From NCBI GenBank assembly GCA_016223045.1, contig JACRPT010000135.1, positions 1 to 54,659 on the forward strand: a DNA stretch of 54,659 nucleotides. Direction: 5' to 3'. Each line of letters opens with the position of its first letter. Positions within the stretch are counted from its first letter, which is position 1. Made by a program: the position numbers and the translations under genes. The notes under the pieces were generated by a model. It had not been told where the DNA came from. It saw only the letters and a list, made by a program, of their open reading frames with translations, and searched no databases. The stretch comes from Candidatus Eiseniibacteriota bacterium (lineage in GTDB: Bacteria > Eisenbacteria > RBG-16-71-46). Positions 1 through 54,659 of the stretch are shown one piece after another.

Positions 1-268
1 GCACGTCGCGCACCCGCACCGGCCAGCCCGGGATCTTGCCCCCAGCATCCAGCTCGTTCAGCGCCTCGGCGAACTCCCCGGAGCGCGCCGGCAGGAACGG
101 GAGGCCGAAGTCCACGGGCTGCCCGTTCACGCGCCTCGTGGCGCAGCGCCCGCCCACGCCGCGGGCGCGCTCCAGCACCACCGCGGGGACGCCGCGGCGG
201 GCCAGCTCGCGCGCGCAGGCGAGGCCGGCGACGCCGGCGCCCACCACCAGGACCTGCGGCCGCTCCAT
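1..268 (-). CDS. FAD-dependent amine oxidase-like oxidoreductase, N-terminal part
   Basis: The gene reads leftward from an ATG at 268 and runs off the window, so only about 89 residues are visible. The N-terminus is a classic FAD dinucleotide-binding fold: VLVVGAGVAGLACARELARR, then a strand ending in an acidic residue (VVLERA) and the GVGGRCATRR motif. That combination is typical of small NAD(P)/FAD oxidoreductases of the amine oxidase/renalase-like group. Substrate cannot be told. It is divergent from the UMF1 transporter, with only 40 bases between the two starts, so both promoters must lie in that gap or the genes are nearly leaderless. Confidence 0.75.
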   Translation of the reverse strand, partial: MERPQVLVVGAGVAGLACARELARRGVPAVVLERARGVGGRCATRRVNGQPVDFGLPFLPARSGEFAEALNELDAGGKIPGWPVRVRDV

Positions 269-308
269 GGTCGTCGAACATACCATCGGGTTCTGGTACT
301 CCTCCCGC

Positions 309-1751
309 ATGCGACAGGTTCCGGTGGGTCCCGCGCCGCACCGTGGCCCGGAGCCCGAGGCCGACGCCGCGCGGCGGAGCGCGGTGCGCGCGTGGTGCCT
401 CTACGACTGGGCCAACTCCGCGTTCGCGACCAGCGTCATCGCCGCCATCCTCCCGCCGTTCTTCGCCGCGGTGGCCGGCCGCGAGCTGCCCGGGCACCTC
501 GCCACCGCCGCCCGCGGCAACGCCCGCCCGGCCGCACTCCTGGTCGCCGCGGTGACCGGCCCGGTGCTGGGCGCGGCGGCCGACCACCTGGGGCGCAAGA
601 AGCCGCTGCTCTTCGCCTGCGTGGCGGTGGGCGCGGCCGCCACCGCGCTGCTCGGGCTCGTGCCGTGGGGCGGGTGGCACGCGCTGCTCGTGCTGTTCGC
701 CATCGCCTTCGTCGCCTTCGCGGCCGGCAACGTGCTCTACGACGCGCTGCTGCCCGGGGTCGCCGCGCCCGGCGAGATGGACCGCGTCTCCTCGCGCGGC
801 TTCGCCTACGGCTACGTCGGCGGCGGGCTGCTGCTGGCCGTGAACCTGGCGTGGATCCTGAAGCCGCGGGCCTTCGGGCTCGCCGACGCCGACGCGGCGA
901 CCCGGCTCTCGTTCGTGAGCGTGGCGCTGTGGTGGCTGCTGTTCTCGATCCCGCTCTTCCGCCGGGTCCCCGAGGCGCCGGGCGCGCGCGACGCGGGACC
1001 GCGGGCGGACACCGGCGACGCGGGAGCGCCGGCGGACGCCGGGGACGCAGGACTGCGGGCGGAAGCCGGCGGAGCGGGCGGCGCGGCGGCACCGGCGGGC
1101 GCGGAGCACGCAGGCCCGCCGGCGAGCCTGCCCGCCGCGGTGGCGCGACGCCTCGCCCGCACTATCGCGGGCGTGCGCCGGCAGCCCGAGCTGTTCCGCT
1201 TCCTGATCGCGTTCTGGCTCTACAGCGACGGCATCGGCACCATCATCAAGATGGCCGCCATCTACGGCGCGGAGATCGGGATCGGCCGCGCCGACCTGAT
1301 CGGCGCGCTGCTCCTGGTGCAGATCCTGGCCGCGCCCGCGAGCCTCGCGTTCGGCCGGATCGCCGGGCGCCTCGGCGCGCGCCCCGCGATCCTCGCCGGG
1401 CTCGCCGGCTATCTCGGCATCACGCTGTTCGCGTTCTTCCTCACCCGTCCCTGGCACTTCTGGGCGCTCGCCGCGCTGGTGGCGATGTTCCAGGGCGGTA
1501 CGCAGGCGCTGTCGCGCTCGCTCTTCGCGACGCTGGTGCCGCGCGCCCGCGTCGGCGAGCTGTTCGGTTTCTACTCGGTGAGCGAGAAGCTGGCCGGCGT
1601 CGTCGGCCCGCTGCTCTTCGGCCTGGTCGCGCAGGCGAGCGGCGCGGGACGGCTCGGCGTGCTCACGCTGCTCCCGTTCTTCCTCGGGGGCGGCTGGCTG
1701 CTCGCCACCGTGGACCTCGAGCGCGGGGCGCGGCGCGCGCGGGAGGGCTGA
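309..1751 (+). CDS. UMF1-family major facilitator transporter
   Basis: The 480-residue integral membrane protein is of the UMF1 (Atg22-like) branch of the major facilitator superfamily. The signature CLYDWANSAFATS lies near residue 30, followed by about twelve hydrophobic segments, GAAADHLGRKKPLL after TM2-3, and a second half beginning after a long cytoplasmic loop. Family members are thought to export amino acids or other small solutes; the substrate here is unknown. I chose the ATG at 309 because the sequence upstream belongs to the divergent gene. The central loop carries a 9-residue tandem repeat (see 990-1070), which lengthens this loop beyond what is usual. Confidence 0.85.
   Translation: MRQVPVGPAPHRGPEPEADAARRSAVRAWCLYDWANSAFATSVIAAILPPFFAAVAGRELPGHLATAARGNARPAALLVAAVTGPVLGAAADHLGRKKPLLFACVAVGAAATALLGLVPWGGWHALLVLFAIAFVAFAAGNVLYDALLPGVAAPGEMDRVSSRGFAYGYVGGGLLLAVNLAWILKPRAFGLADADAATRLSFVSVALWWLLFSIPLFRRVPEAPGARDAGPRADTGDAGAPADAGDAGLRAEAGGAGGAAAPAGAEHAGPPASLPAAVARRLARTIAGVRRQPELFRFLIAFWLYSDGIGTIIKMAAIYGAEIGIGRADLIGALLLVQILAAPASLAFGRIAGRLGARPAILAGLAGYLGITLFAFFLTRPWHFWALAALVAMFQGGTQALSRSLFATLVPRARVGELFGFYSVSEKLAGVVGPLLFGLVAQASGAGRLGVLTLLPFFLGGGWLLATVDLERGARRAREG
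990..1070 (+). repeat. 27-bp tandem repeat inside transporter loop
   Basis: Three in-frame 27-bp units encode DAGPRADTG, DAGAPADAG and DAGLRAEAG, then decay into Ala/Gly-rich sequence to about 1125. The units sit in the cytoplasmic loop between the two six-helix halves. Because the unit length is a multiple of three, copy-number change would lengthen the loop without breaking the frame. Confidence 0.7.
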
Positions 1752-1880
1752 GCGCCGGTCGCCGGTGGGCCGCCCGCCGGGGCGAACCCCGAGCGGCGGG
1801 CGCGGCGTGCGGGAGTCCCGCGGGTGCCGCCGACAGGCCGCAGCCGGGCCCGGTGGCCCATGCTCGCGCGCCCGGGAAGG

Positions 1881-1889
1881 TGCTAGCAT
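1881..1889 (+). promoter_or_regulatory. extended -10 promoter candidate for the response regulator
   Basis: GTGCTAGCAT ends at 1889, 71 bases before the ATG at 1961. It matches a GTGCTA(T/G) motif seen before several other genes in this window (13351, 20016 minus strand, 20083, 29988). The rest of 1752-1960 shows no gene. Confidence 0.4.
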
Positions 1890-1960
1890 CACGTCCGTCG
1901 GCAATGGCGCGTCCTCCCCACGGAACGTCCGGCCCCCGGGACCGGCGGAGGTGGCGCTTG

Positions 1961-2419
1961 ATGACGGACAGCGCGGTCCACATCCTGCTCGTCGAGGACA
2001 ACCCGAACGACGTCGAGCTGACACTGCACGCGCTGGCCGCGCGCGGGGTCACGGCCGAGATCCACGTGGCGCGCGACGGCGCGGAGGCGCTCGAGTACCT
2101 GCTCGGCGGCCCGCACGCGGCCCCGCGCGGGTCGCCCGCGCTCGTGCTGCTCGACCTCAGGCTGCCGCACGTGGACGGGCTCGAGGTGCTGCGGCGGATG
2201 CGGAGCCACGCGCGCACCCGGACGCTCCCCGTCATCGTGCTGACCTCGTCGCGCGACGACCGCGACGTCTTCGAGTGCCGCCAGCTCGGGGTGGCCGGCT
2301 ACATCGTCAAGCCGGTGGACCTCGGGCAGTTCCTCGAGGCCGTCCGCACGCTGGGGCTCCGCGGGCTGCCGTTCGAGCGCACGCCCGCCGCCGGCGGCAG
2401 GACCGGAGCCGCCGCATGA
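1961..2419 (+). CDS. single-domain response regulator (Rcp1-like)
   Basis: The 152-residue CheY-like receiver has nothing attached but a short Ala/Gly-rich tail. Visible receiver landmarks are the acidic pocket LLVEDNPNDVE, the phospho-acceptor Asp in VLLDLRLPHVDG, the conserved Thr/Ser in VIVLTSSRDD and the Lys in GYIVKPVDL. The NPNDVELTLHAL start and the inserted EYLLGG segment are typical of Rcp1-type regulators that pair with phytochrome-type kinases. A GGAGG lies about 10 bases before the ATG. The stop overlaps the ATG of the next gene (ATGA), so the two are translationally coupled and probably partners. Confidence 0.9.
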   Translation: MTDSAVHILLVEDNPNDVELTLHALAARGVTAEIHVARDGAEALEYLLGGPHAAPRGSPALVLLDLRLPHVDGLEVLRRMRSHARTRTLPVIVLTSSRDDRDVFECRQLGVAGYIVKPVDLGQFLEAVRTLGLRGLPFERTPAAGGRTGAAA

Positions 2420-3963
2420 GGAGCTCGCAGCAGCCCGCGCACGGCGCGGCCCGCGGCGCCACGCCCGAGCCGCTCCGCGTCCTCATCGTCGAGGACGTCC
2501 CGGCCGACGCCGAGCTGATGGTCCACGAGCTGCGGCGCGCCGGCTACGCGCCGTCGTGGGCCCGCGTGGACACCGAGGCCGACTACCTCGCCCGCCTCGA
2601 CCCGGGCCCCGACGTGATCCTCGCCGATTACCGCCTGCCGGGGTTCGATGCGCTGAGCGCGCTCTACCACCTCGAGGTGCGCGGCCTCGACATCCCGTTC
2701 CTGATCGTGAGCGGTGCGATCAGCGAGGAGGCCGCGGTGGCGTGCATGAGGCTCGGCGCCGCCGACCACGTGCCCAAGGACCGCCTGATGCGCCTCGGCC
2801 AGGCGGTGGCGCGCGCGCTCGAGGAGAAGCGCCGCCGCGCCGAGAAGGAGCGCGCCGAGCACGCGCTGCGCGAGAGCGAGGAGCGCTTCCGGCTGCTGGT
2901 CGAGGGCGGCGAGGACTACGCCATCGTGATGCTCGACCCCGACGGACGCGTGGTGAGCTGGAACCCGGGCGCCGAGCGCATCCACGGCTACACCGCCGAG
3001 GAGATCCTCGGCCAGCCGTTCGCGCGCTTCCACACGCCCGAGGACGTCGAGCGCGGCAAGCCCGAGCAGGAGCTGGAGGTCGCCGCCACCGAGGAGCGCT
3101 ACGAGGACCGCGGCTGGCGCGTGCGCAAGGACGGGACGCGCTTCTGGGCCGACGTGGTGATCACCGCGCTGCACCACGAGAGCGGCGAGCTGCGCGGCTT
3201 CTCCAAGGTCACGCGCGACATCACCGAGCGCCGCCGCGCCGAAGAGGCGCTGGCGCGCCAGTCGCAGGAGCTGGCGCGCGCGCACGCCGAGCTCGAAGTG
3301 TTCACGCACGTGGCCTCGCGCGACCTGCGCGAGCCGCTGCGGGCCATCGAGGCGGCGGCGCGCCGGCTCGCGGAGCGACGGGATGGACGCGCCGACGTGG
3401 AGCTCGAGGCTTCCGCTGCCGGCATCCTCGACGCCGTGGCGCGCATGCAGGGGCTGCTCGACGAACTGCTCGCCTACTCGCGCGCGGGCTCGGGCGGCAG
3501 CGCGTTCGTGGCGACCGACTGCGGCGCCGTGCTCGACGCCGCGCTCGCGAGCCTGAGGGCCGACATTGAGGCGAGCGGCGCGCGGATCACGCGCGGGCCG
3601 CTGCCCGAGGTGACCGCCGATTCCGGGCAGCTCGTCCAGCTCTTCCAGAACCTGATCGCGAACGCCATCCGCTACCGCGGCAGCGCCGCGCCCGAGGTGT
3701 GCGTCACGGCCGGGCGCGAGGGTGGCGCCTGGCGCTTCCGCGTGCGCGACAACGGCCCGGGCATCCCGCCCGGGCTGGGCGAGCGCGTGCTCCAGCTGCT
3801 GCCGCGGGCGCGCGCCGGCGCCGACGGGCGCGGCTCCGGCATCGGGCTCGCGATCTGCCGCACCATCGTCGAGCGCCACGGCGGGACGATCGGGTTCGAC
3901 TCCGAGCCCGGCCGCGGCACGACCTTCTGGTTCACGCTCCCCGAAGGCCCGCACGACGCGTGA
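2416..3963 (+). CDS. REC-PAS-histidine-kinase-like protein lacking the phospho-accepting His
   Basis: The 515-residue cytoplasmic signalling protein has these domains in order: a receiver at about 20-140 (acceptor Asp in ILADYRLPGF), a coiled linker, a PAS domain at about 155-280 (FRLLVEGGEDYAIVML to TRDITERRRAEE), a dimerisation helix pair at about 290-370, and an ATPase domain to the end with N-box QNLIANAIRY, DNGPGIPPG and GSGIGLAI. In this phytochrome-like kinase class the H-box normally reads ASHDLREPLR. Here it reads ASRDLREPLR, so Arg302 (codon CGC at 3319-3321) replaces the acceptor His, while the ATP site looks intact. It may be a pseudokinase or act through other residues. It is coupled by ATGA to the regulator upstream. 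Confidence 0.88.
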   Translation: MRSSQQPAHGAARGATPEPLRVLIVEDVPADAELMVHELRRAGYAPSWARVDTEADYLARLDPGPDVILADYRLPGFDALSALYHLEVRGLDIPFLIVSGAISEEAAVACMRLGAADHVPKDRLMRLGQAVARALEEKRRRAEKERAEHALRESEERFRLLVEGGEDYAIVMLDPDGRVVSWNPGAERIHGYTAEEILGQPFARFHTPEDVERGKPEQELEVAATEERYEDRGWRVRKDGTRFWADVVITALHHESGELRGFSKVTRDITERRRAEEALARQSQELARAHAELEVFTHVASRDLREPLRAIEAAARRLAERRDGRADVELEASAAGILDAVARMQGLLDELLAYSRAGSGGSAFVATDCGAVLDAALASLRADIEASGARITRGPLPEVTADSGQLVQLFQNLIANAIRYRGSAAPEVCVTAGREGGAWRFRVRDNGPGIPPGLGERVLQLLPRARAGADGRGSGIGLAICRTIVERHGGTIGFDSEPGRGTTFWFTLPEGPHDA

Positions 3964-4021
3964 GCGGCGGGTTCGGCGCGCGACGTGAGGGGTGCGTGGC
4001 GGCGGTGGCGCGTGCGCCGCG

Positions 4022-5056
4022 TCAGCGACGCCGCTTCGCCGACTTCTTCGCCTTCGGCCTGCGCGCCGCCTCCGCGCGCGTTCTCTTCCGTATCGCGCGC
4101 CCCGCGATCGCGCGCTCGACCGCCCGCCACGCCGCGGCGTCGAGCTTCACCTCGGTCGCCCCCAGGTTCTCCTCGAGCTGGGCGGCCGAGGTGGCGCCGA
4201 TGATGGCGCTCGAGACCTCGGGGTGGCGGAGCACCCACGCGATCGCGACCTGCGCCGGGGTGCCGGCGCCCGACTTCGCGCACCACGCGGCGAAGCGCTC
4301 GGCCGCCGCGATGTTCTCAGGGGTCAGCGCCTTCTCCGAGGACAGGAAATTCGCGAACGCCCCCGTGACGCGGCTCCCCTCCGGTCTTGCGCCGCCCGCG
4401 TACTTGTTGGTGAGCACGCCCTGCGCGAGCGGCGAGTAAGCGATGAGCCCGATCCCGGCGCGGCGGCAGAAGGCCGCGTGCTCCGCTTCGACGCGGCGGT
4501 CGAGCAGGTTCCAGCGCGGCTGGCTCGACACGAACGGGTCCCAGCCGCGCGCCTTCTGGTACGCCACCGCCTTCTGCGCCAGCGGCGCGTGGTGGTCGAA
4601 GTTCGAGAACCCGACGTAGCGCGCCTTGCCGGCGCGCACCAGGTCCTCGAAGGCGCGCAGCGTCTCCTCGATCGGCGTGTCCTTATCCGGCGCGTGCGCC
4701 TGGTAGAGGTCCACGTAGTCCACGCCGAGACGCCTGAGGCTCTGGTCCATGGCGTCGAAGATGTGCTTGCGCGAGAGCCCCGCCCCCAGCGGGCCCTCCC
4801 ACACCCGCCCCATCACCTTGGTCGCCACCACCACCTGCTCGCGCGGCAGGTCCCGGAGCGCCCGCCCCAGCACCGTCTCGGCCGCGCCGCGCACGTAGAC
4901 GTCGGCGGTGTCGAACAGGTTGACCCCCAGGTCGAACGCGCGGTGGATGATGCGCACGGCGTCGGCCTCGCCGACCGTGCCCCCGTAGGTGGTCCACGAG
5001 CCGAGCGAGACCTCCGAGACCTTGAGACCGGCGCTGCCGAGACGGCGGTAGTTCAT
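4022..5056 (-). CDS. aldo/keto reductase (Kv-beta/YghZ-like)
   Basis: The 344-residue cytosolic NADPH-dependent (alpha/beta)8 oxidoreductase carries the expected motifs: the start MNYRRLGSAGLKVSEVSLGS, catalytic Asp/Tyr in NLFDTADVY, Lys in VVATKVMG, HAPDKDTPIEET, SNFDHH, and the cofactor segment IAYSPLAQGVLTNKY with SSAIIGAT near the end. The C-terminus is a Lys/Arg-rich tail. The ATG at 5056 follows GGGAGGAG and keeps the strictly conserved MNYRRLG start. A diverged 24-codon copy of this same start lies at 5803-5874, next to hsdS. The physiological aldehyde or ketone is unknown. Confidence 0.9.
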   Translation of the reverse strand: MNYRRLGSAGLKVSEVSLGSWTTYGGTVGEADAVRIIHRAFDLGVNLFDTADVYVRGAAETVLGRALRDLPREQVVVATKVMGRVWEGPLGAGLSRKHIFDAMDQSLRRLGVDYVDLYQAHAPDKDTPIEETLRAFEDLVRAGKARYVGFSNFDHHAPLAQKAVAYQKARGWDPFVSSQPRWNLLDRRVEAEHAAFCRRAGIGLIAYSPLAQGVLTNKYAGGARPEGSRVTGAFANFLSSEKALTPENIAAAERFAAWCAKSGAGTPAQVAIAWVLRHPEVSSAIIGATSAAQLEENLGATEVKLDAAAWRAVERAIAGRAIRKRTRAEAARRPKAKKSAKRRR

Positions 5057-5096
5057 GAACGGGCTCCTCCCGGGGCCATTCGCCAGCATGCGGGCG

Positions 5097-5639
5097 TCAC
5101 GGCGACGTGGCCGAGAGCTGGACGAACACGTGCGTCCAGCGGTTCTGGATGCGGCCGATGCCGTGATGGGTGTACAGGCAGTTCTCGAGGTTGGCGCGGT
5201 GGCGACGGCTCTTCATCCAGGCCGCGAGGACCTCGCGCGCCGTCCCCTGCCCGGCGGCGATGTTCTCCCCGGCGGAATGGAACTCGATCATCGAGTCCTG
5301 GATCCGGTCGAAGGAGTCATCGCCGTCGGGATTCACGTGGGAGAAGAACCTCCTGCCGGCCATGTCGGCACTGTGCTTCTCCGCGACCCGGGCGAGACGC
5401 GCGTCCCAGGCGAGCGGCGGGCATCCAATCCGGACGCGGCGCTCGTTCACGAGCCGCACCAGCTCGCGCACCTCGGGATCAGCGATCGCCGGCTCGCCGT
5501 GCAGAGCGGCGCCGGCGCGTCCCGCGTCCATGCGCAGCGCCGGGATGCCCGCCGCGGCGAGTCCGGCGAGCAGCAGCAGGGCGAACGCGCGATGCGCGGT
5601 CGTGCTCACGTGGCGTGGTTCACTGCGGACCCAGATCAT
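5097..5639 (-). CDS. secreted CAP/SCP-domain protein
   Basis: The 180-residue protein has an N-terminal hydrophobic segment (ALLLLAGLAAAGIPAL), suggesting export, followed by a bacterial CAP (SCP/PR1-like) domain. Visible landmarks are LVNERRVRIGCPPLAWDARL, the first His of HSADM, FFSHVNPDG, the GENIAAGQGTA strand, and the WMKSRRHRANLEN helix, which together carry the family's His/Glu site. The function of bacterial CAP proteins is mostly unknown. An in-frame GTG at 5609 is an alternative start; neither has a strong ribosome site. The stop lies 40 bases before the aldo/keto reductase start, so the two probably share a transcript. Confidence 0.85.
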   Translation of the reverse strand: MIWVRSEPRHVSTTAHRAFALLLLAGLAAAGIPALRMDAGRAGAALHGEPAIADPEVRELVRLVNERRVRIGCPPLAWDARLARVAEKHSADMAGRRFFSHVNPDGDDSFDRIQDSMIEFHSAGENIAAGQGTAREVLAAWMKSRRHRANLENCLYTHHGIGRIQNRWTHVFVQLSATSP

Positions 5640-5690
5640 TCTCGCTGGTCGGTCCGGCGGGCCGCTTCCAGTCCCGCCAAGACGCCCGGC

Positions 5691-5700
5691 AGTGTAGCGC
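5691..5700 (-). promoter_or_regulatory. -10-like element for the CAP gene
   Basis: On the minus strand the sequence reads GCGCTACACT, with TACACT as the -10, about 52 bases before the CAP start at 5639. It resembles the GTGCTA(T/G) motif found before other genes here, with one mismatch. Confidence 0.3.
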
Positions 5701-5721
5701 CACCCCCCGGCTGCCGGAAGG

Positions 5722-5874
5722 TCACGGGCGCGGACTTACGGAGGATTCGCCGTGGCTCGGTGCGGACGCGGGCTCGCGCCGGAAGGTGACCATGCGCCCT
5801 GCGTGGGTGGTCCACGAGCCGAGCCAGATCTCCGAAACCTTGAGTCCGATGCTCCCGAGATGGCGGTAGTTCAT
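5722..5874 (-). pseudogene. 5' fragment of an aldo/keto reductase gene
   Basis: The reading frame starts with ATG at 5874, overlapping the hsdS stop (ATGA). Its first 24 codons (5803-5874) match the intact aldo/keto reductase start at 5056: MNYRHLGSIGLKVSEIWLGS against MNYRRLGSAGLKVSEVSLGS, with 63 of 72 bases identical. After TTH the similarity ends and the frame runs on for 26 unrelated codons to TGA at 5722. It is either a remnant of a second reductase truncated when the defence island settled here, or a copied gene start. It is not expected to be functional. Confidence 0.75.
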
Positions 5875-7042
5875 GAGGAGGCTCCGGGCACTTCAGTTTC
5901 CGCTCCGAGCAAGCGATGAACGTGCGACTTCATCAGCCCCTGGGCTAGCGCTGAGCAATCCTCGTGGAGGCTGCGCACGTGCTCAACCTGCATCATCAGC
6001 TCGACGAACATCTTCTGTCGATCGAGGTGAGGTACAGGAACTTCGATCCTCTCAAGCTTCTCGACACCGAGCGTTCGATTGCGCCCTGCTCCTCCCGGCG
6101 AAGCCTCCCCCAGCTCGCTCAACCCGCGTGGGGTCAGGAAGTGAAAGCAGAGGAACTGCGACAGAGCAGTATGCGGCTCAGGAACGCAGGTGATGTAGCG
6201 ATGCGAGCCGATCAGCCCATCCTCCGCATCGCTCGCCACTGCGACCGCGCCCTCCCACGCGAACACGTTCATGAAGATCAGATCGCCTCGTCGGATCGTG
6301 TACACCCGCTTGTCTCCCAAGACCAGCCCATCGACTGGCGGCTTGCGGAAGAGACCGCGACCGAAGCTGCGGGTCCCGATCTCGAGGTAGCGCCTGTCTG
6401 GATGCACTTCCACCGGGCGGCGGACCACTGGTGCGATCCCACGCATCGGGCAGCGCTCGGCGCCCTCGATCAGACGCGAATAGGCACCCAAGAGGAGACC
6501 TTCGAGCTGCCGCCCGGCAGTGGCGCGCTCGTCTCGGCATCGATCGATGAGGCGCGCGGCGCTCTCAACGGTCGCGACGATTCGCCTCTGCTCGGGCAGT
6601 GGCGGGAGCGGCAACTCGACGTCAAGGAAGCGTTCGGGAGAAACTGAATCTCGACGCGCGCCCATTCCCCGGGCCCCCCGCTGTAGCGCGGCCCACAGTG
6701 CTGGCAACCTGCAATACCACTCGACGTAGGTCGCGTCTGCTCTGCCGCGTCTCGGCCTGAACGTCGGGAACTGAGGAGAAAGGAAGTTCCCATCGAAAGC
6801 GTCCGTTACCCTTGCAATGGCTCCTTCCCAAGCCTTCAACTGGCTGAGAACGATCTGCCCCGTGCGCAGCCTGTGAAGTCGCGGGTACGTCGTCTCGGCG
6901 CCAAGCAGCGGACTTCGGTGGAAGAGCCCTCGGCCGAAGCTGTAAACGCCAGCCATCGGGTAGACGTCAGTCGGAACCACCGCGACTGCATCCACGTCAA
7001 GCGTGAGCACCTCCCCCAGCCGCACCATCGGCCACTTCACGC

Positions 7043-7046
<4 letters not shown>
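5871..7046 (-). CDS. hsdS: type I restriction-modification specificity subunit HsdS
   Basis: The 391-residue DNA-recognition subunit sets the target sequence of the HsdM/HsdR complex. Two target-recognition halves are visible. Each carries the same SFGRGLF segment followed by KAWEGA or FAWEGA, and each is followed by a conserved helical spacer (LPLPPLPEQRRIVATVESAA; VPVPHLDRQKMFVELMMQ). A GTG at 7046 overlaps the hsdM stop (GTGA) and follows GGAGGCGGAGAA, so I prefer it to the internal ATG at 7028. Base composition is clearly less GC-rich than the flanks, as expected for an acquired, fast-evolving recognition gene. The stop overlaps the reductase fragment. Confidence 0.92.
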
Positions 7047-8620
<1,574 letters not shown>

Positions 8621-8645
8621 GGGAGCGTATTCCTTCCTTGCGGTT

Positions 8646-9530
8646 TCACGTCAGATCGAGGCTCTGCCAGAGCTGGCTGAGCAAGCGGTATGCGTCATCG
8701 AGTGTCGTCGCGGTCACGCCGGTTTCCAGAACCAGGGCTTCGTACGGGCGCGCCCAATCCGCCGGCGGACGAGGGAAGTCGGGCTCAACCTTGAACGGTG
8801 ACGCTTGGGCGAATGTCGTTCGGACCGCAGGCGCCAACCGACGAGGCTCCGGCAGCCCACGCTCGACAAACAGCACAAGGTCGACGAGGTCCTTCACCCT
8901 CGTGCGCACGGCGCTCGCCCGCGGGCGCACGTACGCGTGGAGCTTCTCGGCGAAGTGCTGCTCGCGGGATACGACGCGGAAGCGGGCCGGCGGAATACCG
9001 GCGAAGTCGAGAAGGTCCTGGCCACTCTTCCATTCCGGCTCACCAGTGACAGGATCGTCCTGCACCACGTCAACCGCGAAGGACTGGAAGACGCGCCCGT
9101 CGAGCCACGCGGCAACCGGGAATCCGAGGCCACGCTCGGGCACGCCCATGAGCACTCGGTTGGGCTTGCTGACATCGAAGTCGAAGAAGTCCTTGAGATC
9201 TCTCGCCGCGGCATCAAGCAGGCGTTGATGCACAACCTCGGCGGATTCGCGAGACGACTCGACCTCGCCAAGTCGAGTCACAGCCAGGTCCATGTCCCTC
9301 GTTGATCGAGCCCCGAACCCGTAGCGGACTTCGAGCGCATAGCCGCCTTTCACCAGCCAGCAAGCACCATCTTCCCCATGGAACAGCCGTGCGAGAAGGC
9401 GATCGAAGGCAACAAGGCGGCGGAAGCGGACGAGGTCGTCCGACCCGGCACGGGAGCGATTCCTCAGACGGGCGTCAAGAGCCTGCGCGAACGCCCGCGG
9501 TGTCTGGTAACCCCCTTCCCTCGCGGTCAT
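8646..9530 (-). CDS. abiEii: AbiEii-type nucleotidyltransferase toxin
   Basis: The 294-residue protein is the toxin of the type IV AbiE system, in which phage infection or antitoxin loss leads to growth arrest. The nucleotidyltransferase core is visible: WLVKGGYALEVRYG followed by RSTRDMDLAV (the G-[GS] and DxD-type motifs). The conserved later block includes REQHFAEKLHAYVRP and RVKDLVDLVLFV, which carries the family's Lys/Asp motifs. ATG at 9530 overlaps the abiEi stop by four bases, the arrangement typical of antitoxin-toxin pairs. It sits inside a type I restriction operon, between abiEi and hsdM. Confidence 0.9.
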   Translation of the reverse strand: MTAREGGYQTPRAFAQALDARLRNRSRAGSDDLVRFRRLVAFDRLLARLFHGEDGACWLVKGGYALEVRYGFGARSTRDMDLAVTRLGEVESSRESAEVVHQRLLDAAARDLKDFFDFDVSKPNRVLMGVPERGLGFPVAAWLDGRVFQSFAVDVVQDDPVTGEPEWKSGQDLLDFAGIPPARFRVVSREQHFAEKLHAYVRPRASAVRTRVKDLVDLVLFVERGLPEPRRLAPAVRTTFAQASPFKVEPDFPRPPADWARPYEALVLETGVTATTLDDAYRLLSQLWQSLDLT

Positions 9531-10141
9531 GCCACACGCTCACCGAGAGCGAGCAGCGCAGTGAGCACTCGTTCGCGGGCGTCGTGGGGCAGGCCAACCT
9601 CGAGAAGGGCCCTGCGAGTGACGAGTCCATGTTCCAGTGCATCTCGAATGGCGCCCTCGAGGTGTTCTACGCTTACCGAACTGCAGGCGATGTCTCTGAT
9701 CGTCCGTATCGGCGTCGTGACCAGCACGCCCTCACGTTCGGTGATCTCCTTCGGGTCCAGCACGGCTCGGTGCATGACCAGGCCTACCGGGGGCTGCTTG
9801 CGAAATGTGGGGGGCACGGTGAAGTGCATCTTCGCGGGCATCAGGTCGCTGATGTCGTAGATCACGCAGGCCGTCTCGTGCGAGGCCACGGCCTGGATGC
9901 GTCCGCTGCGATTGCGGCTCCAGAGCTGCCAGAGCACGTAGTGCTCGAACGGCGAGCCGGGGAAGTCGGGGAAGCGGAAGATACCGCGCCCAAGCTGCTC
10001 CCAGTTCCCGCGCTGGCGGTGGAAGTGCTGCTGCGGGTAGTCGTAGCCCACCGACTTGGCCTGAGCCGACGTGAAATAGCCTGCCTGCCCGGACGCGATG
10101 GTCCGGAGAGCCCGCTCCATGTCCTTCGGGTTCCTCTTCAT
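9527..10141 (-). CDS. abiEi: AbiEi-type antitoxin / transcriptional repressor
   Basis: The 204-residue protein has an N-terminal winged helix (residues about 10-65, GYFTSAQAKSVGYDYPQQHFHRQRGNWEQL) and the AbiEi C-terminal domain (HETACVIYDISDLMP, FRKQPPVGLVMHRAVL, ITEREGVLVTTPIRTIRDIA). In studied AbiE systems the antitoxin represses its own promoter by binding inverted repeats. A matching inverted repeat lies immediately upstream at 10151-10223. It is the first gene of abiEi-abiEii-hsdM-hsdS. Confidence 0.92.
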   Translation of the reverse strand: MKRNPKDMERALRTIASGQAGYFTSAQAKSVGYDYPQQHFHRQRGNWEQLGRGIFRFPDFPGSPFEHYVLWQLWSRNRSGRIQAVASHETACVIYDISDLMPAKMHFTVPPTFRKQPPVGLVMHRAVLDPKEITEREGVLVTTPIRTIRDIACSSVSVEHLEGAIRDALEHGLVTRRALLEVGLPHDARERVLTALLALGERVA

Positions 10142-10150
10142 GGCGCATAG

Positions 10151-10223
10151 ACCTTAACTTGATGAGAAGGTTTTTGCAACAGTCATGTCATCGGCAGCAA
10201 GAACCTTAGTCTCAAGTTAAGGT
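10151..10223 (-). promoter_or_regulatory. nested inverted-repeat operator of abiE
   Basis: Two nested inverted repeats frame the space upstream of abiEi. The outer arms are ACCTTAACTTGA (10151-10162) and TCAAGTTAAGGT (10212-10223), a perfect 12-base match. The inner arms are AAGGTTTTTGC (10167-10177) and GCAAGAACCTT (10197-10207), with one mismatch. The region is strikingly AT-rich. On the minus strand TTGCAA and, 17 bases on, TAAGGT could be the -35 and -10 elements, so a repressor bound to the arms would cover the promoter. Confidence 0.75.
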
Positions 10224-10261
10224 TTGTGCGTATGGATGGCGCTGGCGGAGGAGCCTAGCTC

Positions 10262-10360
10262 GGGCCTGGCAGAGCAGCCCCTCCGGCTCTTCTCGAGCGC
10301 CCCGGAGCCGGGCTCAGGCCGCGTAGAGCAGCCTCTGCAACTCCTCGAGAGCGTCCCGGA
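10262..10360 (-). repeat. imperfect tandem copy of the hsdR 3' end
   Basis: About 45 bases at the very end of hsdR (around the CTCGAG at 10344) reappear just beyond its stop (around the CTCGAG at 10292), spaced about 52 bases apart and roughly 75% identical. The outer copy is non-coding in the hsdR frame. It could be a leftover tandem duplication at the gene end. Confidence 0.4.
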
Positions 10361-12686
10361 GGCGGGTCGGCCCGCCGAACCGTCCGGCAATCTCCAGCAG
10401 GTTGCCGTGCCGCGAGAGTGGCTCGACCTGGAGGATCTTGGGGTCGGTGAGCTGGGCGACGCCGTGGTCGGCGTACTTCTCGAGCACTTCCTGCAGGATC
10501 TCGCGGGCCTCGGGCGCGAAGCGCTCGAAGAACTCCCGGTGCTCCTTGCGCAGCCGGTCGGCGCGCTCCCGGCGGGTGCGGATGGGCGCGCTGTAGACCA
10601 CGTGGCACAGCAGGTCGAACGGATCGGCGTCCGGCTGGTGGGTGGCTTCACGCAGGTGGTCGAGGTCCACGCCGCGCTGCTCGAGCGCCTCGATCACCGC
10701 CTGGCGCTCGTCCGCGCGCGACCACTTGTCGCGCAGCGCCGCAGCCGTCGGGAACAGCTCGCGCACCTTCTGTTGCGTGTAGTCGGTGAGCCGCACCACG
10801 CGCAGCACGCCGCCCTGCGGGTCGAGCTCGTACACCACGCTCGCCGCGATCTCGACCGCTCCACCATCAACGTAGTACTTGCGCCGGGGCGCGGCGGCCT
10901 CGTCCTGCGGAATCTGCGGAACGCCGGTCTCGATCACGACCTCTTCCCGGTCTTCGCCTTCCTGCTCTGGAGTCTCCTCGATCGGCGCGCCCGTGCGGTG
11001 GCCCTCGCCGTCCACCCGTTCCTCGGTGATGAGCGCCGGCTGGCCGTCGAACTCGGGGTCGGCGAAGTGCCGCGTTGCGCTGCCGGTGTAGTCCAAGATG
11101 GTGAAGTAGTACTTGCCGTAGTCGTCACGCACGCGCGTGCCGCGGCCGATGATCTGCTTGAACTCGGTCATCGAGTTGACCGTACGGGCGAGCGCGACGT
11201 TCTTGACCATCGGGGCGTCCACGCCGGTCGAGAGCATCTGCGAGGTCGTGAGGATGACCGGCGACTCCGACTCCACGTCCTGGAAGTCGCTCAGATGGCC
11301 GCGGCCGACCGCGCCTTCGTCCGAGACCACGCGGCAGACGTAGTCGTGGTGCACGCGCATCAGGTCGGCGTTGAGCCGCGCGATTGCGCTGCGCATCGCC
11401 TCGGCGTGATCCTGGTCCACGCAGAACACGATGGTCTTGGCGGAGCGGTCGGTCTGCGCGAGGTAGTTCGTCAGGTGGCGCGCGATGGCGCGCGTGCGCC
11501 CCGCGTGCGAGAGCGTGCGCTCGAAGTCCGGCGTCTCGTAGGTCTGATCCGGGATCTCGCGCCCCCGGAGATCGCGCTCGCCCGCCGCGGGCCGGTAGCC
11601 GGTCGCGTCCACCTCGGTCACGATCCGGTGCACCCGGTACGGCGCCAGGAAACCATCCTCGATGCCCTGCCTGAGGCTGTAGGAGTAGATCGGGTTGCCG
11701 AAGTACTCGTAGGTGTTTCGGTTGTCCTCGCACAGCGGCGTCGCGGTCATGCCGAGCTGGTAGGCGGGCTCGAAGTACTCGAGGATCTCACGCCAGTTGC
11801 TCTCGTCGGCGGCGCTGCCGCGGTGGCACTCGTCCACGATGACGAGGTCGAAGAAGTCCGGCGCATACGCGCGATACAGCCCGGGGCGGCGCTCGTCGCG
11901 CGCGATGGCCTGGTAGGTCGCGAAGTACATCTCGCGGCTCTTGACCGCCCGACCCTGGATCTTCCAGCGCGCGTCGCCGAGCGGCGCGAAGGTCTTGTCC
12001 TTGGGGTCATCCACCAGGATGTTGCGGTCGGCGAGGTAGAGCATGCGCGGCCGCCGCGCCTGCCCGCTGCGGTTCCAGCGCGCGTTCCACAGGCGCCAGC
12101 AGACCTGGAACGCGACGGCGGTCTTGCCCGTCCCGGTCGCCATCGTGAGAAGCACGCGTCGGCGGCCTTGCAGGATGGCCTGCACCGCGCGGTTGATGGC
12201 GATCTCCTGGTAGTAGCGCGGCTCCCAGTCGCCCGAGCGGAAGCCGGGCGTCAGGACCTGCTCGACCCGCACCGGATCATCGAGCCCCTGCGCGCGGCAG
12301 TGGCGCTGCCAGAGATCCTCGGGCGAGGGATAGGCATCGAGCGTTCGCTCCACCCCGGTCAGGAAGTCGAACTCGACGATGCCCCGGCCGTTGGTGGAAT
12401 AGGCGAACGGCACGCCGATCGTCCGCGCGTAGTCCTTCGCCTGCTGAAGCCCGTCGGCGGGAAGCCGGTGCTCGGCCTTGGCCTCCACGATCGCGATCGG
12501 GTGGTCACGCCGGTAGCGCAGAAGGTAGTCTGGGCGCTTCTGGGGGCCGCGGGTGACGCGGCTGCCCCGAACGATGATCCGGCCTGCCGTGATCATCCGC
12601 TGCTCGCGGATCTGGTCGTCGTTCCACCCGGCCGCGTAGAGCGCGGGCAGGACGAACTGGCGGCAGGTGTCGGCTTCGGTGGACAC
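10314..12686 (-). CDS. hsdR: type I restriction endonuclease/translocase subunit HsdR
   Basis: The 790-residue motor and nuclease subunit has an N-terminal nuclease domain (residues about 1-130) with PDYLLRYR and AIVEAKAEH, the PD-ExK catalytic signature. It is followed by a superfamily 2 helicase with Walker A TMATGTGKTAVAF, the DEAD-like motif VIVDECHRG, TATP, and motif VI in QIIGRGTRVRDD, and then an EcoEI-type C-terminal domain. The best start is GTG at 12686, preceded by GGAGG; upstream sequence in the same frame has no family similarity. It is separated from abiEi by 172 bases that carry the abiE operator, so the AbiE genes were inserted within the restriction locus. Confidence 0.93.
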   Translation of the reverse strand: MSTEADTCRQFVLPALYAAGWNDDQIREQRMITAGRIIVRGSRVTRGPQKRPDYLLRYRRDHPIAIVEAKAEHRLPADGLQQAKDYARTIGVPFAYSTNGRGIVEFDFLTGVERTLDAYPSPEDLWQRHCRAQGLDDPVRVEQVLTPGFRSGDWEPRYYQEIAINRAVQAILQGRRRVLLTMATGTGKTAVAFQVCWRLWNARWNRSGQARRPRMLYLADRNILVDDPKDKTFAPLGDARWKIQGRAVKSREMYFATYQAIARDERRPGLYRAYAPDFFDLVIVDECHRGSAADESNWREILEYFEPAYQLGMTATPLCEDNRNTYEYFGNPIYSYSLRQGIEDGFLAPYRVHRIVTEVDATGYRPAAGERDLRGREIPDQTYETPDFERTLSHAGRTRAIARHLTNYLAQTDRSAKTIVFCVDQDHAEAMRSAIARLNADLMRVHHDYVCRVVSDEGAVGRGHLSDFQDVESESPVILTTSQMLSTGVDAPMVKNVALARTVNSMTEFKQIIGRGTRVRDDYGKYYFTILDYTGSATRHFADPEFDGQPALITEERVDGEGHRTGAPIEETPEQEGEDREEVVIETGVPQIPQDEAAAPRRKYYVDGGAVEIAASVVYELDPQGGVLRVVRLTDYTQQKVRELFPTAAALRDKWSRADERQAVIEALEQRGVDLDHLREATHQPDADPFDLLCHVVYSAPIRTRRERADRLRKEHREFFERFAPEAREILQEVLEKYADHGVAQLTDPKILQVEPLSRHGNLLEIAGRFGGPTRLRDALEELQRLLYAA

Positions 12687-12721
12687 GGGGTGTGGCCTCC
12701 GGCGGGTGGAACGCCGCGCGC

Positions 12722-12754
12722 AGCCTATCCGGTCGTTCGGGCTTTGAAAAGCCC
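12722..12754 (-). promoter_or_regulatory. candidate hsdR promoter with an inverted repeat
   Basis: On the minus strand TTTCAA and, 16 bases later, TAGGCT (12722-12727) could be -35 and -10 elements, about 36 bases before the hsdR start. The -35 overlaps a perfect 7-base inverted repeat, GGGCTTT at 12739-12745 and AAAGCCC at 12748-12754, which could be an operator or a small hairpin. Confidence 0.35.
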
Positions 12755-13350
12755 TCGACGAGGACCCGACGAGGCTGCCCCGTCTCCATCTCGAGCAACG
12801 GGGGCGCAGCGATCGCCCGATCACTCGGGGCCGCCCATGGAGACACCGCGCCTCCCTATGGCGAGTTCGGACCGGCAAGTTTCGCCGCGCGATCGAAAAA
12901 CGTCGGCTGCGCCCGGCTACGAGGGCGCATCTTTCTTCCAATCATCCCGGGGTCCCGGGATCCGCGCCCGCTCGACTGGGTAACAGGTTCCGGACCTGAC
13001 CCGGTCCCCCGTGATTGGAATCGAGGCGCTTCGGGGAATCGTGTCGGTGCATTCAGCACGTCGCCGGTGTTTCGGCCGCCGGCGTTCACGAGCCGCCACC
13101 TCGCGCGGTATCCACACGTCCCGGGGTGAGTGGCGCGCCGGCGCGCCGGCACGGATCGCCGAGAGCACCCGAGAATTCGCTTGACAAGCGTGCGAGAGCG
13201 CTCGCCCTCGCCTCGTCCCTGCCCGGCGCAGCCGCTCGCCAGACTGCGCCGGATGCCTGCCGCCGGCCCCGGCGGGTCCGGGACCAGAAAGATCTCGTGA
13301 GGCTCCGGTTCCGCCCGCGTGCGAGGCTCCAGGAACGCCGGAAACGGGCG

Positions 13351-13359
13351 TGCTATGAA
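13351..13359 (+). promoter_or_regulatory. extended -10 candidate for the HNH gene
   Basis: GTGCTATGAA matches the recurrent GTGCTA motif. The ATG inside it (13355) is in frame with the HNH gene, but if this is the -10 element translation must begin further on. That supports the GTG start at 13406. Confidence 0.4.
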
Positions 13360-13405
13360 AGAGGGGCCCTCGCGCCCGCGAACCCGCCCCCGCGGAGTCA
13401 CGCCC

Positions 13406-14698
13406 GTGAGCAGCTACTCCCTTTCCCACCTCCCCGATCCGGTGCTGCTGCACGATCTGGCGGCACTGGTCGCCCGGGAGCGCGCCACCACCGCCGCGTT
13501 GCTCGCCCACCTGGCCGAAGTGGATGCCCGGAGGCTCTACCTGCCCGCCGCCCATCCTTCGATGTACTCGTATTGCGTCCACGAGCTGGGCTTCTCCGAG
13601 GACGCGGCCTTCAAACGCATCCGCGCCGCGCGCATCGCCTACCGCTGCCCTGCCGTCTTCGCCGCGGTGGCCGAGGGGCGGGTGCATCTCAGCGCGGTGG
13701 TCCTGCTGGCCCCGCACCTGACGCCGGAGAACGTGGAGGAGTTGCTGGCCGCCGCCGCCACCCGCAAGAGCAAGGCCGGGATCGAGCGGCTGCTGGCCGA
13801 GCGCTTCCCGCGGCCGGACCTGCCCGAGCGGGTCGAGGTCCTCGCGCCGCCGTTGGCGAGGACGCTGCCGAGCGCGCCACCCGCCCCGGGGCGGATCGAG
13901 GCCCCGGCGTCGACCGGGCAACTGGCCCCGGGGCCAGTTGAGCAACGCACCGTCGTCGAGGCGCCGGCCCAGAGACCGAAAGTGACGCCGCTGTCGCCCG
14001 GGCGCTTCGCGCTCCAGCTCACCATCGGCCAGGCCACGCACGAGAAGCTGCGCTACGCCCAGGCGCTGCTCGGCCACCAGCTCCCCGCGGGGGAGCTCGC
14101 CGAGGTCCTGGACCGCGCCCTGGACGCCCTCATCGGCCAGCTCGAGCGGCGCAAGTTCGCGGCGACTGCGAAGCCCCGCCCCCGGACCCGGCGCTCGAGC
14201 GCGAACCCGCGCCACATCCCCGCCCACGTCAAGCGCGCGGTCTGGGAGCGCGATGGCGGCCGGTGCACGTTCGTCAGCGAGGCCGGGCGCCGCTGCCCGG
14301 CGCGCACCCGGCTCGAGTTCGACCACGCGGACCCGGTCTCGCGCGGCGGGGAGGCGACGGCGGAGCGGATGCGCCTGCGCTGCCGGGCCCACAACCAGTA
14401 TGCCGCCGAGTGCACCTTCGGAGCCGGCTTCATGAGCCACAAGCGCGAGGCGGCTCGCGAAGCGGCGGCGGCACGCACGCGGGCCGCGGCGGAGGAGGCT
14501 CGCGCTCGTGCAGCCGCAGCGGAGGTAATCCCCTGGCTGCGAGGGCTCGGGTTCCGCGCCGACGAGGCGCGTCGGGCCGCCGCACGGTGCCAGTCCGTTC
14601 CCGACGCCCCCCTCGAGGAGCGGGTGCGCGTCGCGCTGTCCTGCTTCGCGAAGGCTCCTCTCGCCCGAGCCGCGAGCAGTCTTCCGGCGCCGACGTGA
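13406..14698 (+). CDS. HNH endonuclease-domain protein
   Basis: The 430-residue protein has an N-terminal helical region similar to proteins often annotated as DUF222-like (residues about 1-140, LSHLPDPVLLHDLAALVARE, HPSMYSYCVHELGFSEDAA). A proline/alanine-rich linker follows, then an HNH nuclease domain at about 270-335: RAVWERDGGRCTFV, LEFDHADPVSRGGEAT and LRCRAHNQYAAE, giving the His and Asn set. The last 50 residues (IPWLRGLGFRADEARRAAAR) resemble the RuvA C-terminal helices. GTG at 13406 has GGAG eight bases upstream; ATG at 13355 is the alternative. Such genes are common, often repeated, and of unknown role. Next to the restriction island it may be part of the same defence or mobile region. 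Confidence 0.85.
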   Translation: MSSYSLSHLPDPVLLHDLAALVARERATTAALLAHLAEVDARRLYLPAAHPSMYSYCVHELGFSEDAAFKRIRAARIAYRCPAVFAAVAEGRVHLSAVVLLAPHLTPENVEELLAAAATRKSKAGIERLLAERFPRPDLPERVEVLAPPLARTLPSAPPAPGRIEAPASTGQLAPGPVEQRTVVEAPAQRPKVTPLSPGRFALQLTIGQATHEKLRYAQALLGHQLPAGELAEVLDRALDALIGQLERRKFAATAKPRPRTRRSSANPRHIPAHVKRAVWERDGGRCTFVSEAGRRCPARTRLEFDHADPVSRGGEATAERMRLRCRAHNQYAAECTFGAGFMSHKREAAREAAAARTRAAAEEARARAAAAEVIPWLRGLGFRADEARRAAARCQSVPDAPLEERVRVALSCFAKAPLARAASSLPAPT

Positions 14699-14991
14699 CC
14701 CGCCTGAGCGGACCGCGGGAGGGCGGGGCGGCCGGTCCGGGCAACGCCACCGAAGCGAGGTTGCGCTCAGAGCTGCTCTCCGTGCACAGACGATTCCCGG
14801 AAGAGCCGGAATAGAAGCTGCGCCGGCAGGGGCGCGTCGTTCTTCCCCTCCCGGCGGCCCATGGTCACGTTGCCTGACCGCGGAGCCAACAGACTCCACC
14901 GGCCGTTGGCCTGCCCTGCAAGGAAGACGGTGGCGCCCGGCCACGGTCACCCCTTGGATGCCCGGACGTTCCGTTCTACCCTGTCGCCCGC

Positions 14992-16794
14992 ATGCGACCC
15001 TCCCCCCTCGATTCCAGCGGAGGCCGTTTCCGCAGCCGGGACCTGGTCCCCTTCGGCCCGCGGCGTCATCCGCGACCGCGTCCGTTCCTCGAGATGATCC
15101 AGGTGGCGTGGGAGAACCGGGACAACCTGCCGTACGCGTGGCGCATCCTCACCCGCGGCGTCTGCGACGGCTGTTCGCTCGGGCCGCGCGGCCTCCGGGA
15201 CGACGTCATCACCGGCGTCCACCTGTGCATGACGCGCCTGAAGCTCCTCCGCCTGAACACCATGGGCCCCGCGCCCGAGGAGCGCCTGAGCGACCTCGGG
15301 GCGCTGCGCGCGCTGTCGAACGAGGAGCTGCACCGGCTCGGGCGGCTGCCCTTCCCGCTGGTCCACCGCGCGGGGAGCGACACGCTCCACCGCCTCTCGT
15401 GGGACGAGGCGCTCGGCATCATCGGCGAGGCGCTGAGCGGCGTGCCGGGCGAGCGCATGGGTTTCTTCGCCACCTCGCGCGGGATCGTCAACGAGACCTA
15501 CTACGCGTTCCAGAAGGCGGCGCGGCTGCTGGGCAGCAACCACGTGGACCTGTGCGCGCGGCTCTGCCACGCGGCCAGCGTGCTGGGACTCAAGGACACG
15601 CTCGGCGTGCCGGCGCCCACCTGCTCGCTCAAGGACATGATCGGCAGCGACCTGGTGGTGATCATGGGCTCGCACCTCTCGAACAACCAGCCGGTCACGA
15701 CCAAGTACCTCACCTACGCGAAGCGCCGGGGCACGCGCATCCTGGTGGTGAACCCGATGCGCGAGCCGGCGCTCGAGCGCTACTGGGTGCCGAGCGACGT
15801 CCGCAGCGCCCTGTTCGGCACCAGGCTCATGGACGACTTCTTCCAGGTCGCGGTGGGCGGCGACATCGCGTTCATGAACGGCGTGCTCAAGCACCTGCTC
15901 GAGCGGGACTGGTGGGACCGCGAGTTCGTCGCCGGGCGCACGGCCGGCTTCGACGAGGTGAGGGCTCACGTCGAGTCGCTGGCGTGGCCCGAGCTGGAGA
16001 AGGCCGCGGGCCTCGCGCGCGCCGACATGCTGCGCTTCGCCGAGTGGTACGCGAAGGCGCGCACCTGCGTGTTCGTCTACTCGATGGGGCTCACCCAGCA
16101 TCGCTTCGGCGTGGACAACGTGAAGGCGCTGGTCAACCTGGCGCTCGCGCGCGGCATGCTGGGGCGCGAGAAGTGCGGGATCATGCCGATCCGCGGCCAC
16201 TCGGGCGTGCAGGGCGGCGGCGAGTGCGGCGTGGACCCGGAGAAGCTGCCGGGCGGCTTCGAGGTGGCGAGCGAGCCGGACCGCCGCCGCTTCGAGGAGC
16301 TGTGGGGCGCGCCGATCCCGGCGTGGAAGGGACACCGCACGCTGCAGCTGCTCGAGGCCGCGCACCGCGGCGAGGTGGACTTCCTCTACTCGCTGGGCGG
16401 CAACCTGCTCGAGACCATGCCCGACCGCGCCTACATGGCGGACGCGCTGGCGCGCGTGAAGCTGCGGGTGCACCAGGACATCGTCCTGAACACCTCGTCG
16501 CTGCTCCCCGGGCGCACCGTGATCCTGCTGCCGGCGCAGACCCGCTACGAGACGCCGGGCGGCGGCACCGCGACCAGCACCGAGCGGCGCATCCGCTTCA
16601 CGCCCGAGATCCCGGGGCCGCGCATCGCCGAGGCGCACCCCGAGTGGAAGATCCCGGTCGAGGTCGCGGTGGCCGCGCGGTCCGGGCTCGCGCCGCTGCT
16701 GGCGTGGCGGGAGCCGCGCGAGATCCGCGCGGAGATGGCGCGCGCCATGCCGCTCTACGGCGGCGTCGAGCAGCTCGAGCGCGCGGGCCAGTGA
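14992..16794 (+). CDS. FdhF/YdeP-family molybdopterin oxidoreductase, main part up to an in-frame TGA
   Basis: The 600 residues resemble formate-dehydrogenase-alpha-like proteins of the YdeP group, which bind bis-molybdopterin and have no proven substrate. Visible are a cysteine cluster GVCDGCSLGPRGL followed by HLC, the domain LSWDEALGIIGEAL, the active-site region CARLCHAASVLGL with Cys in the place where formate dehydrogenases have Cys or Sec, PIRGHSGVQGGGECG, and GGTATSTERRIRF. The frame stops at TGA 16792-16794 within the family's LxxxGxxVQWGG region and continues in the same frame to 17337. The gene is therefore interrupted by nonsense, or the two parts are made separately. A weak -10 (TACCCT) lies about 15 bases before the start. 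Confidence 0.8.
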   Translation: MRPSPLDSSGGRFRSRDLVPFGPRRHPRPRPFLEMIQVAWENRDNLPYAWRILTRGVCDGCSLGPRGLRDDVITGVHLCMTRLKLLRLNTMGPAPEERLSDLGALRALSNEELHRLGRLPFPLVHRAGSDTLHRLSWDEALGIIGEALSGVPGERMGFFATSRGIVNETYYAFQKAARLLGSNHVDLCARLCHAASVLGLKDTLGVPAPTCSLKDMIGSDLVVIMGSHLSNNQPVTTKYLTYAKRRGTRILVVNPMREPALERYWVPSDVRSALFGTRLMDDFFQVAVGGDIAFMNGVLKHLLERDWWDREFVAGRTAGFDEVRAHVESLAWPELEKAAGLARADMLRFAEWYAKARTCVFVYSMGLTQHRFGVDNVKALVNLALARGMLGREKCGIMPIRGHSGVQGGGECGVDPEKLPGGFEVASEPDRRRFEELWGAPIPAWKGHRTLQLLEAAHRGEVDFLYSLGGNLLETMPDRAYMADALARVKLRVHQDIVLNTSSLLPGRTVILLPAQTRYETPGGGTATSTERRIRFTPEIPGPRIAEAHPEWKIPVEVAVAARSGLAPLLAWREPREIRAEMARAMPLYGGVEQLERAGQ

Positions 16795-17337
16795 GTGCAG
16801 TGGGGCGGCGAGCGGCTCTTCACCGACGGTTTCAGCCGCATGCCCGGCGGCCGTGCGCGCTTCGCCTGCGTGCCGCTGCCGCGCGTCGAGGTGCCGCCCG
16901 GGAAGTTCTACCTCACTACCCGGCGCGGGAGACAGTTCAACAGCATGAGCCACGGCGGGCGCGATCACCTGATGGGCGGCGCGACCCGGCGCGACGTGCT
17001 CATCAGCCCGGCCGACGCCGCGCGCGTCGGTGCGCGCGCGGGCGCCGAGCTGCTGCTCACCTCCGAGGTCGGGACGTGGGTCGGCGTGGCGCGCCTCGCG
17101 CCCATGAAGGAGCGCTGCCTGCAGGCCTACTGGCCCGAGGTCAACGTGCTGATCCCGCGCGCCTTCGATCCGGTCTCGGGCGAGCCCGACTACAACACGT
17201 TCGTGACCGCCGAGCCGGTGCTGCCGGTGGCGGGCATGACGCCGGCGCGGGTGGAGGAGCCGGCGCAGGCCGTGGCCCAGCCCGCGATGGCGCACGCGAT
17301 GGAGCGCGCGCTCAAGCCCCAGCCGGAGGGGCGATGA
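16795..17337 (+). CDS. C-terminal dinucleotide-binding part of the same molybdopterin oxidoreductase
   Basis: The 180 residues continue the previous gene in the same reading frame directly after its TGA, starting with a GTG that abuts the stop. It contains QWGGERLFTDGFS, GKFYLTTRRGRQFNSMSHG and VLISPADAARVGARAGAEL, which form the C-terminal molybdopterin dinucleotide-binding domain normally covalent with the upstream part. No clear ribosome site precedes the GTG, so separate translation would rely on re-initiation at the stop. The stop at 17335-17337 overlaps the ATG of a mini-ORF copied from the next gene. Confidence 0.75.
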   Translation: MQWGGERLFTDGFSRMPGGRARFACVPLPRVEVPPGKFYLTTRRGRQFNSMSHGGRDHLMGGATRRDVLISPADAARVGARAGAELLLTSEVGTWVGVARLAPMKERCLQAYWPEVNVLIPRAFDPVSGEPDYNTFVTAEPVLPVAGMTPARVEEPAQAVAQPAMAHAMERALKPQPEGR

Positions 17338-17479
17338 CGGCCCGCCTCGCCATCCTGACCGGGCTGTCGCCCACGCTCGCGGCGCGAGCCTCCGCGCTCC
17401 AGCCGGAGGCGCGATGACGGCGCGCCTCGCCATCCTGGCCGGTCTTCTGCTCGCGCTCGCGGCGCGCGCGGCGGGCGCG
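17320..17479 (+). repeat. tandem duplication of the DUF547 gene start, forming a 27-codon mini-ORF
   Basis: Two 80-base copies begin at 17320 and 17400, each running from the ribosome site (GCCGGAGG) through ATG and the first signal-peptide codons; roughly 85% of bases match over the first 70. The first copy is open from ATG 17334 to TGA 17415-17417 (MTARLAILTGLSPTLAARAS and seven more residues). Its ATG overlaps the stop of the upstream gene, and its TGA overlaps the true ATG at 17414. The copy therefore forms a translationally coupled leader ORF. Confidence 0.8.
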
Positions 17480-18265
17480 GCCACGCAGCCGCTGCCCTCG
17501 TCCGACGGCTGGCAGAAGCTGCTGCGTGACTACCTGGTCGTCACCTCGGCAAGGGGCGCGCCGCTCGAGACGCGCTTCGCCTACGCGCGGCTCGCCACAG
17601 CGCGCGACGGGCGGGAGCGGCTGGCGCGCGTCCGTGCCGAGCTGCTCTCGGTGCCGCCCGCGAAGCTGGACGACCGCGCGCGGCTGGCGTGGGCGATCGA
17701 CGCCTACGACTTCCTGGTGATCGAGAGCGTGATGGAGTTCCTGCGGCACCCCGGCGGCGCCCGGTACCGCAGTGTCCGCGACATGGGCGACTCGGCGGGC
17801 ACGTTCTTCGAGCGGCCGGTGGCCGAGATCGCGGGGAAGAAGTACTCGCTGAACGCCTTCGAGGAGGCGTTCGTGTTCCCGTGGCGGCAGAAGTCCGCAC
17901 AGCCGCCCTCGCGCTGGGCGATGGACCCGCGCGCGCACTTCGCGCTGGTCTGCGCCGCGGCGGGCTGCCCGCCGCTCTCGCCGCGCGCCTACCTGCCCGA
18001 CTCGCTGGACGCGCAGCTCGACCGCGCGGTGCGCGACGCGCTGGCGAGCCCGCGGCACCTGCGCTGGAACGAGGCCACCGGCGCCCTCGAGGCGAGCGAG
18101 ATCTTCGAGTGGTACGCGTGGGACTTCAAGCCGCTCGACGAGATGCTGCGGTTCATCGCGGACCACGCGCCGCCCGCGGTCAGGGACGGGATGCTGCGGA
18201 AGAAGGTCGCGCGCGTCACGCGCTACATCCCCTGGGACTGGACGCTGAACCAGGCGCCGCGGTAG
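17414..18265 (+). CDS. exported DUF547 protein
   Basis: The 283-residue protein has a signal peptide (LAILAGLLLALAARAAGAA) and a DUF547 domain. Recognisable blocks are WAIDAYDFLVIESV, SLNAFEEAFVF, DPRAHFALVCAAAGCPPLSPRAYLPDSLDAQLD and EIFEWYAWDF. The CAAAGCPP and DPRAHFALVC motifs are the family core. The fold is thought to be papain-like, but no reaction has been established that I can name. The start is chosen over the upstream copy at 17334 because only the frame from 17414 continues into the domain. Confidence 0.85.
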   Translation: MTARLAILAGLLLALAARAAGAATQPLPSSDGWQKLLRDYLVVTSARGAPLETRFAYARLATARDGRERLARVRAELLSVPPAKLDDRARLAWAIDAYDFLVIESVMEFLRHPGGARYRSVRDMGDSAGTFFERPVAEIAGKKYSLNAFEEAFVFPWRQKSAQPPSRWAMDPRAHFALVCAAAGCPPLSPRAYLPDSLDAQLDRAVRDALASPRHLRWNEATGALEASEIFEWYAWDFKPLDEMLRFIADHAPPAVRDGMLRKKVARVTRYIPWDWTLNQAPR

Positions 18266-18300
18266 TCGCGGGCGGTGGCCGGCCCCCGCCCACGGCCCGA

Positions 18301-18319
18301 CGCGCCGGTGGCCGGCGCG
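18301..18319. terminator. hairpin between convergent genes
   Basis: CGCGCCGG (18301-18308), a TGG loop and CCGGCGCG (18312-18319) form a perfect 8-base stem between the ends of the DUF547 gene and pit. There is no T-tract, so it may only be a bidirectional pause or termination element. Confidence 0.4.
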
Positions 18320-18326
18320 GGCGGCC

Positions 18327-19340
18327 TCAGCGCATGCCGGCTGCGTGGAGCACGAGCCACACCGCGGCCGCGATCACGGCGGCCGCCGGCATGGTGAGGA
18401 TCCAGGCCCACACGATGCGGCCGGCCACGCCCCACTTCACCGCCGAGAGCTTCTGCGTGGCGCTCACGCCCACGCCCACGATCGAGCCGGTGATGGTGTG
18501 CGTGGTCGAGACCGGGATGCCCGCCGCGCTCGCCCCGAACAGCGCCAGCGCGCCGGCGGTCTCGGCGCAGAAGCCGCCCACCGGCTGGAGCTTCGTGATG
18601 TTCATGCCCATGGTCTTGACGATGCGCCAGCCGCCCGAGAGCGTGCCGAGCCCGATCGCGCCGTAGCTCGCCAGGATCACCCAGAACGGCACGTGGAATT
18701 CGCCGCCGATCAGCCCCGCGGAGTAGAGCAGCGCGGTGATGATGCCGGCGGTCTTCTGCGCGTCGTTCGCGCCGTGTCCCAGGCTGAACGCGGCGGCCGA
18801 GACCAGCTGGAGCCGGCGGAACCGCTTGTCCACCTTGCGCGGCGTCGAGCGCCGGAACCCCCACATCACCGCCAGCATGCTGAGGAACCCGAGCACCAGC
18901 CCGAGGAACGGCGAGATCACGATGAAGACCGCGATCTTCACCAGGCCCCCCACGATCACCGCCTTCGGCCCGGCCGCGAGCACGGCCGCGCCCACGAATC
19001 CTCCGATGAGCGCGTGCGAGGACGACGTCGGCAGCCCGAGCCACCAGGTGATCAGGTTCCACGTCACGGCGGCCAGCAGCGCCGCGAGCACCAGCGCGGG
19101 CGTGACCGCCGCGGGGTCCACGGTGCCCTTGGCGATGGTCTTCGCCACGTGGACGCCGAACACCGCGAACGCGACGAAGTTGAAGAACGCCGCCCACACC
19201 ACGGCCCAGCGCGGGGTCAGCACGCGCGTGCTCACCACGGTGGCGATGGAGTTGGCGGCGTCGTGGAAGCCGTTGCTGAAGTCGAAGACCAGCGCGACCA
19301 GGATGATCGCGGCGATCCCGAGCGGCAGGTGCGGGATCAT
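18327..19340 (-). CDS. pit: PiT-family low-affinity inorganic phosphate transporter
   Basis: The 337-residue membrane protein has the two inverted PiT signature repeats: FDFSNGFHDAANSIATVVSTRVL near the start and FSLGHGANDAQKTAGIITALL in the middle. Both halves also contain the conserved serine-rich loops (LGLPTSSSHALIGG and IPVSTTHTITGSIVGVG). It imports phosphate as a metal-phosphate complex driven by protons or sodium. The ATG overlaps the stop of the DUF47 gene (ATGA), the standard DUF47-pit operon. Confidence 0.95.
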   Translation of the reverse strand: MIPHLPLGIAAIILVALVFDFSNGFHDAANSIATVVSTRVLTPRWAVVWAAFFNFVAFAVFGVHVAKTIAKGTVDPAAVTPALVLAALLAAVTWNLITWWLGLPTSSSHALIGGFVGAAVLAAGPKAVIVGGLVKIAVFIVISPFLGLVLGFLSMLAVMWGFRRSTPRKVDKRFRRLQLVSAAAFSLGHGANDAQKTAGIITALLYSAGLIGGEFHVPFWVILASYGAIGLGTLSGGWRIVKTMGMNITKLQPVGGFCAETAGALALFGASAAGIPVSTTHTITGSIVGVGVSATQKLSAVKWGVAGRIVWAWILTMPAAAVIAAAVWLVLHAAGMR

Positions 19341-19951
19341 CGGCTCTTGAGGACGATCGCTTCGATCGTGTTCGCCACGTCCTCGCACTGGTCGGCCGCA
19401 TTCTCGAGCCGGCCGTAGATCTCCTTCCAGCGGATGACGTCGAGGAAGTCGTGCTTGCCGTTGAACAGGTCCGCCACCGCCTGGCGCGAGAGGCCATCGG
19501 CCTCGTTCTCGAGGCGGTTGATCTCGATGGTGAAGGACATCAGGCCCTTGAAGTCCTTGAGGTGGTCCACCGCCTGCTCGATCTGCACGCCCGCCGCCGT
19601 GACGATGCGCGTGAGCTCCCGGGCCTGAGGCGTGGTGTTCTGGATCTTGAACAGCACGATGCGGCTCGCGATCGCCTCGACCGCGTCGAGCACGTCGTCG
19701 AGCCCGCTCGCCAGGTCGTGGATGTCGTCGCGCTCGAGCGGCGTGATGAAGGTGCGGTTGAGCCGCTCGAACAGCTCGTGCGCCACCAGGTCGCCCTGGT
19801 GCTCGATGTCCTTGAGCGACTTCGCGCGCTCCTCGAGCCGGTCGAACTTCTCCATCATCTCCTGGAGCTGCTCGCAACCCTGGCGCACGAGGGCGGCCTG
19901 GCGGGTGAACAGGGCGAAGAAATTCTCGTCCTTCGGGAACAGGGAGAACAT
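19337..19951 (-). CDS. DUF47/PhoU-like accessory protein of PiT
   Basis: The 204-residue all-helical protein is of the DUF47 family, related to PhoU. It starts MFSLFPKDENFFALFTRQAA and carries the acidic metal-binding helices LKDIEHQGDLVAHELFERL, ERDDIHDLASGLDDVLDAVE and RLENEADGLSR. Proteins of this family are encoded with PiT transporters and are believed to modulate them. A GTGCTATCC promoter motif lies about 65 bases upstream. Confidence 0.93.
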   Translation of the reverse strand: MFSLFPKDENFFALFTRQAALVRQGCEQLQEMMEKFDRLEERAKSLKDIEHQGDLVAHELFERLNRTFITPLERDDIHDLASGLDDVLDAVEAIASRIVLFKIQNTTPQARELTRIVTAAGVQIEQAVDHLKDFKGLMSFTIEINRLENEADGLSRQAVADLFNGKHDFLDVIRWKEIYGRLENAADQCEDVANTIEAIVLKSR

Positions 19952-20015
19952 CGGGGAGCCTCGTCGTGTGAGGGGTTCTGTCCCGTGGTCGCTCGGTGGT
20001 TCGATGCAGCGGAAC

Positions 20016-20092
20016 GGATAGCACGGGGAAGGCCCCCCGGCAACTGTCTCGCCACCCCGGCGTTCCGCGCCCCCGGATGCCGGTGCTATGCT
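20016..20092. promoter_or_regulatory. divergent promoter pair for DUF47-pit and the S9 peptidase
   Basis: GTGCTATCC on the minus strand (20024 to 20016) faces the DUF47 gene, and GTGCTATGCT on the plus strand (20083-20092) faces the peptidase gene. Both look like extended -10 elements and lie about 60-65 bases from their starts. Confidence 0.45.
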
Positions 20093-20153
20093 GCCCGCAC
20101 TCCCCGCTCCGCATCCCCGATGATCGCGACGACTCCCCACCGGAGGTGCTCCC

Positions 20154-22238
20154 GTGAAGCTCCGCCCTGTCCTGCTGGTCGCCGTGGCACTCGCCGTCCT
20201 CGCTCCGGGCGCGCGGTCAGCGCCCCGGCCCTGGACGATCGCCGACATCCTCGCCCTCAAGGTGGTGAGCGATCCGCAGGTCTCCCCCGACGGCAGGTGG
20301 ATCGCCTGCGTCGTGCAGGAGCTGAACGCCGACTCCTCGGACTACCAGACCGACGTGTGGCTCGCGCCGGTCTCCGGCGGCGAGGCCCGGCGCCTCACCG
20401 GTTCGCCGGTGGCCGACGAGAACCCGCGCTGGTCGCCGGACGGGAAGCTCGTCGCGTTCCTCTCCGAGCGCCCGCGCCCCGGCGTGAAGCCAGACGACTC
20501 TGCCGACGAGGGCAAGCGCCAGATCTGGCTGATCCGCCCCGACGGCGGTGAGGCCTGGCTGCTCTCGGGCGCCAAGGGCGGGGTGTCGGCGTTCGAGTGG
20601 ACGCGCGACGGCGCCACCATCGCCTACCTGTCGAAGGAGCCGAAGAGCGACGAAAGGAAGAAGAAGGAGAAGGACAAGGACGACGCCTGGACCCCGCGCT
20701 CGATGTACGCGTGGAACCGGCTGTGGGTGATGGACGTCGCGTCCGGCAAGGCGAAGCAGCTCACCAGCGGCGACCTGCACGTGTCGGGCTTCTCGCTCTC
20801 GCCCGACGGAAGGCGCATCGCCTTCGCCGGCCAGCCCACACCGCTCATCCCCGACCGGTTCAAGTCCGACATCTATGTCATCGCGGCCTCGGGCGGCACC
20901 CCGGTGCCGCTGGTGACGCTGCGGGGCTCCGACGCCAACCCCGCGTGGTCGCCGGATGGCCGGTGGGTCGCCTTCCAGTCGCAGGACGGGCGGGGCGACG
21001 ACTGGTACACAAACGACTTCCTGTGCGTGGTGCCGGCCGCGGGGGGCCCGGTGAAGAACCTGACCGCCTCGTTCGACGAGTCGGTGGGCGGGCTGGCCGG
21101 CGGGCGCTTCGTGTGGACGCCCGACGCGGGCTCGATCCTGTTCCAGGCCCAGCAGCGCACCGCGCAGCACCTGTTCCGCGCGTTCGTGGACGGCGCGCCC
21201 GTGCAGCCGTTGACCAGCGGGCCGGAGCTGAACGCGGCCGCCTCACTCGACGCGCGCGGCGCCACGCTCGCGTTCCTGCGCGAGGACAGCGAGCACCCGC
21301 GCGACGTGTGGCGCATGGACTTCCCGGGCGGGACGCCCGCGCGCGTCACCGACGCGAATCCCGTGGCACGCGAGAAGCTCGCGTTCAAGAAGCAGCCCGT
21401 CACCTGGAAGGGCGCCGACGGCTGGGACATCGAGGGCCTGCTGATCACGCCGCCCGACTGGAAGCCGGGCCGGCGCGTGCCGCTCGTCCTCAACGTGCAC
21501 GGCGGCCCGGCCGGCACGCACTCCAGCACCTGCACGGTGAACTCGCGCATCTACCCGTGGCCGCTGTTCGCGCAGCAGGGCTGGGCGATCCTGCTGCCGA
21601 ACCCGCGCGGGAGCGGCGGCTACGGCGAAGCGTTCCGCGCCGCGAACGTCCGCGACTGGGGCGGCAAGGACTACGAGGACACCATGAAGGGCGTGGACGC
21701 GATGATCGAGCGCGGCATCGCGGACAAGGACCGCCTCGCGGTGTGCGGCTGGTCCTACGGCGGCTTCATGACCTCGACCATCGTGACGAAGACCGACCGC
21801 TTCAAGGCCGCGGTCGTGGGCGCGGGCGTGACCGACGAGATCTCGATGACGTTCACCTCGGACATCCCCGAGTTCACCAGGTCGTACTTCAAGGCGTGGC
21901 CGTGGGAGGACCCCGCGTTCTACGTCGAGCACTCGGCGCTGCTGCACGTGGACCGGGTGAAGACCCCGACCTCGCTGGTGCACGGACAGAGCGACGACCG
22001 CGTGCCGACCTCGCAGGGCTGGGAGTTCTACGGCGCGCTCCAGCGCGTGGGCGTGCCCACCGACCTGCTGCTGCTGCCGCGCCAGCCGCACGGCCCGCGC
22101 GAGCCCAGGCTCCAGCGCGCGACGCAGCAGTGGCACCTGGACTGGCTCACCCGCTGGACGCTGGGCGCGGAACGGGTGCCGGCACCGCTGCCCGGCCGCA
22201 AGGCGCGCCCGGCTTCCGGCACCGGCGCGGGACACTGA
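20154..22238 (+). CDS. secreted S9-family prolyl oligopeptidase / acylaminoacyl peptidase
   Basis: The 694-residue protein has a signal peptide (LLVAVALAVLAPGARSA), then a beta-propeller made of WSPDG-type repeats (DPQVSPDGRWIA, NPRWSPDGKLVA, LSPDGRRIAF, NPAWSPDGRWVA) to about residue 400, and a C-terminal alpha/beta hydrolase. The nucleophile is in CGWSYGGFM, the Asp in HGQSDDRVP and the His in RQPHGPRE, giving a complete triad. GTG at 20154 has GGAGG upstream. A Lys-rich insert (KKKEKDKDD) interrupts one propeller blade. It is probably periplasmic or exported, cleaving peptides for nutrition. Confidence 0.92.
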   Translation: MKLRPVLLVAVALAVLAPGARSAPRPWTIADILALKVVSDPQVSPDGRWIACVVQELNADSSDYQTDVWLAPVSGGEARRLTGSPVADENPRWSPDGKLVAFLSERPRPGVKPDDSADEGKRQIWLIRPDGGEAWLLSGAKGGVSAFEWTRDGATIAYLSKEPKSDERKKKEKDKDDAWTPRSMYAWNRLWVMDVASGKAKQLTSGDLHVSGFSLSPDGRRIAFAGQPTPLIPDRFKSDIYVIAASGGTPVPLVTLRGSDANPAWSPDGRWVAFQSQDGRGDDWYTNDFLCVVPAAGGPVKNLTASFDESVGGLAGGRFVWTPDAGSILFQAQQRTAQHLFRAFVDGAPVQPLTSGPELNAAASLDARGATLAFLREDSEHPRDVWRMDFPGGTPARVTDANPVAREKLAFKKQPVTWKGADGWDIEGLLITPPDWKPGRRVPLVLNVHGGPAGTHSSTCTVNSRIYPWPLFAQQGWAILLPNPRGSGGYGEAFRAANVRDWGGKDYEDTMKGVDAMIERGIADKDRLAVCGWSYGGFMTSTIVTKTDRFKAAVVGAGVTDEISMTFTSDIPEFTRSYFKAWPWEDPAFYVEHSALLHVDRVKTPTSLVHGQSDDRVPTSQGWEFYGALQRVGVPTDLLLLPRQPHGPREPRLQRATQQWHLDWLTRWTLGAERVPAPLPGRKARPASGTGAGH

Positions 22239-22282
22239 GGGAGCAGAACACCATCACAGCGCTGAACGACCACGGAGGAGGC

Positions 22283-22432
22283 TTGACGCCGAACCTGGAC
22301 CATCCCGCGCGGCCGCGCACCGAGCTGGCCGGCGTCTACGGCGCGGCCGCCGCGCGCGCGGTCATCGAGGCCGCGCTGCTCGACTACCGCGACGCATTCG
22401 GCGACCCGGGCGACACGGGAGCGGCGGGCTGA
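22283..22432 (+). CDS. possible 49-residue small protein upstream of glpD
   Basis: A TTG at 22283 preceded by an excellent GGAGGAGG starts a 49-codon frame that ends five bases before the glpD GTG. The product contains a predicted helix (AAAARAVIEAALLDYRDAFGD). I do not recognise it. Spacing and ribosome site suggest it is translated, possibly to couple or regulate glpD; GC-rich sequence makes chance ORFs common, so confidence is low. Confidence 0.35.
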   Translation: MTPNLDHPARPRTELAGVYGAAAARAVIEAALLDYRDAFGDPGDTGAAG

Positions 22433-22437
22433 AGACC

Positions 22438-23892
22438 GTGGAGCCGCTCGACCTGCTGGTGATCGGCGGCGGCATCACCGGGCTCGGGGTCGCGCGGCTC
22501 GCTGCGCGCAACGGCCTCTCGATCGCCGTGCTCGAGCGCGCCGACCTCGCGTCGGGCGCATCCAGCGCCTCCAGCCACATGCTCCACGGCGGGCTGCGCT
22601 ACCTGGAGCACGGGCGCATCGGGCTGGTGCACGAGGCGCTGCGCGAGCGGGCGGCGGTGAGCCGTATGGCGCCGGGGCTGGCGAAGCCGACGCGCTTCCT
22701 GGTCCCGCTCTACCGCGGCGGGCGCGTGCCGCCGTGGAAGCTGCGCCTCGGCCTGTGGCTCTACGACGCTCTCGCCACCGGCTCCGGCTTCGAGCGCCAC
22801 GGCTGGCTGGGCGCGCGCGCGGCCCGCGCGCTGGAGCCCGCGCTCGAGCCGCGCGGCCTGCGCGGCGCGGGGCTCTACGCCGACGCGGTGATGGACGATG
22901 CGCGGCTCGCCGTGGCGGTGGCGCGCGACGCCGCCCGACACGGCGCGCAGGTCCACACCTGGACCGAGGTGACCGGCGCGCGCCCCGCTACCGGGGGTGC
23001 GGTCGTGCTGACCGCGCGCGACCGGGTGGAAGGCGGCGAGCGCTCCTTCGTCGCGCGGGCCGTGGTGATCGCGGCGGGACCGTGGACCGACCAGGTGCGC
23101 GCCCTGCTGGCGCGCGGGCTGAGCCCCGGCCGGCCCGAACCGGCACCGCTGCTCCGGCCGTCGCGGGGCACGCACCTCGTCTACCCGCGGCTCACCGAGG
23201 AGAACGGGCTCCTGCTCATCGCGGGTTCCGACGGGCGCGCGTTCTTCGTGGTGCCGTTCGCCGGGCGCTCGCTGGTGGGCACCACCGAGGTCGAGGTGCC
23301 CTCGCCCCCGCCGCCCGAGGCGTTCCGCCCGACGCTCGAGGAGGTGCGCTACCTGTCGAGCGAGCTGGCGCGCGCCCTGCCGGCGGCCGCCGGGCAGCGC
23401 CCGCTCGCGGCCTGCGCCGGCGTGCGCCCGCTGCTGCGCGGCGCGCAGGCGGTGGGCCGCGCCCCGCGCGAGCACCGCGTCCTCGCGGACGGCCCGCTGG
23501 TCACCGTGGCGGGCGGCAAGTACACCACCTTCCGCGTCATGGCGCGCGACGCCCTCGCGCTCGCCGCGCGCCGGCTCGGGCGCGGACGCTGGGAGCCGGA
23601 CGACGACGATGCGCCACTCCCGGAGCCGTTCGAGACGCGCGTCGGCGCCACCGCGCTCGCCGCGCACGCGGCGCGCGAGGAGTTCGCGCGGCGGCTCGAG
23701 GACGTGATGCGCCGCCGCACCGCGCTGTGGCTCGAGGAAGACCGCGGCCGCGCGGCGGCACCGGCCGCCGCCGAGGCGATGGCGCGCACGCTCGGCTGGG
23801 ACGAATCACGAACGCAAGACGAGATCCGCAGTTACGACGAAGCACTGCGTGAGGAGGAGTCGCTCCTCCACCGCGCACTGGAGGCCCGATGA
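22438..23892 (+). CDS. glpD: FAD-dependent glycerol-3-phosphate dehydrogenase
   Basis: The 484-residue flavoenzyme would oxidise sn-glycerol-3-phosphate to dihydroxyacetone phosphate, passing electrons to the quinone pool at the membrane. The FAD fold is at the N-terminus ([21 protein letters not shown]), followed by [19 protein letters not shown], a GlpD signature. Later come [38 protein letters not shown] and [13 protein letters not shown]. The C-terminal DAO-associated domain is short and acidic-basic. GTG start at 22438. The stop overlaps the ATG of a mini-ORF that duplicates the start of glpK, and glpK follows. Confidence 0.92.
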
Positions 23893-24046
23893 GGCGCTCG
23901 CTCGTCCTCGCCGTGGACCAGGGCACCACCGGCACCACGGCTCTACTGCTCGACCGCCGTCCGCAGGAGGCCCGATGAAGCGCTCGCTCATCCTTGCCGT
24001 GGACCAGGGCACCACCGGCAGCACGGCGCTCCTGCTCGACCGCCGT
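23881..24046 (+). repeat. tandem duplication of the glpD end / glpK start, forming a 29-codon mini-ORF
   Basis: An 86-base unit starting GAGGCCCGATGA is repeated from 23881 and 23967. The first copy encodes a 29-residue ORF (23889-23978) beginning [20 protein letters not shown], nearly the true GlpK start [20 protein letters not shown]. Over the first 24 codons only 6 of 72 bases differ, two of them at third positions. The mini-ORF begins on the glpD stop (ATGA) and ends on the glpK ATG (ATGA), so glpD, mini-ORF and glpK are coupled in series. Confidence 0.88.
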
Positions 24047-25471
24047 GGCGGCGTGCGTGCGCGCGGCTACGCCGAGCTGCCCCAGCACTTCCCGCGCCCC
24101 GGCTGGGTGGAGCACGACGGCGACGAGATCTGGGAGAGCGTGCGCGCCGCGGTGCGCGCCGCCCTGCGCGCGGCGCGCGCCGACGGCTCCGCGGTCGCCG
24201 CCATCGGCATCACGAACCAGCGCGAGACTACGCTGCTGTGGGACCGCAAGAGCGGCCGGCCCGTGATGCGCGCCATCGTGTGGCAGGACCGGCGCACGGC
24301 CGGACGCTGCCAGGAGCTGAGGCGCGAGGGCTTCGAGCGCGAGGCGCGACGGCGCACCGGGCTGGTGCCCGACCCCTACTTCTCGGCGACCAAGCTCGAG
24401 TGGATGCTCCGCCACGGCGCCGGCCTCGCGGCGCGCGCGCGGCGCGGCGCGCTGGCGTTCGGCACGGTGGATTCGTGGCTGCTGTGGAAGCTCACGGGCG
24501 GCGCCACGCACGCCACCGATCCCACCAACGCCTCGCGCACGCTGCTCTTCGATCTCCGGCGCCGGCGCTGGGACGATGCACTGCTCGCGCGCTTCGGCGT
24601 GCCGCGCGCCGTGCTGCCCGAGGTGCGACCCTCGAGCGGCGCGTTCGGCGTGACGCGCGGTGTCGGGCTCCTGCCCGACAGCATCCCGATCGCCGGCGTC
24701 GCCGGCGACCAGCAGGCCGCGCTGTTCGGGCAGGGCTGCGTCGCCCCGGGGCAGTCCAAGAACACCTACGGCACCGGCTGCTTCCTGCTGCTCCACACCG
24801 GTGCGAAGCCGGTGGCGTCGCGCTCCGGCCTCCTCACCACCGTGGCCTGCGGCGCGCGCGGCGAGCCCGCCTACGCGCTCGAAGGCAGCGTCTTCATCGC
24901 CGGCGCCGCGCTCCAGTGGCTGCGCGACGGACTCGAGATCCTCAGGAGCGCCGCCGAGAGCGAGAAGCTCGCAGCCAGCGTGCCCGACGCGGGCGGCGTG
25001 GTGATGGTGCCGGCGTTCGTCGGGCTCGGCGCGCCGCACTGGCGCCCCGACGTGCGCGGCGCGCTGCTGGGCCTCACGCGCGGCACCACGCGCGCCCACG
25101 TCGCGCGCGCCGCGCTCGAGTCGCTGGCATTCCAGTCGCGCGACCTGGTCCAGGCGATGGAGCGCGACGCCGGCCGGCGGGTCCGCACCCTGCGCGTGGA
25201 CGGCGGGGCCGCCGCCAACGACCTGCTCATGCAGTACCAGGCGGATCTATTGGGCATCCCGGTCGAGCGCCCGCGCGTGATCGAGACCACTGCGCTGGGG
25301 GCCGCGCTGCTGGCCGGGCTCGGCACGGGCTTCTGGCAGTCGCACCGCGACCTCGACCGCGTCCGCCAGGTCGAGCGCGTGTTCCGGCCGGGGAAGTCGC
25401 GCGCGTGGCGGGAGGCGGAGGTCGCGCGGTGGAAGCGAGCGGTGGGGATGCTGCTCGACAGGAGGCCGTGA
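23975..25471 (+). CDS. glpK: glycerol kinase
   Basis: The 498-residue FGGY-family kinase phosphorylates glycerol with ATP to glycerol-3-phosphate, the substrate of the GlpD upstream. Motifs: ATP-binding loop [60 protein letters not shown], the FGGY signature segment [22 protein letters not shown], and the adenosine motif [15 protein letters not shown]. The ATG at 23975 is chosen because the copy at 23889 leads only into the mini-ORF. No GlpF facilitator is seen next to it. Confidence 0.95.
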
Positions 25472-25486
25472 ACCCAGGCCACCACC

Positions 25487-25587
25487 CGCGCCCCGGTGCA
25501 CGGCGCGCTCGGGCCGTGCAGCCCTGGCGGGCGCGGTCCCCACTCGCGCCCCGGCGCGCGGCGCGCTCGGGCCGCGGCAGCCCGGCG
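25487..25587 (+). repeat. two 43-bp GC-rich direct repeats
   Basis: Copies at 25487-25529 and 25545-25587 share CGCGCCCCGG and CGGCGCGCTCGGGCCG, spaced 58 bases apart. They fill the gap between convergent glpK and the PLP-enzyme gene. They may be a terminator-like or tandemly duplicated intergenic element. Confidence 0.55.
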
Positions 25588-25592
25588 CGGAG

Positions 25593-26953
25593 TCAGCGCT
25601 CGACGCCGGTGAACAGCACCGCGACCGACTCACCGGGTTCCACGATCCCGGCGCGCCGCAGCTCGACGAGCCCCGCGAGCCCCGACGATCCGGTGTGGTC
25701 CACGCGGATGCCTGTGGCTGAGCGCGCCAGCGCGTTCGCCTCCACCAGCCGCTCCTCGGAGACGGCCACAGGCCAGCCGCCGCTTTCAATCATCCCGGTC
25801 ACCACCGCGTGCCAGTCGTAGGTCTCGTCATCCAGGATGCCGTGGGCGATGCTCCGCGGCGGCTCCTCCCACGCCCACATGAACTCGGAGCGGTGGGTCT
25901 GCGCGTGGCGCAGCTCCTCGCGCACGACGTCCGCGGCGTCGGGCGCGCGCATGCGCTCGGCGGCCGCCGCGTCGGCGGCGTCGCCCGCGCCGCCCGCGGG
26001 AAGGCGCCGAAGGTCTGCACGGCGTGGAGCTGCGGGAGCTTCGCGAGCGCGCCGAGTGAGACCGCCTCGCGCAGGCCCTGCGCGCAGGCGCTGGCGAGCG
26101 CCCCACCCCCGACCTGGACGAAGAGCCGGTCGAGGGTGAGGCCATCGTCCGCGAGTGCGGCGGCGATCTCCCACGCGAGCGTCTCGCCCCCTTCGATGGT
26201 GAGCCCGTTGTCGCTGCCCTGGCAGCAGAACGGCAGCGCCCCCGCCTCGAGCGCGCGGCGGAAGGCGTGGTAGCAGGGATCGCCCTTCTCGCCCGGCGCG
26301 CGCGGGCACACGGCGATGTGCGCATCGAGCGACTGCAACCGCTTCACCACCTTCGGGTCGGCATCGGGCGGGATGAACACCTCGAGCGGTCGCCTCGCGG
26401 CGCGCGCCACCACCGCGGCGGCGAGCGCGGCGTTGCCGCAGCTCGCGATGGCGAGCCCGCGCCGGTCGTGCTCCGCACGGCTCGCGAGCCCGGTGCGCTC
26501 CATCACTTCGAGCACGAGCGCGATGCCGAACAGGTGCCGCGCCTTGTGTGAGCCGGAGACGTTCCCGGTCTCGTCCTTGACCCACACCCCACCGCCGGAC
26601 GCGAACCCGAGCGATTCGCCCAGGGCACCGCTGCGGGCGAACGGCGTCGCCACGAACCCACGGCTGTCCACCTCGGCGACCGCGCGGTCCAGCTCCTCGA
26701 CCAGCGCGACGAAGTCCGCGTCGCTCATGCCGCCCGCGCGCGCCGCGTGGTAGGAGTGCAGCAGGGTGCGGAAGCGCACGAACGGGTTGACCGCGCCCGC
26801 GCACGGGAACGTGGCGCGCGCGGCGTCGAGCCGGCGCGCGACGATGTGGTCGAGGTCGTCGCGCCCGGCGTTCGGGCAGCGCCACGGCGCGCGCGCATCC
26901 GGCGCCGCGCCGCAGGCGGCGCACTCGAGCCGGGTCGCGGGCGCGTCACTCAC
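25593..26953 (-). pseudogene. PLP-dependent fold-type II enzyme (threonine synthase/ammonia-lyase-like), frameshifted
   Basis: A protein of about 450 residues would be made if one missing base were restored. The N-terminus carries a small Cys motif (LECAACG, then RCPNAG) like the ribbon of threonine synthases. The PLP lysine is in KDETGNVSGSHKARH, and phosphate-binding segments follow (ASCGNAAL, VQVGGGALASACAQG). The frame from 26953 is lost at about 25985-26003 (a GC-run after TFGAFP) and resumes one frame over with ERMRAPDAADVVREEL, TGMIESGG and GIRVDHTGSSGLAGLVEL. It may be an assembly error or a real lesion. The neighbourhood suggests a role in diamino- or hydroxy-amino-acid breakdown in the purine locus. 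GTG 26953 overlaps a mini-ORF stop. Confidence 0.7.
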
Positions 26954-27041
26954 GCGGTGCGCCCCGTCAACGCCGCGCTCGTCGCTCGCGCCGCGTCCCC
27001 CGTCCACACGGGGAACTCTTCGAGGCTCGCGGGCGGTTCGC

Positions 27042-27045
<4 letters not shown>
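26950..27045 (-). other. 31-codon coupled mini-ORF between the two PLP genes
   Basis: A GTG at 27045 overlaps the stop of the upstream PLP gene, and its TGA (26952-26950) overlaps the GTG of the next. The first 7 codons (VSEPPAS) match the downstream start (VSDAPAT) at 17 of 21 bases, then diverge. This repeats the layout seen before glpK and the DUF547 gene, but the similarity is too short to be sure it is a duplicated start. Confidence 0.4.
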
Positions 27046-28541
<1,496 letters not shown>

Positions 28542-28696
28542 GGCTTGCTGGAGTCCTCCGGGCGGAACGGTGGCAGGAGCCGTCACTCGCGGCGTGGGGA
28601 CGCGAGCGGCCGCCAAGCTACTCCCTCCCACGGGCGCCGGCAAAGGCGCCGGGCCCGGTGCCGCCGCCCGACGCGTCGCCGGCACGCGGCCTCCGG

Positions 28697-28726
28697 TTGT
28701 CGGACCGGCGGGCCATCCGTTAGAGT
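28697..28726 (+). promoter_or_regulatory. candidate promoter of the cysK-like / arcC / ygeW / ygeY operon
   Basis: TTGTCG (28697-28702), an 18-base spacer and TAGAGT (28721-28726) give a sigma-70-like layout 76 bases before the GTG at 28802. Confidence 0.4.
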
Positions 28727-28801
28727 CGAGCCTCGACGCGCGACCGCGGCCCTGCCGGTCCGGGTCGCGCAGGTCAGCGGTCAACCCCCCGGAGGTGCCT
28801 C

Positions 28802-29905
28802 GTGCATGCCGCCAGCCAGCTGGAGCCGCGCACCACCGGGGTCTTCCAGAGCCTCTCCCGGGCGATCGGCAACTCGCCGCTCCTCGCCATCACCTGCCAG
28901 TCGAGGGGCGAGCGCCGGACCATCTACGCCAAGTCCGAGCCCCAGAACCTGACCGGCAGCATCAAGGACCGGATGGCGCTCCATATCCTGGAGCGGGCGT
29001 ACGCGAGCGGCGCGATCCGGCCGGGCGACACCATCGCCGAGGCCACCAGCGGCAACACCGGCATCGCGTTCGCCGCCATCGGCCGCGCGCTGGGGCACCC
29101 GGTGACCATCTTCATGCCCGACTGGCTGAGCCGCGAGCGCATGGACCTGATGCGCGGCTTCGGCGCGCAGGTCGTCCCGGTCTCCCGCGAGCAGGGCGGG
29201 TTCATGGGGTGCATCCGCATGGCGGAGGAGCTGGCGTCGCGGAACCCGCGCGTGTTCCTGCCGCGGCAGTTCTCCAACCCGGCGAACGTCGAAGCCCACG
29301 AGCGCACCACCGGCCCCGAGATCTGGTGGCAGCTGCGACTCAACGGCATCACGCCGGACGCGTTCGTGGCGGGCGTCGGAACCGGCGGCACGGTGATGGG
29401 CGTCGGGCGCTGCCTGCGGGCGCAGCGGCCCGGGGTGAAGATCCACCCGCTGGAGCCGGCCGAGTCGCCGACCCTCTCGACCGGCCACAAGCGCGGCGAG
29501 CACCGCATCCAGGGCATCTCGGACGAGTTCATCCCCGCCATCGTGGACCTCGCGGCGCTCGACCAGGTGGTGAGCGTGCACGACGGCGACGCCATCCTGA
29601 TGGCACAGGCGCTGGCCGCGAAGCTCGGCCTCGGGGTCGGCATCTCCTCGGGCGCGAACTTCCTCGGCGCGCTCCAGGTGCAGGACGCGCTGGGGCCGGG
29701 CGCCGTAGTGGTGACCGTGTTCTCGGACGACAACAAGAAGTACCTCAGCACCGCGCTGCTGGGAGACGAACCCGTCCGCGCCGGCTACCTCACGCCCGGA
29801 GTGGAGCTGCTGGGCTACGAAGTGCTGAAGCGGGTCTGTACCACCTGCTGCGAACCCTACGCGTGCAGCGCGTGGCCGCCCGGAGACACGGCGCCTGCCT
29901 CCTGA
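28802..29905 (+). CDS. cysteine synthase / cystathionine beta-synthase-like PLP enzyme with a Cys-rich tail
   Basis: The 367-residue fold-type II PLP enzyme of the CysK group has the PLP lysine in [11 protein letters not shown], the substrate loop [12 protein letters not shown], phosphate loop [22 protein letters not shown], and [12 protein letters not shown]. It would replace a beta-substituent of serine or diaminopropionate, or do the reverse. Unusually it ends in a cysteine cluster, [13 protein letters not shown], absent from ordinary CysK, which may bind metal. GTG at 28802 follows GGAGG by 8 bases. It lies in front of carbamate kinase in the purine-type locus, so sulfur assimilation need not be its job. 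Confidence 0.85.
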
Positions 29906-29987
29906 GCCGGGCGCGGGTCCTCGTCACGCGCTGCACGCGATGGTCCGATGGTCCCCGCCCCGCTCGCTTGTGGGTGTCCCTCCCGCC

Positions 29988-29996
29988 TGCTAGAAA
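29988..29996 (+). promoter_or_regulatory. extended -10 candidate before carbamate kinase
   Basis: CTGCTAGAAA ends ten bases before the ATG at 30006, so transcription would begin about three bases before the start codon, a nearly leaderless message. It shares TGCTAG with the other candidates. Confidence 0.3.
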
Positions 29997-30005
29997 TGAG
30001 CCCCT

Positions 30006-30971
30006 ATGGCCGATGTCCCACGGGGTCACCGCCTGCCCATCGTCGTGGCGATGGGCGGCAACTCGCTGCTCGATCCCAGGCTCCCGCCCACCGTCGAGAA
30101 CCAGTTCGCGGTCACCGCGCGCGCGGCCGTGCCGATCGCCGACCTGATCGCGCGCGGCGCGCACCTGGTGCTCACCCACGGCAACGGCCCGCAGATCGGC
30201 TTCATGCAGCTCCGGGTCGAGATCTCGCGCCAGTCGGTGCACGAGGTGCCGCTCGACTCGCTGGTGGCCGACTCGCAGGGAGCGCTCGGCTACATGATCC
30301 AGCGCGCGCTGCGTGACGAGCTGCGCCGCCGCGGCCTGCCGTCCGAGGTCGCCACGGTGGTGACCGAGGTCGAGGTGGACCCCGACGACCGCGCCTTCGC
30401 CGAGCCCACCAAGCCGATCGGCAAGTTCTATGGCGCCGAGGAGGCCGCGGTGCTGCAGCGCGAGCACGGCTGGGAGATGGTCGAGGACTCGCACCGCGGC
30501 TGGCGCCGCGTGGTGCCCTCGCCCGCGCCGAAGGACATCGTCCAGTTCGGCATCATCCGTCGCCTGGTGGACGCGGGCGTCACGGTGATCGCCTGCGGCG
30601 GCGGCGGCATCCCGGTGATGCGCGACGGCCGCGGCAACACGCGCGGGCTCGAGGCGGTCGTGGACAAGGACCGTGCGAGCGCGCTGCTCGCGGTGCGCCT
30701 GGGCGCGCGGCGCATGTTCGTCACCACCGCGGTGGACGCGATCTACCGCGACTACCTGACCGAGAAGCGCACCGCGCTGCGCGAGACCACCATCGCCGAG
30801 CTGCGCGCGCTGGAGGCCGGGCGGCACTTCCCGCCCGGCAGCATGGGCCCCAAGGTCGAAGCCGCGATCTACTTCCTCGAGCGCGGCGGAGAAGAAGTCG
30901 TCATCTGCCACCCCGAGGCGCTGGCCGAGGCGTACGACGGCCGCGCCGGCACCCGCATCCGCAAGGAGTGA
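30006..30971 (+). CDS. arcC: carbamate kinase
   Basis: The 321-residue amino acid kinase family enzyme converts carbamoyl phosphate and ADP to ATP, CO2 and ammonia. Motifs: VVAMGGNSLL, VLTHGNGPQIGF, DSLVADSQGALGYMIQRAL, EPTKPIGKFY, RRVVPSPAPKDIVQ, VIACGGGGIPV, EAVVDKDRASALLA, and GSMGPKVEAAI. It is the ATP-yielding step of the ygeW/ygeY-type pathway (YqeA in E. coli). It lies two bases upstream of the carbamoyltransferase gene, which would supply its carbamoyl phosphate. Confidence 0.95.
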   Translation: MADVPRGHRLPIVVAMGGNSLLDPRLPPTVENQFAVTARAAVPIADLIARGAHLVLTHGNGPQIGFMQLRVEISRQSVHEVPLDSLVADSQGALGYMIQRALRDELRRRGLPSEVATVVTEVEVDPDDRAFAEPTKPIGKFYGAEEAAVLQREHGWEMVEDSHRGWRRVVPSPAPKDIVQFGIIRRLVDAGVTVIACGGGGIPVMRDGRGNTRGLEAVVDKDRASALLAVRLGARRMFVTTAVDAIYRDYLTEKRTALRETTIAELRALEAGRHFPPGSMGPKVEAAIYFLERGGEEVVICHPEALAEAYDGRAGTRIRKE

Positions 30972-30973
30972 CC

Positions 30974-32116
30974 ATGGACCCGACCTCCACCCTCGCCGCC
31001 CTCGACCCGGACATCCTGCGCGGTCTCCATGGCCGCAGCCTGCTGCTCACGCGCGACTGGACGACGCCCGAGATCGATACGCTGCTGGCGGTGGCGTCGC
31101 GCCTCGAGGCCGCGGACCGCGCGGGCCGGCCGCTCGACCTGCTGCGCAACGAGCTGGGCTACGCGCTGTTCTTCGACAACTCGACGCGCACCAGGTCGGC
31201 GTGGGCCGGCGGCTGCGCGCGGCTCGGCATGCACCCGGTGATCGTGGACGGCAGCTCGACCCAGGTCGAGCACGGCGAGACCGCGACCGAGACCGGCGCG
31301 ATGCTCGGCATGAACGCGCACGCGCTCGGCATCCGCCACGACCTGATCCTGGGCGAGGGCAACCGGTTCATGCGCGAGGTCAAGCGCGGCATCGACGACT
31401 ACCTCGCCGCCACCGGCGACGCACGCAAGGTGCCGGTCGTGAACCTGCAATGCGACGTGGACCACCCGACCCAGACGCTCGCGGACCTGATGTGGCTGCG
31501 CGAGCGCTTCCCCGAAGGGCTCAAGGGCCGGAAGATCGCGGTGAGCTGGGCCTACTCGCCGAGCTACGCCAAGCCGCTCTCGGTGCCGCAGGGGCTGGCG
31601 ATGCTGCTCACGCGCTTCGGCGCGCACGTCACGCTCGCGCACCCGGAGGGCTACCGCCTGATGGAGGACACGCTCGAATCCGCCCGCGCCGCGGCCCGTG
31701 TCTCGGGCGGCAGCTTCACCGAGGCGTCCGCGATGGACGACGCGTTCGCGGGCGCCGACGCCGTGTACCCGAAGAGCTGGGGCCCCTACGACCTGATGCT
31801 GGAGCGGGTGGCCGCGAACCGCGCGCGCGACAAGGCGAAGATGGCCGAGATCGAGGCCCGGGCGCTGGCGCGAAACGCGGCGCACCGCGACTGGATCTGC
31901 GACGAGCGGCGCATGGCGCTGACCCGGGGCGGCGACGCGCTCTACCTGCACTGCCTGCCCGCCGACATCGGCGCCGAGGTCGCGCCCGCGGTGATGGAGC
32001 GCCACCGGGTGAACGTGGCGCGCGAAGCCAACAAGAAGGTCCACGTCATCATGGCGCTGCTGGCCGTGGCCAAGGTTCCCGACCTCGCCCACCGCCTCGA
32101 GGGGCTCGCCCGATGA
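30974..32116 (+). CDS. ygeW: YgeW-type knotted carbamoyltransferase
   Basis: The 380-residue transcarbamoylase has a carbamoyl-phosphate site in FFDNSTRTRSAW, the second motif HPTQTLADLMWL, and the C-terminal HCLPADIG. Inserts around ALGIRHDLILGEGNRFMREV and the Ser/Tyr-rich WAYSPSYAKPLSVPQG match YgeW rather than ornithine or aspartate transcarbamoylase. YgeW is a trimeric enzyme of the selenium-linked purine catabolism set; its natural carbamoyl acceptor is a proposed ureido compound. ATG at 30974 has AAGGAG upstream. The stop overlaps the ATG of ygeY. Confidence 0.93.
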   Translation: MDPTSTLAALDPDILRGLHGRSLLLTRDWTTPEIDTLLAVASRLEAADRAGRPLDLLRNELGYALFFDNSTRTRSAWAGGCARLGMHPVIVDGSSTQVEHGETATETGAMLGMNAHALGIRHDLILGEGNRFMREVKRGIDDYLAATGDARKVPVVNLQCDVDHPTQTLADLMWLRERFPEGLKGRKIAVSWAYSPSYAKPLSVPQGLAMLLTRFGAHVTLAHPEGYRLMEDTLESARAAARVSGGSFTEASAMDDAFAGADAVYPKSWGPYDLMLERVAANRARDKAKMAEIEARALARNAAHRDWICDERRMALTRGGDALYLHCLPADIGAEVAPAVMERHRVNVAREANKKVHVIMALLAVAKVPDLAHRLEGLAR

Positions 32117-33663
32117 AGGAAGCCGCGCTCCCGGCGCTCGACGCGAAGATCGCCGCGCTCGCCGCACGCTACCTGCCGCTCGCCGTCTCCATCCTCGAGG
32201 AGGCGATCCGCATCCCGGCGGATTTCGTGGACCGCCCGGCCGACCAGGGCGGCGATCCCCGGTGCGGGACCAGCAACCACGAGGGCCCGCGCATCGAGTA
32301 CCTGAGGCGCACCCTCCTCGAGATCGGCGCGGCGAGGAGTCCCGACGACGTCGGGTTCGACGCGTTCGGGAACCTGGAGTGGCGGCTCGAGGACCCCGCC
32401 GGCGGCATCCCGCGCGCCGAGAAGAAGGTCATCTACCTGGACGGGCACTGCGACACGGTGAAGCCGCTGCGCGAGGTGTGGCGCGCGAAGACCGGCGGCC
32501 TCGACCCGTTCCTCGGGCTGGTGGACCCGGCGAAGCTCGACCGCGCGTTCCTGCGCCGCGAGCTCGGCTACCTGCCGCCCGACGACGAATGGCGGCACCT
32601 GGTGTTCGGGCGCGGCTCGGCCGACCAGCTGGGCGGCGTGGTGTCGCAGATCGTGGCCTCGAAGATCCTGCTGGAGCTGATGCCGGAGGGCGCGCTGCGC
32701 GGCGTCGTCGTGCGCGGCTACGCCACCGTCGCCGAGGAGGACAACGACGGCGGCGGGCCGCTCTACATCACGCGCAGGCTCCTGCCCGGCGCGCCGCCCG
32801 AGATGATCCCCGACGTCGTCATCCTCACCGACTCCAGCGGCGATTCGAAGAAGGGCGCGCTCGGCATCTACCGCGGCCAGCGCGGCCGCATGCAGATCGA
32901 GGTCGGGGTCACCGGACGCTCCTGCCACGGCTCGATGCCGTGGGAAGGCCTGAACCCGCTCGAGCACGGCGGCGCCATCCTCGCCGAGGCGGCGCGGAGG
33001 TACGAGCGGCGCGAGGGCTTCGCCGACCACCCCTTCCTCGGCCACGGCACGCGCACCGCGTCGTGGGCCGCGCTCGAGACGCCGAGCGACTGCGCCGTGC
33101 CCGACCGCTTCACCTTCCGCTTCGACCGCCGCCTCACCGTGGGCGAGACGCCCGAGCAGGCGGTGAAGGACATCGAGACGCTCGAGTCGGTGCGCGCCGC
33201 GCGCGCCGCGGGCCTCGCGGTCGCGGTCGGCGTGCCGACCTACGAGGAGCCGACCTGGCGCGGCTACGTGCCGGGCAACCCGCAGATCTACCTGGGCTGG
33301 GTCACGCCCGAGGAGCATCCCGCGATCCGGGCCGCGGTCGCGGCCTACCGCGCGGTGGTGACCCCGCACGTCGCCGAGCAGAACGAGCAGGGCGGGTCGC
33401 TCCGGCGCGAGCCGCGCGTGGACCGCTGGGTGTTCTCGACCGACGGCGTGGGCTTCCCGGTCCCAGCCTTCGACACCTCGATCGCGGTGCCGGAGCGCAA
33501 GCGCTGGGTGGTCTCCGGCGCGTTCAAGCACCCGGCGATGTTCGGCTTCGGCACCGGGCTCGAGCAGAACACGCACAAGATCGGCGAGTGCCTGGACACG
33601 CGCGAGCTGCAGCACGCAATCGCTTTCATCGCGAGATTCCCGAGCGCGTTCGCGGGTAGGTAG
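32113..33663 (+). CDS. ygeY: YgeY-type selenium-metabolism-linked M20 hydrolase
   Basis: The 516-residue M20 family metallohydrolase has metal ligands in YLDGHCDTVKP (His/Asp), the catalytic pair in VAEEDNDGGG, and later DSSGDSKKGALGIYRGQRG, the dimerisation lid VTGRSCHGSMPWEGLNP, and the C-terminal His in GLEQNTHKIGE. It is longer than the roughly 400-residue E. coli YgeY because of an insert around KTGGLDPFLGLVDPAKLDRAF. It probably hydrolyses an amide or ureido bond of a purine-derived intermediate. It is coupled to ygeW by ATGA. Confidence 0.92.
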   Translation: MKEAALPALDAKIAALAARYLPLAVSILEEAIRIPADFVDRPADQGGDPRCGTSNHEGPRIEYLRRTLLEIGAARSPDDVGFDAFGNLEWRLEDPAGGIPRAEKKVIYLDGHCDTVKPLREVWRAKTGGLDPFLGLVDPAKLDRAFLRRELGYLPPDDEWRHLVFGRGSADQLGGVVSQIVASKILLELMPEGALRGVVVRGYATVAEEDNDGGGPLYITRRLLPGAPPEMIPDVVILTDSSGDSKKGALGIYRGQRGRMQIEVGVTGRSCHGSMPWEGLNPLEHGGAILAEAARRYERREGFADHPFLGHGTRTASWAALETPSDCAVPDRFTFRFDRRLTVGETPEQAVKDIETLESVRAARAAGLAVAVGVPTYEEPTWRGYVPGNPQIYLGWVTPEEHPAIRAAVAAYRAVVTPHVAEQNEQGGSLRREPRVDRWVFSTDGVGFPVPAFDTSIAVPERKRWVVSGAFKHPAMFGFGTGLEQNTHKIGECLDTRELQHAIAFIARFPSAFAGR

Positions 33664-33711
33664 CGGGGAGCGCCGCGGCACGCCGGCGCGCCACCCGGGC
33701 GCAGGCGCAGC

Positions 33712-34298
33712 ATGGGAGTGCGGGGGAAACGATCGCCACCCGACGCAGGTTCCTGGCGCTGATCGGCCTCGCCGCCGTCGCGGCGGGTGCAGGCGCGGCC
33801 TGGATGCGCCGCGGCGCGCTCGCCCGCTGGCTGTTCTCCGCCTCGCTCTCCCCCGCGCGACCGGGGCCGCTGCGTGACTCGACCGCCGATGTCCTGCGCG
33901 CCGCCGTGCTCGCCCTGCTCGAGGGCCGGGTCGAGCCCGCGCACTACATGGAAGCCTTCCGCTGGCGCGCGGCGCACGTCCCCGGCGCGCGCGCTCTCTA
34001 CCAGCGCTTCGAGGCCGCCGTGGACCGCGCGGCGCGGCGGGCCGGGCAGCCCGGCTTCCGCGGCGCGCCGCGCCCGCGCCAGCAGCGCATCCTCCGCTCG
34101 ATGATGCCGGCGCGGGGCCTGACGCGCATCCGCCGCGCGCTGATGGCGCGCGACGAGGCCCGCTACGCGCGGCACATCGTGCGCGAGGTGTTCCGCAAGT
34201 TCGCGGCGACCGACGCCTGGATCCTCGCCGGCTACGACGCGTGGCCGGGCCTGCCGCGCGCCATCGCGCATCCCGGGCCGGGGGCGCCCTGGTCATGA
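33712..34298 (+). CDS. Tat-exported small subunit of a GMC dehydrogenase, start frameshifted in a G run
   Basis: About 188 residues resemble the gamma (subunit 3) chaperone-like subunit of gluconate/glucose dehydrogenases, which carries the Tat signal for the catalytic partner. In the frame ending at 34298 the sequence TRRRFLALIGLAAVAAGAGA is an ideal Tat signal, but that frame has no ATG, GTG or TTG before it. An ATG at 33712 is one frame off. Adding one G to the five-G run at 33722-33726 would give MGVRGETIATRRRFL, a proper start. A later in-frame ATG (33804) would lack the signal. The stop overlaps the GMC oxidoreductase ATG. Confidence 0.65.
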
Positions 34299-35863
34299 GC
34301 GGCCGCGTCGCCATCGTGGGCTCGGGCATGATCGGCTCGACCCTGGCGTTCGAGCTGACGCGCCGCGGCCACGAGGTGACGGTGTTCGAGAAGGGGCCGG
34401 ACTACCCGTACCCGCACGAGACGCCGTTCCTCGAGTCCATCAACTACCAGTTCACGAGCCCCGCCTACTCCCTCCCCGCCGACCTCCTGAAGACGACCTC
34501 GAGCGGGAGCTACACCCGCGATTGGAGCCGCGAGAGCGTGATGCGGGTGGGCGGCAGCGGCACCGCGTGGACCGGGCTCGCGATGCGCATGGCTCCGGAC
34601 GATTTCAGGACGCGCAGCCGCTACGGGTTCGGGGACGACTGGCCGGTGGGCTACGACGAGCTCGAGCCCTGGATGTGCCGCGCGGAGGCGCAGCTCGGGG
34701 TCTCGGGCACCGACGACGACAACCCGTGGGCCCCGCCGCGCTCGCGTCCCTATCCGCTGCCGCCGTTCGAGCTGACTGCGGACGACGCACTGCTCGGCGG
34801 ACGGCTGGCGCGTGACGGCATCCACATGCACACGACGCCGCAGGCGCGCACGCGGCTCGACTACGGGGACCGTCCGGGCTGCATGAACTACGGCGAGTGC
34901 CAGGTGTGTCCCATCGGCTCGCGCTACTCGCCCACCCATCACCTGCGCCGCGCGCTCGCCACCGGGCGCTGCCGGCTCTTCACCCGCGCTACGGTGCGCC
35001 GCGTCGTGACCGACGCCGCCGGGCGCGCGCGGGCGGTGCTCTGGCGCCCGAACCGCGAGCACGCCGACCGCGAGCACGCCGCGGACGTCGTCATCGTCGC
35101 CACCGCGGCGTTCGAGTCGGCGCGGCTGCTGCTGCTGTCGAAGGACGCGCGGCACCCCGACGGGCTCGGGAACTCGGGCGGTCACGTCGGCCGGCACCTG
35201 GTCTTCCACCACCTGTGGGGCGGCCACATGCACTACCGCGAGCAACTGTTCTCCGGGAAGGTCGGCTTCTGGACCGGGCAGAGCGCGCAGTTCTGCGACC
35301 CGCCCACGCGCTGCCGCCACGGCGGCGTGAAGATCGAGCTGCCCGCGCGGCCCTCGTACGAGCACCGGCAGGCCGCCGGCGAGGCGACCAGCCTCGCCGA
35401 GGCGATGGCGCACTTCCTGCCGACGCGGCACTGCCGCCTGGTGGTGATGCACGCCGAGTCGGCGCCCTCGCCGGGCAAGCGCGTCACGCTCTCGAAGGAG
35501 ACCGACCGCTTCGGCGACCCGGTGGCGCACGTGCGCTACGATTCCGACGACTTCGACCGGCGCACCCACGAGTACGGCCGCCAGCTCTACGAGCGGGTCG
35601 CGAAGGCCACCGGCGCGGTCGAGTGGGACTTCGGCGGGCTCGACGACTTCTCCACCTTCGCCCATCACATGGGCACCTGCCGCATGGGAACGGGCCCCGC
35701 CGACAGCGTGGTGGATCCCTTCGGCGCGGTGCACGACACGCCCGGGCTGTTCGCCATCGGCCTCGGCGGCTTCGTCGGCTCGGGCGGCGCCGTGAACCCG
35801 ACGCTCACCGCCGTGGCGCTCGCGCTGCGCTCGGCGGAACTCATCGCCGAGCGGCTGGGCTGA
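34295..35863 (+). CDS. GMC-family FAD dehydrogenase with an Fe-S type cysteine motif
   Basis: The 522-residue flavoprotein has the FAD fold VAIVGSGMIGSTLAFELTRRG at the N-terminus, the GMC loop RVGGSGTAWTGLAMR, and C-terminal HHMGTCRMG (catalytic His) and NPTLTAVALALR. A cluster CMNYGECQVCPIGSRYSP near residue 200 resembles the 3Fe-4S ligand segment of FAD-dependent glucose dehydrogenases. No signal peptide is present; it probably rides out with the Tat-tagged small subunit upstream. It would oxidise a sugar, polyol or hydroxy-acid and pass electrons to the adjacent cytochrome. Confidence 0.88.
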   Translation: MSGRVAIVGSGMIGSTLAFELTRRGHEVTVFEKGPDYPYPHETPFLESINYQFTSPAYSLPADLLKTTSSGSYTRDWSRESVMRVGGSGTAWTGLAMRMAPDDFRTRSRYGFGDDWPVGYDELEPWMCRAEAQLGVSGTDDDNPWAPPRSRPYPLPPFELTADDALLGGRLARDGIHMHTTPQARTRLDYGDRPGCMNYGECQVCPIGSRYSPTHHLRRALATGRCRLFTRATVRRVVTDAAGRARAVLWRPNREHADREHAADVVIVATAAFESARLLLLSKDARHPDGLGNSGGHVGRHLVFHHLWGGHMHYREQLFSGKVGFWTGQSAQFCDPPTRCRHGGVKIELPARPSYEHRQAAGEATSLAEAMAHFLPTRHCRLVVMHAESAPSPGKRVTLSKETDRFGDPVAHVRYDSDDFDRRTHEYGRQLYERVAKATGAVEWDFGGLDDFSTFAHHMGTCRMGTGPADSVVDPFGAVHDTPGLFAIGLGGFVGSGGAVNPTLTAVALALRSAELIAERLG

Positions 35864-37693
35864 GTGACGGGGGCGCGCGGCATGGGGTGGCGGCACGGCG
35901 GCGCACGGCGCGTGGCGATCGCCGCGACGCTGTGCATCGCGATCGCGCCGGCCGCCGCATCGCCGGGATCGAGCGCGGCAGCTGCTCCGGCGCGGCAGAC
36001 CGCGAGCGCGCTGCCAGCGACGCGAGCGGGCGACGCGACGGCGCTCCAACCCCGCGCCGTCCTCCTGGTCTCGAGATCCCCCGAATTCCGCCTCCCCACC
36101 CGCCACATCAAGTTCGGCGCGAGCGAGACGGACAGCTGCCTCAAGTGCCACGGCATGCCGAACTTCGTGGTGCGCGACTCGGCGACCCGCGCGCTCCTCC
36201 ATCTCACCGTCGCCGGCCCCGCGTTCCGCAGCTCCGCGCACGGGAAGCTGGCGTGCACCCAGTGCCATGGCGACATCCGCGCCTTCCCGCACGAGTTCAA
36301 GGCCGCGCGGCCGAAGGTGAGCTGCGACGCCGACTGCCACGCGCGCGACGCGAAGGGGCGGCCGATCCGCCACGATCGTTCGGTCGCCGACTATCGCGTG
36401 AGCGCGCATCGCAAGGGGCTGACCGGCGAGACCACGGACAGTCCCGACTGCGACTACTGCCACGGCGCGGGCGACCCGCACGCGGCCGCGCGCGGCACGA
36501 AGACGCTCGCGCGGCCCGAGAAGCTGGCGCAGTGCGCGCCCTGCCACGACGACCGCGAGCGGATGTCGCGCGACCGCGTAAATCCCGACGCCGTGGCCTC
36601 CTACCGGCGGAGCTTCCACTACAAGGCGAGCCGCTTCGGCTCCTCGCGCGCCGCCGTGTGCCAGGACTGCCACACCGCCCATCGCGTGCTCGCGCCGCGC
36701 GACACGGCCTCGACGGTCTCCGCCGCCCATCTGCCCGGCACCTGCGGCCAGCAGGACTGCCACAAGGGGGCGAAGCTGAACTTCGCGATGTCCGGCGCGA
36801 ACCACCTGGCGCTGCGCGTCCGCCGCGAGCCCCTCCTCGCCGCCGAGGAGGCGTTCTTCGTGCTGCTCGGCGTCGGCATCCTGCTCGTGCTCGCGGCCGG
36901 CGTCCTCTTCGACGCGCAGCGCCGGCTACGCGCGCGGCCGATCCCCGCGGCCGCTGCCGCGCATGCCAATCCCGGGCCGCTGATCCAGCGGATGTCGCTC
37001 GCGCAGCGCATCCAGCACGGGGCGCTGGTCGCGAGCTTCATCGCGCTCGCGCTCACCGGGATCCCGTTGCGCTTCCCCGACGTCGAGCCGCTCGCGGCGC
37101 TCTACCGCGCGCTCGGCGGACTCACGGTCGCGCGCGCCGTCCACCGTGCGGCCGCGGCGGTGATGATCCTCGGTGGCCTCGCGCATCTCCTCTACGTGCT
37201 GGTGCTGCTCGCGCGCGGGCGTCTCGATGCCCGCCGGGCGTGGACCATGCTGCCGACGCGCCAGGACGCGCACGACTGGTGGGAGACCTCGATGTACTAC
37301 ATCGGACGCCGCGCGACGCTGCCGGCGTACGGGCGTCACCACTTCCGCGAGAAGCTCCACTACTTCGCGGTGCTGTGGGGCGTGCCGGTGATGGCGTTCT
37401 CGGGACTCGTGCTGTGGTTCCCGCTCACCTTCGGCAACCGGCTCCCCAACCTTGCGTTCGGCATGGCCTGGATCGCGCACAGCGACGAGGCGCTGGTGGC
37501 CGTGGCGATCGTCGTCGTGTGGCATCTGTACAACGTCCACGTCATGCCCGGGGCGTCCCAGCGATTCATGACCTGGATCGACGGGAAGATCACGCGCGAG
37601 GAGTGGGTGATGCACCACCGGCTGGAGGCCGAGAGGGCGGGCGGCGAGGGCGAGCCGCCGGGGCCGGGGCCGCAGCCGCCGAGGCGCGGCTGA
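35864..37693 (+). CDS. multihaem cytochrome c fused to a cytochrome b-type membrane domain
   Basis: The 609-residue membrane redox protein has a signal segment (IAATLCIAIAPAAA), then a periplasmic haem c region at about 85-320 with CLKCH, CTQCH, CDYCH, CAPCH and CQDCH, plus non-standard CDADCH (CX3CH) and CGQQDCH (CX4CH). A transmembrane segment (FVLLGVGILLVLAAGVLF) follows, then a four-helix b561/FdhI-like domain to about 590 with histidines in IQHGALVASFIALALTG, HRAAAAVMILGG and VAIVVVWHLYNVHV. It would move electrons between quinone and periplasmic partners such as the GMC dehydrogenase. GTG abuts the previous stop; ATG at 35882 is an alternative. Confidence 0.85.
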   Translation: MTGARGMGWRHGGARRVAIAATLCIAIAPAAASPGSSAAAAPARQTASALPATRAGDATALQPRAVLLVSRSPEFRLPTRHIKFGASETDSCLKCHGMPNFVVRDSATRALLHLTVAGPAFRSSAHGKLACTQCHGDIRAFPHEFKAARPKVSCDADCHARDAKGRPIRHDRSVADYRVSAHRKGLTGETTDSPDCDYCHGAGDPHAAARGTKTLARPEKLAQCAPCHDDRERMSRDRVNPDAVASYRRSFHYKASRFGSSRAAVCQDCHTAHRVLAPRDTASTVSAAHLPGTCGQQDCHKGAKLNFAMSGANHLALRVRREPLLAAEEAFFVLLGVGILLVLAAGVLFDAQRRLRARPIPAAAAAHANPGPLIQRMSLAQRIQHGALVASFIALALTGIPLRFPDVEPLAALYRALGGLTVARAVHRAAAAVMILGGLAHLLYVLVLLARGRLDARRAWTMLPTRQDAHDWWETSMYYIGRRATLPAYGRHHFREKLHYFAVLWGVPVMAFSGLVLWFPLTFGNRLPNLAFGMAWIAHSDEALVAVAIVVVWHLYNVHVMPGASQRFMTWIDGKITREEWVMHHRLEAERAGGEGEPPGPGPQPPRRG

Positions 37694-37815
37694 CGTCCGC
37701 CGCGGCCGCGCCGCCGATTCCCGCCTTGAGCCCGGCCACCCGGGCGGGCGATACTGATTGAGGCTCATACCCTGCCGCGTTGGCGCATGAGTCGCTGGAC
37801 CTCTGGGCGGGCGCG

Positions 37816-40317
37816 ATGAGCAAGAGACATCGAACAGACTTGCTGCGGATCCCCCTTACCGGGCTGGCGTTGCTTGTGCTGGCAGCGGCGCCCATGGGCC
37901 TGGGTCGTGCCCAGCAAGTTGGAGATGCCCTCTGGGTGACAGACGCGCCGGTTCTCGCCGTCGCGCGTTCCGAAAGCACCCTCTACATCGGCGGCAGCTT
38001 CAATGCCCTGGGCCCCTGCACCGGCAGCGGCGTGCCCCTGAGCCGGCAAACTGGGGTGCCCATGAGTGCATACCCGAAGGTCGCAGGGACGGTTCTCGCC
38101 GTCGCTGCCGACGGCGCTGGAGGCTGGTACATCGGCGGTGCGTTTGTGGGGGTCGGTGGGCTGCCGCGTGGGAACCTCGCCCACATCCTACCGGGTGGCC
38201 GGGTGGCTCCGTGGAAGCCCGACCCCGATGGACCAATCCACACGATGGCGCTCGCATGTGGAAGGCTGTATGTGGGCGGCCAATTCACCCGCATCTCAGG
38301 GCAGGCGAGGAGCTGCGCCGCCGCCTTCCGGCTCAGCGACGGCTCGCCGACCTCCTGGGATCCCCATCCGGAGGGCACCGACGGCTCCGCTGACCTTGCC
38401 GTGCGGTCCATCCTGCCGCGGGGTCGCACGATCTTCGTCGGGGGGCACTTTCTTGCCCTTGGTGGAGAGCCTCGCACGCACCTGGCGGCTGTGGACGCTG
38501 AATCGGGGCGGGCGACGGATTGGAATCCTCAGGCGAACTACACCGTCCGGGCGCTCGCCGCGCGTGGCGAGACGCTCTATGTTGGCGGGGAGTTCCATGT
38601 CATCGGCGGGGCACAGCGCCGGCTGCTGGCCGCGCTGAGCGTTCGCACCGGCGCTGCGGGGGAGTGGAATCCGGGGGTGTTCGGTTCAGGGGTGGACCAT
38701 GACGCTCCGCCTTACGTGGGGGCGCTCACGTTCTCGGGCAACTCGGTTTTCGTCGCCGGCCACTTTGCTCGGGTCGCCGGGCAGGTGCGGGGTGGCGTCG
38801 CGGAGCTGAAGCTCTCCACGGGAGAGGCGACCCCGTGGGATCCCAGTCCAGTCTTTGAAGGCTCGGATGCTCCGTACATCTGGGCCGTCGCGGTTCACGG
38901 GCAATCGGTGTACGTCGGAGGACGCTTTCGTACGTTCGGCGGCCTTGAGCGCCTCAACATCGCCTCGGTTGATGCCGGACTCGGTCAGGCGGAGAATTGG
39001 AATCCAGGCGCAACCGGGGACGTCCATGTGATCGCCGTAGGGGGCGACGCCATCTTCGTCGGGGGTGAGTTCGGGAGCGTCGGCAACGTCCATTCCCGAC
39101 GAGGTGTAGCCGCCCTTGACGCGCGAACTGGAGCAGTCACTCCATGGAATCCCGGCATGTGGGGATTCACCGTTCAGGCGTTGGCGGTGAGCGGTGCGAC
39201 CGTCTATGCCGGAGGTATCTTCTTCCGCATGGGGGGCGAGTGGCGCAACAACATCGCAGCCGTAGACGCCAGGACGGGGCGAGTGACGGCCTGGGATCCC
39301 GGGGCGTTCGGCGGATACAACGGCAGCGTCAACGCGATTGCGGTGAAGGCCGGAACGGTCTACCTCGGCGGCGGGTTCACGGCCGTCGGTGGCGAGCTCC
39401 GAAGTTACCTCGCCGCGGTCGACAGCGTCACGGGTCGAGCCACGGCGTGGAATCCGGCGGCCGATGACATCGTGAATTGTCTCGCTGTGCAGGGTTCAAG
39501 GATGTACGTCGGCGGTTGGTTCAACACGATCGGAGGGCAGAGGCGCACATCGATCGCCGCTCTTGAGCTCTCATCTGCTCGTGCAACGGATTGGGATCCG
39601 GACGGAAACGGCATCGTGACCGCCCTGGCGCTGGGGCCCGGCGTTGTGTATGCAGGAGGCAGCTTTGAAACCATGGGAGGGCGGCCGCGGCACTCGCTGG
39701 CCGCCATCGATCGGATCACCGGCGTCGCGACTGACTGGGATCCTGATCCTCGCGGGCCCTTCGCGACAGCGGAGATCGCGGCGCTCGCCCTCGCAGGGAA
39801 CACGCTCTACGCGGGCGGCGCGTTTACGTCGATTGGCGGTGAGGCCAGAAGCTACATCGCCGGGGTCGATGCGACCTCAGGCGTCGTGACCCCATGGAAT
39901 GGTGGCACGGACGGCTGGATTTGGGCCCTGACCGAGTATGACGGCACGGTCTACGTAGGTGGGAACTTCGCCAGGATGGGTCTCGTTCCGCGGGCCAATC
40001 TGGCGGCGATTGATGCTGCCGCCTGGAACCTGCCCCAGGTTCCGAGCACTCAGCCTGTCATTCTGGCGCAGAACGCACCCAACCCGGCCCGCTCGAGCGC
40101 GGTCATCCGCTTCACGATCCCAGCGGCCGCGACGGTGAGCCTCGCGGTATACGATGTGCAGGGCCGCCGGGTCGCGTCGCTCCTCGATCACGAGCTGCGG
40201 CCGGTGGGCCAGCACGAAGTGGCAGTCCGGACAGATGGCTGGCCTGAGGGCTTCTATTTCTACCGGCTTGAGGCAGGAGGTGCTGCCGCGACGCGAAAGA
40301 TGTCGCTCGTGAAATGA
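37816..40317 (+). CDS. secreted 14-repeat beta-propeller protein with C-terminal sorting domain
   Basis: The 833-residue exported protein has a signal peptide (IPLTGLALLVLAAAPMGLGRA), then 14 repeats of about 50 residues of the delta-60/DUF5122 type, each with a YVGG-x-F strand and a WNPxA turn (LYIGGSFNALG to VYVGGNFARMG). A C-terminal FlgD-like/T9SS type A sorting domain starts at about residue 755 (NAPNPARSSAVIRFTIP, YDVQGRRVASLL, GFYFYRLEAGG). It is likely surface-attached or secreted. It is less GC-rich than its neighbours. The twin at 42399-44900 has exactly the same length. A GATACT -10 candidate lies at 37750-37755. Confidence 0.88.
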   Translation: MSKRHRTDLLRIPLTGLALLVLAAAPMGLGRAQQVGDALWVTDAPVLAVARSESTLYIGGSFNALGPCTGSGVPLSRQTGVPMSAYPKVAGTVLAVAADGAGGWYIGGAFVGVGGLPRGNLAHILPGGRVAPWKPDPDGPIHTMALACGRLYVGGQFTRISGQARSCAAAFRLSDGSPTSWDPHPEGTDGSADLAVRSILPRGRTIFVGGHFLALGGEPRTHLAAVDAESGRATDWNPQANYTVRALAARGETLYVGGEFHVIGGAQRRLLAALSVRTGAAGEWNPGVFGSGVDHDAPPYVGALTFSGNSVFVAGHFARVAGQVRGGVAELKLSTGEATPWDPSPVFEGSDAPYIWAVAVHGQSVYVGGRFRTFGGLERLNIASVDAGLGQAENWNPGATGDVHVIAVGGDAIFVGGEFGSVGNVHSRRGVAALDARTGAVTPWNPGMWGFTVQALAVSGATVYAGGIFFRMGGEWRNNIAAVDARTGRVTAWDPGAFGGYNGSVNAIAVKAGTVYLGGGFTAVGGELRSYLAAVDSVTGRATAWNPAADDIVNCLAVQGSRMYVGGWFNTIGGQRRTSIAALELSSARATDWDPDGNGIVTALALGPGVVYAGGSFETMGGRPRHSLAAIDRITGVATDWDPDPRGPFATAEIAALALAGNTLYAGGAFTSIGGEARSYIAGVDATSGVVTPWNGGTDGWIWALTEYDGTVYVGGNFARMGLVPRANLAAIDAAAWNLPQVPSTQPVILAQNAPNPARSSAVIRFTIPAAATVSLAVYDVQGRRVASLLDHELRPVGQHEVAVRTDGWPEGFYFYRLEAGGAAATRKMSLVK

Positions 40318-40346
40318 TACTGCCGTCGACCGGCAGGAGGAACGAC

Positions 40347-42341
40347 GTGAGACAGGGGCTGCTGCTCGCGTTCGCCACACTCGCGCTGGGCGCCGCATGC
40401 GCGCACGCGGGTGATGCGGACACGGCGCTACCGGCGCGCGGCGATCCGGCCCGCACCGCACGGGCCGAGTCCCTCTACGTCCAGGCGGAATCCCGCCTCG
40501 CCGCCGGCGGCCTCGATGCCCGCCGCAAGGCGATCGCGCAGCTCGAGGAAGCCGCGCTCCTCGCTCCCGACGACGCCAGGTACCAGACCGCCCTGGGGGA
40601 CGCGTGCCTGGACGCGGGATTCGCCGAGCGGGCGCGCGCCTGCTTCGAGCGCGGCGCCATGCTCGCGCCCGCCGATGCCGCGCCGCGCTTCGGGCTGGGC
40701 GAGGTGTGGAAGCGTGACTGGCTCTCCTACCTCCGTCCCGCCTCGCTCGCGCTCGCGATCGAGAACTTCTCGACCGCGGCGCGCCTCCAGCCGGATCTCT
40801 CCGACGCGTGGGTCATGCTGGCGCCGCTACTCTTCGAGCAGGGACACCTGAGCGATGCGGTCGCGGCCGCCGAGCGGGCGCGCGCAGCCGGGCCCGACCA
40901 CGCGGAGGCGCAGCTCACCGCCGCCTACCTCGCCTTCCGGCAGGGCCTGATCGAGCGGGCGGAGAGCCTGTTCATGCTGGCGATCCCGCGCCTCTCACCG
41001 GAGCTGCGCGCGCGCTTCGACGACATCACGCCGCTGGTGACGGAGGAGGACGCGCAGGCGCTCCGGGACATTCGTCCCGCGGCGCGGGACGAATGGAAGC
41101 GCCACTTCTGGCTCCAGAGCGACCCCGATCCCACCACCCGCACGAACGAGGCGCGGCTCGAGTACTGGGCGCGCCTCGCGCACGCCAGCCTGGTCTTCCT
41201 CGATCCGCGGCGTCCACGCTGGGACCTGCGCGCCGAGCTCTATGCGCGCTACGGCGCGCCGCGGCGCGTCGCCTACCAGCCGCCCGGAGTGCCGCTCGCC
41301 GGGCGGCTGGGCGACGTGGACCGGATCTTCTACTCCGCCCTCAACGGACCCCGTCGCGTCAACGAGCCCCTGTACTACCCGTTCCACGCGACGGTCTGGG
41401 ACTACCCCGACCTGCGCATGACGGTCGTCCTCCAGGATCCCACGCTCTCGGAGCAGTACCGACTGCCGAAATCGCTCTATCGCGACCCGGATCCGCACCC
41501 GGGCCCGGAAGCGCTCGCGCGCAGCGACCTGGTGGTCACCGCCGGCTACCGCGGCGTGTTCCCGCAGCTGCCTCCCGGGGTGCGGGCGCTGCCGGCAGCC
41601 GGGCTCGTCTCCAGGTTCGAGGGGGATCGGGGGCCGCGGCTCCTCGCGCAGCTCGAGACCCCGGGGACTCCGGCGGAGAGCCTGTGGGCCACCTGCGTGG
41701 TGATCGACTCGACCGATGGCGAGATCGCCCGCGCGTCGCGCGAGCTGTCCCCCTCGGGCTGCGATCCCACCGAGCTGCGCACCGCCGACTTCGCGTTCGA
41801 CGTCCCGCCGGGACCTTGCCGCGTGGCGTTCTCGGTGCAGGACGGCCACGGAGGCCGCGGCGTGCTGCGCAGCACCGCCCGGGTCGAGCCCGCCTCCTCG
41901 GCACTCGCGCTGAGCGACATCGTCGTGACCTGCGGCCCGCTCGAGGCGTTGAGGAAGGCCGCCGAGGTCCGGCTCATGCCCAACGTGCGCGCCCGCGTGG
42001 CGGGCGACGACCCGCTCATCGCCTACTTCGAGATCTACCACCTGCTCCCGGATGAGGAGGGACAGGCGCCCTTCGAGTACGAATACAGCGTGCACTCCGA
42101 GGAGAAGGTCCCGCGGCCGTGGTACCGGCGCCTGCTCCCGGCGGGCGAGCCGCGCCTCGTGTACCGCAGCGAGGAGGTGAACTACGGCCCGCTGCGGCGC
42201 CAGTTCATCACCGTGCCGATGCGGTCGCTCCCGCCGGGACGCTGCCGGCTCGACGTCATGGTGCGCGACCTGAACGCGGGCCGCACGGCGAAGGGATCGG
42301 CGCGCTTCGAGCGGGTCGGTGTGAAGCCGGCCGATCGCTGA
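40347..42341 (+). CDS. GWxTD-domain protein with TPR repeats
   Basis: The 664-residue exported protein has a signal peptide or lipoprotein-like start (LLLAFATLALGAACAHA), TPR-type helices at about 25-220 (AIAQLEEAALLAPDDARYQTALG, LEQGHLSDAVAAAERARAAG), then a GWxTD domain (HFWLQSDPDPTTRTNEARLEYWARLAHASLVF, ELYARYGAPRRVAYQPPG) and a beta-rich C-terminal half. Such proteins occur mainly in FCB-group and related lineages; the function is unknown. GTG at 40347 with AGGAGG is preferred to the ATG at 40314, which overlaps the previous stop but would add 11 residues before the signal peptide. Confidence 0.82.
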   Translation: MRQGLLLAFATLALGAACAHAGDADTALPARGDPARTARAESLYVQAESRLAAGGLDARRKAIAQLEEAALLAPDDARYQTALGDACLDAGFAERARACFERGAMLAPADAAPRFGLGEVWKRDWLSYLRPASLALAIENFSTAARLQPDLSDAWVMLAPLLFEQGHLSDAVAAAERARAAGPDHAEAQLTAAYLAFRQGLIERAESLFMLAIPRLSPELRARFDDITPLVTEEDAQALRDIRPAARDEWKRHFWLQSDPDPTTRTNEARLEYWARLAHASLVFLDPRRPRWDLRAELYARYGAPRRVAYQPPGVPLAGRLGDVDRIFYSALNGPRRVNEPLYYPFHATVWDYPDLRMTVVLQDPTLSEQYRLPKSLYRDPDPHPGPEALARSDLVVTAGYRGVFPQLPPGVRALPAAGLVSRFEGDRGPRLLAQLETPGTPAESLWATCVVIDSTDGEIARASRELSPSGCDPTELRTADFAFDVPPGPCRVAFSVQDGHGGRGVLRSTARVEPASSALALSDIVVTCGPLEALRKAAEVRLMPNVRARVAGDDPLIAYFEIYHLLPDEEGQAPFEYEYSVHSEEKVPRPWYRRLLPAGEPRLVYRSEEVNYGPLRRQFITVPMRSLPPGRCRLDVMVRDLNAGRTAKGSARFERVGVKPADR

Positions 42342-42398
42342 GGGCCCGCCGAGCGCCGGTGCGACGGCGCCGCGGCGGCCGACGCGCAGCCGCATCGG

Positions 42399-44900
42399 TT
42401 ACTGGAAGTGCACGATCTTCCTGGCGTCCGCGACGCGCCCGGCCTGCAGCCGGCACAGGTAGACGCCGTTCGGCAGCCCGCGTCCGCTGAGCTCCACCTG
42501 GTGCGGGCCCGCGCCGAGGAATTCGTTCCGGACCGGCGTGCCCACCTCGCGCCCAGCGGCGTCGAAGACGCGCAGCGTCACCTGCTCCGCGGCCGGCAGC
42601 ACGAAGCGGATCGCGGTCGAGGCGCGGAACGGGTTCGGCTGGTTCGGGCGCAGGAGCGCGATCCGGCCGTCCCGTCCGGCGCCGGGAACGCCACCGGGTG
42701 CGGCGGCCGTGTTGATCTCGACCGCCGCGAAGTAGGTCTGCGGGAGGCCCTTGATGGTGGTGAACGCGCCGCCCGCGAACACCGTGGTCCCGGTCACCGC
42801 CAGGGCGTAGACGGAGCTGTTCGCGTTGGGATTCCAGGCGGTGGCCGTGCCCGTCGCCGCGTCCAGCTCCGCGATGCGATTGCGCGCCTGTCCCCCGACG
42901 GTCGTGAAATCCCCGCCGGCGAACACCGAGGAAGGGCCCAGCGCCAGGGCGCGCACGTAGCCCGACGTGCTCGCGTTCGGGTTCCATGCGGTGGCCAGCC
43001 CGCTCGCCGCATCCAGCGCCGCGATGTAGTTCCGGGCCTGGCCGCCGATCCCGGTGAACAGCCCGCCCGCGTAGACCGTCGCCCCGCTCACCGCCAGCGC
43101 CTCCACCTCGCCGTTCGGATTGGGGCTCCAGGTCGTCGGCGCGCCCAGCGAATCGCTGATGTCCAGCGCCGCGAGGTTGTAGCGCGGCACCGCCCCGTCA
43201 ATCACGGAGAAGTGTCCGCCCACGTACAGCGTGGTCCCGTCCACCGCCAGGCAGGAGACGCTCGGCACGGGGCCGATCACGCCCGGGTTCCCGGGAGCGA
43301 GCTGCCCGGTCGTGGCGTCCAGCGCCGCGAGGCAGCCGCGCGGCTGCCCGCCGATCGTGGTGAACTCCCCGCCCACGTACACGGTCGCGCCGCTCGCGGC
43401 CAGGACGTTCACACGCTTGTTGGGAATCGCCGTCCAGGGGATGGCCAGGCCGGTCGTGGCGTCCAGCCCCGCCAGGTAGCTCCGCGCCTGCCCGCCGATG
43501 GTGGTGAACTGGCCGCCGGCGAACACCCTCGCTCCGCTCACCGCCAGCGCGTCCACCTCGCCCCCGCTCGCGCCCGGATTCCACGAGGTGGCGCGCCCGG
43601 TCAGGGCGTCGAGCGCCGCGATGTTGCTCCGCGCCGTCCAGCCGACGCCCGTGAGGGACCCGCCCAGGAAGACCTCTCCCCCGCGCACCGCGAGCGTCTT
43701 GACGCTGCCGTTCGCGCCCGTGCTCCAGCCCGTGAGCAGGCCGCTCGTGTCCCACGCCGCCGCGTAGTCCCTCGGCTGCCCCCCGGCGGTCACGAAGCTC
43801 CCGCCCGCGTAGATCGTCGGCCCGCTGATCGCCAGCGCCGAGACCGTCCCGTTCGGGCCCGGGTTCCACGGCCTGGCCATGGCGGTAGTCGCGTCCAGCG
43901 CCGCGAGATTGCTCCGCGAAAACCCGCCGATGCTGCTGAAGCTCCCGCCCGCGTAGATCGTCTGCCCGTCCACCACCAGGGCATTCACGGTGCTGGACGA
44001 GACCGGGTCCCAGGGGGTGGGCAGCCCGGTCGTCACATCCAGGGCCGCGAGGTAGCTCCGGGCCAGCCCGCCGATGCTGGTGAAGATCCCGCCGATGTAG
44101 AGGGTCGTCCCGCTCGACGCCAGAGAATAGACGGCCCCGTTCGCGCTGGGGAGCCAGCTGGCAGCCAGGCCGGTCGTGGCGCTCACGCCGGCCAAGTTGC
44201 TCCTCGACTGCCCGCCGACCATGCTGAAACTGCCGCCCAGGTAGATCGTGCCCGCATCCACGAGCAGCGCGTTGACGGTGCCGCTGACATTCGGGTTCCA
44301 GGCGGTGGCCGAGCCGGTGGTCGCATCCAGCGCCGCGAGGTTGTTCCTCGTCTGCCCGCCGATGTTGCTGAAGCCCCCACCCGCGTACACCGTGCTCCCG
44401 CTCGGCGCCAACGCGTACACCGTGCCGCTGGCGTTGGGCGCCCAGGCCGAGACGGTGTGGTCCGCGAGGATCCGCGCGATGTTCGTGCGCGTGAGCCCGC
44501 CGACCGCCGAAAAGCTGCCGCCGATGTACCAGCCGCCGGCCCCATCGGGCGCCGCGGCGTAGACGGTGCCCGCGATCAACGGGAACCCGGTCACGACGGG
44601 CATGGCCGTCACCGAGTCGAGCACGACGCCCGCGCCCGTTACGGGTCCCAACTTGCTGAAGCTCCCGCCGACGTAGAGCGTGCCGCCCGACAACGCGACC
44701 GAGCGCACGGCCCCGTTGGTCGCGAAGAAGTCCTGCCGGATGCTCTGCGCGTGCGTGGAGGTGGCACTGCACGAGACCGCAGCGGCGATGGCGAGCAGCA
44801 GGAGGACGCGAGGCGCGACAGCGTGGAGCGCCGCCTCGCGCGAGCGGCGAACGAACCGCGGGAGGCTCTCTCTTCCGACGTCTCTCGACCGCGGCGTCAT
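42399..44900 (-). CDS. secreted 14-repeat beta-propeller protein with C-terminal sorting domain (paralogue)
   Basis: The 833-residue protein is a paralogue of the one at 37816-40317: a signal segment (VLLLLAIAAAVSCSATSTHA), 14 repeats of the same kind (LYVGGSFSKLG to VFAGGAFTTIKG, each followed by NIAALDATTGxATxWNP), and the sorting domain (QPNPFRASTAIRFVLP, VFDAAGREV, GVYLCRLQAGR). It is more regular and much more GC-rich than its twin. The ATG at 44900 follows GGGGAAGAG. It converges with the GWxTD gene. The ligand or role is unknown; adhesion or binding is plausible. Confidence 0.88.
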   Translation of the reverse strand: MTPRSRDVGRESLPRFVRRSREAALHAVAPRVLLLLAIAAAVSCSATSTHAQSIRQDFFATNGAVRSVALSGGTLYVGGSFSKLGPVTGAGVVLDSVTAMPVVTGFPLIAGTVYAAAPDGAGGWYIGGSFSAVGGLTRTNIARILADHTVSAWAPNASGTVYALAPSGSTVYAGGGFSNIGGQTRNNLAALDATTGSATAWNPNVSGTVNALLVDAGTIYLGGSFSMVGGQSRSNLAGVSATTGLAASWLPSANGAVYSLASSGTTLYIGGIFTSIGGLARSYLAALDVTTGLPTPWDPVSSSTVNALVVDGQTIYAGGSFSSIGGFSRSNLAALDATTAMARPWNPGPNGTVSALAISGPTIYAGGSFVTAGGQPRDYAAAWDTSGLLTGWSTGANGSVKTLAVRGGEVFLGGSLTGVGWTARSNIAALDALTGRATSWNPGASGGEVDALAVSGARVFAGGQFTTIGGQARSYLAGLDATTGLAIPWTAIPNKRVNVLAASGATVYVGGEFTTIGGQPRGCLAALDATTGQLAPGNPGVIGPVPSVSCLAVDGTTLYVGGHFSVIDGAVPRYNLAALDISDSLGAPTTWSPNPNGEVEALAVSGATVYAGGLFTGIGGQARNYIAALDAASGLATAWNPNASTSGYVRALALGPSSVFAGGDFTTVGGQARNRIAELDAATGTATAWNPNANSSVYALAVTGTTVFAGGAFTTIKGLPQTYFAAVEINTAAAPGGVPGAGRDGRIALLRPNQPNPFRASTAIRFVLPAAEQVTLRVFDAAGREVGTPVRNEFLGAGPHQVELSGRGLPNGVYLCRLQAGRVADARKIVHFQ

Positions 44901-45114
44901 GAGCGGCTCTTCCCCTCGGAGGGCTGGCGCGAAGTCCACGGGAACGCGGGACGGCGGAGATGGACGTGCAGGACCCCGTCCGATCGCCGCCTCGGAGTGC
45001 AGGCGAGCCCCCAGCCTATGTGCCCAACGGGCCACGGCAAGTGGTCCTTTGGACCCACCCCGCCTCCCCGGGGAGTCCCGCCCGGCGCAGGAGCGCTCCG
45101 CCCGCGCCGCCTCG

Positions 45115-47607
45115 CTACGCTGCGCCCGGCTGCGCCGCCGGTTCCGCGCCGGTCCGCTCGCGCATCGCCAGCGCGCCGCTGAAGCACTTCTGCGCGCACA
45201 GGCTGCACCCCACGCACGTCGCGGCGTCGAAGCGGGGGAGCCCGTCGCCGTCCAGGCTCACCGCCAGGTACGAGCAGCGCGCGCAGTTGCCGCAGCGCAT
45301 GCACAGCGAGGCCTCGAGCGCCGGGATGCGCCGGGTGGCGGGCAGCGCCATGAAGTCGGTGACCGGGTCGGGCAGGGCGCGGCCGATCAGCTCCTCCACC
45401 GAGCGGATGCCGCGCGCGCGCATCAGGTGCGAGAGCCCGGAATGCAGCTCGCCGGCGATGCCGACGCCGTACTTCATCGCCACCGTGCAGAACTGGACCG
45501 TGCGCGCGCCCAGCGCCAGGAAGTGCGCGGCGGCGCGATAGTCCATCGGGCCGCCGTTGCCCGACACGGTGACGCCGAGGCGCGCGACCGACGCCAGGGT
45601 CAGGTTCGAGATCGGCGCCACGCCCGCGCCGCTCATGCCGACCACGATGCCTTCGTCCCACGACGCCTTCTTCCCGGCGCGGAACATCAGGGTCGGGAAG
45701 CTGTTCGCCAGCGTCACTCCCGCCTGCTTCCGCGGGTAGCGGTCGAGCACCTGCTTGACCGCGCGCACGATCACCTCGATCGAGGTCACCGCGCCGGTGA
45801 GCTTGAACAGCCTGGGCACCTCCGGGTCGGCGGACTCCATGATCCAGTCCACGATCCTGGCGGTGAGGGCGGGCGACTGGGAGACGATCGAGCCCTCGGT
45901 GCCGTCGCCGCCCTGCGGGCACGACAGGCTGAACTCGACCGCCATGGCGCCGGCGCGCTCGAGCTTGCGGCTGTTGCTCTGCCAGGCCCGCCGGTCCGCG
46001 TCGTCGTCCCCGGTCACCGGTCCGCCGGTCGAGGCCGCGACCAGGCGGTCGGGGTACTCGCGCACCAGCCGCTCGATCTCGCGGCATACGCGCTCGAGCG
46101 CGTGGTCCGAGACGTTGTCGCAGTTGCCGTAGGTGCGTGGGTCGAAGACGTGCATGTAGTCGGCGGGGATGTGGATGGGCACGCCGTCGAACGCGGTCTT
46201 CATGATGCCACCGGCCCAGCCCGCCTCGAACGCCATGCGCATCTGCTCGTAGCCGTCGGTCGGCGGCCCGGCCGAGAGCAGGAACGGCGAGCGCAGGCGG
46301 CGGCCGAAGAAGTCCACCTCGAGCGGCACCGGCACGTCGTCGTAGCCCGGCACGCGCGCCGTGCTCTTCCGAGGGCGCTCGAAGCGCGGCGCGGTCTGTC
46401 CCCGCAGCCAGGCGTCCAGCGCGAGCGCGGCGTTCTTGCCCGAGGCCGCGGACTCAACCACGGTCGAGGCGCCGTGCGCGGCGTCGCCGGCTTCGAAGAC
46501 GCCGGGACGCCCGCCGGCCGCGAGCCCGGGACGGTTGCCCACGGCGATGATGACCTGCGCGATGCCGCCGAGCGCCTGCTCGGTGCCGGGCACCGGCGCC
46601 ACCCGCGATGGATGAAAGCGCTCGCCCTCGGGGAGCGCGACGCGCTGCAGCCGCACGCCGCTCACCGTGCCCCGCTCCGCGAGGATGGCGGTCACGCGCG
46701 TGCGGCCGACCAGGTTGACCGGGCGGTCGAGCAGGACCTGCCGCTCCTTCGGCGTGAGCGGCATCTCGCCGGCCAGCTCGAGCGTGATCATCTCGACGCC
46801 GGTCGCGCCGTGCGCGAGCGCGGTCGCCGCGCAGTCGCAGGCGATGGCGCCGCCGCCGATCACCGCGACGCGTCCGCGCACCGCATGGCGCGCGGGGTCG
46901 GCGAGGTACGCGTTGCCCGTCACCGCCAGCGCCTCGCCCTCGATGCCGAGCGGGATGGGCTGGTGCAGCCCGCCCGCGACCAGCACCGCGGCGTAGCCCT
47001 CCCCGAGCAGCGCACCGGGATCGTCCGCGCGCTGCCGCGCCCGCAGCGTGATGCGCGGGTGCTGGAGCACCCACTCGATGTCCGTGTCGAGCACCGCGGG
47101 GTCCAGGCGGTCCGGCGGGATCAGCCGAATGGCGCCGCCCGGGCGCGCGTCGCGCTCGAGGATGTCCACGGCGTAGCCGAGCTGCGCGAGCAGAGCGCCA
47201 CCCGCGAGCCCGGCCGCGCCCGAGCCCACGACCGCCACCTTCTTCCCGTTCGCCGCAGTGGGCTCGAGCCGCGGCATCACCCCGAGCCGCTTCGCGCGCG
47301 CCACGATCGCGGCCTGCACGAATGGGATCTCGATGGCGCGGTCGAACAGCCGGCGCGAGCAGGCCGCCTGGCAGAAGGAGTCCGGGCAGACCGCGCCGCA
47401 CACGCCGCCCAGCGGGTTCAGGGTCATGATGAGCGCGGCCGAGCGCGCGATGTCGGCGGGCGTGCCGCCGCTCGCCGCCATGATGAAGTCGGCGGGCGAG
47501 CAGTCGGCCGGGCACGCCTTCATGCACGGCTTCTCCTCGCAGTACACGCAACGGTTGATCTCGGCGGCCAGCTGCGCGTCGGTCAGGAACAGCTCGTGAT
47601 GCGTCAT
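45115..47607 (-). CDS. PreT-PreA-like fusion: FAD/NAD(P) oxidoreductase plus dihydroorotate-dehydrogenase-type domain
   Basis: The 830-residue cytosolic Fe-S flavoprotein has the layout of dihydropyrimidine dehydrogenase. An N-terminal Fe-S helical domain (CVYCEEKPCMKACPADC, CGAVCPDSFCQAAC) comes first, then an FAD fold VVGSGAAGLAGGALLAQLGY at about 125, an NAD(P) fold VAVIGGGAIACDCAATAL at about 250, an FMN barrel from about 420 (LRSPFLLSAGPP, KLTGAVTS, VSGNGGPMDYRAAAHFLALG), and two C-terminal clusters (CMRCGNCARC, CVGCSLCAQKC). Where pyrimidine dehydrogenases have the catalytic ACGQD, it reads IVSQSP, so its ring substrate may differ. ATG at 47607 follows GGAG. It is divergent from xdhD. 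Confidence 0.87.
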   Translation of the reverse strand: MTHHELFLTDAQLAAEINRCVYCEEKPCMKACPADCSPADFIMAASGGTPADIARSAALIMTLNPLGGVCGAVCPDSFCQAACSRRLFDRAIEIPFVQAAIVARAKRLGVMPRLEPTAANGKKVAVVGSGAAGLAGGALLAQLGYAVDILERDARPGGAIRLIPPDRLDPAVLDTDIEWVLQHPRITLRARQRADDPGALLGEGYAAVLVAGGLHQPIPLGIEGEALAVTGNAYLADPARHAVRGRVAVIGGGAIACDCAATALAHGATGVEMITLELAGEMPLTPKERQVLLDRPVNLVGRTRVTAILAERGTVSGVRLQRVALPEGERFHPSRVAPVPGTEQALGGIAQVIIAVGNRPGLAAGGRPGVFEAGDAAHGASTVVESAASGKNAALALDAWLRGQTAPRFERPRKSTARVPGYDDVPVPLEVDFFGRRLRSPFLLSAGPPTDGYEQMRMAFEAGWAGGIMKTAFDGVPIHIPADYMHVFDPRTYGNCDNVSDHALERVCREIERLVREYPDRLVAASTGGPVTGDDDADRRAWQSNSRKLERAGAMAVEFSLSCPQGGDGTEGSIVSQSPALTARIVDWIMESADPEVPRLFKLTGAVTSIEVIVRAVKQVLDRYPRKQAGVTLANSFPTLMFRAGKKASWDEGIVVGMSGAGVAPISNLTLASVARLGVTVSGNGGPMDYRAAAHFLALGARTVQFCTVAMKYGVGIAGELHSGLSHLMRARGIRSVEELIGRALPDPVTDFMALPATRRIPALEASLCMRCGNCARCSYLAVSLDGDGLPRFDAATCVGCSLCAQKCFSGALAMRERTGAEPAAQPGAA

Positions 47608-47683
47608 GTCGACTCCGGTGGGCCTCGGGGTGCCGGACGGAACGCCGAGGGGCAGGGCGGCGCCGGCTGGAGGAACGCAGGCC

Positions 47684-47758
47684 ATATTACGGCAGCGAGT
47701 CCGCCGGCGCATTGCTCCATCGGTCGCGTGAGCGCGCCGCCCGCGGACCGGGTATATT
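47684..47758. promoter_or_regulatory. divergent -10 elements between the PreT-PreA-like gene and xdhD
   Basis: TAATAT on the minus strand (47689-47684) faces the PreT-PreA-like gene 77 bases away. TATATT on the plus strand (47753-47758) faces xdhD 80 bases away. These are the only AT runs in a strongly GC-rich 230-base gap. No clear -35 partners are seen. Confidence 0.5.
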
Positions 47759-47837
47759 CCTCGACCCGAGTCCGGGGGGCGGCGCCAGGAGACCCCGCCG
47801 GAGGCCGCCGCGCGGGACCGGCATCGCGGAGAGACCC

Positions 47838-50474
47838 ATGACGCTCGGCTTCACCCTCAACGGCCACCCCTGCGAGGTCGTGCCGCGCCCGGGCGAGACG
47901 CTGCTCGACATCCTGCGCGTCCACCTCGGCATCACGTCGCCCAAGCGCGGCTGCCAGCCCCAGGGCCAGTGCGGGGCGTGCGTGGCGCTGGTGGACGGCG
48001 TACCTCACGCCACCTGCACGATCGACGCCGCGGGCATCGCGGGCCGCTCGGTGGTCACGCTCGAAGGCCTGCCCGAGAGCGAGCGCGAGCTGTTCGCGCG
48101 CGCCTTCGTCGCCACGCACGGGCTCCAGTGCGGCTTCTGCACGCCGGGCATCGTGCTCCGCGCGAAGCACCTGCTCGACTCGAATCCCGCGCCCACGCGC
48201 GCCGAGATCGCGCGCGCGCTCGACGAGCACCTGTGCCGCTGCACCGGCTACGTCGCGATCCTCGACGCCATCGAGCTGGTGGCGCGCGCCAGGCGCGGCG
48301 AGCCGCTGCCGGCGCCGGTCGCGGACGGCGGCGTGGGCGCGCCGCTCGACCGCTACCGCGGGCGCGAGCTGGCGCTGGGCGCGCGCCCCTTCGTGGACGA
48401 CCTGTCGCGCCCCGGCATGCTCCACGGCGCGGTGACGCTCTCGCCGCACGCGCGCGCCAGGGTCAAGCGCGTGGATGTCTCGCGCGCCCGGGCGCACCCC
48501 GGCGTGGTCGCGGTGCTGACCGCGAACGAAGTGCCGGGCGAGCGCTGGAACGGCATCCTCTACGAGGACTGGCCGGCGTTCGTGGCCGAGGGCGAGGAGG
48601 TGCGTTGCGTCGGCGACGTGCTCACCGCGGTGGCGGCCGAGAGCGAGATCGCGGCGCGCGAGGCCGCCGCCCTGGTCGAGGTCGAATACGAGGTCCTGCC
48701 TGCCGTGCTCTCCCCCGCCGCGTCGCTGGCGCCGGGCGCGCCGCGGGTCAACCCAAGACACGCGAACCTGCTCTCGCGCTCGGTCATCCGGCGCGGCGAC
48801 GTGGACGCCACGCTCGCGGCGAGCGCGCACGTGGTGTCGCGCACCTGGAAGACGCAGCGGATCGAGCACCTGTTCCTCGAGCCCGAGAGCGCCTTCGCGG
48901 TGCCGCTCGCGGACGGCCGGCTCCACCTCTACACCCAGGGCCAGGGCGTGTTCGACGACCGCCGCCAGGTGGCGCGCCTGCTCGCCGTCCCCGAGGAGCG
49001 CGTGTTCGTCGAGCTGGTGCCGAACGGCGGCGGCTTCGGCGGCAAGGAGGACATGTCCATCCAGTCGCAGACCGCGCTGCTCGCGTGGGTGACGCAGCGC
49101 CCGGTCAAGCTCACGCTCTCGCGCCGGGAGTCCATCCGGATGCACCCCAAGCGCCACCCGGTGACGATCGAGCTGACCGCCGCGTGCGACGCCGCGGGGA
49201 AGCTCACCGCCGTGCGCGCGCGCGCCACCGGCGACTCGGGCGCCTATGCCTCGGTCGGCAGCAAGGTGCTGGAGCGCTGCGCCGGGCACCTGTGCGGCCC
49301 TTATGAAGTGCCGGCGGTGGACATCGAGTCGGTCGCGGCCTACACCAACAACCCGCCGTGCGGCGCGATGCGCGGTTTCGGCGTGAACCAGGCGGCGTTC
49401 GCCATCGAGGGCGCGCTCGACCTGCTGGCGCAGGAGTGCGGCCTCGACCGCTGGGAGATCCGCTGGCGGAACGCGGTGGACGTGGGCGGCATGCTGACGA
49501 GCGGGCAGGTGATCGAGAAGTCGGTCGGCATCCGCAAGACCCTGCTCGCGGTGAAGCCGCACTACGAAGCGGCGCGCGCCGCGGGCAAGGCGGTGGGCAT
49601 CGCCTGCGGCCTGAAGAACGCCGGCCTCGGCAATGGCGCCACCGAATACGGCAAGGCGCGGCTGGTGGTCGAGGCGGACGGCACGGTCTCGCTCTACAAC
49701 GGCTACACCGAGATGGGCCAGGGGCTGCTCACCGCGTTCAGCCAGATCGCCGCCGAGGTGACGCGGCTGCCGGCGGGCGTCTTCCGGCCGAAGGTGGACG
49801 CCACGTTCGCGCTGGGCTGCGGCCAGACCACCGGCTCGCGCGCGACGCTGATCGGCGGACGCGCGGTCGAGGCCGCGGCGCGCAGGCTGCGCGCGGACCT
49901 CGAGTGCGGGTTCGAGCTGCGCGAGCTCGCGGGCAACGTGTACGCGGGCGACATCGTCATCGAGGACACCACGCCGCTCGGCGCCCCGGTCGCGCGGCCC
50001 AAGACTCACACCAGTTACGGCTTCGCCACGCAGGTGTGCGTGCTGAACTCGGAGGGCCGGGTCGAGCGCTTCGTCGCCGCGCACGACGTGGGCCGCGCGG
50101 TGAACCCGGCGCTGGTGAAGGGCCAGGTGCAGGGCGCCATCCACATGGGACTGGGCTACGCGCTCTCGGAGGAGCTGCCGTGCGCGGACGGCATGCCGGT
50201 CACGTTCTCGCTCTACCAGCTCGGCGTGCTGCGCGCGAAGGACATGCCCGAGGTCGAGGTCATCATCATCGAGGAGCCCGAGCCCGAGGGCCCGTTCGGC
50301 GCCAAGGGCGTGGGTGAGATCGGACTGGTCCCGACCGCTGCGGCGGTGGCGGGCGCGCTCGAGGCGTACGACGGCGTGCGGCGCACCACGCTGCCGATGA
50401 AGGACTCCCCCGCCGCGAAGAAGCTCACGGTCGGGAAGATCCGCACGAAGACACCGAAGGAGGAATGGCGATGA
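47838..50474 (+). CDS. xdhD: XdhD-like selenium-dependent molybdenum hydroxylase (purine hydroxylase)
   Basis: The 878-residue molybdoenzyme has an N-terminal 2Fe-2S domain ([17 protein letters not shown]), a second 2Fe-2S domain ([15 protein letters not shown] and [10 protein letters not shown]) and, from about 175, the molybdopterin cytosine dinucleotide domain fused in one chain as in E. coli XdhD. Mo-site motifs are [42 protein letters not shown], and the catalytic Glu in [14 protein letters not shown]. The family hydroxylates purines and, by gene association, carries labile selenium. No FAD subunit is fused. The stop overlaps the ssnA start. Confidence 0.93.
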
Positions 50475-51586
50475 GCGCTGCGGCCGGCCGCAAGATCCCG
50501 GGCTTCGTCAACGCCCACACCCACATCTACAGCGGCCTGGCGCCGCTCGGCCTGCCGCAACCCGCCGTGCCGCCCGAAAACTTCGTGCAGATCCTGGAGC
50601 GCATCTGGTGGCGGCTGGACCGCGCGCTCGACCAGGCGACGCTGCGGGCCTCGGCGCGGCTCTACGTGGCCGAGGCGCTGCTCTACGGCACCACGACGCT
50701 GGTGGACCACCACGAGTCGCCGGAGTTCATCGAGGGCTCGCTCGACGTGCTGGCCGACGCCTGCGAGGAACTTGGGATGCGCGCGCTCCTCACCTTCGGC
50801 GCCACCGAGCGGAACGGCGGCCGCGAGGAGGCGCGACGCGGGCTCGCGGAGTGCCGGCGCTTCGTGCGGGAGAACAGGCGCCCGCTGGTGCGCGGGCTGG
50901 TGGGGCTCCACGCTTCGTTCACGGTCTCGGAGGAGACCTGCCGCGAGGCCGGCGCGCTGGCGGCCGAGCTGGGAACCGTAGGCCACGTGCACGTGGCCGA
51001 GGATGGCGCCGACGTGGAGCACGCGCGCGCCGGCGGCCACGCCGGTCCGCTCGAGCGCCTGCTCGCGTGCGGGGCGCTGCCGCCGGGCTCGCTCATGGCG
51101 CACGGGGTGTTCCTCTCGCCCGAGCAGGTGCGGCTCGCCGAGTCGCGCGGACTGTGGCTCATGCAGAACCCGCGCTCCAACGAGGGCAACCGCGTCGGCT
51201 ATCCGCCCGGCCTGTGGGCCAGCCACAAGGTGGCGCTCGGCACCGACGGCTATCCGTCCGACCTGCGCGCGGAGTCGGCGGCGCTCGAGCGCCTGGCGGC
51301 CGCGCACGGGGACGACCCCGCCGCGGCCGCGCGCCGGCTGGCGACCGGGCGCACGCTGGTGGCCGAGCGCTTCGCCGGCGACGGACCCGCCCCACCGCCC
51401 GACGACGATGAGGTGGAGGTCGCGAACGGCTCCGCCGGCGGTACGCCGCGCGTGGCGCGCGTCACGGTCGGCGGGCGCACCGTGGTCGGGGGCGGGAAAC
51501 TCCTGACCGGGGACCTCGAGGAGAGCCGCGCCCACGCGCGCGAGCAGGCCGCACGACTCTGGCGCCGCATGGCCGAGCTGGCGTGA
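50471..51586 (+). CDS. ssnA: SsnA-like amidohydrolase, N-terminally shortened
   Basis: The 371-residue metal-dependent deaminase/amidohydrolase of the SsnA group has metal and catalytic residues in [13 protein letters not shown] (HxH), [19 protein letters not shown] and [11 protein letters not shown], and the fold is a TIM barrel. It begins only about ten residues before the HxH motif, so the usual N-terminal beta-sandwich strands (about 50 residues) are absent, and the C-terminus is also trimmed compared with the roughly 440-residue E. coli protein. ATG at 50471 overlaps the xdhD stop (ATGA) with AAGGAGG upstream; another in-frame ATG is at 50465. Confidence 0.88.
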
Positions 51587-51698
51587 GCCCGCGCGGCATC
51601 CCGGCCGGCGCGCCGCGGCGCCGGCGTCCGTGCGGCGGTGCGTTCGCAAGCGGGCTGCGCCCGCAGGCCTACGCGGCACCGATGCGGAGCGCGTGCCC

Positions 51699-53723
51699 AT
51701 GAGCGAGCTGCGTCCGCAGCCGTTCGCCGTGCTGCTTGCGCGCGCGCTGGCCGAGTACGAGGTGCAGGGCTCGATCTTCGACCTGCCGAAGCGCTCGTTC
51801 TGGCATGCCCGGGAAGGGCTCGACCTCTCGGTCATGCTCCCGTCCGGTCGCGCCGCCACGCCGCTCGGTCCCGCGGCCGGCCCGCACACCCAGCTCGCGC
51901 AGAACCTGGCCATCGCCTGGCTCGCCGGCTCGCGCGTGCTGGAGCTGAAGACGGTCCAGATCCAGGACCGCATCGAGGTCGCGAAGCCCTCGATCGCCGC
52001 CGTGCCACTGGGGACCAATGTCGAGTGGTCGCAGGAGCTGAGACTCGAGGAGTCGGCCGAGCAGTACACGGCGGGCTGGTTCCTGATCCACGCGCTGCGC
52101 GCGCACGCCATCGCCGGCGCCGCGGGTGACGGCGAGACCCGCTTCGAGGCCTCGGTGGGCTACGACCTGGCCGGCGTGCGCTCCGCTCCCGTCGCGCGCT
52201 TCCTGGACGCGATGACCGACGCCGCTCCCCTGCTCGCCCGGATGCGCGGCGCTCTCCCGCCCGGGCTGCGCGCCGCAGCGGACGTCGAGGTGCCGGCGCG
52301 CATGGTCCGCGGCGTCACGCTCTCCACCATGCACGGCTGCCCCGCGGATGAGATCGAGCGCATCGTCGAGCACCTGCTGGAGCGCCACCGGCTCGACGTC
52401 AACGTGAAGCTCAACCCCACGCTCTTCGGCTACGACGAGACCGACGCGCTGCTGCGCGGCGCGCTCGGCTACGAGGAGCTCCGGGTCGACCGCGCCGCCT
52501 TCGACGGCGACCTCCAGTGGGACGAAGCGCTGGCGATGTTCGAGCGCCTGGGGCGCACGGCCGCGCGCCACGGGCTCACGGTGGGCGCCAAGCTCATCAA
52601 CACGCTGGCGGTGCGGAACCTGAGCCGGGTGCTCGAGGGCGAGACCATCTACCTGTCGGGCACCGCGCTCCACCCGCTCGCCATCCGGCTGGCGCACCGC
52701 GTCGTCGAGGCCACCGGCGGGCGCGTTCCCATCTCGTTCAGCGCCGGCGTGGACGCGGAGAACTTCGCGGACGCCGTGGCCTGCGGGCTCAGGCCCGTCA
52801 CGGTCTCGAGCGACCTGCTGAAGCCCACCGGCTACCGGCGGCTGCCGCGCTTCCTCAAGGCGCTCGAGGCGGAGATGGAGCGGACGGGCTCACACACGCT
52901 GGATGAGTTCATCCTCGCGCGGGCGGGCAAAGCCCCGGGCGCCGCCGGCCCCGTTCCCGCGGGGGCGGACGCCGCGGGCGGAGCGGAGCGGCTGCCGGCA
53001 GCTCCTCCACCCGATCCCGCGCGGGTGCGGGCCGCAATCGAGAAGAACCTCGCCGCCTACGCCGATCGCGTGACCGCCGACGAGCGCTATCACGCGCCCG
53101 CGAACCGCACGCCGCCCGCGCGCTCGGGCGCCAGGCTCGCGCTCTTCGATTGCGAGTCGTGCAACGCCTGCCTGCTGGTCTGCCCCAACGACGCGTTCTT
53201 CTCGCTCCCCATCGGGCCGCTCGCACTCGAAGCGCCGGATCTCAAAGTGGTGGCCGGCGCGGTCGTCGTGCTCCCCGCCCGGCTCGAGCTACGCGCGGAG
53301 CGCCAGTGGGCCTACTTCGCCGACTTCTGCAATGACTGCGGCAACTGCGACACCTTCTGCCCCGAGCAGGGCGGGCCGTACCAGGCCAAGCCGCGCTTCC
53401 ACGGCTCGCGCGCGGGCTTCGTCGCCGACGCCCCGCGGGACGCGTTCCTGATCGAGGACACCGGCGCGGTGACGCGCGCGCGCTTCGCGGGCATCGAGCA
53501 CGTGCTGACGCGCACGGAGAACGGCGCGCGCTTCGGCGACGGGGCGATCGAAGTGGAGCTGGACGCAGCGCACCGGGTGGTCTCCACGCGCGTGAGCGGC
53601 GCGCACGAGGGGCACACGCTGCCGCTGGCCCGCTACCACGCGATGCGCCTGCTGCGCGACGCGGTGCTGGCGCGGGTGAACCCGGTGTCGGCCCAGTTCA
53701 TGCCGGCGCTGCGGGAGGAATGA
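51699..53723 (+). CDS. ygfK: YgfK-like Fe-S flavoprotein (putative selenate reductase family), short form
   Basis: The 674-residue protein matches the start and end of the YgfK family: MSELRPQPFAVLLARALAEY, FDLPKRSFWH, LGPAAGPHTQLAQNLAIAWL, the barrel LKTVQIQDRIEVAKPSI, TLSTMHGCPADEIERI, VKLNPTLFGY, and late clusters FDCESCNACLLVCPNDAFF and CNDCGNCDTFCPEQGGPYQAKPRF. E. coli YgfK has about 1000 residues including an NAD(P)/FAD reductase module; that module is missing here. The PreT-PreA-like protein upstream has such a module and might supply electrons. GGAG lies eight bases before the ATG. Confidence 0.9.
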   Translation: MSELRPQPFAVLLARALAEYEVQGSIFDLPKRSFWHAREGLDLSVMLPSGRAATPLGPAAGPHTQLAQNLAIAWLAGSRVLELKTVQIQDRIEVAKPSIAAVPLGTNVEWSQELRLEESAEQYTAGWFLIHALRAHAIAGAAGDGETRFEASVGYDLAGVRSAPVARFLDAMTDAAPLLARMRGALPPGLRAAADVEVPARMVRGVTLSTMHGCPADEIERIVEHLLERHRLDVNVKLNPTLFGYDETDALLRGALGYEELRVDRAAFDGDLQWDEALAMFERLGRTAARHGLTVGAKLINTLAVRNLSRVLEGETIYLSGTALHPLAIRLAHRVVEATGGRVPISFSAGVDAENFADAVACGLRPVTVSSDLLKPTGYRRLPRFLKALEAEMERTGSHTLDEFILARAGKAPGAAGPVPAGADAAGGAERLPAAPPPDPARVRAAIEKNLAAYADRVTADERYHAPANRTPPARSGARLALFDCESCNACLLVCPNDAFFSLPIGPLALEAPDLKVVAGAVVVLPARLELRAERQWAYFADFCNDCGNCDTFCPEQGGPYQAKPRFHGSRAGFVADAPRDAFLIEDTGAVTRARFAGIEHVLTRTENGARFGDGAIEVELDAAHRVVSTRVSGAHEGHTLPLARYHAMRLLRDAVLARVNPVSAQFMPALREE

Positions 53724-53823
53724 GCGAGGCGCGTCAGTCGCAGGGCGTACTGTTCGGCGTGCGTGTTGACAGCCTCGGCAGAAGCCCACCGTCACGGCCT
53801 GCGGCTGCATCTCATGGAATCGT

Positions 53824-54504
53824 TCACCATCGCATCCCGACCAACCACTCGATCCCCCGCGTCTTCCAGTCACTGAACCAGGCGTCCTTGTTGGCGGTGC
53901 CGGTCAGCCCGTGGGTGTAGCGCAGACTCATGACACCGACGTGGTTCTCCATGGGGAACTCGAACCCTGTTCCCACATCGAGAGTCAGGTTGGTCTTTCG
54001 CAGATGGTCCCTGATGTTGTCGTACTCGGTGCGCTCGTCTGGCACGCCACCGGTGATCAGGGTCTCCTCGACGATGAGTCGACCGGAGAGTAGGAATCCA
54101 ATCTCCGGACCCACCGAGAGAATGATCCGTCGTGACGGCAATGGGCGACACTTCAGCAGCATCGGAATGGAGACGTAGTTCTGTACGACGCGGAATTCAC
54201 CAACTTGCCGCAAGGAACCCGGCCCCGTGTCGTACTTGACGCGATTCCCTTGCTGGACGTACCGCAGCCCGGCGGCCAGAGCGAAACGCCCTCGGAGTGG
54301 GATCTCCAGGCATGCGCCGCCGGTGAAGGAAGTGCGCCACCCCGGATCCCATGGAGGCAGTTGGTCGTCGTATCGTAGCGACGAGAGGTTCAGTCCGGCT
54401 TCGACGCCCGCGTGGATTCGAGCGCGCCCCAGCGACGGTGCCACGATGAGCAGCAGAATGGCACACAACCAGGTACGGAGCGTACGAGACAGGATAGTCT
54501 CCAT
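53824..54504 (-). CDS. outer-membrane beta-barrel protein (PorT-like)
   Basis: The 226-residue protein has a signal peptide (LCAILLLIVAPSLGRA) and alternating amphipathic strands typical of an eight-stranded outer-membrane barrel: IHAGVEAGLNLSSLRY, FALAAGLRYVQQGNRV, YVSIPMLLKCRPL, LSVGPEIGFLLSG, LTLDVGTGFEFPM and the closing WLVGMRW with aromatic end. It resembles the PorT / outer-membrane beta-barrel domain families of FCB bacteria. It is less GC-rich than the purine-type genes. GGAGG precedes the ATG. The function is unknown. Confidence 0.85.
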   Translation of the reverse strand: METILSRTLRTWLCAILLLIVAPSLGRARIHAGVEAGLNLSSLRYDDQLPPWDPGWRTSFTGGACLEIPLRGRFALAAGLRYVQQGNRVKYDTGPGSLRQVGEFRVVQNYVSIPMLLKCRPLPSRRIILSVGPEIGFLLSGRLIVEETLITGGVPDERTEYDNIRDHLRKTNLTLDVGTGFEFPMENHVGVMSLRYTHGLTGTANKDAWFSDWKTRGIEWLVGMRW

Positions 54505-54546
54505 GGCATTCCTCCGATGGGTCTTCCGGGAATGGTGTGGCTGTAA

Positions 54547-54659
54547 TCATGCGGTCGCGCCGACGGTCGCCGGATAGAGGTCGAGCCCGCCGCAGTGGAA
54601 GTAGATCGCGTTGCGGAACCGCTCGCGGTTGCGGAACCCGCGGGCACGGAACTTCACCG
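54547..54659 (-). mobile_element. C-terminal end of a DDE transposase (ISL3-like, family uncertain)
   Basis: The last 36 codons of a gene entering from the right edge read FRARGFRNRERFRNAIYFHC and then GGLDLYP before TGA at 54547. The RARGFRNRxxFRNAIYF-GGLDLYP pattern is the C-terminus of a widespread transposase type I associate with ISL3-like elements. No inverted repeat end can be picked out in the 40 bases before the barrel gene, so it cannot be told whether the element is intact outside the window. Confidence 0.55.

Follow-up and report, generated by a model that had tools for sequence, protein, structure and literature searches.

Tandemly duplicated stop/start junctions and candidate relay mini-ORFs in a genome of Candidatus Eisenbacteria

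Two duplicated gene junctions

The window, i.e. the whole stretch of 54,659 nucleotides that was analysed, makes up contig C107 in full; the metagenome-assembled genome to which it belongs measures 3.88 Mb. On its forward strand a molybdopterin oxidoreductase frame (14992..17337; Pfam Molydop_binding at the C-terminus) is followed by the gene of a DUF547 protein of 283 amino acids (17414..18265; Pfam PF04784, E=7.9e-15). At their junction an ungapped comparison of positions 17319-17398 with 17399-17478 revealed an 80-bp tandem pair, identical at 63 of the 80 positions, and TRF called the repeat at 17319-17466 with a period of 80, 1.9 copies and 88% matches. A GGAGG, a 4-nt ATGA and the opening codons of the DUF547 gene are present in both copies. 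In copy 1 (17319..17398, forward strand) the GGAGG lies at 17325-17329 and the ATGA at 17334-17337, and its signal-peptide-like codons are degraded. The corresponding elements of copy 2 (17399..17478, forward strand) are found at 17405-17409 and 17414-17417, the latter being the true start of the DUF547 gene. The oxidoreductase frame terminates at the TGA at 17335-17337, inside the ATGA of copy 1. From this ATGA a mini-ORF of 27 codons (17334..17417, forward strand), which translates as MTARLAILTGLSPTLAARASALQPEAR followed by its stop, reaches copy 2; at each end the overlap amounts to 4 nt, of its start with the upstream stop and of its TGA with the DUF547 start. An earlier note on this DNA had described both the repeated unit and the doubly overlapping mini-ORF. 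TRF and translation bore this out, and the layout was right, with the positions one base off.

Within the oxidoreductase gene an in-frame TGA at 16792-16794 breaks the frame into 600 + 180 codons. At this position a Trp is found in the relative L004 and a Ser in the relative L003, and the TGA is either a nonsense mutation or a sequence error. When the contigs of the genome were searched with DUF547, no match was obtained.

The same layout, as the earlier note had stated, was found at a second gene. A GlpD-like, FAD-dependent glycerol-3-phosphate dehydrogenase (22438..23892; Pfam DAO, DAO_C) precedes the glycerol kinase gene glpK (23975..25471; Pfam FGGY_N/FGGY_C), both on the forward strand; the closest named genomes for GlpK are Candidatus Eisenbacteria, with 76 and 74% identity. 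Here, at 23880-24046, TRF and ungapped comparison gave an 86-bp tandem pair on the same strand; the full units are identical at 75 of 86 positions. Copy 1 (23880..23965) spans the glpD/glpK junction with GGAGG at 23880-23884 and ATGA at 23889-23892, and copy 2 (23966..24051) carries GGAGG at 23966-23970 and, at 23975-23978, the ATGA of the true glpK start. The mini-ORF between them (23889..23978, forward strand) has 29 codons and overlaps its neighbours at both ends as in the DUF547 case.

Order-3 Markov controls yielded no tandem duplication in 518 kb at a threshold that both units exceed, in agreement with the earlier view that such repeats are not due to chance. Nor are the window units a simple collapse or expansion of the assembly, which is ruled out by their divergence of 10-20% and by their different flanks. 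An in-frame alternative start or N-terminal extension was rejected for the two window cases, as neither 80 nor 86 is divisible by 3.

Recurrence and reading-frame phase in the genome

The genome was sampled as stretches amounting to 1.99 Mb (51% of the genome), in which genes were called with a simple in-house codon-model caller, also the source of the gene starts, and tandem duplications were sought. This sample contained six further gene starts with the mini-copy layout, at unrelated genes and with repeat distances of 80 bp (L102), 44 bp (L042), 41 bp (L034), 56 bp (L158), 56 bp (L128) and 80 bp (L068). L158 holds three GTGA copies and two mini-ORFs of 19 codons, and additional chain steps were seen at L102 and L068. 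The scan suggested in the earlier note, for gene starts that recur upstream at a distance of 3n+2, thus returned eight cases in 1.99 Mb. The eight distances (80, 86, 80, 44, 41, 56, 56 and 80) are all 3n+2 and none is 3n+1 (p=0.004, or p=0.016 without the window cases); the phase p-values of this study range from 0.003 to 0.03 on small numbers. When the search was anchored on upstream ATGA/GTGA stops, and was therefore blind to the downstream frame, the distances fell into the classes 0, 1 and 2 modulo 3 as 4/0/8.

Duplications elsewhere in the sample showed other phases. Within genes, 29 of 30 were multiples of three. The 34 intergenic TRF arrays (28-150 bp) had periods distributed as 5/13/16 and showed no 3n+2 bias like that of the junctions. 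Outside the window four junction duplications were observed where random placement predicts 1.7, a modest excess (p=0.09). A lower number of indels in junction repeats than in intergenic repeats was considered as a sign of selection and rejected, as TRF shows no difference.

For adjacent, co-directional gene pairs in the sample that lie 20-119 nt apart and have RTGA at both ends of the gap, the spacing modulo 3 was 9/6/26, versus 26/18/27 for control pairs with an upstream stop of CTGA, TTGA, TAA or TAG, at which -4 coupling is impossible (Fisher p=0.008).

The genes downstream of the duplicated junctions are functionally diverse according to Pfam and sequence inspection, and include DUF547, glycerol kinase, an O-antigen ligase, a transporter permease, a TetR protein and an ABC ATPase. 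Copy 2 has retained its own Shine-Dalgarno sequence in several cases (GGAGG at both window junctions, and L068); a clear one was not kept everywhere (L042, L158).

In the same sampled half of the genome 48 gene pairs are joined by at least one RTGA-chained mini-ORF, above phase chance and mostly without a repeat. Genuine small genes or wrongly called starts may account for some of these links, and eroded ancient duplications for others.

Other repeats were noted in passing. Perfect or near-perfect tandem duplications of 35 bp (L045, 2727-2801) and 49 bp (L077, 7559-7660) disrupt the reading frames of a SelB-like gene and a TonB-receptor-like gene, respectively, by a frameshift, and in one of 51 bp (L036, 565-670) the beginning of an IstA-like gene is repeated in frame, the genes being named by eye; these three are either recent mutations or assembly errors. 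Long in-frame arrays of 144-bp repeats (L033, 15842-17371; L113, 769-1936) probably encode repeat-domain proteins, and a 150-bp repeat in the window (42821-43097) resembles them. One entire 2.2-kb contig (L096, 1-2173; G008 C5) is a perfect 12-bp tandem repeat.

Relatives and other genomes of the phylum

The duplications are a derived state. In L003 the molybdopterin oxidoreductase and DUF547 genes are joined by a direct ATGATG overlap and the repeat is absent, as it also is at this junction in L004. Likewise, L161 has glpD-glpK with a direct ATGA overlap and without a repeat. In L160 (approx. 2910-3020; G010 C53) the glpD/glpK junction has separately been triplicated in frame, with a unit of 36 bp. 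From the direct overlaps of the relatives and this independent triplication we concluded that more than one duplication event has occurred at one junction.

A motif consisting of a ribosome site and RTGA, occurring twice (GGAGG), was searched for in 47 genomes of the phylum and gave 9 and 5 matches, versus 0 and 1 in the reversed control; a looser motif gave approx. 44 matches. Where the two ribosome sites were alike, as expected of duplicates, the distances were 4/2/12 modulo 3, i.e. 12 of 18 at 3n+2, versus 18/8/8 for dissimilar pairs, i.e. 8 of 34 (Fisher p=0.003). The 3n+1 exceptions among the duplicate-like matches were found in G028 (31 nt) and G030 (40 nt), and three-copy cases in G021 (44 bp), G030 (35 bp) and G010 (32 bp). 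The flanking genes were covered for G000 and G010, and the motif itself for the other genomes of the phylum. The strict short-gap motif occurred in 8 of the 47 genomes, versus 4 of 398 Pseudomonadota, 2 of 49 mixed genomes and 5 of 111 genomes of another phylum, figures that are uncorrected for base composition and GGAGG use. No tandem duplication of non-3n length was present in the sequence sampled from the relatives G003 (240 kb) and G008 (114 kb).

Candidate relay cistrons and competing explanations

Termination-reinitiation coupling occurs at -4 nt ATGA/GTGA overlaps (PMC6728339, PMC10666635), and every link of the relays described here is a standard overlap of this type. What differs from the known coupled pairs is that a duplication-born mini-ORF, which is probably not itself a gene, lies between the two genes and putatively carries the coupling over 40-140 nt. 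Judging from the sequences, we consider it probable that ordinary short tandem duplication is filtered by the reading frame and that the 3n+2 survivors persist as relay cistrons. Tandem duplications of about 30-90 bp are common in this genome and sometimes span a 4-nt ATGA/GTGA overlap. The upstream gene then still terminates in copy 1, and a start for the downstream gene remains available in copy 2, one unit length away. In a unit of length 3n+2 the copied start codon leads directly into the TGA of the ATGA or GTGA of copy 2, and a ribosome could terminate the upstream gene, reinitiate on the mini-ORF, terminate again and reinitiate on the real gene with the coupling preserved. In a 3n+1 unit the copied start would be read out of frame across the real start, and in a 3n unit it would append residues to the protein. 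The predominance of 3n+2 survivors would thus result from selection against these two outcomes. We infer selection on the coupling, and also that the mini-ORF would be translated and of importance.

In reporter work reinitiation was nearly lost beyond a stop-start distance of about 20-38 nt (PMC10666635). For this reason a gap of 76 nt without a relay should break the coupling, and a duplicated junction lacking one would probably uncouple the two genes. Reinitiation over longer gaps has been found in other studies, as far as these are cited in PMC10666635. Where a strong GGAGG persists in both copies, initiation at the real gene may be independent of the relay. The codon differences between copies comprise 20 nonsynonymous and 13 synonymous changes; since nonsynonymous changes are common, the peptide of the mini-ORF is not strongly kept and is probably non-functional. 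A regulatory leader peptide was rejected on the same counts and as no peptide is common to the loci.

Neutral survival is an unlikely explanation, though it has several observations in its favour. Junction copies would then harm neither gene, the mini-ORF would be inert and the phase pattern would be small-number luck. Intergenic tandem duplications are indeed abundant, the excess of junction cases over random placement is modest and the Shine-Dalgarno sequence is often intact in copy 2. Such luck would however have to explain a 3n+2 bias that is seen here, elsewhere in the phylum and in the RTGA-RTGA spacing, but is absent at intergenic duplications and at uncoupled stops.

A translation booster under positive selection, in which the mini-cistron and its ribosome site would tune or raise the output of the second gene and the repeats would multiply through this benefit, appears less probable still. 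The anatomy resembles bicistronic designs (BCD), engineered cassettes at the operon start in which a short first cistron has a ribosome site, contains a second one and ends in a stop that overlaps the real start (e.g. PMC5995908). At the DUF547 junction there are likewise two ribosome sites (GGAGG at 17325 and 17405), the second of them inside the mini-ORF, whose stop overlaps the next start. Unlike BCDs, the cases here are natural, lie within operons and are fed by an upstream gene. The chains of three copies (L158, G021, G030 and G010) and the separate triplication at glpD/glpK would also suit a booster, but the downstream genes share no common function.

A mobile repeat family that inserts into stop/start overlaps, as proposed for the mycobacterial MIRUs, is highly improbable. 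According to the accounts of Supply 1997 in PMC12548453 and PMC2734929, MIRUs occur where a stop meets a start, as tandem units of 40-100 bp that hold an ORF with -4 nt coupling, and form a single, apparently mobile repeat family at about 41 scattered sites. The type of site, the size of the units and the arrangement of the overlaps match (PMC12548453): the tandem units found here measure 41-86 bp, lie between co-directional genes and have an ORF joined to its neighbours by -4 overlaps. However, no single sequence is dispersed over many loci; each copy duplicates the start of the local gene. A DNA search of the own genome and blastn of all units gave only low-complexity or chance-level matches between the eight loci, and a mobile family was rejected. 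An artefact of metagenome assembly is just as improbable, for although the perfect 35-51-bp repeats at L045, L077 and L036 break or extend genes and could be misassembly, the relay units diverge at 7-27% or more of their positions, their flanks differ and the layout recurs in independent genomes.

The recurrence supposed in the earlier note is thus supported, with eight cases here and more across the phylum. The dedicated system that it suggested is not: none is needed, since tandem duplications are common outside reading frames, units from separate loci bear no relation to one another, and frame geometry together with selection accounts for the 3n+2 distance. In the open-access literature, with most subscription journals outside the search, no earlier account of junction-derived tandem duplications with a phase rule was found.

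For annotation, caution is advised, as such mini-ORFs are probably not genes. With frame filtering as the preferred reading, a unit length of 3n+2 at an ATGA/GTGA overlap is suggested as the rule for short duplications that an operon tolerates, and local copying alone as an origin of tiny coupled ORFs. More tentatively, and with somewhat less than even confidence, junction duplication may be a recurrent route to relay cistrons in Candidatus Eisenbacteria, in which a reinitiation-selected 3n+2 rule would decide the survivors and many of the 48 mini-ORF links would be worn-down remnants. The pattern suggests, separately from reporter assays, that selection keeps termination-reinitiation coupling.
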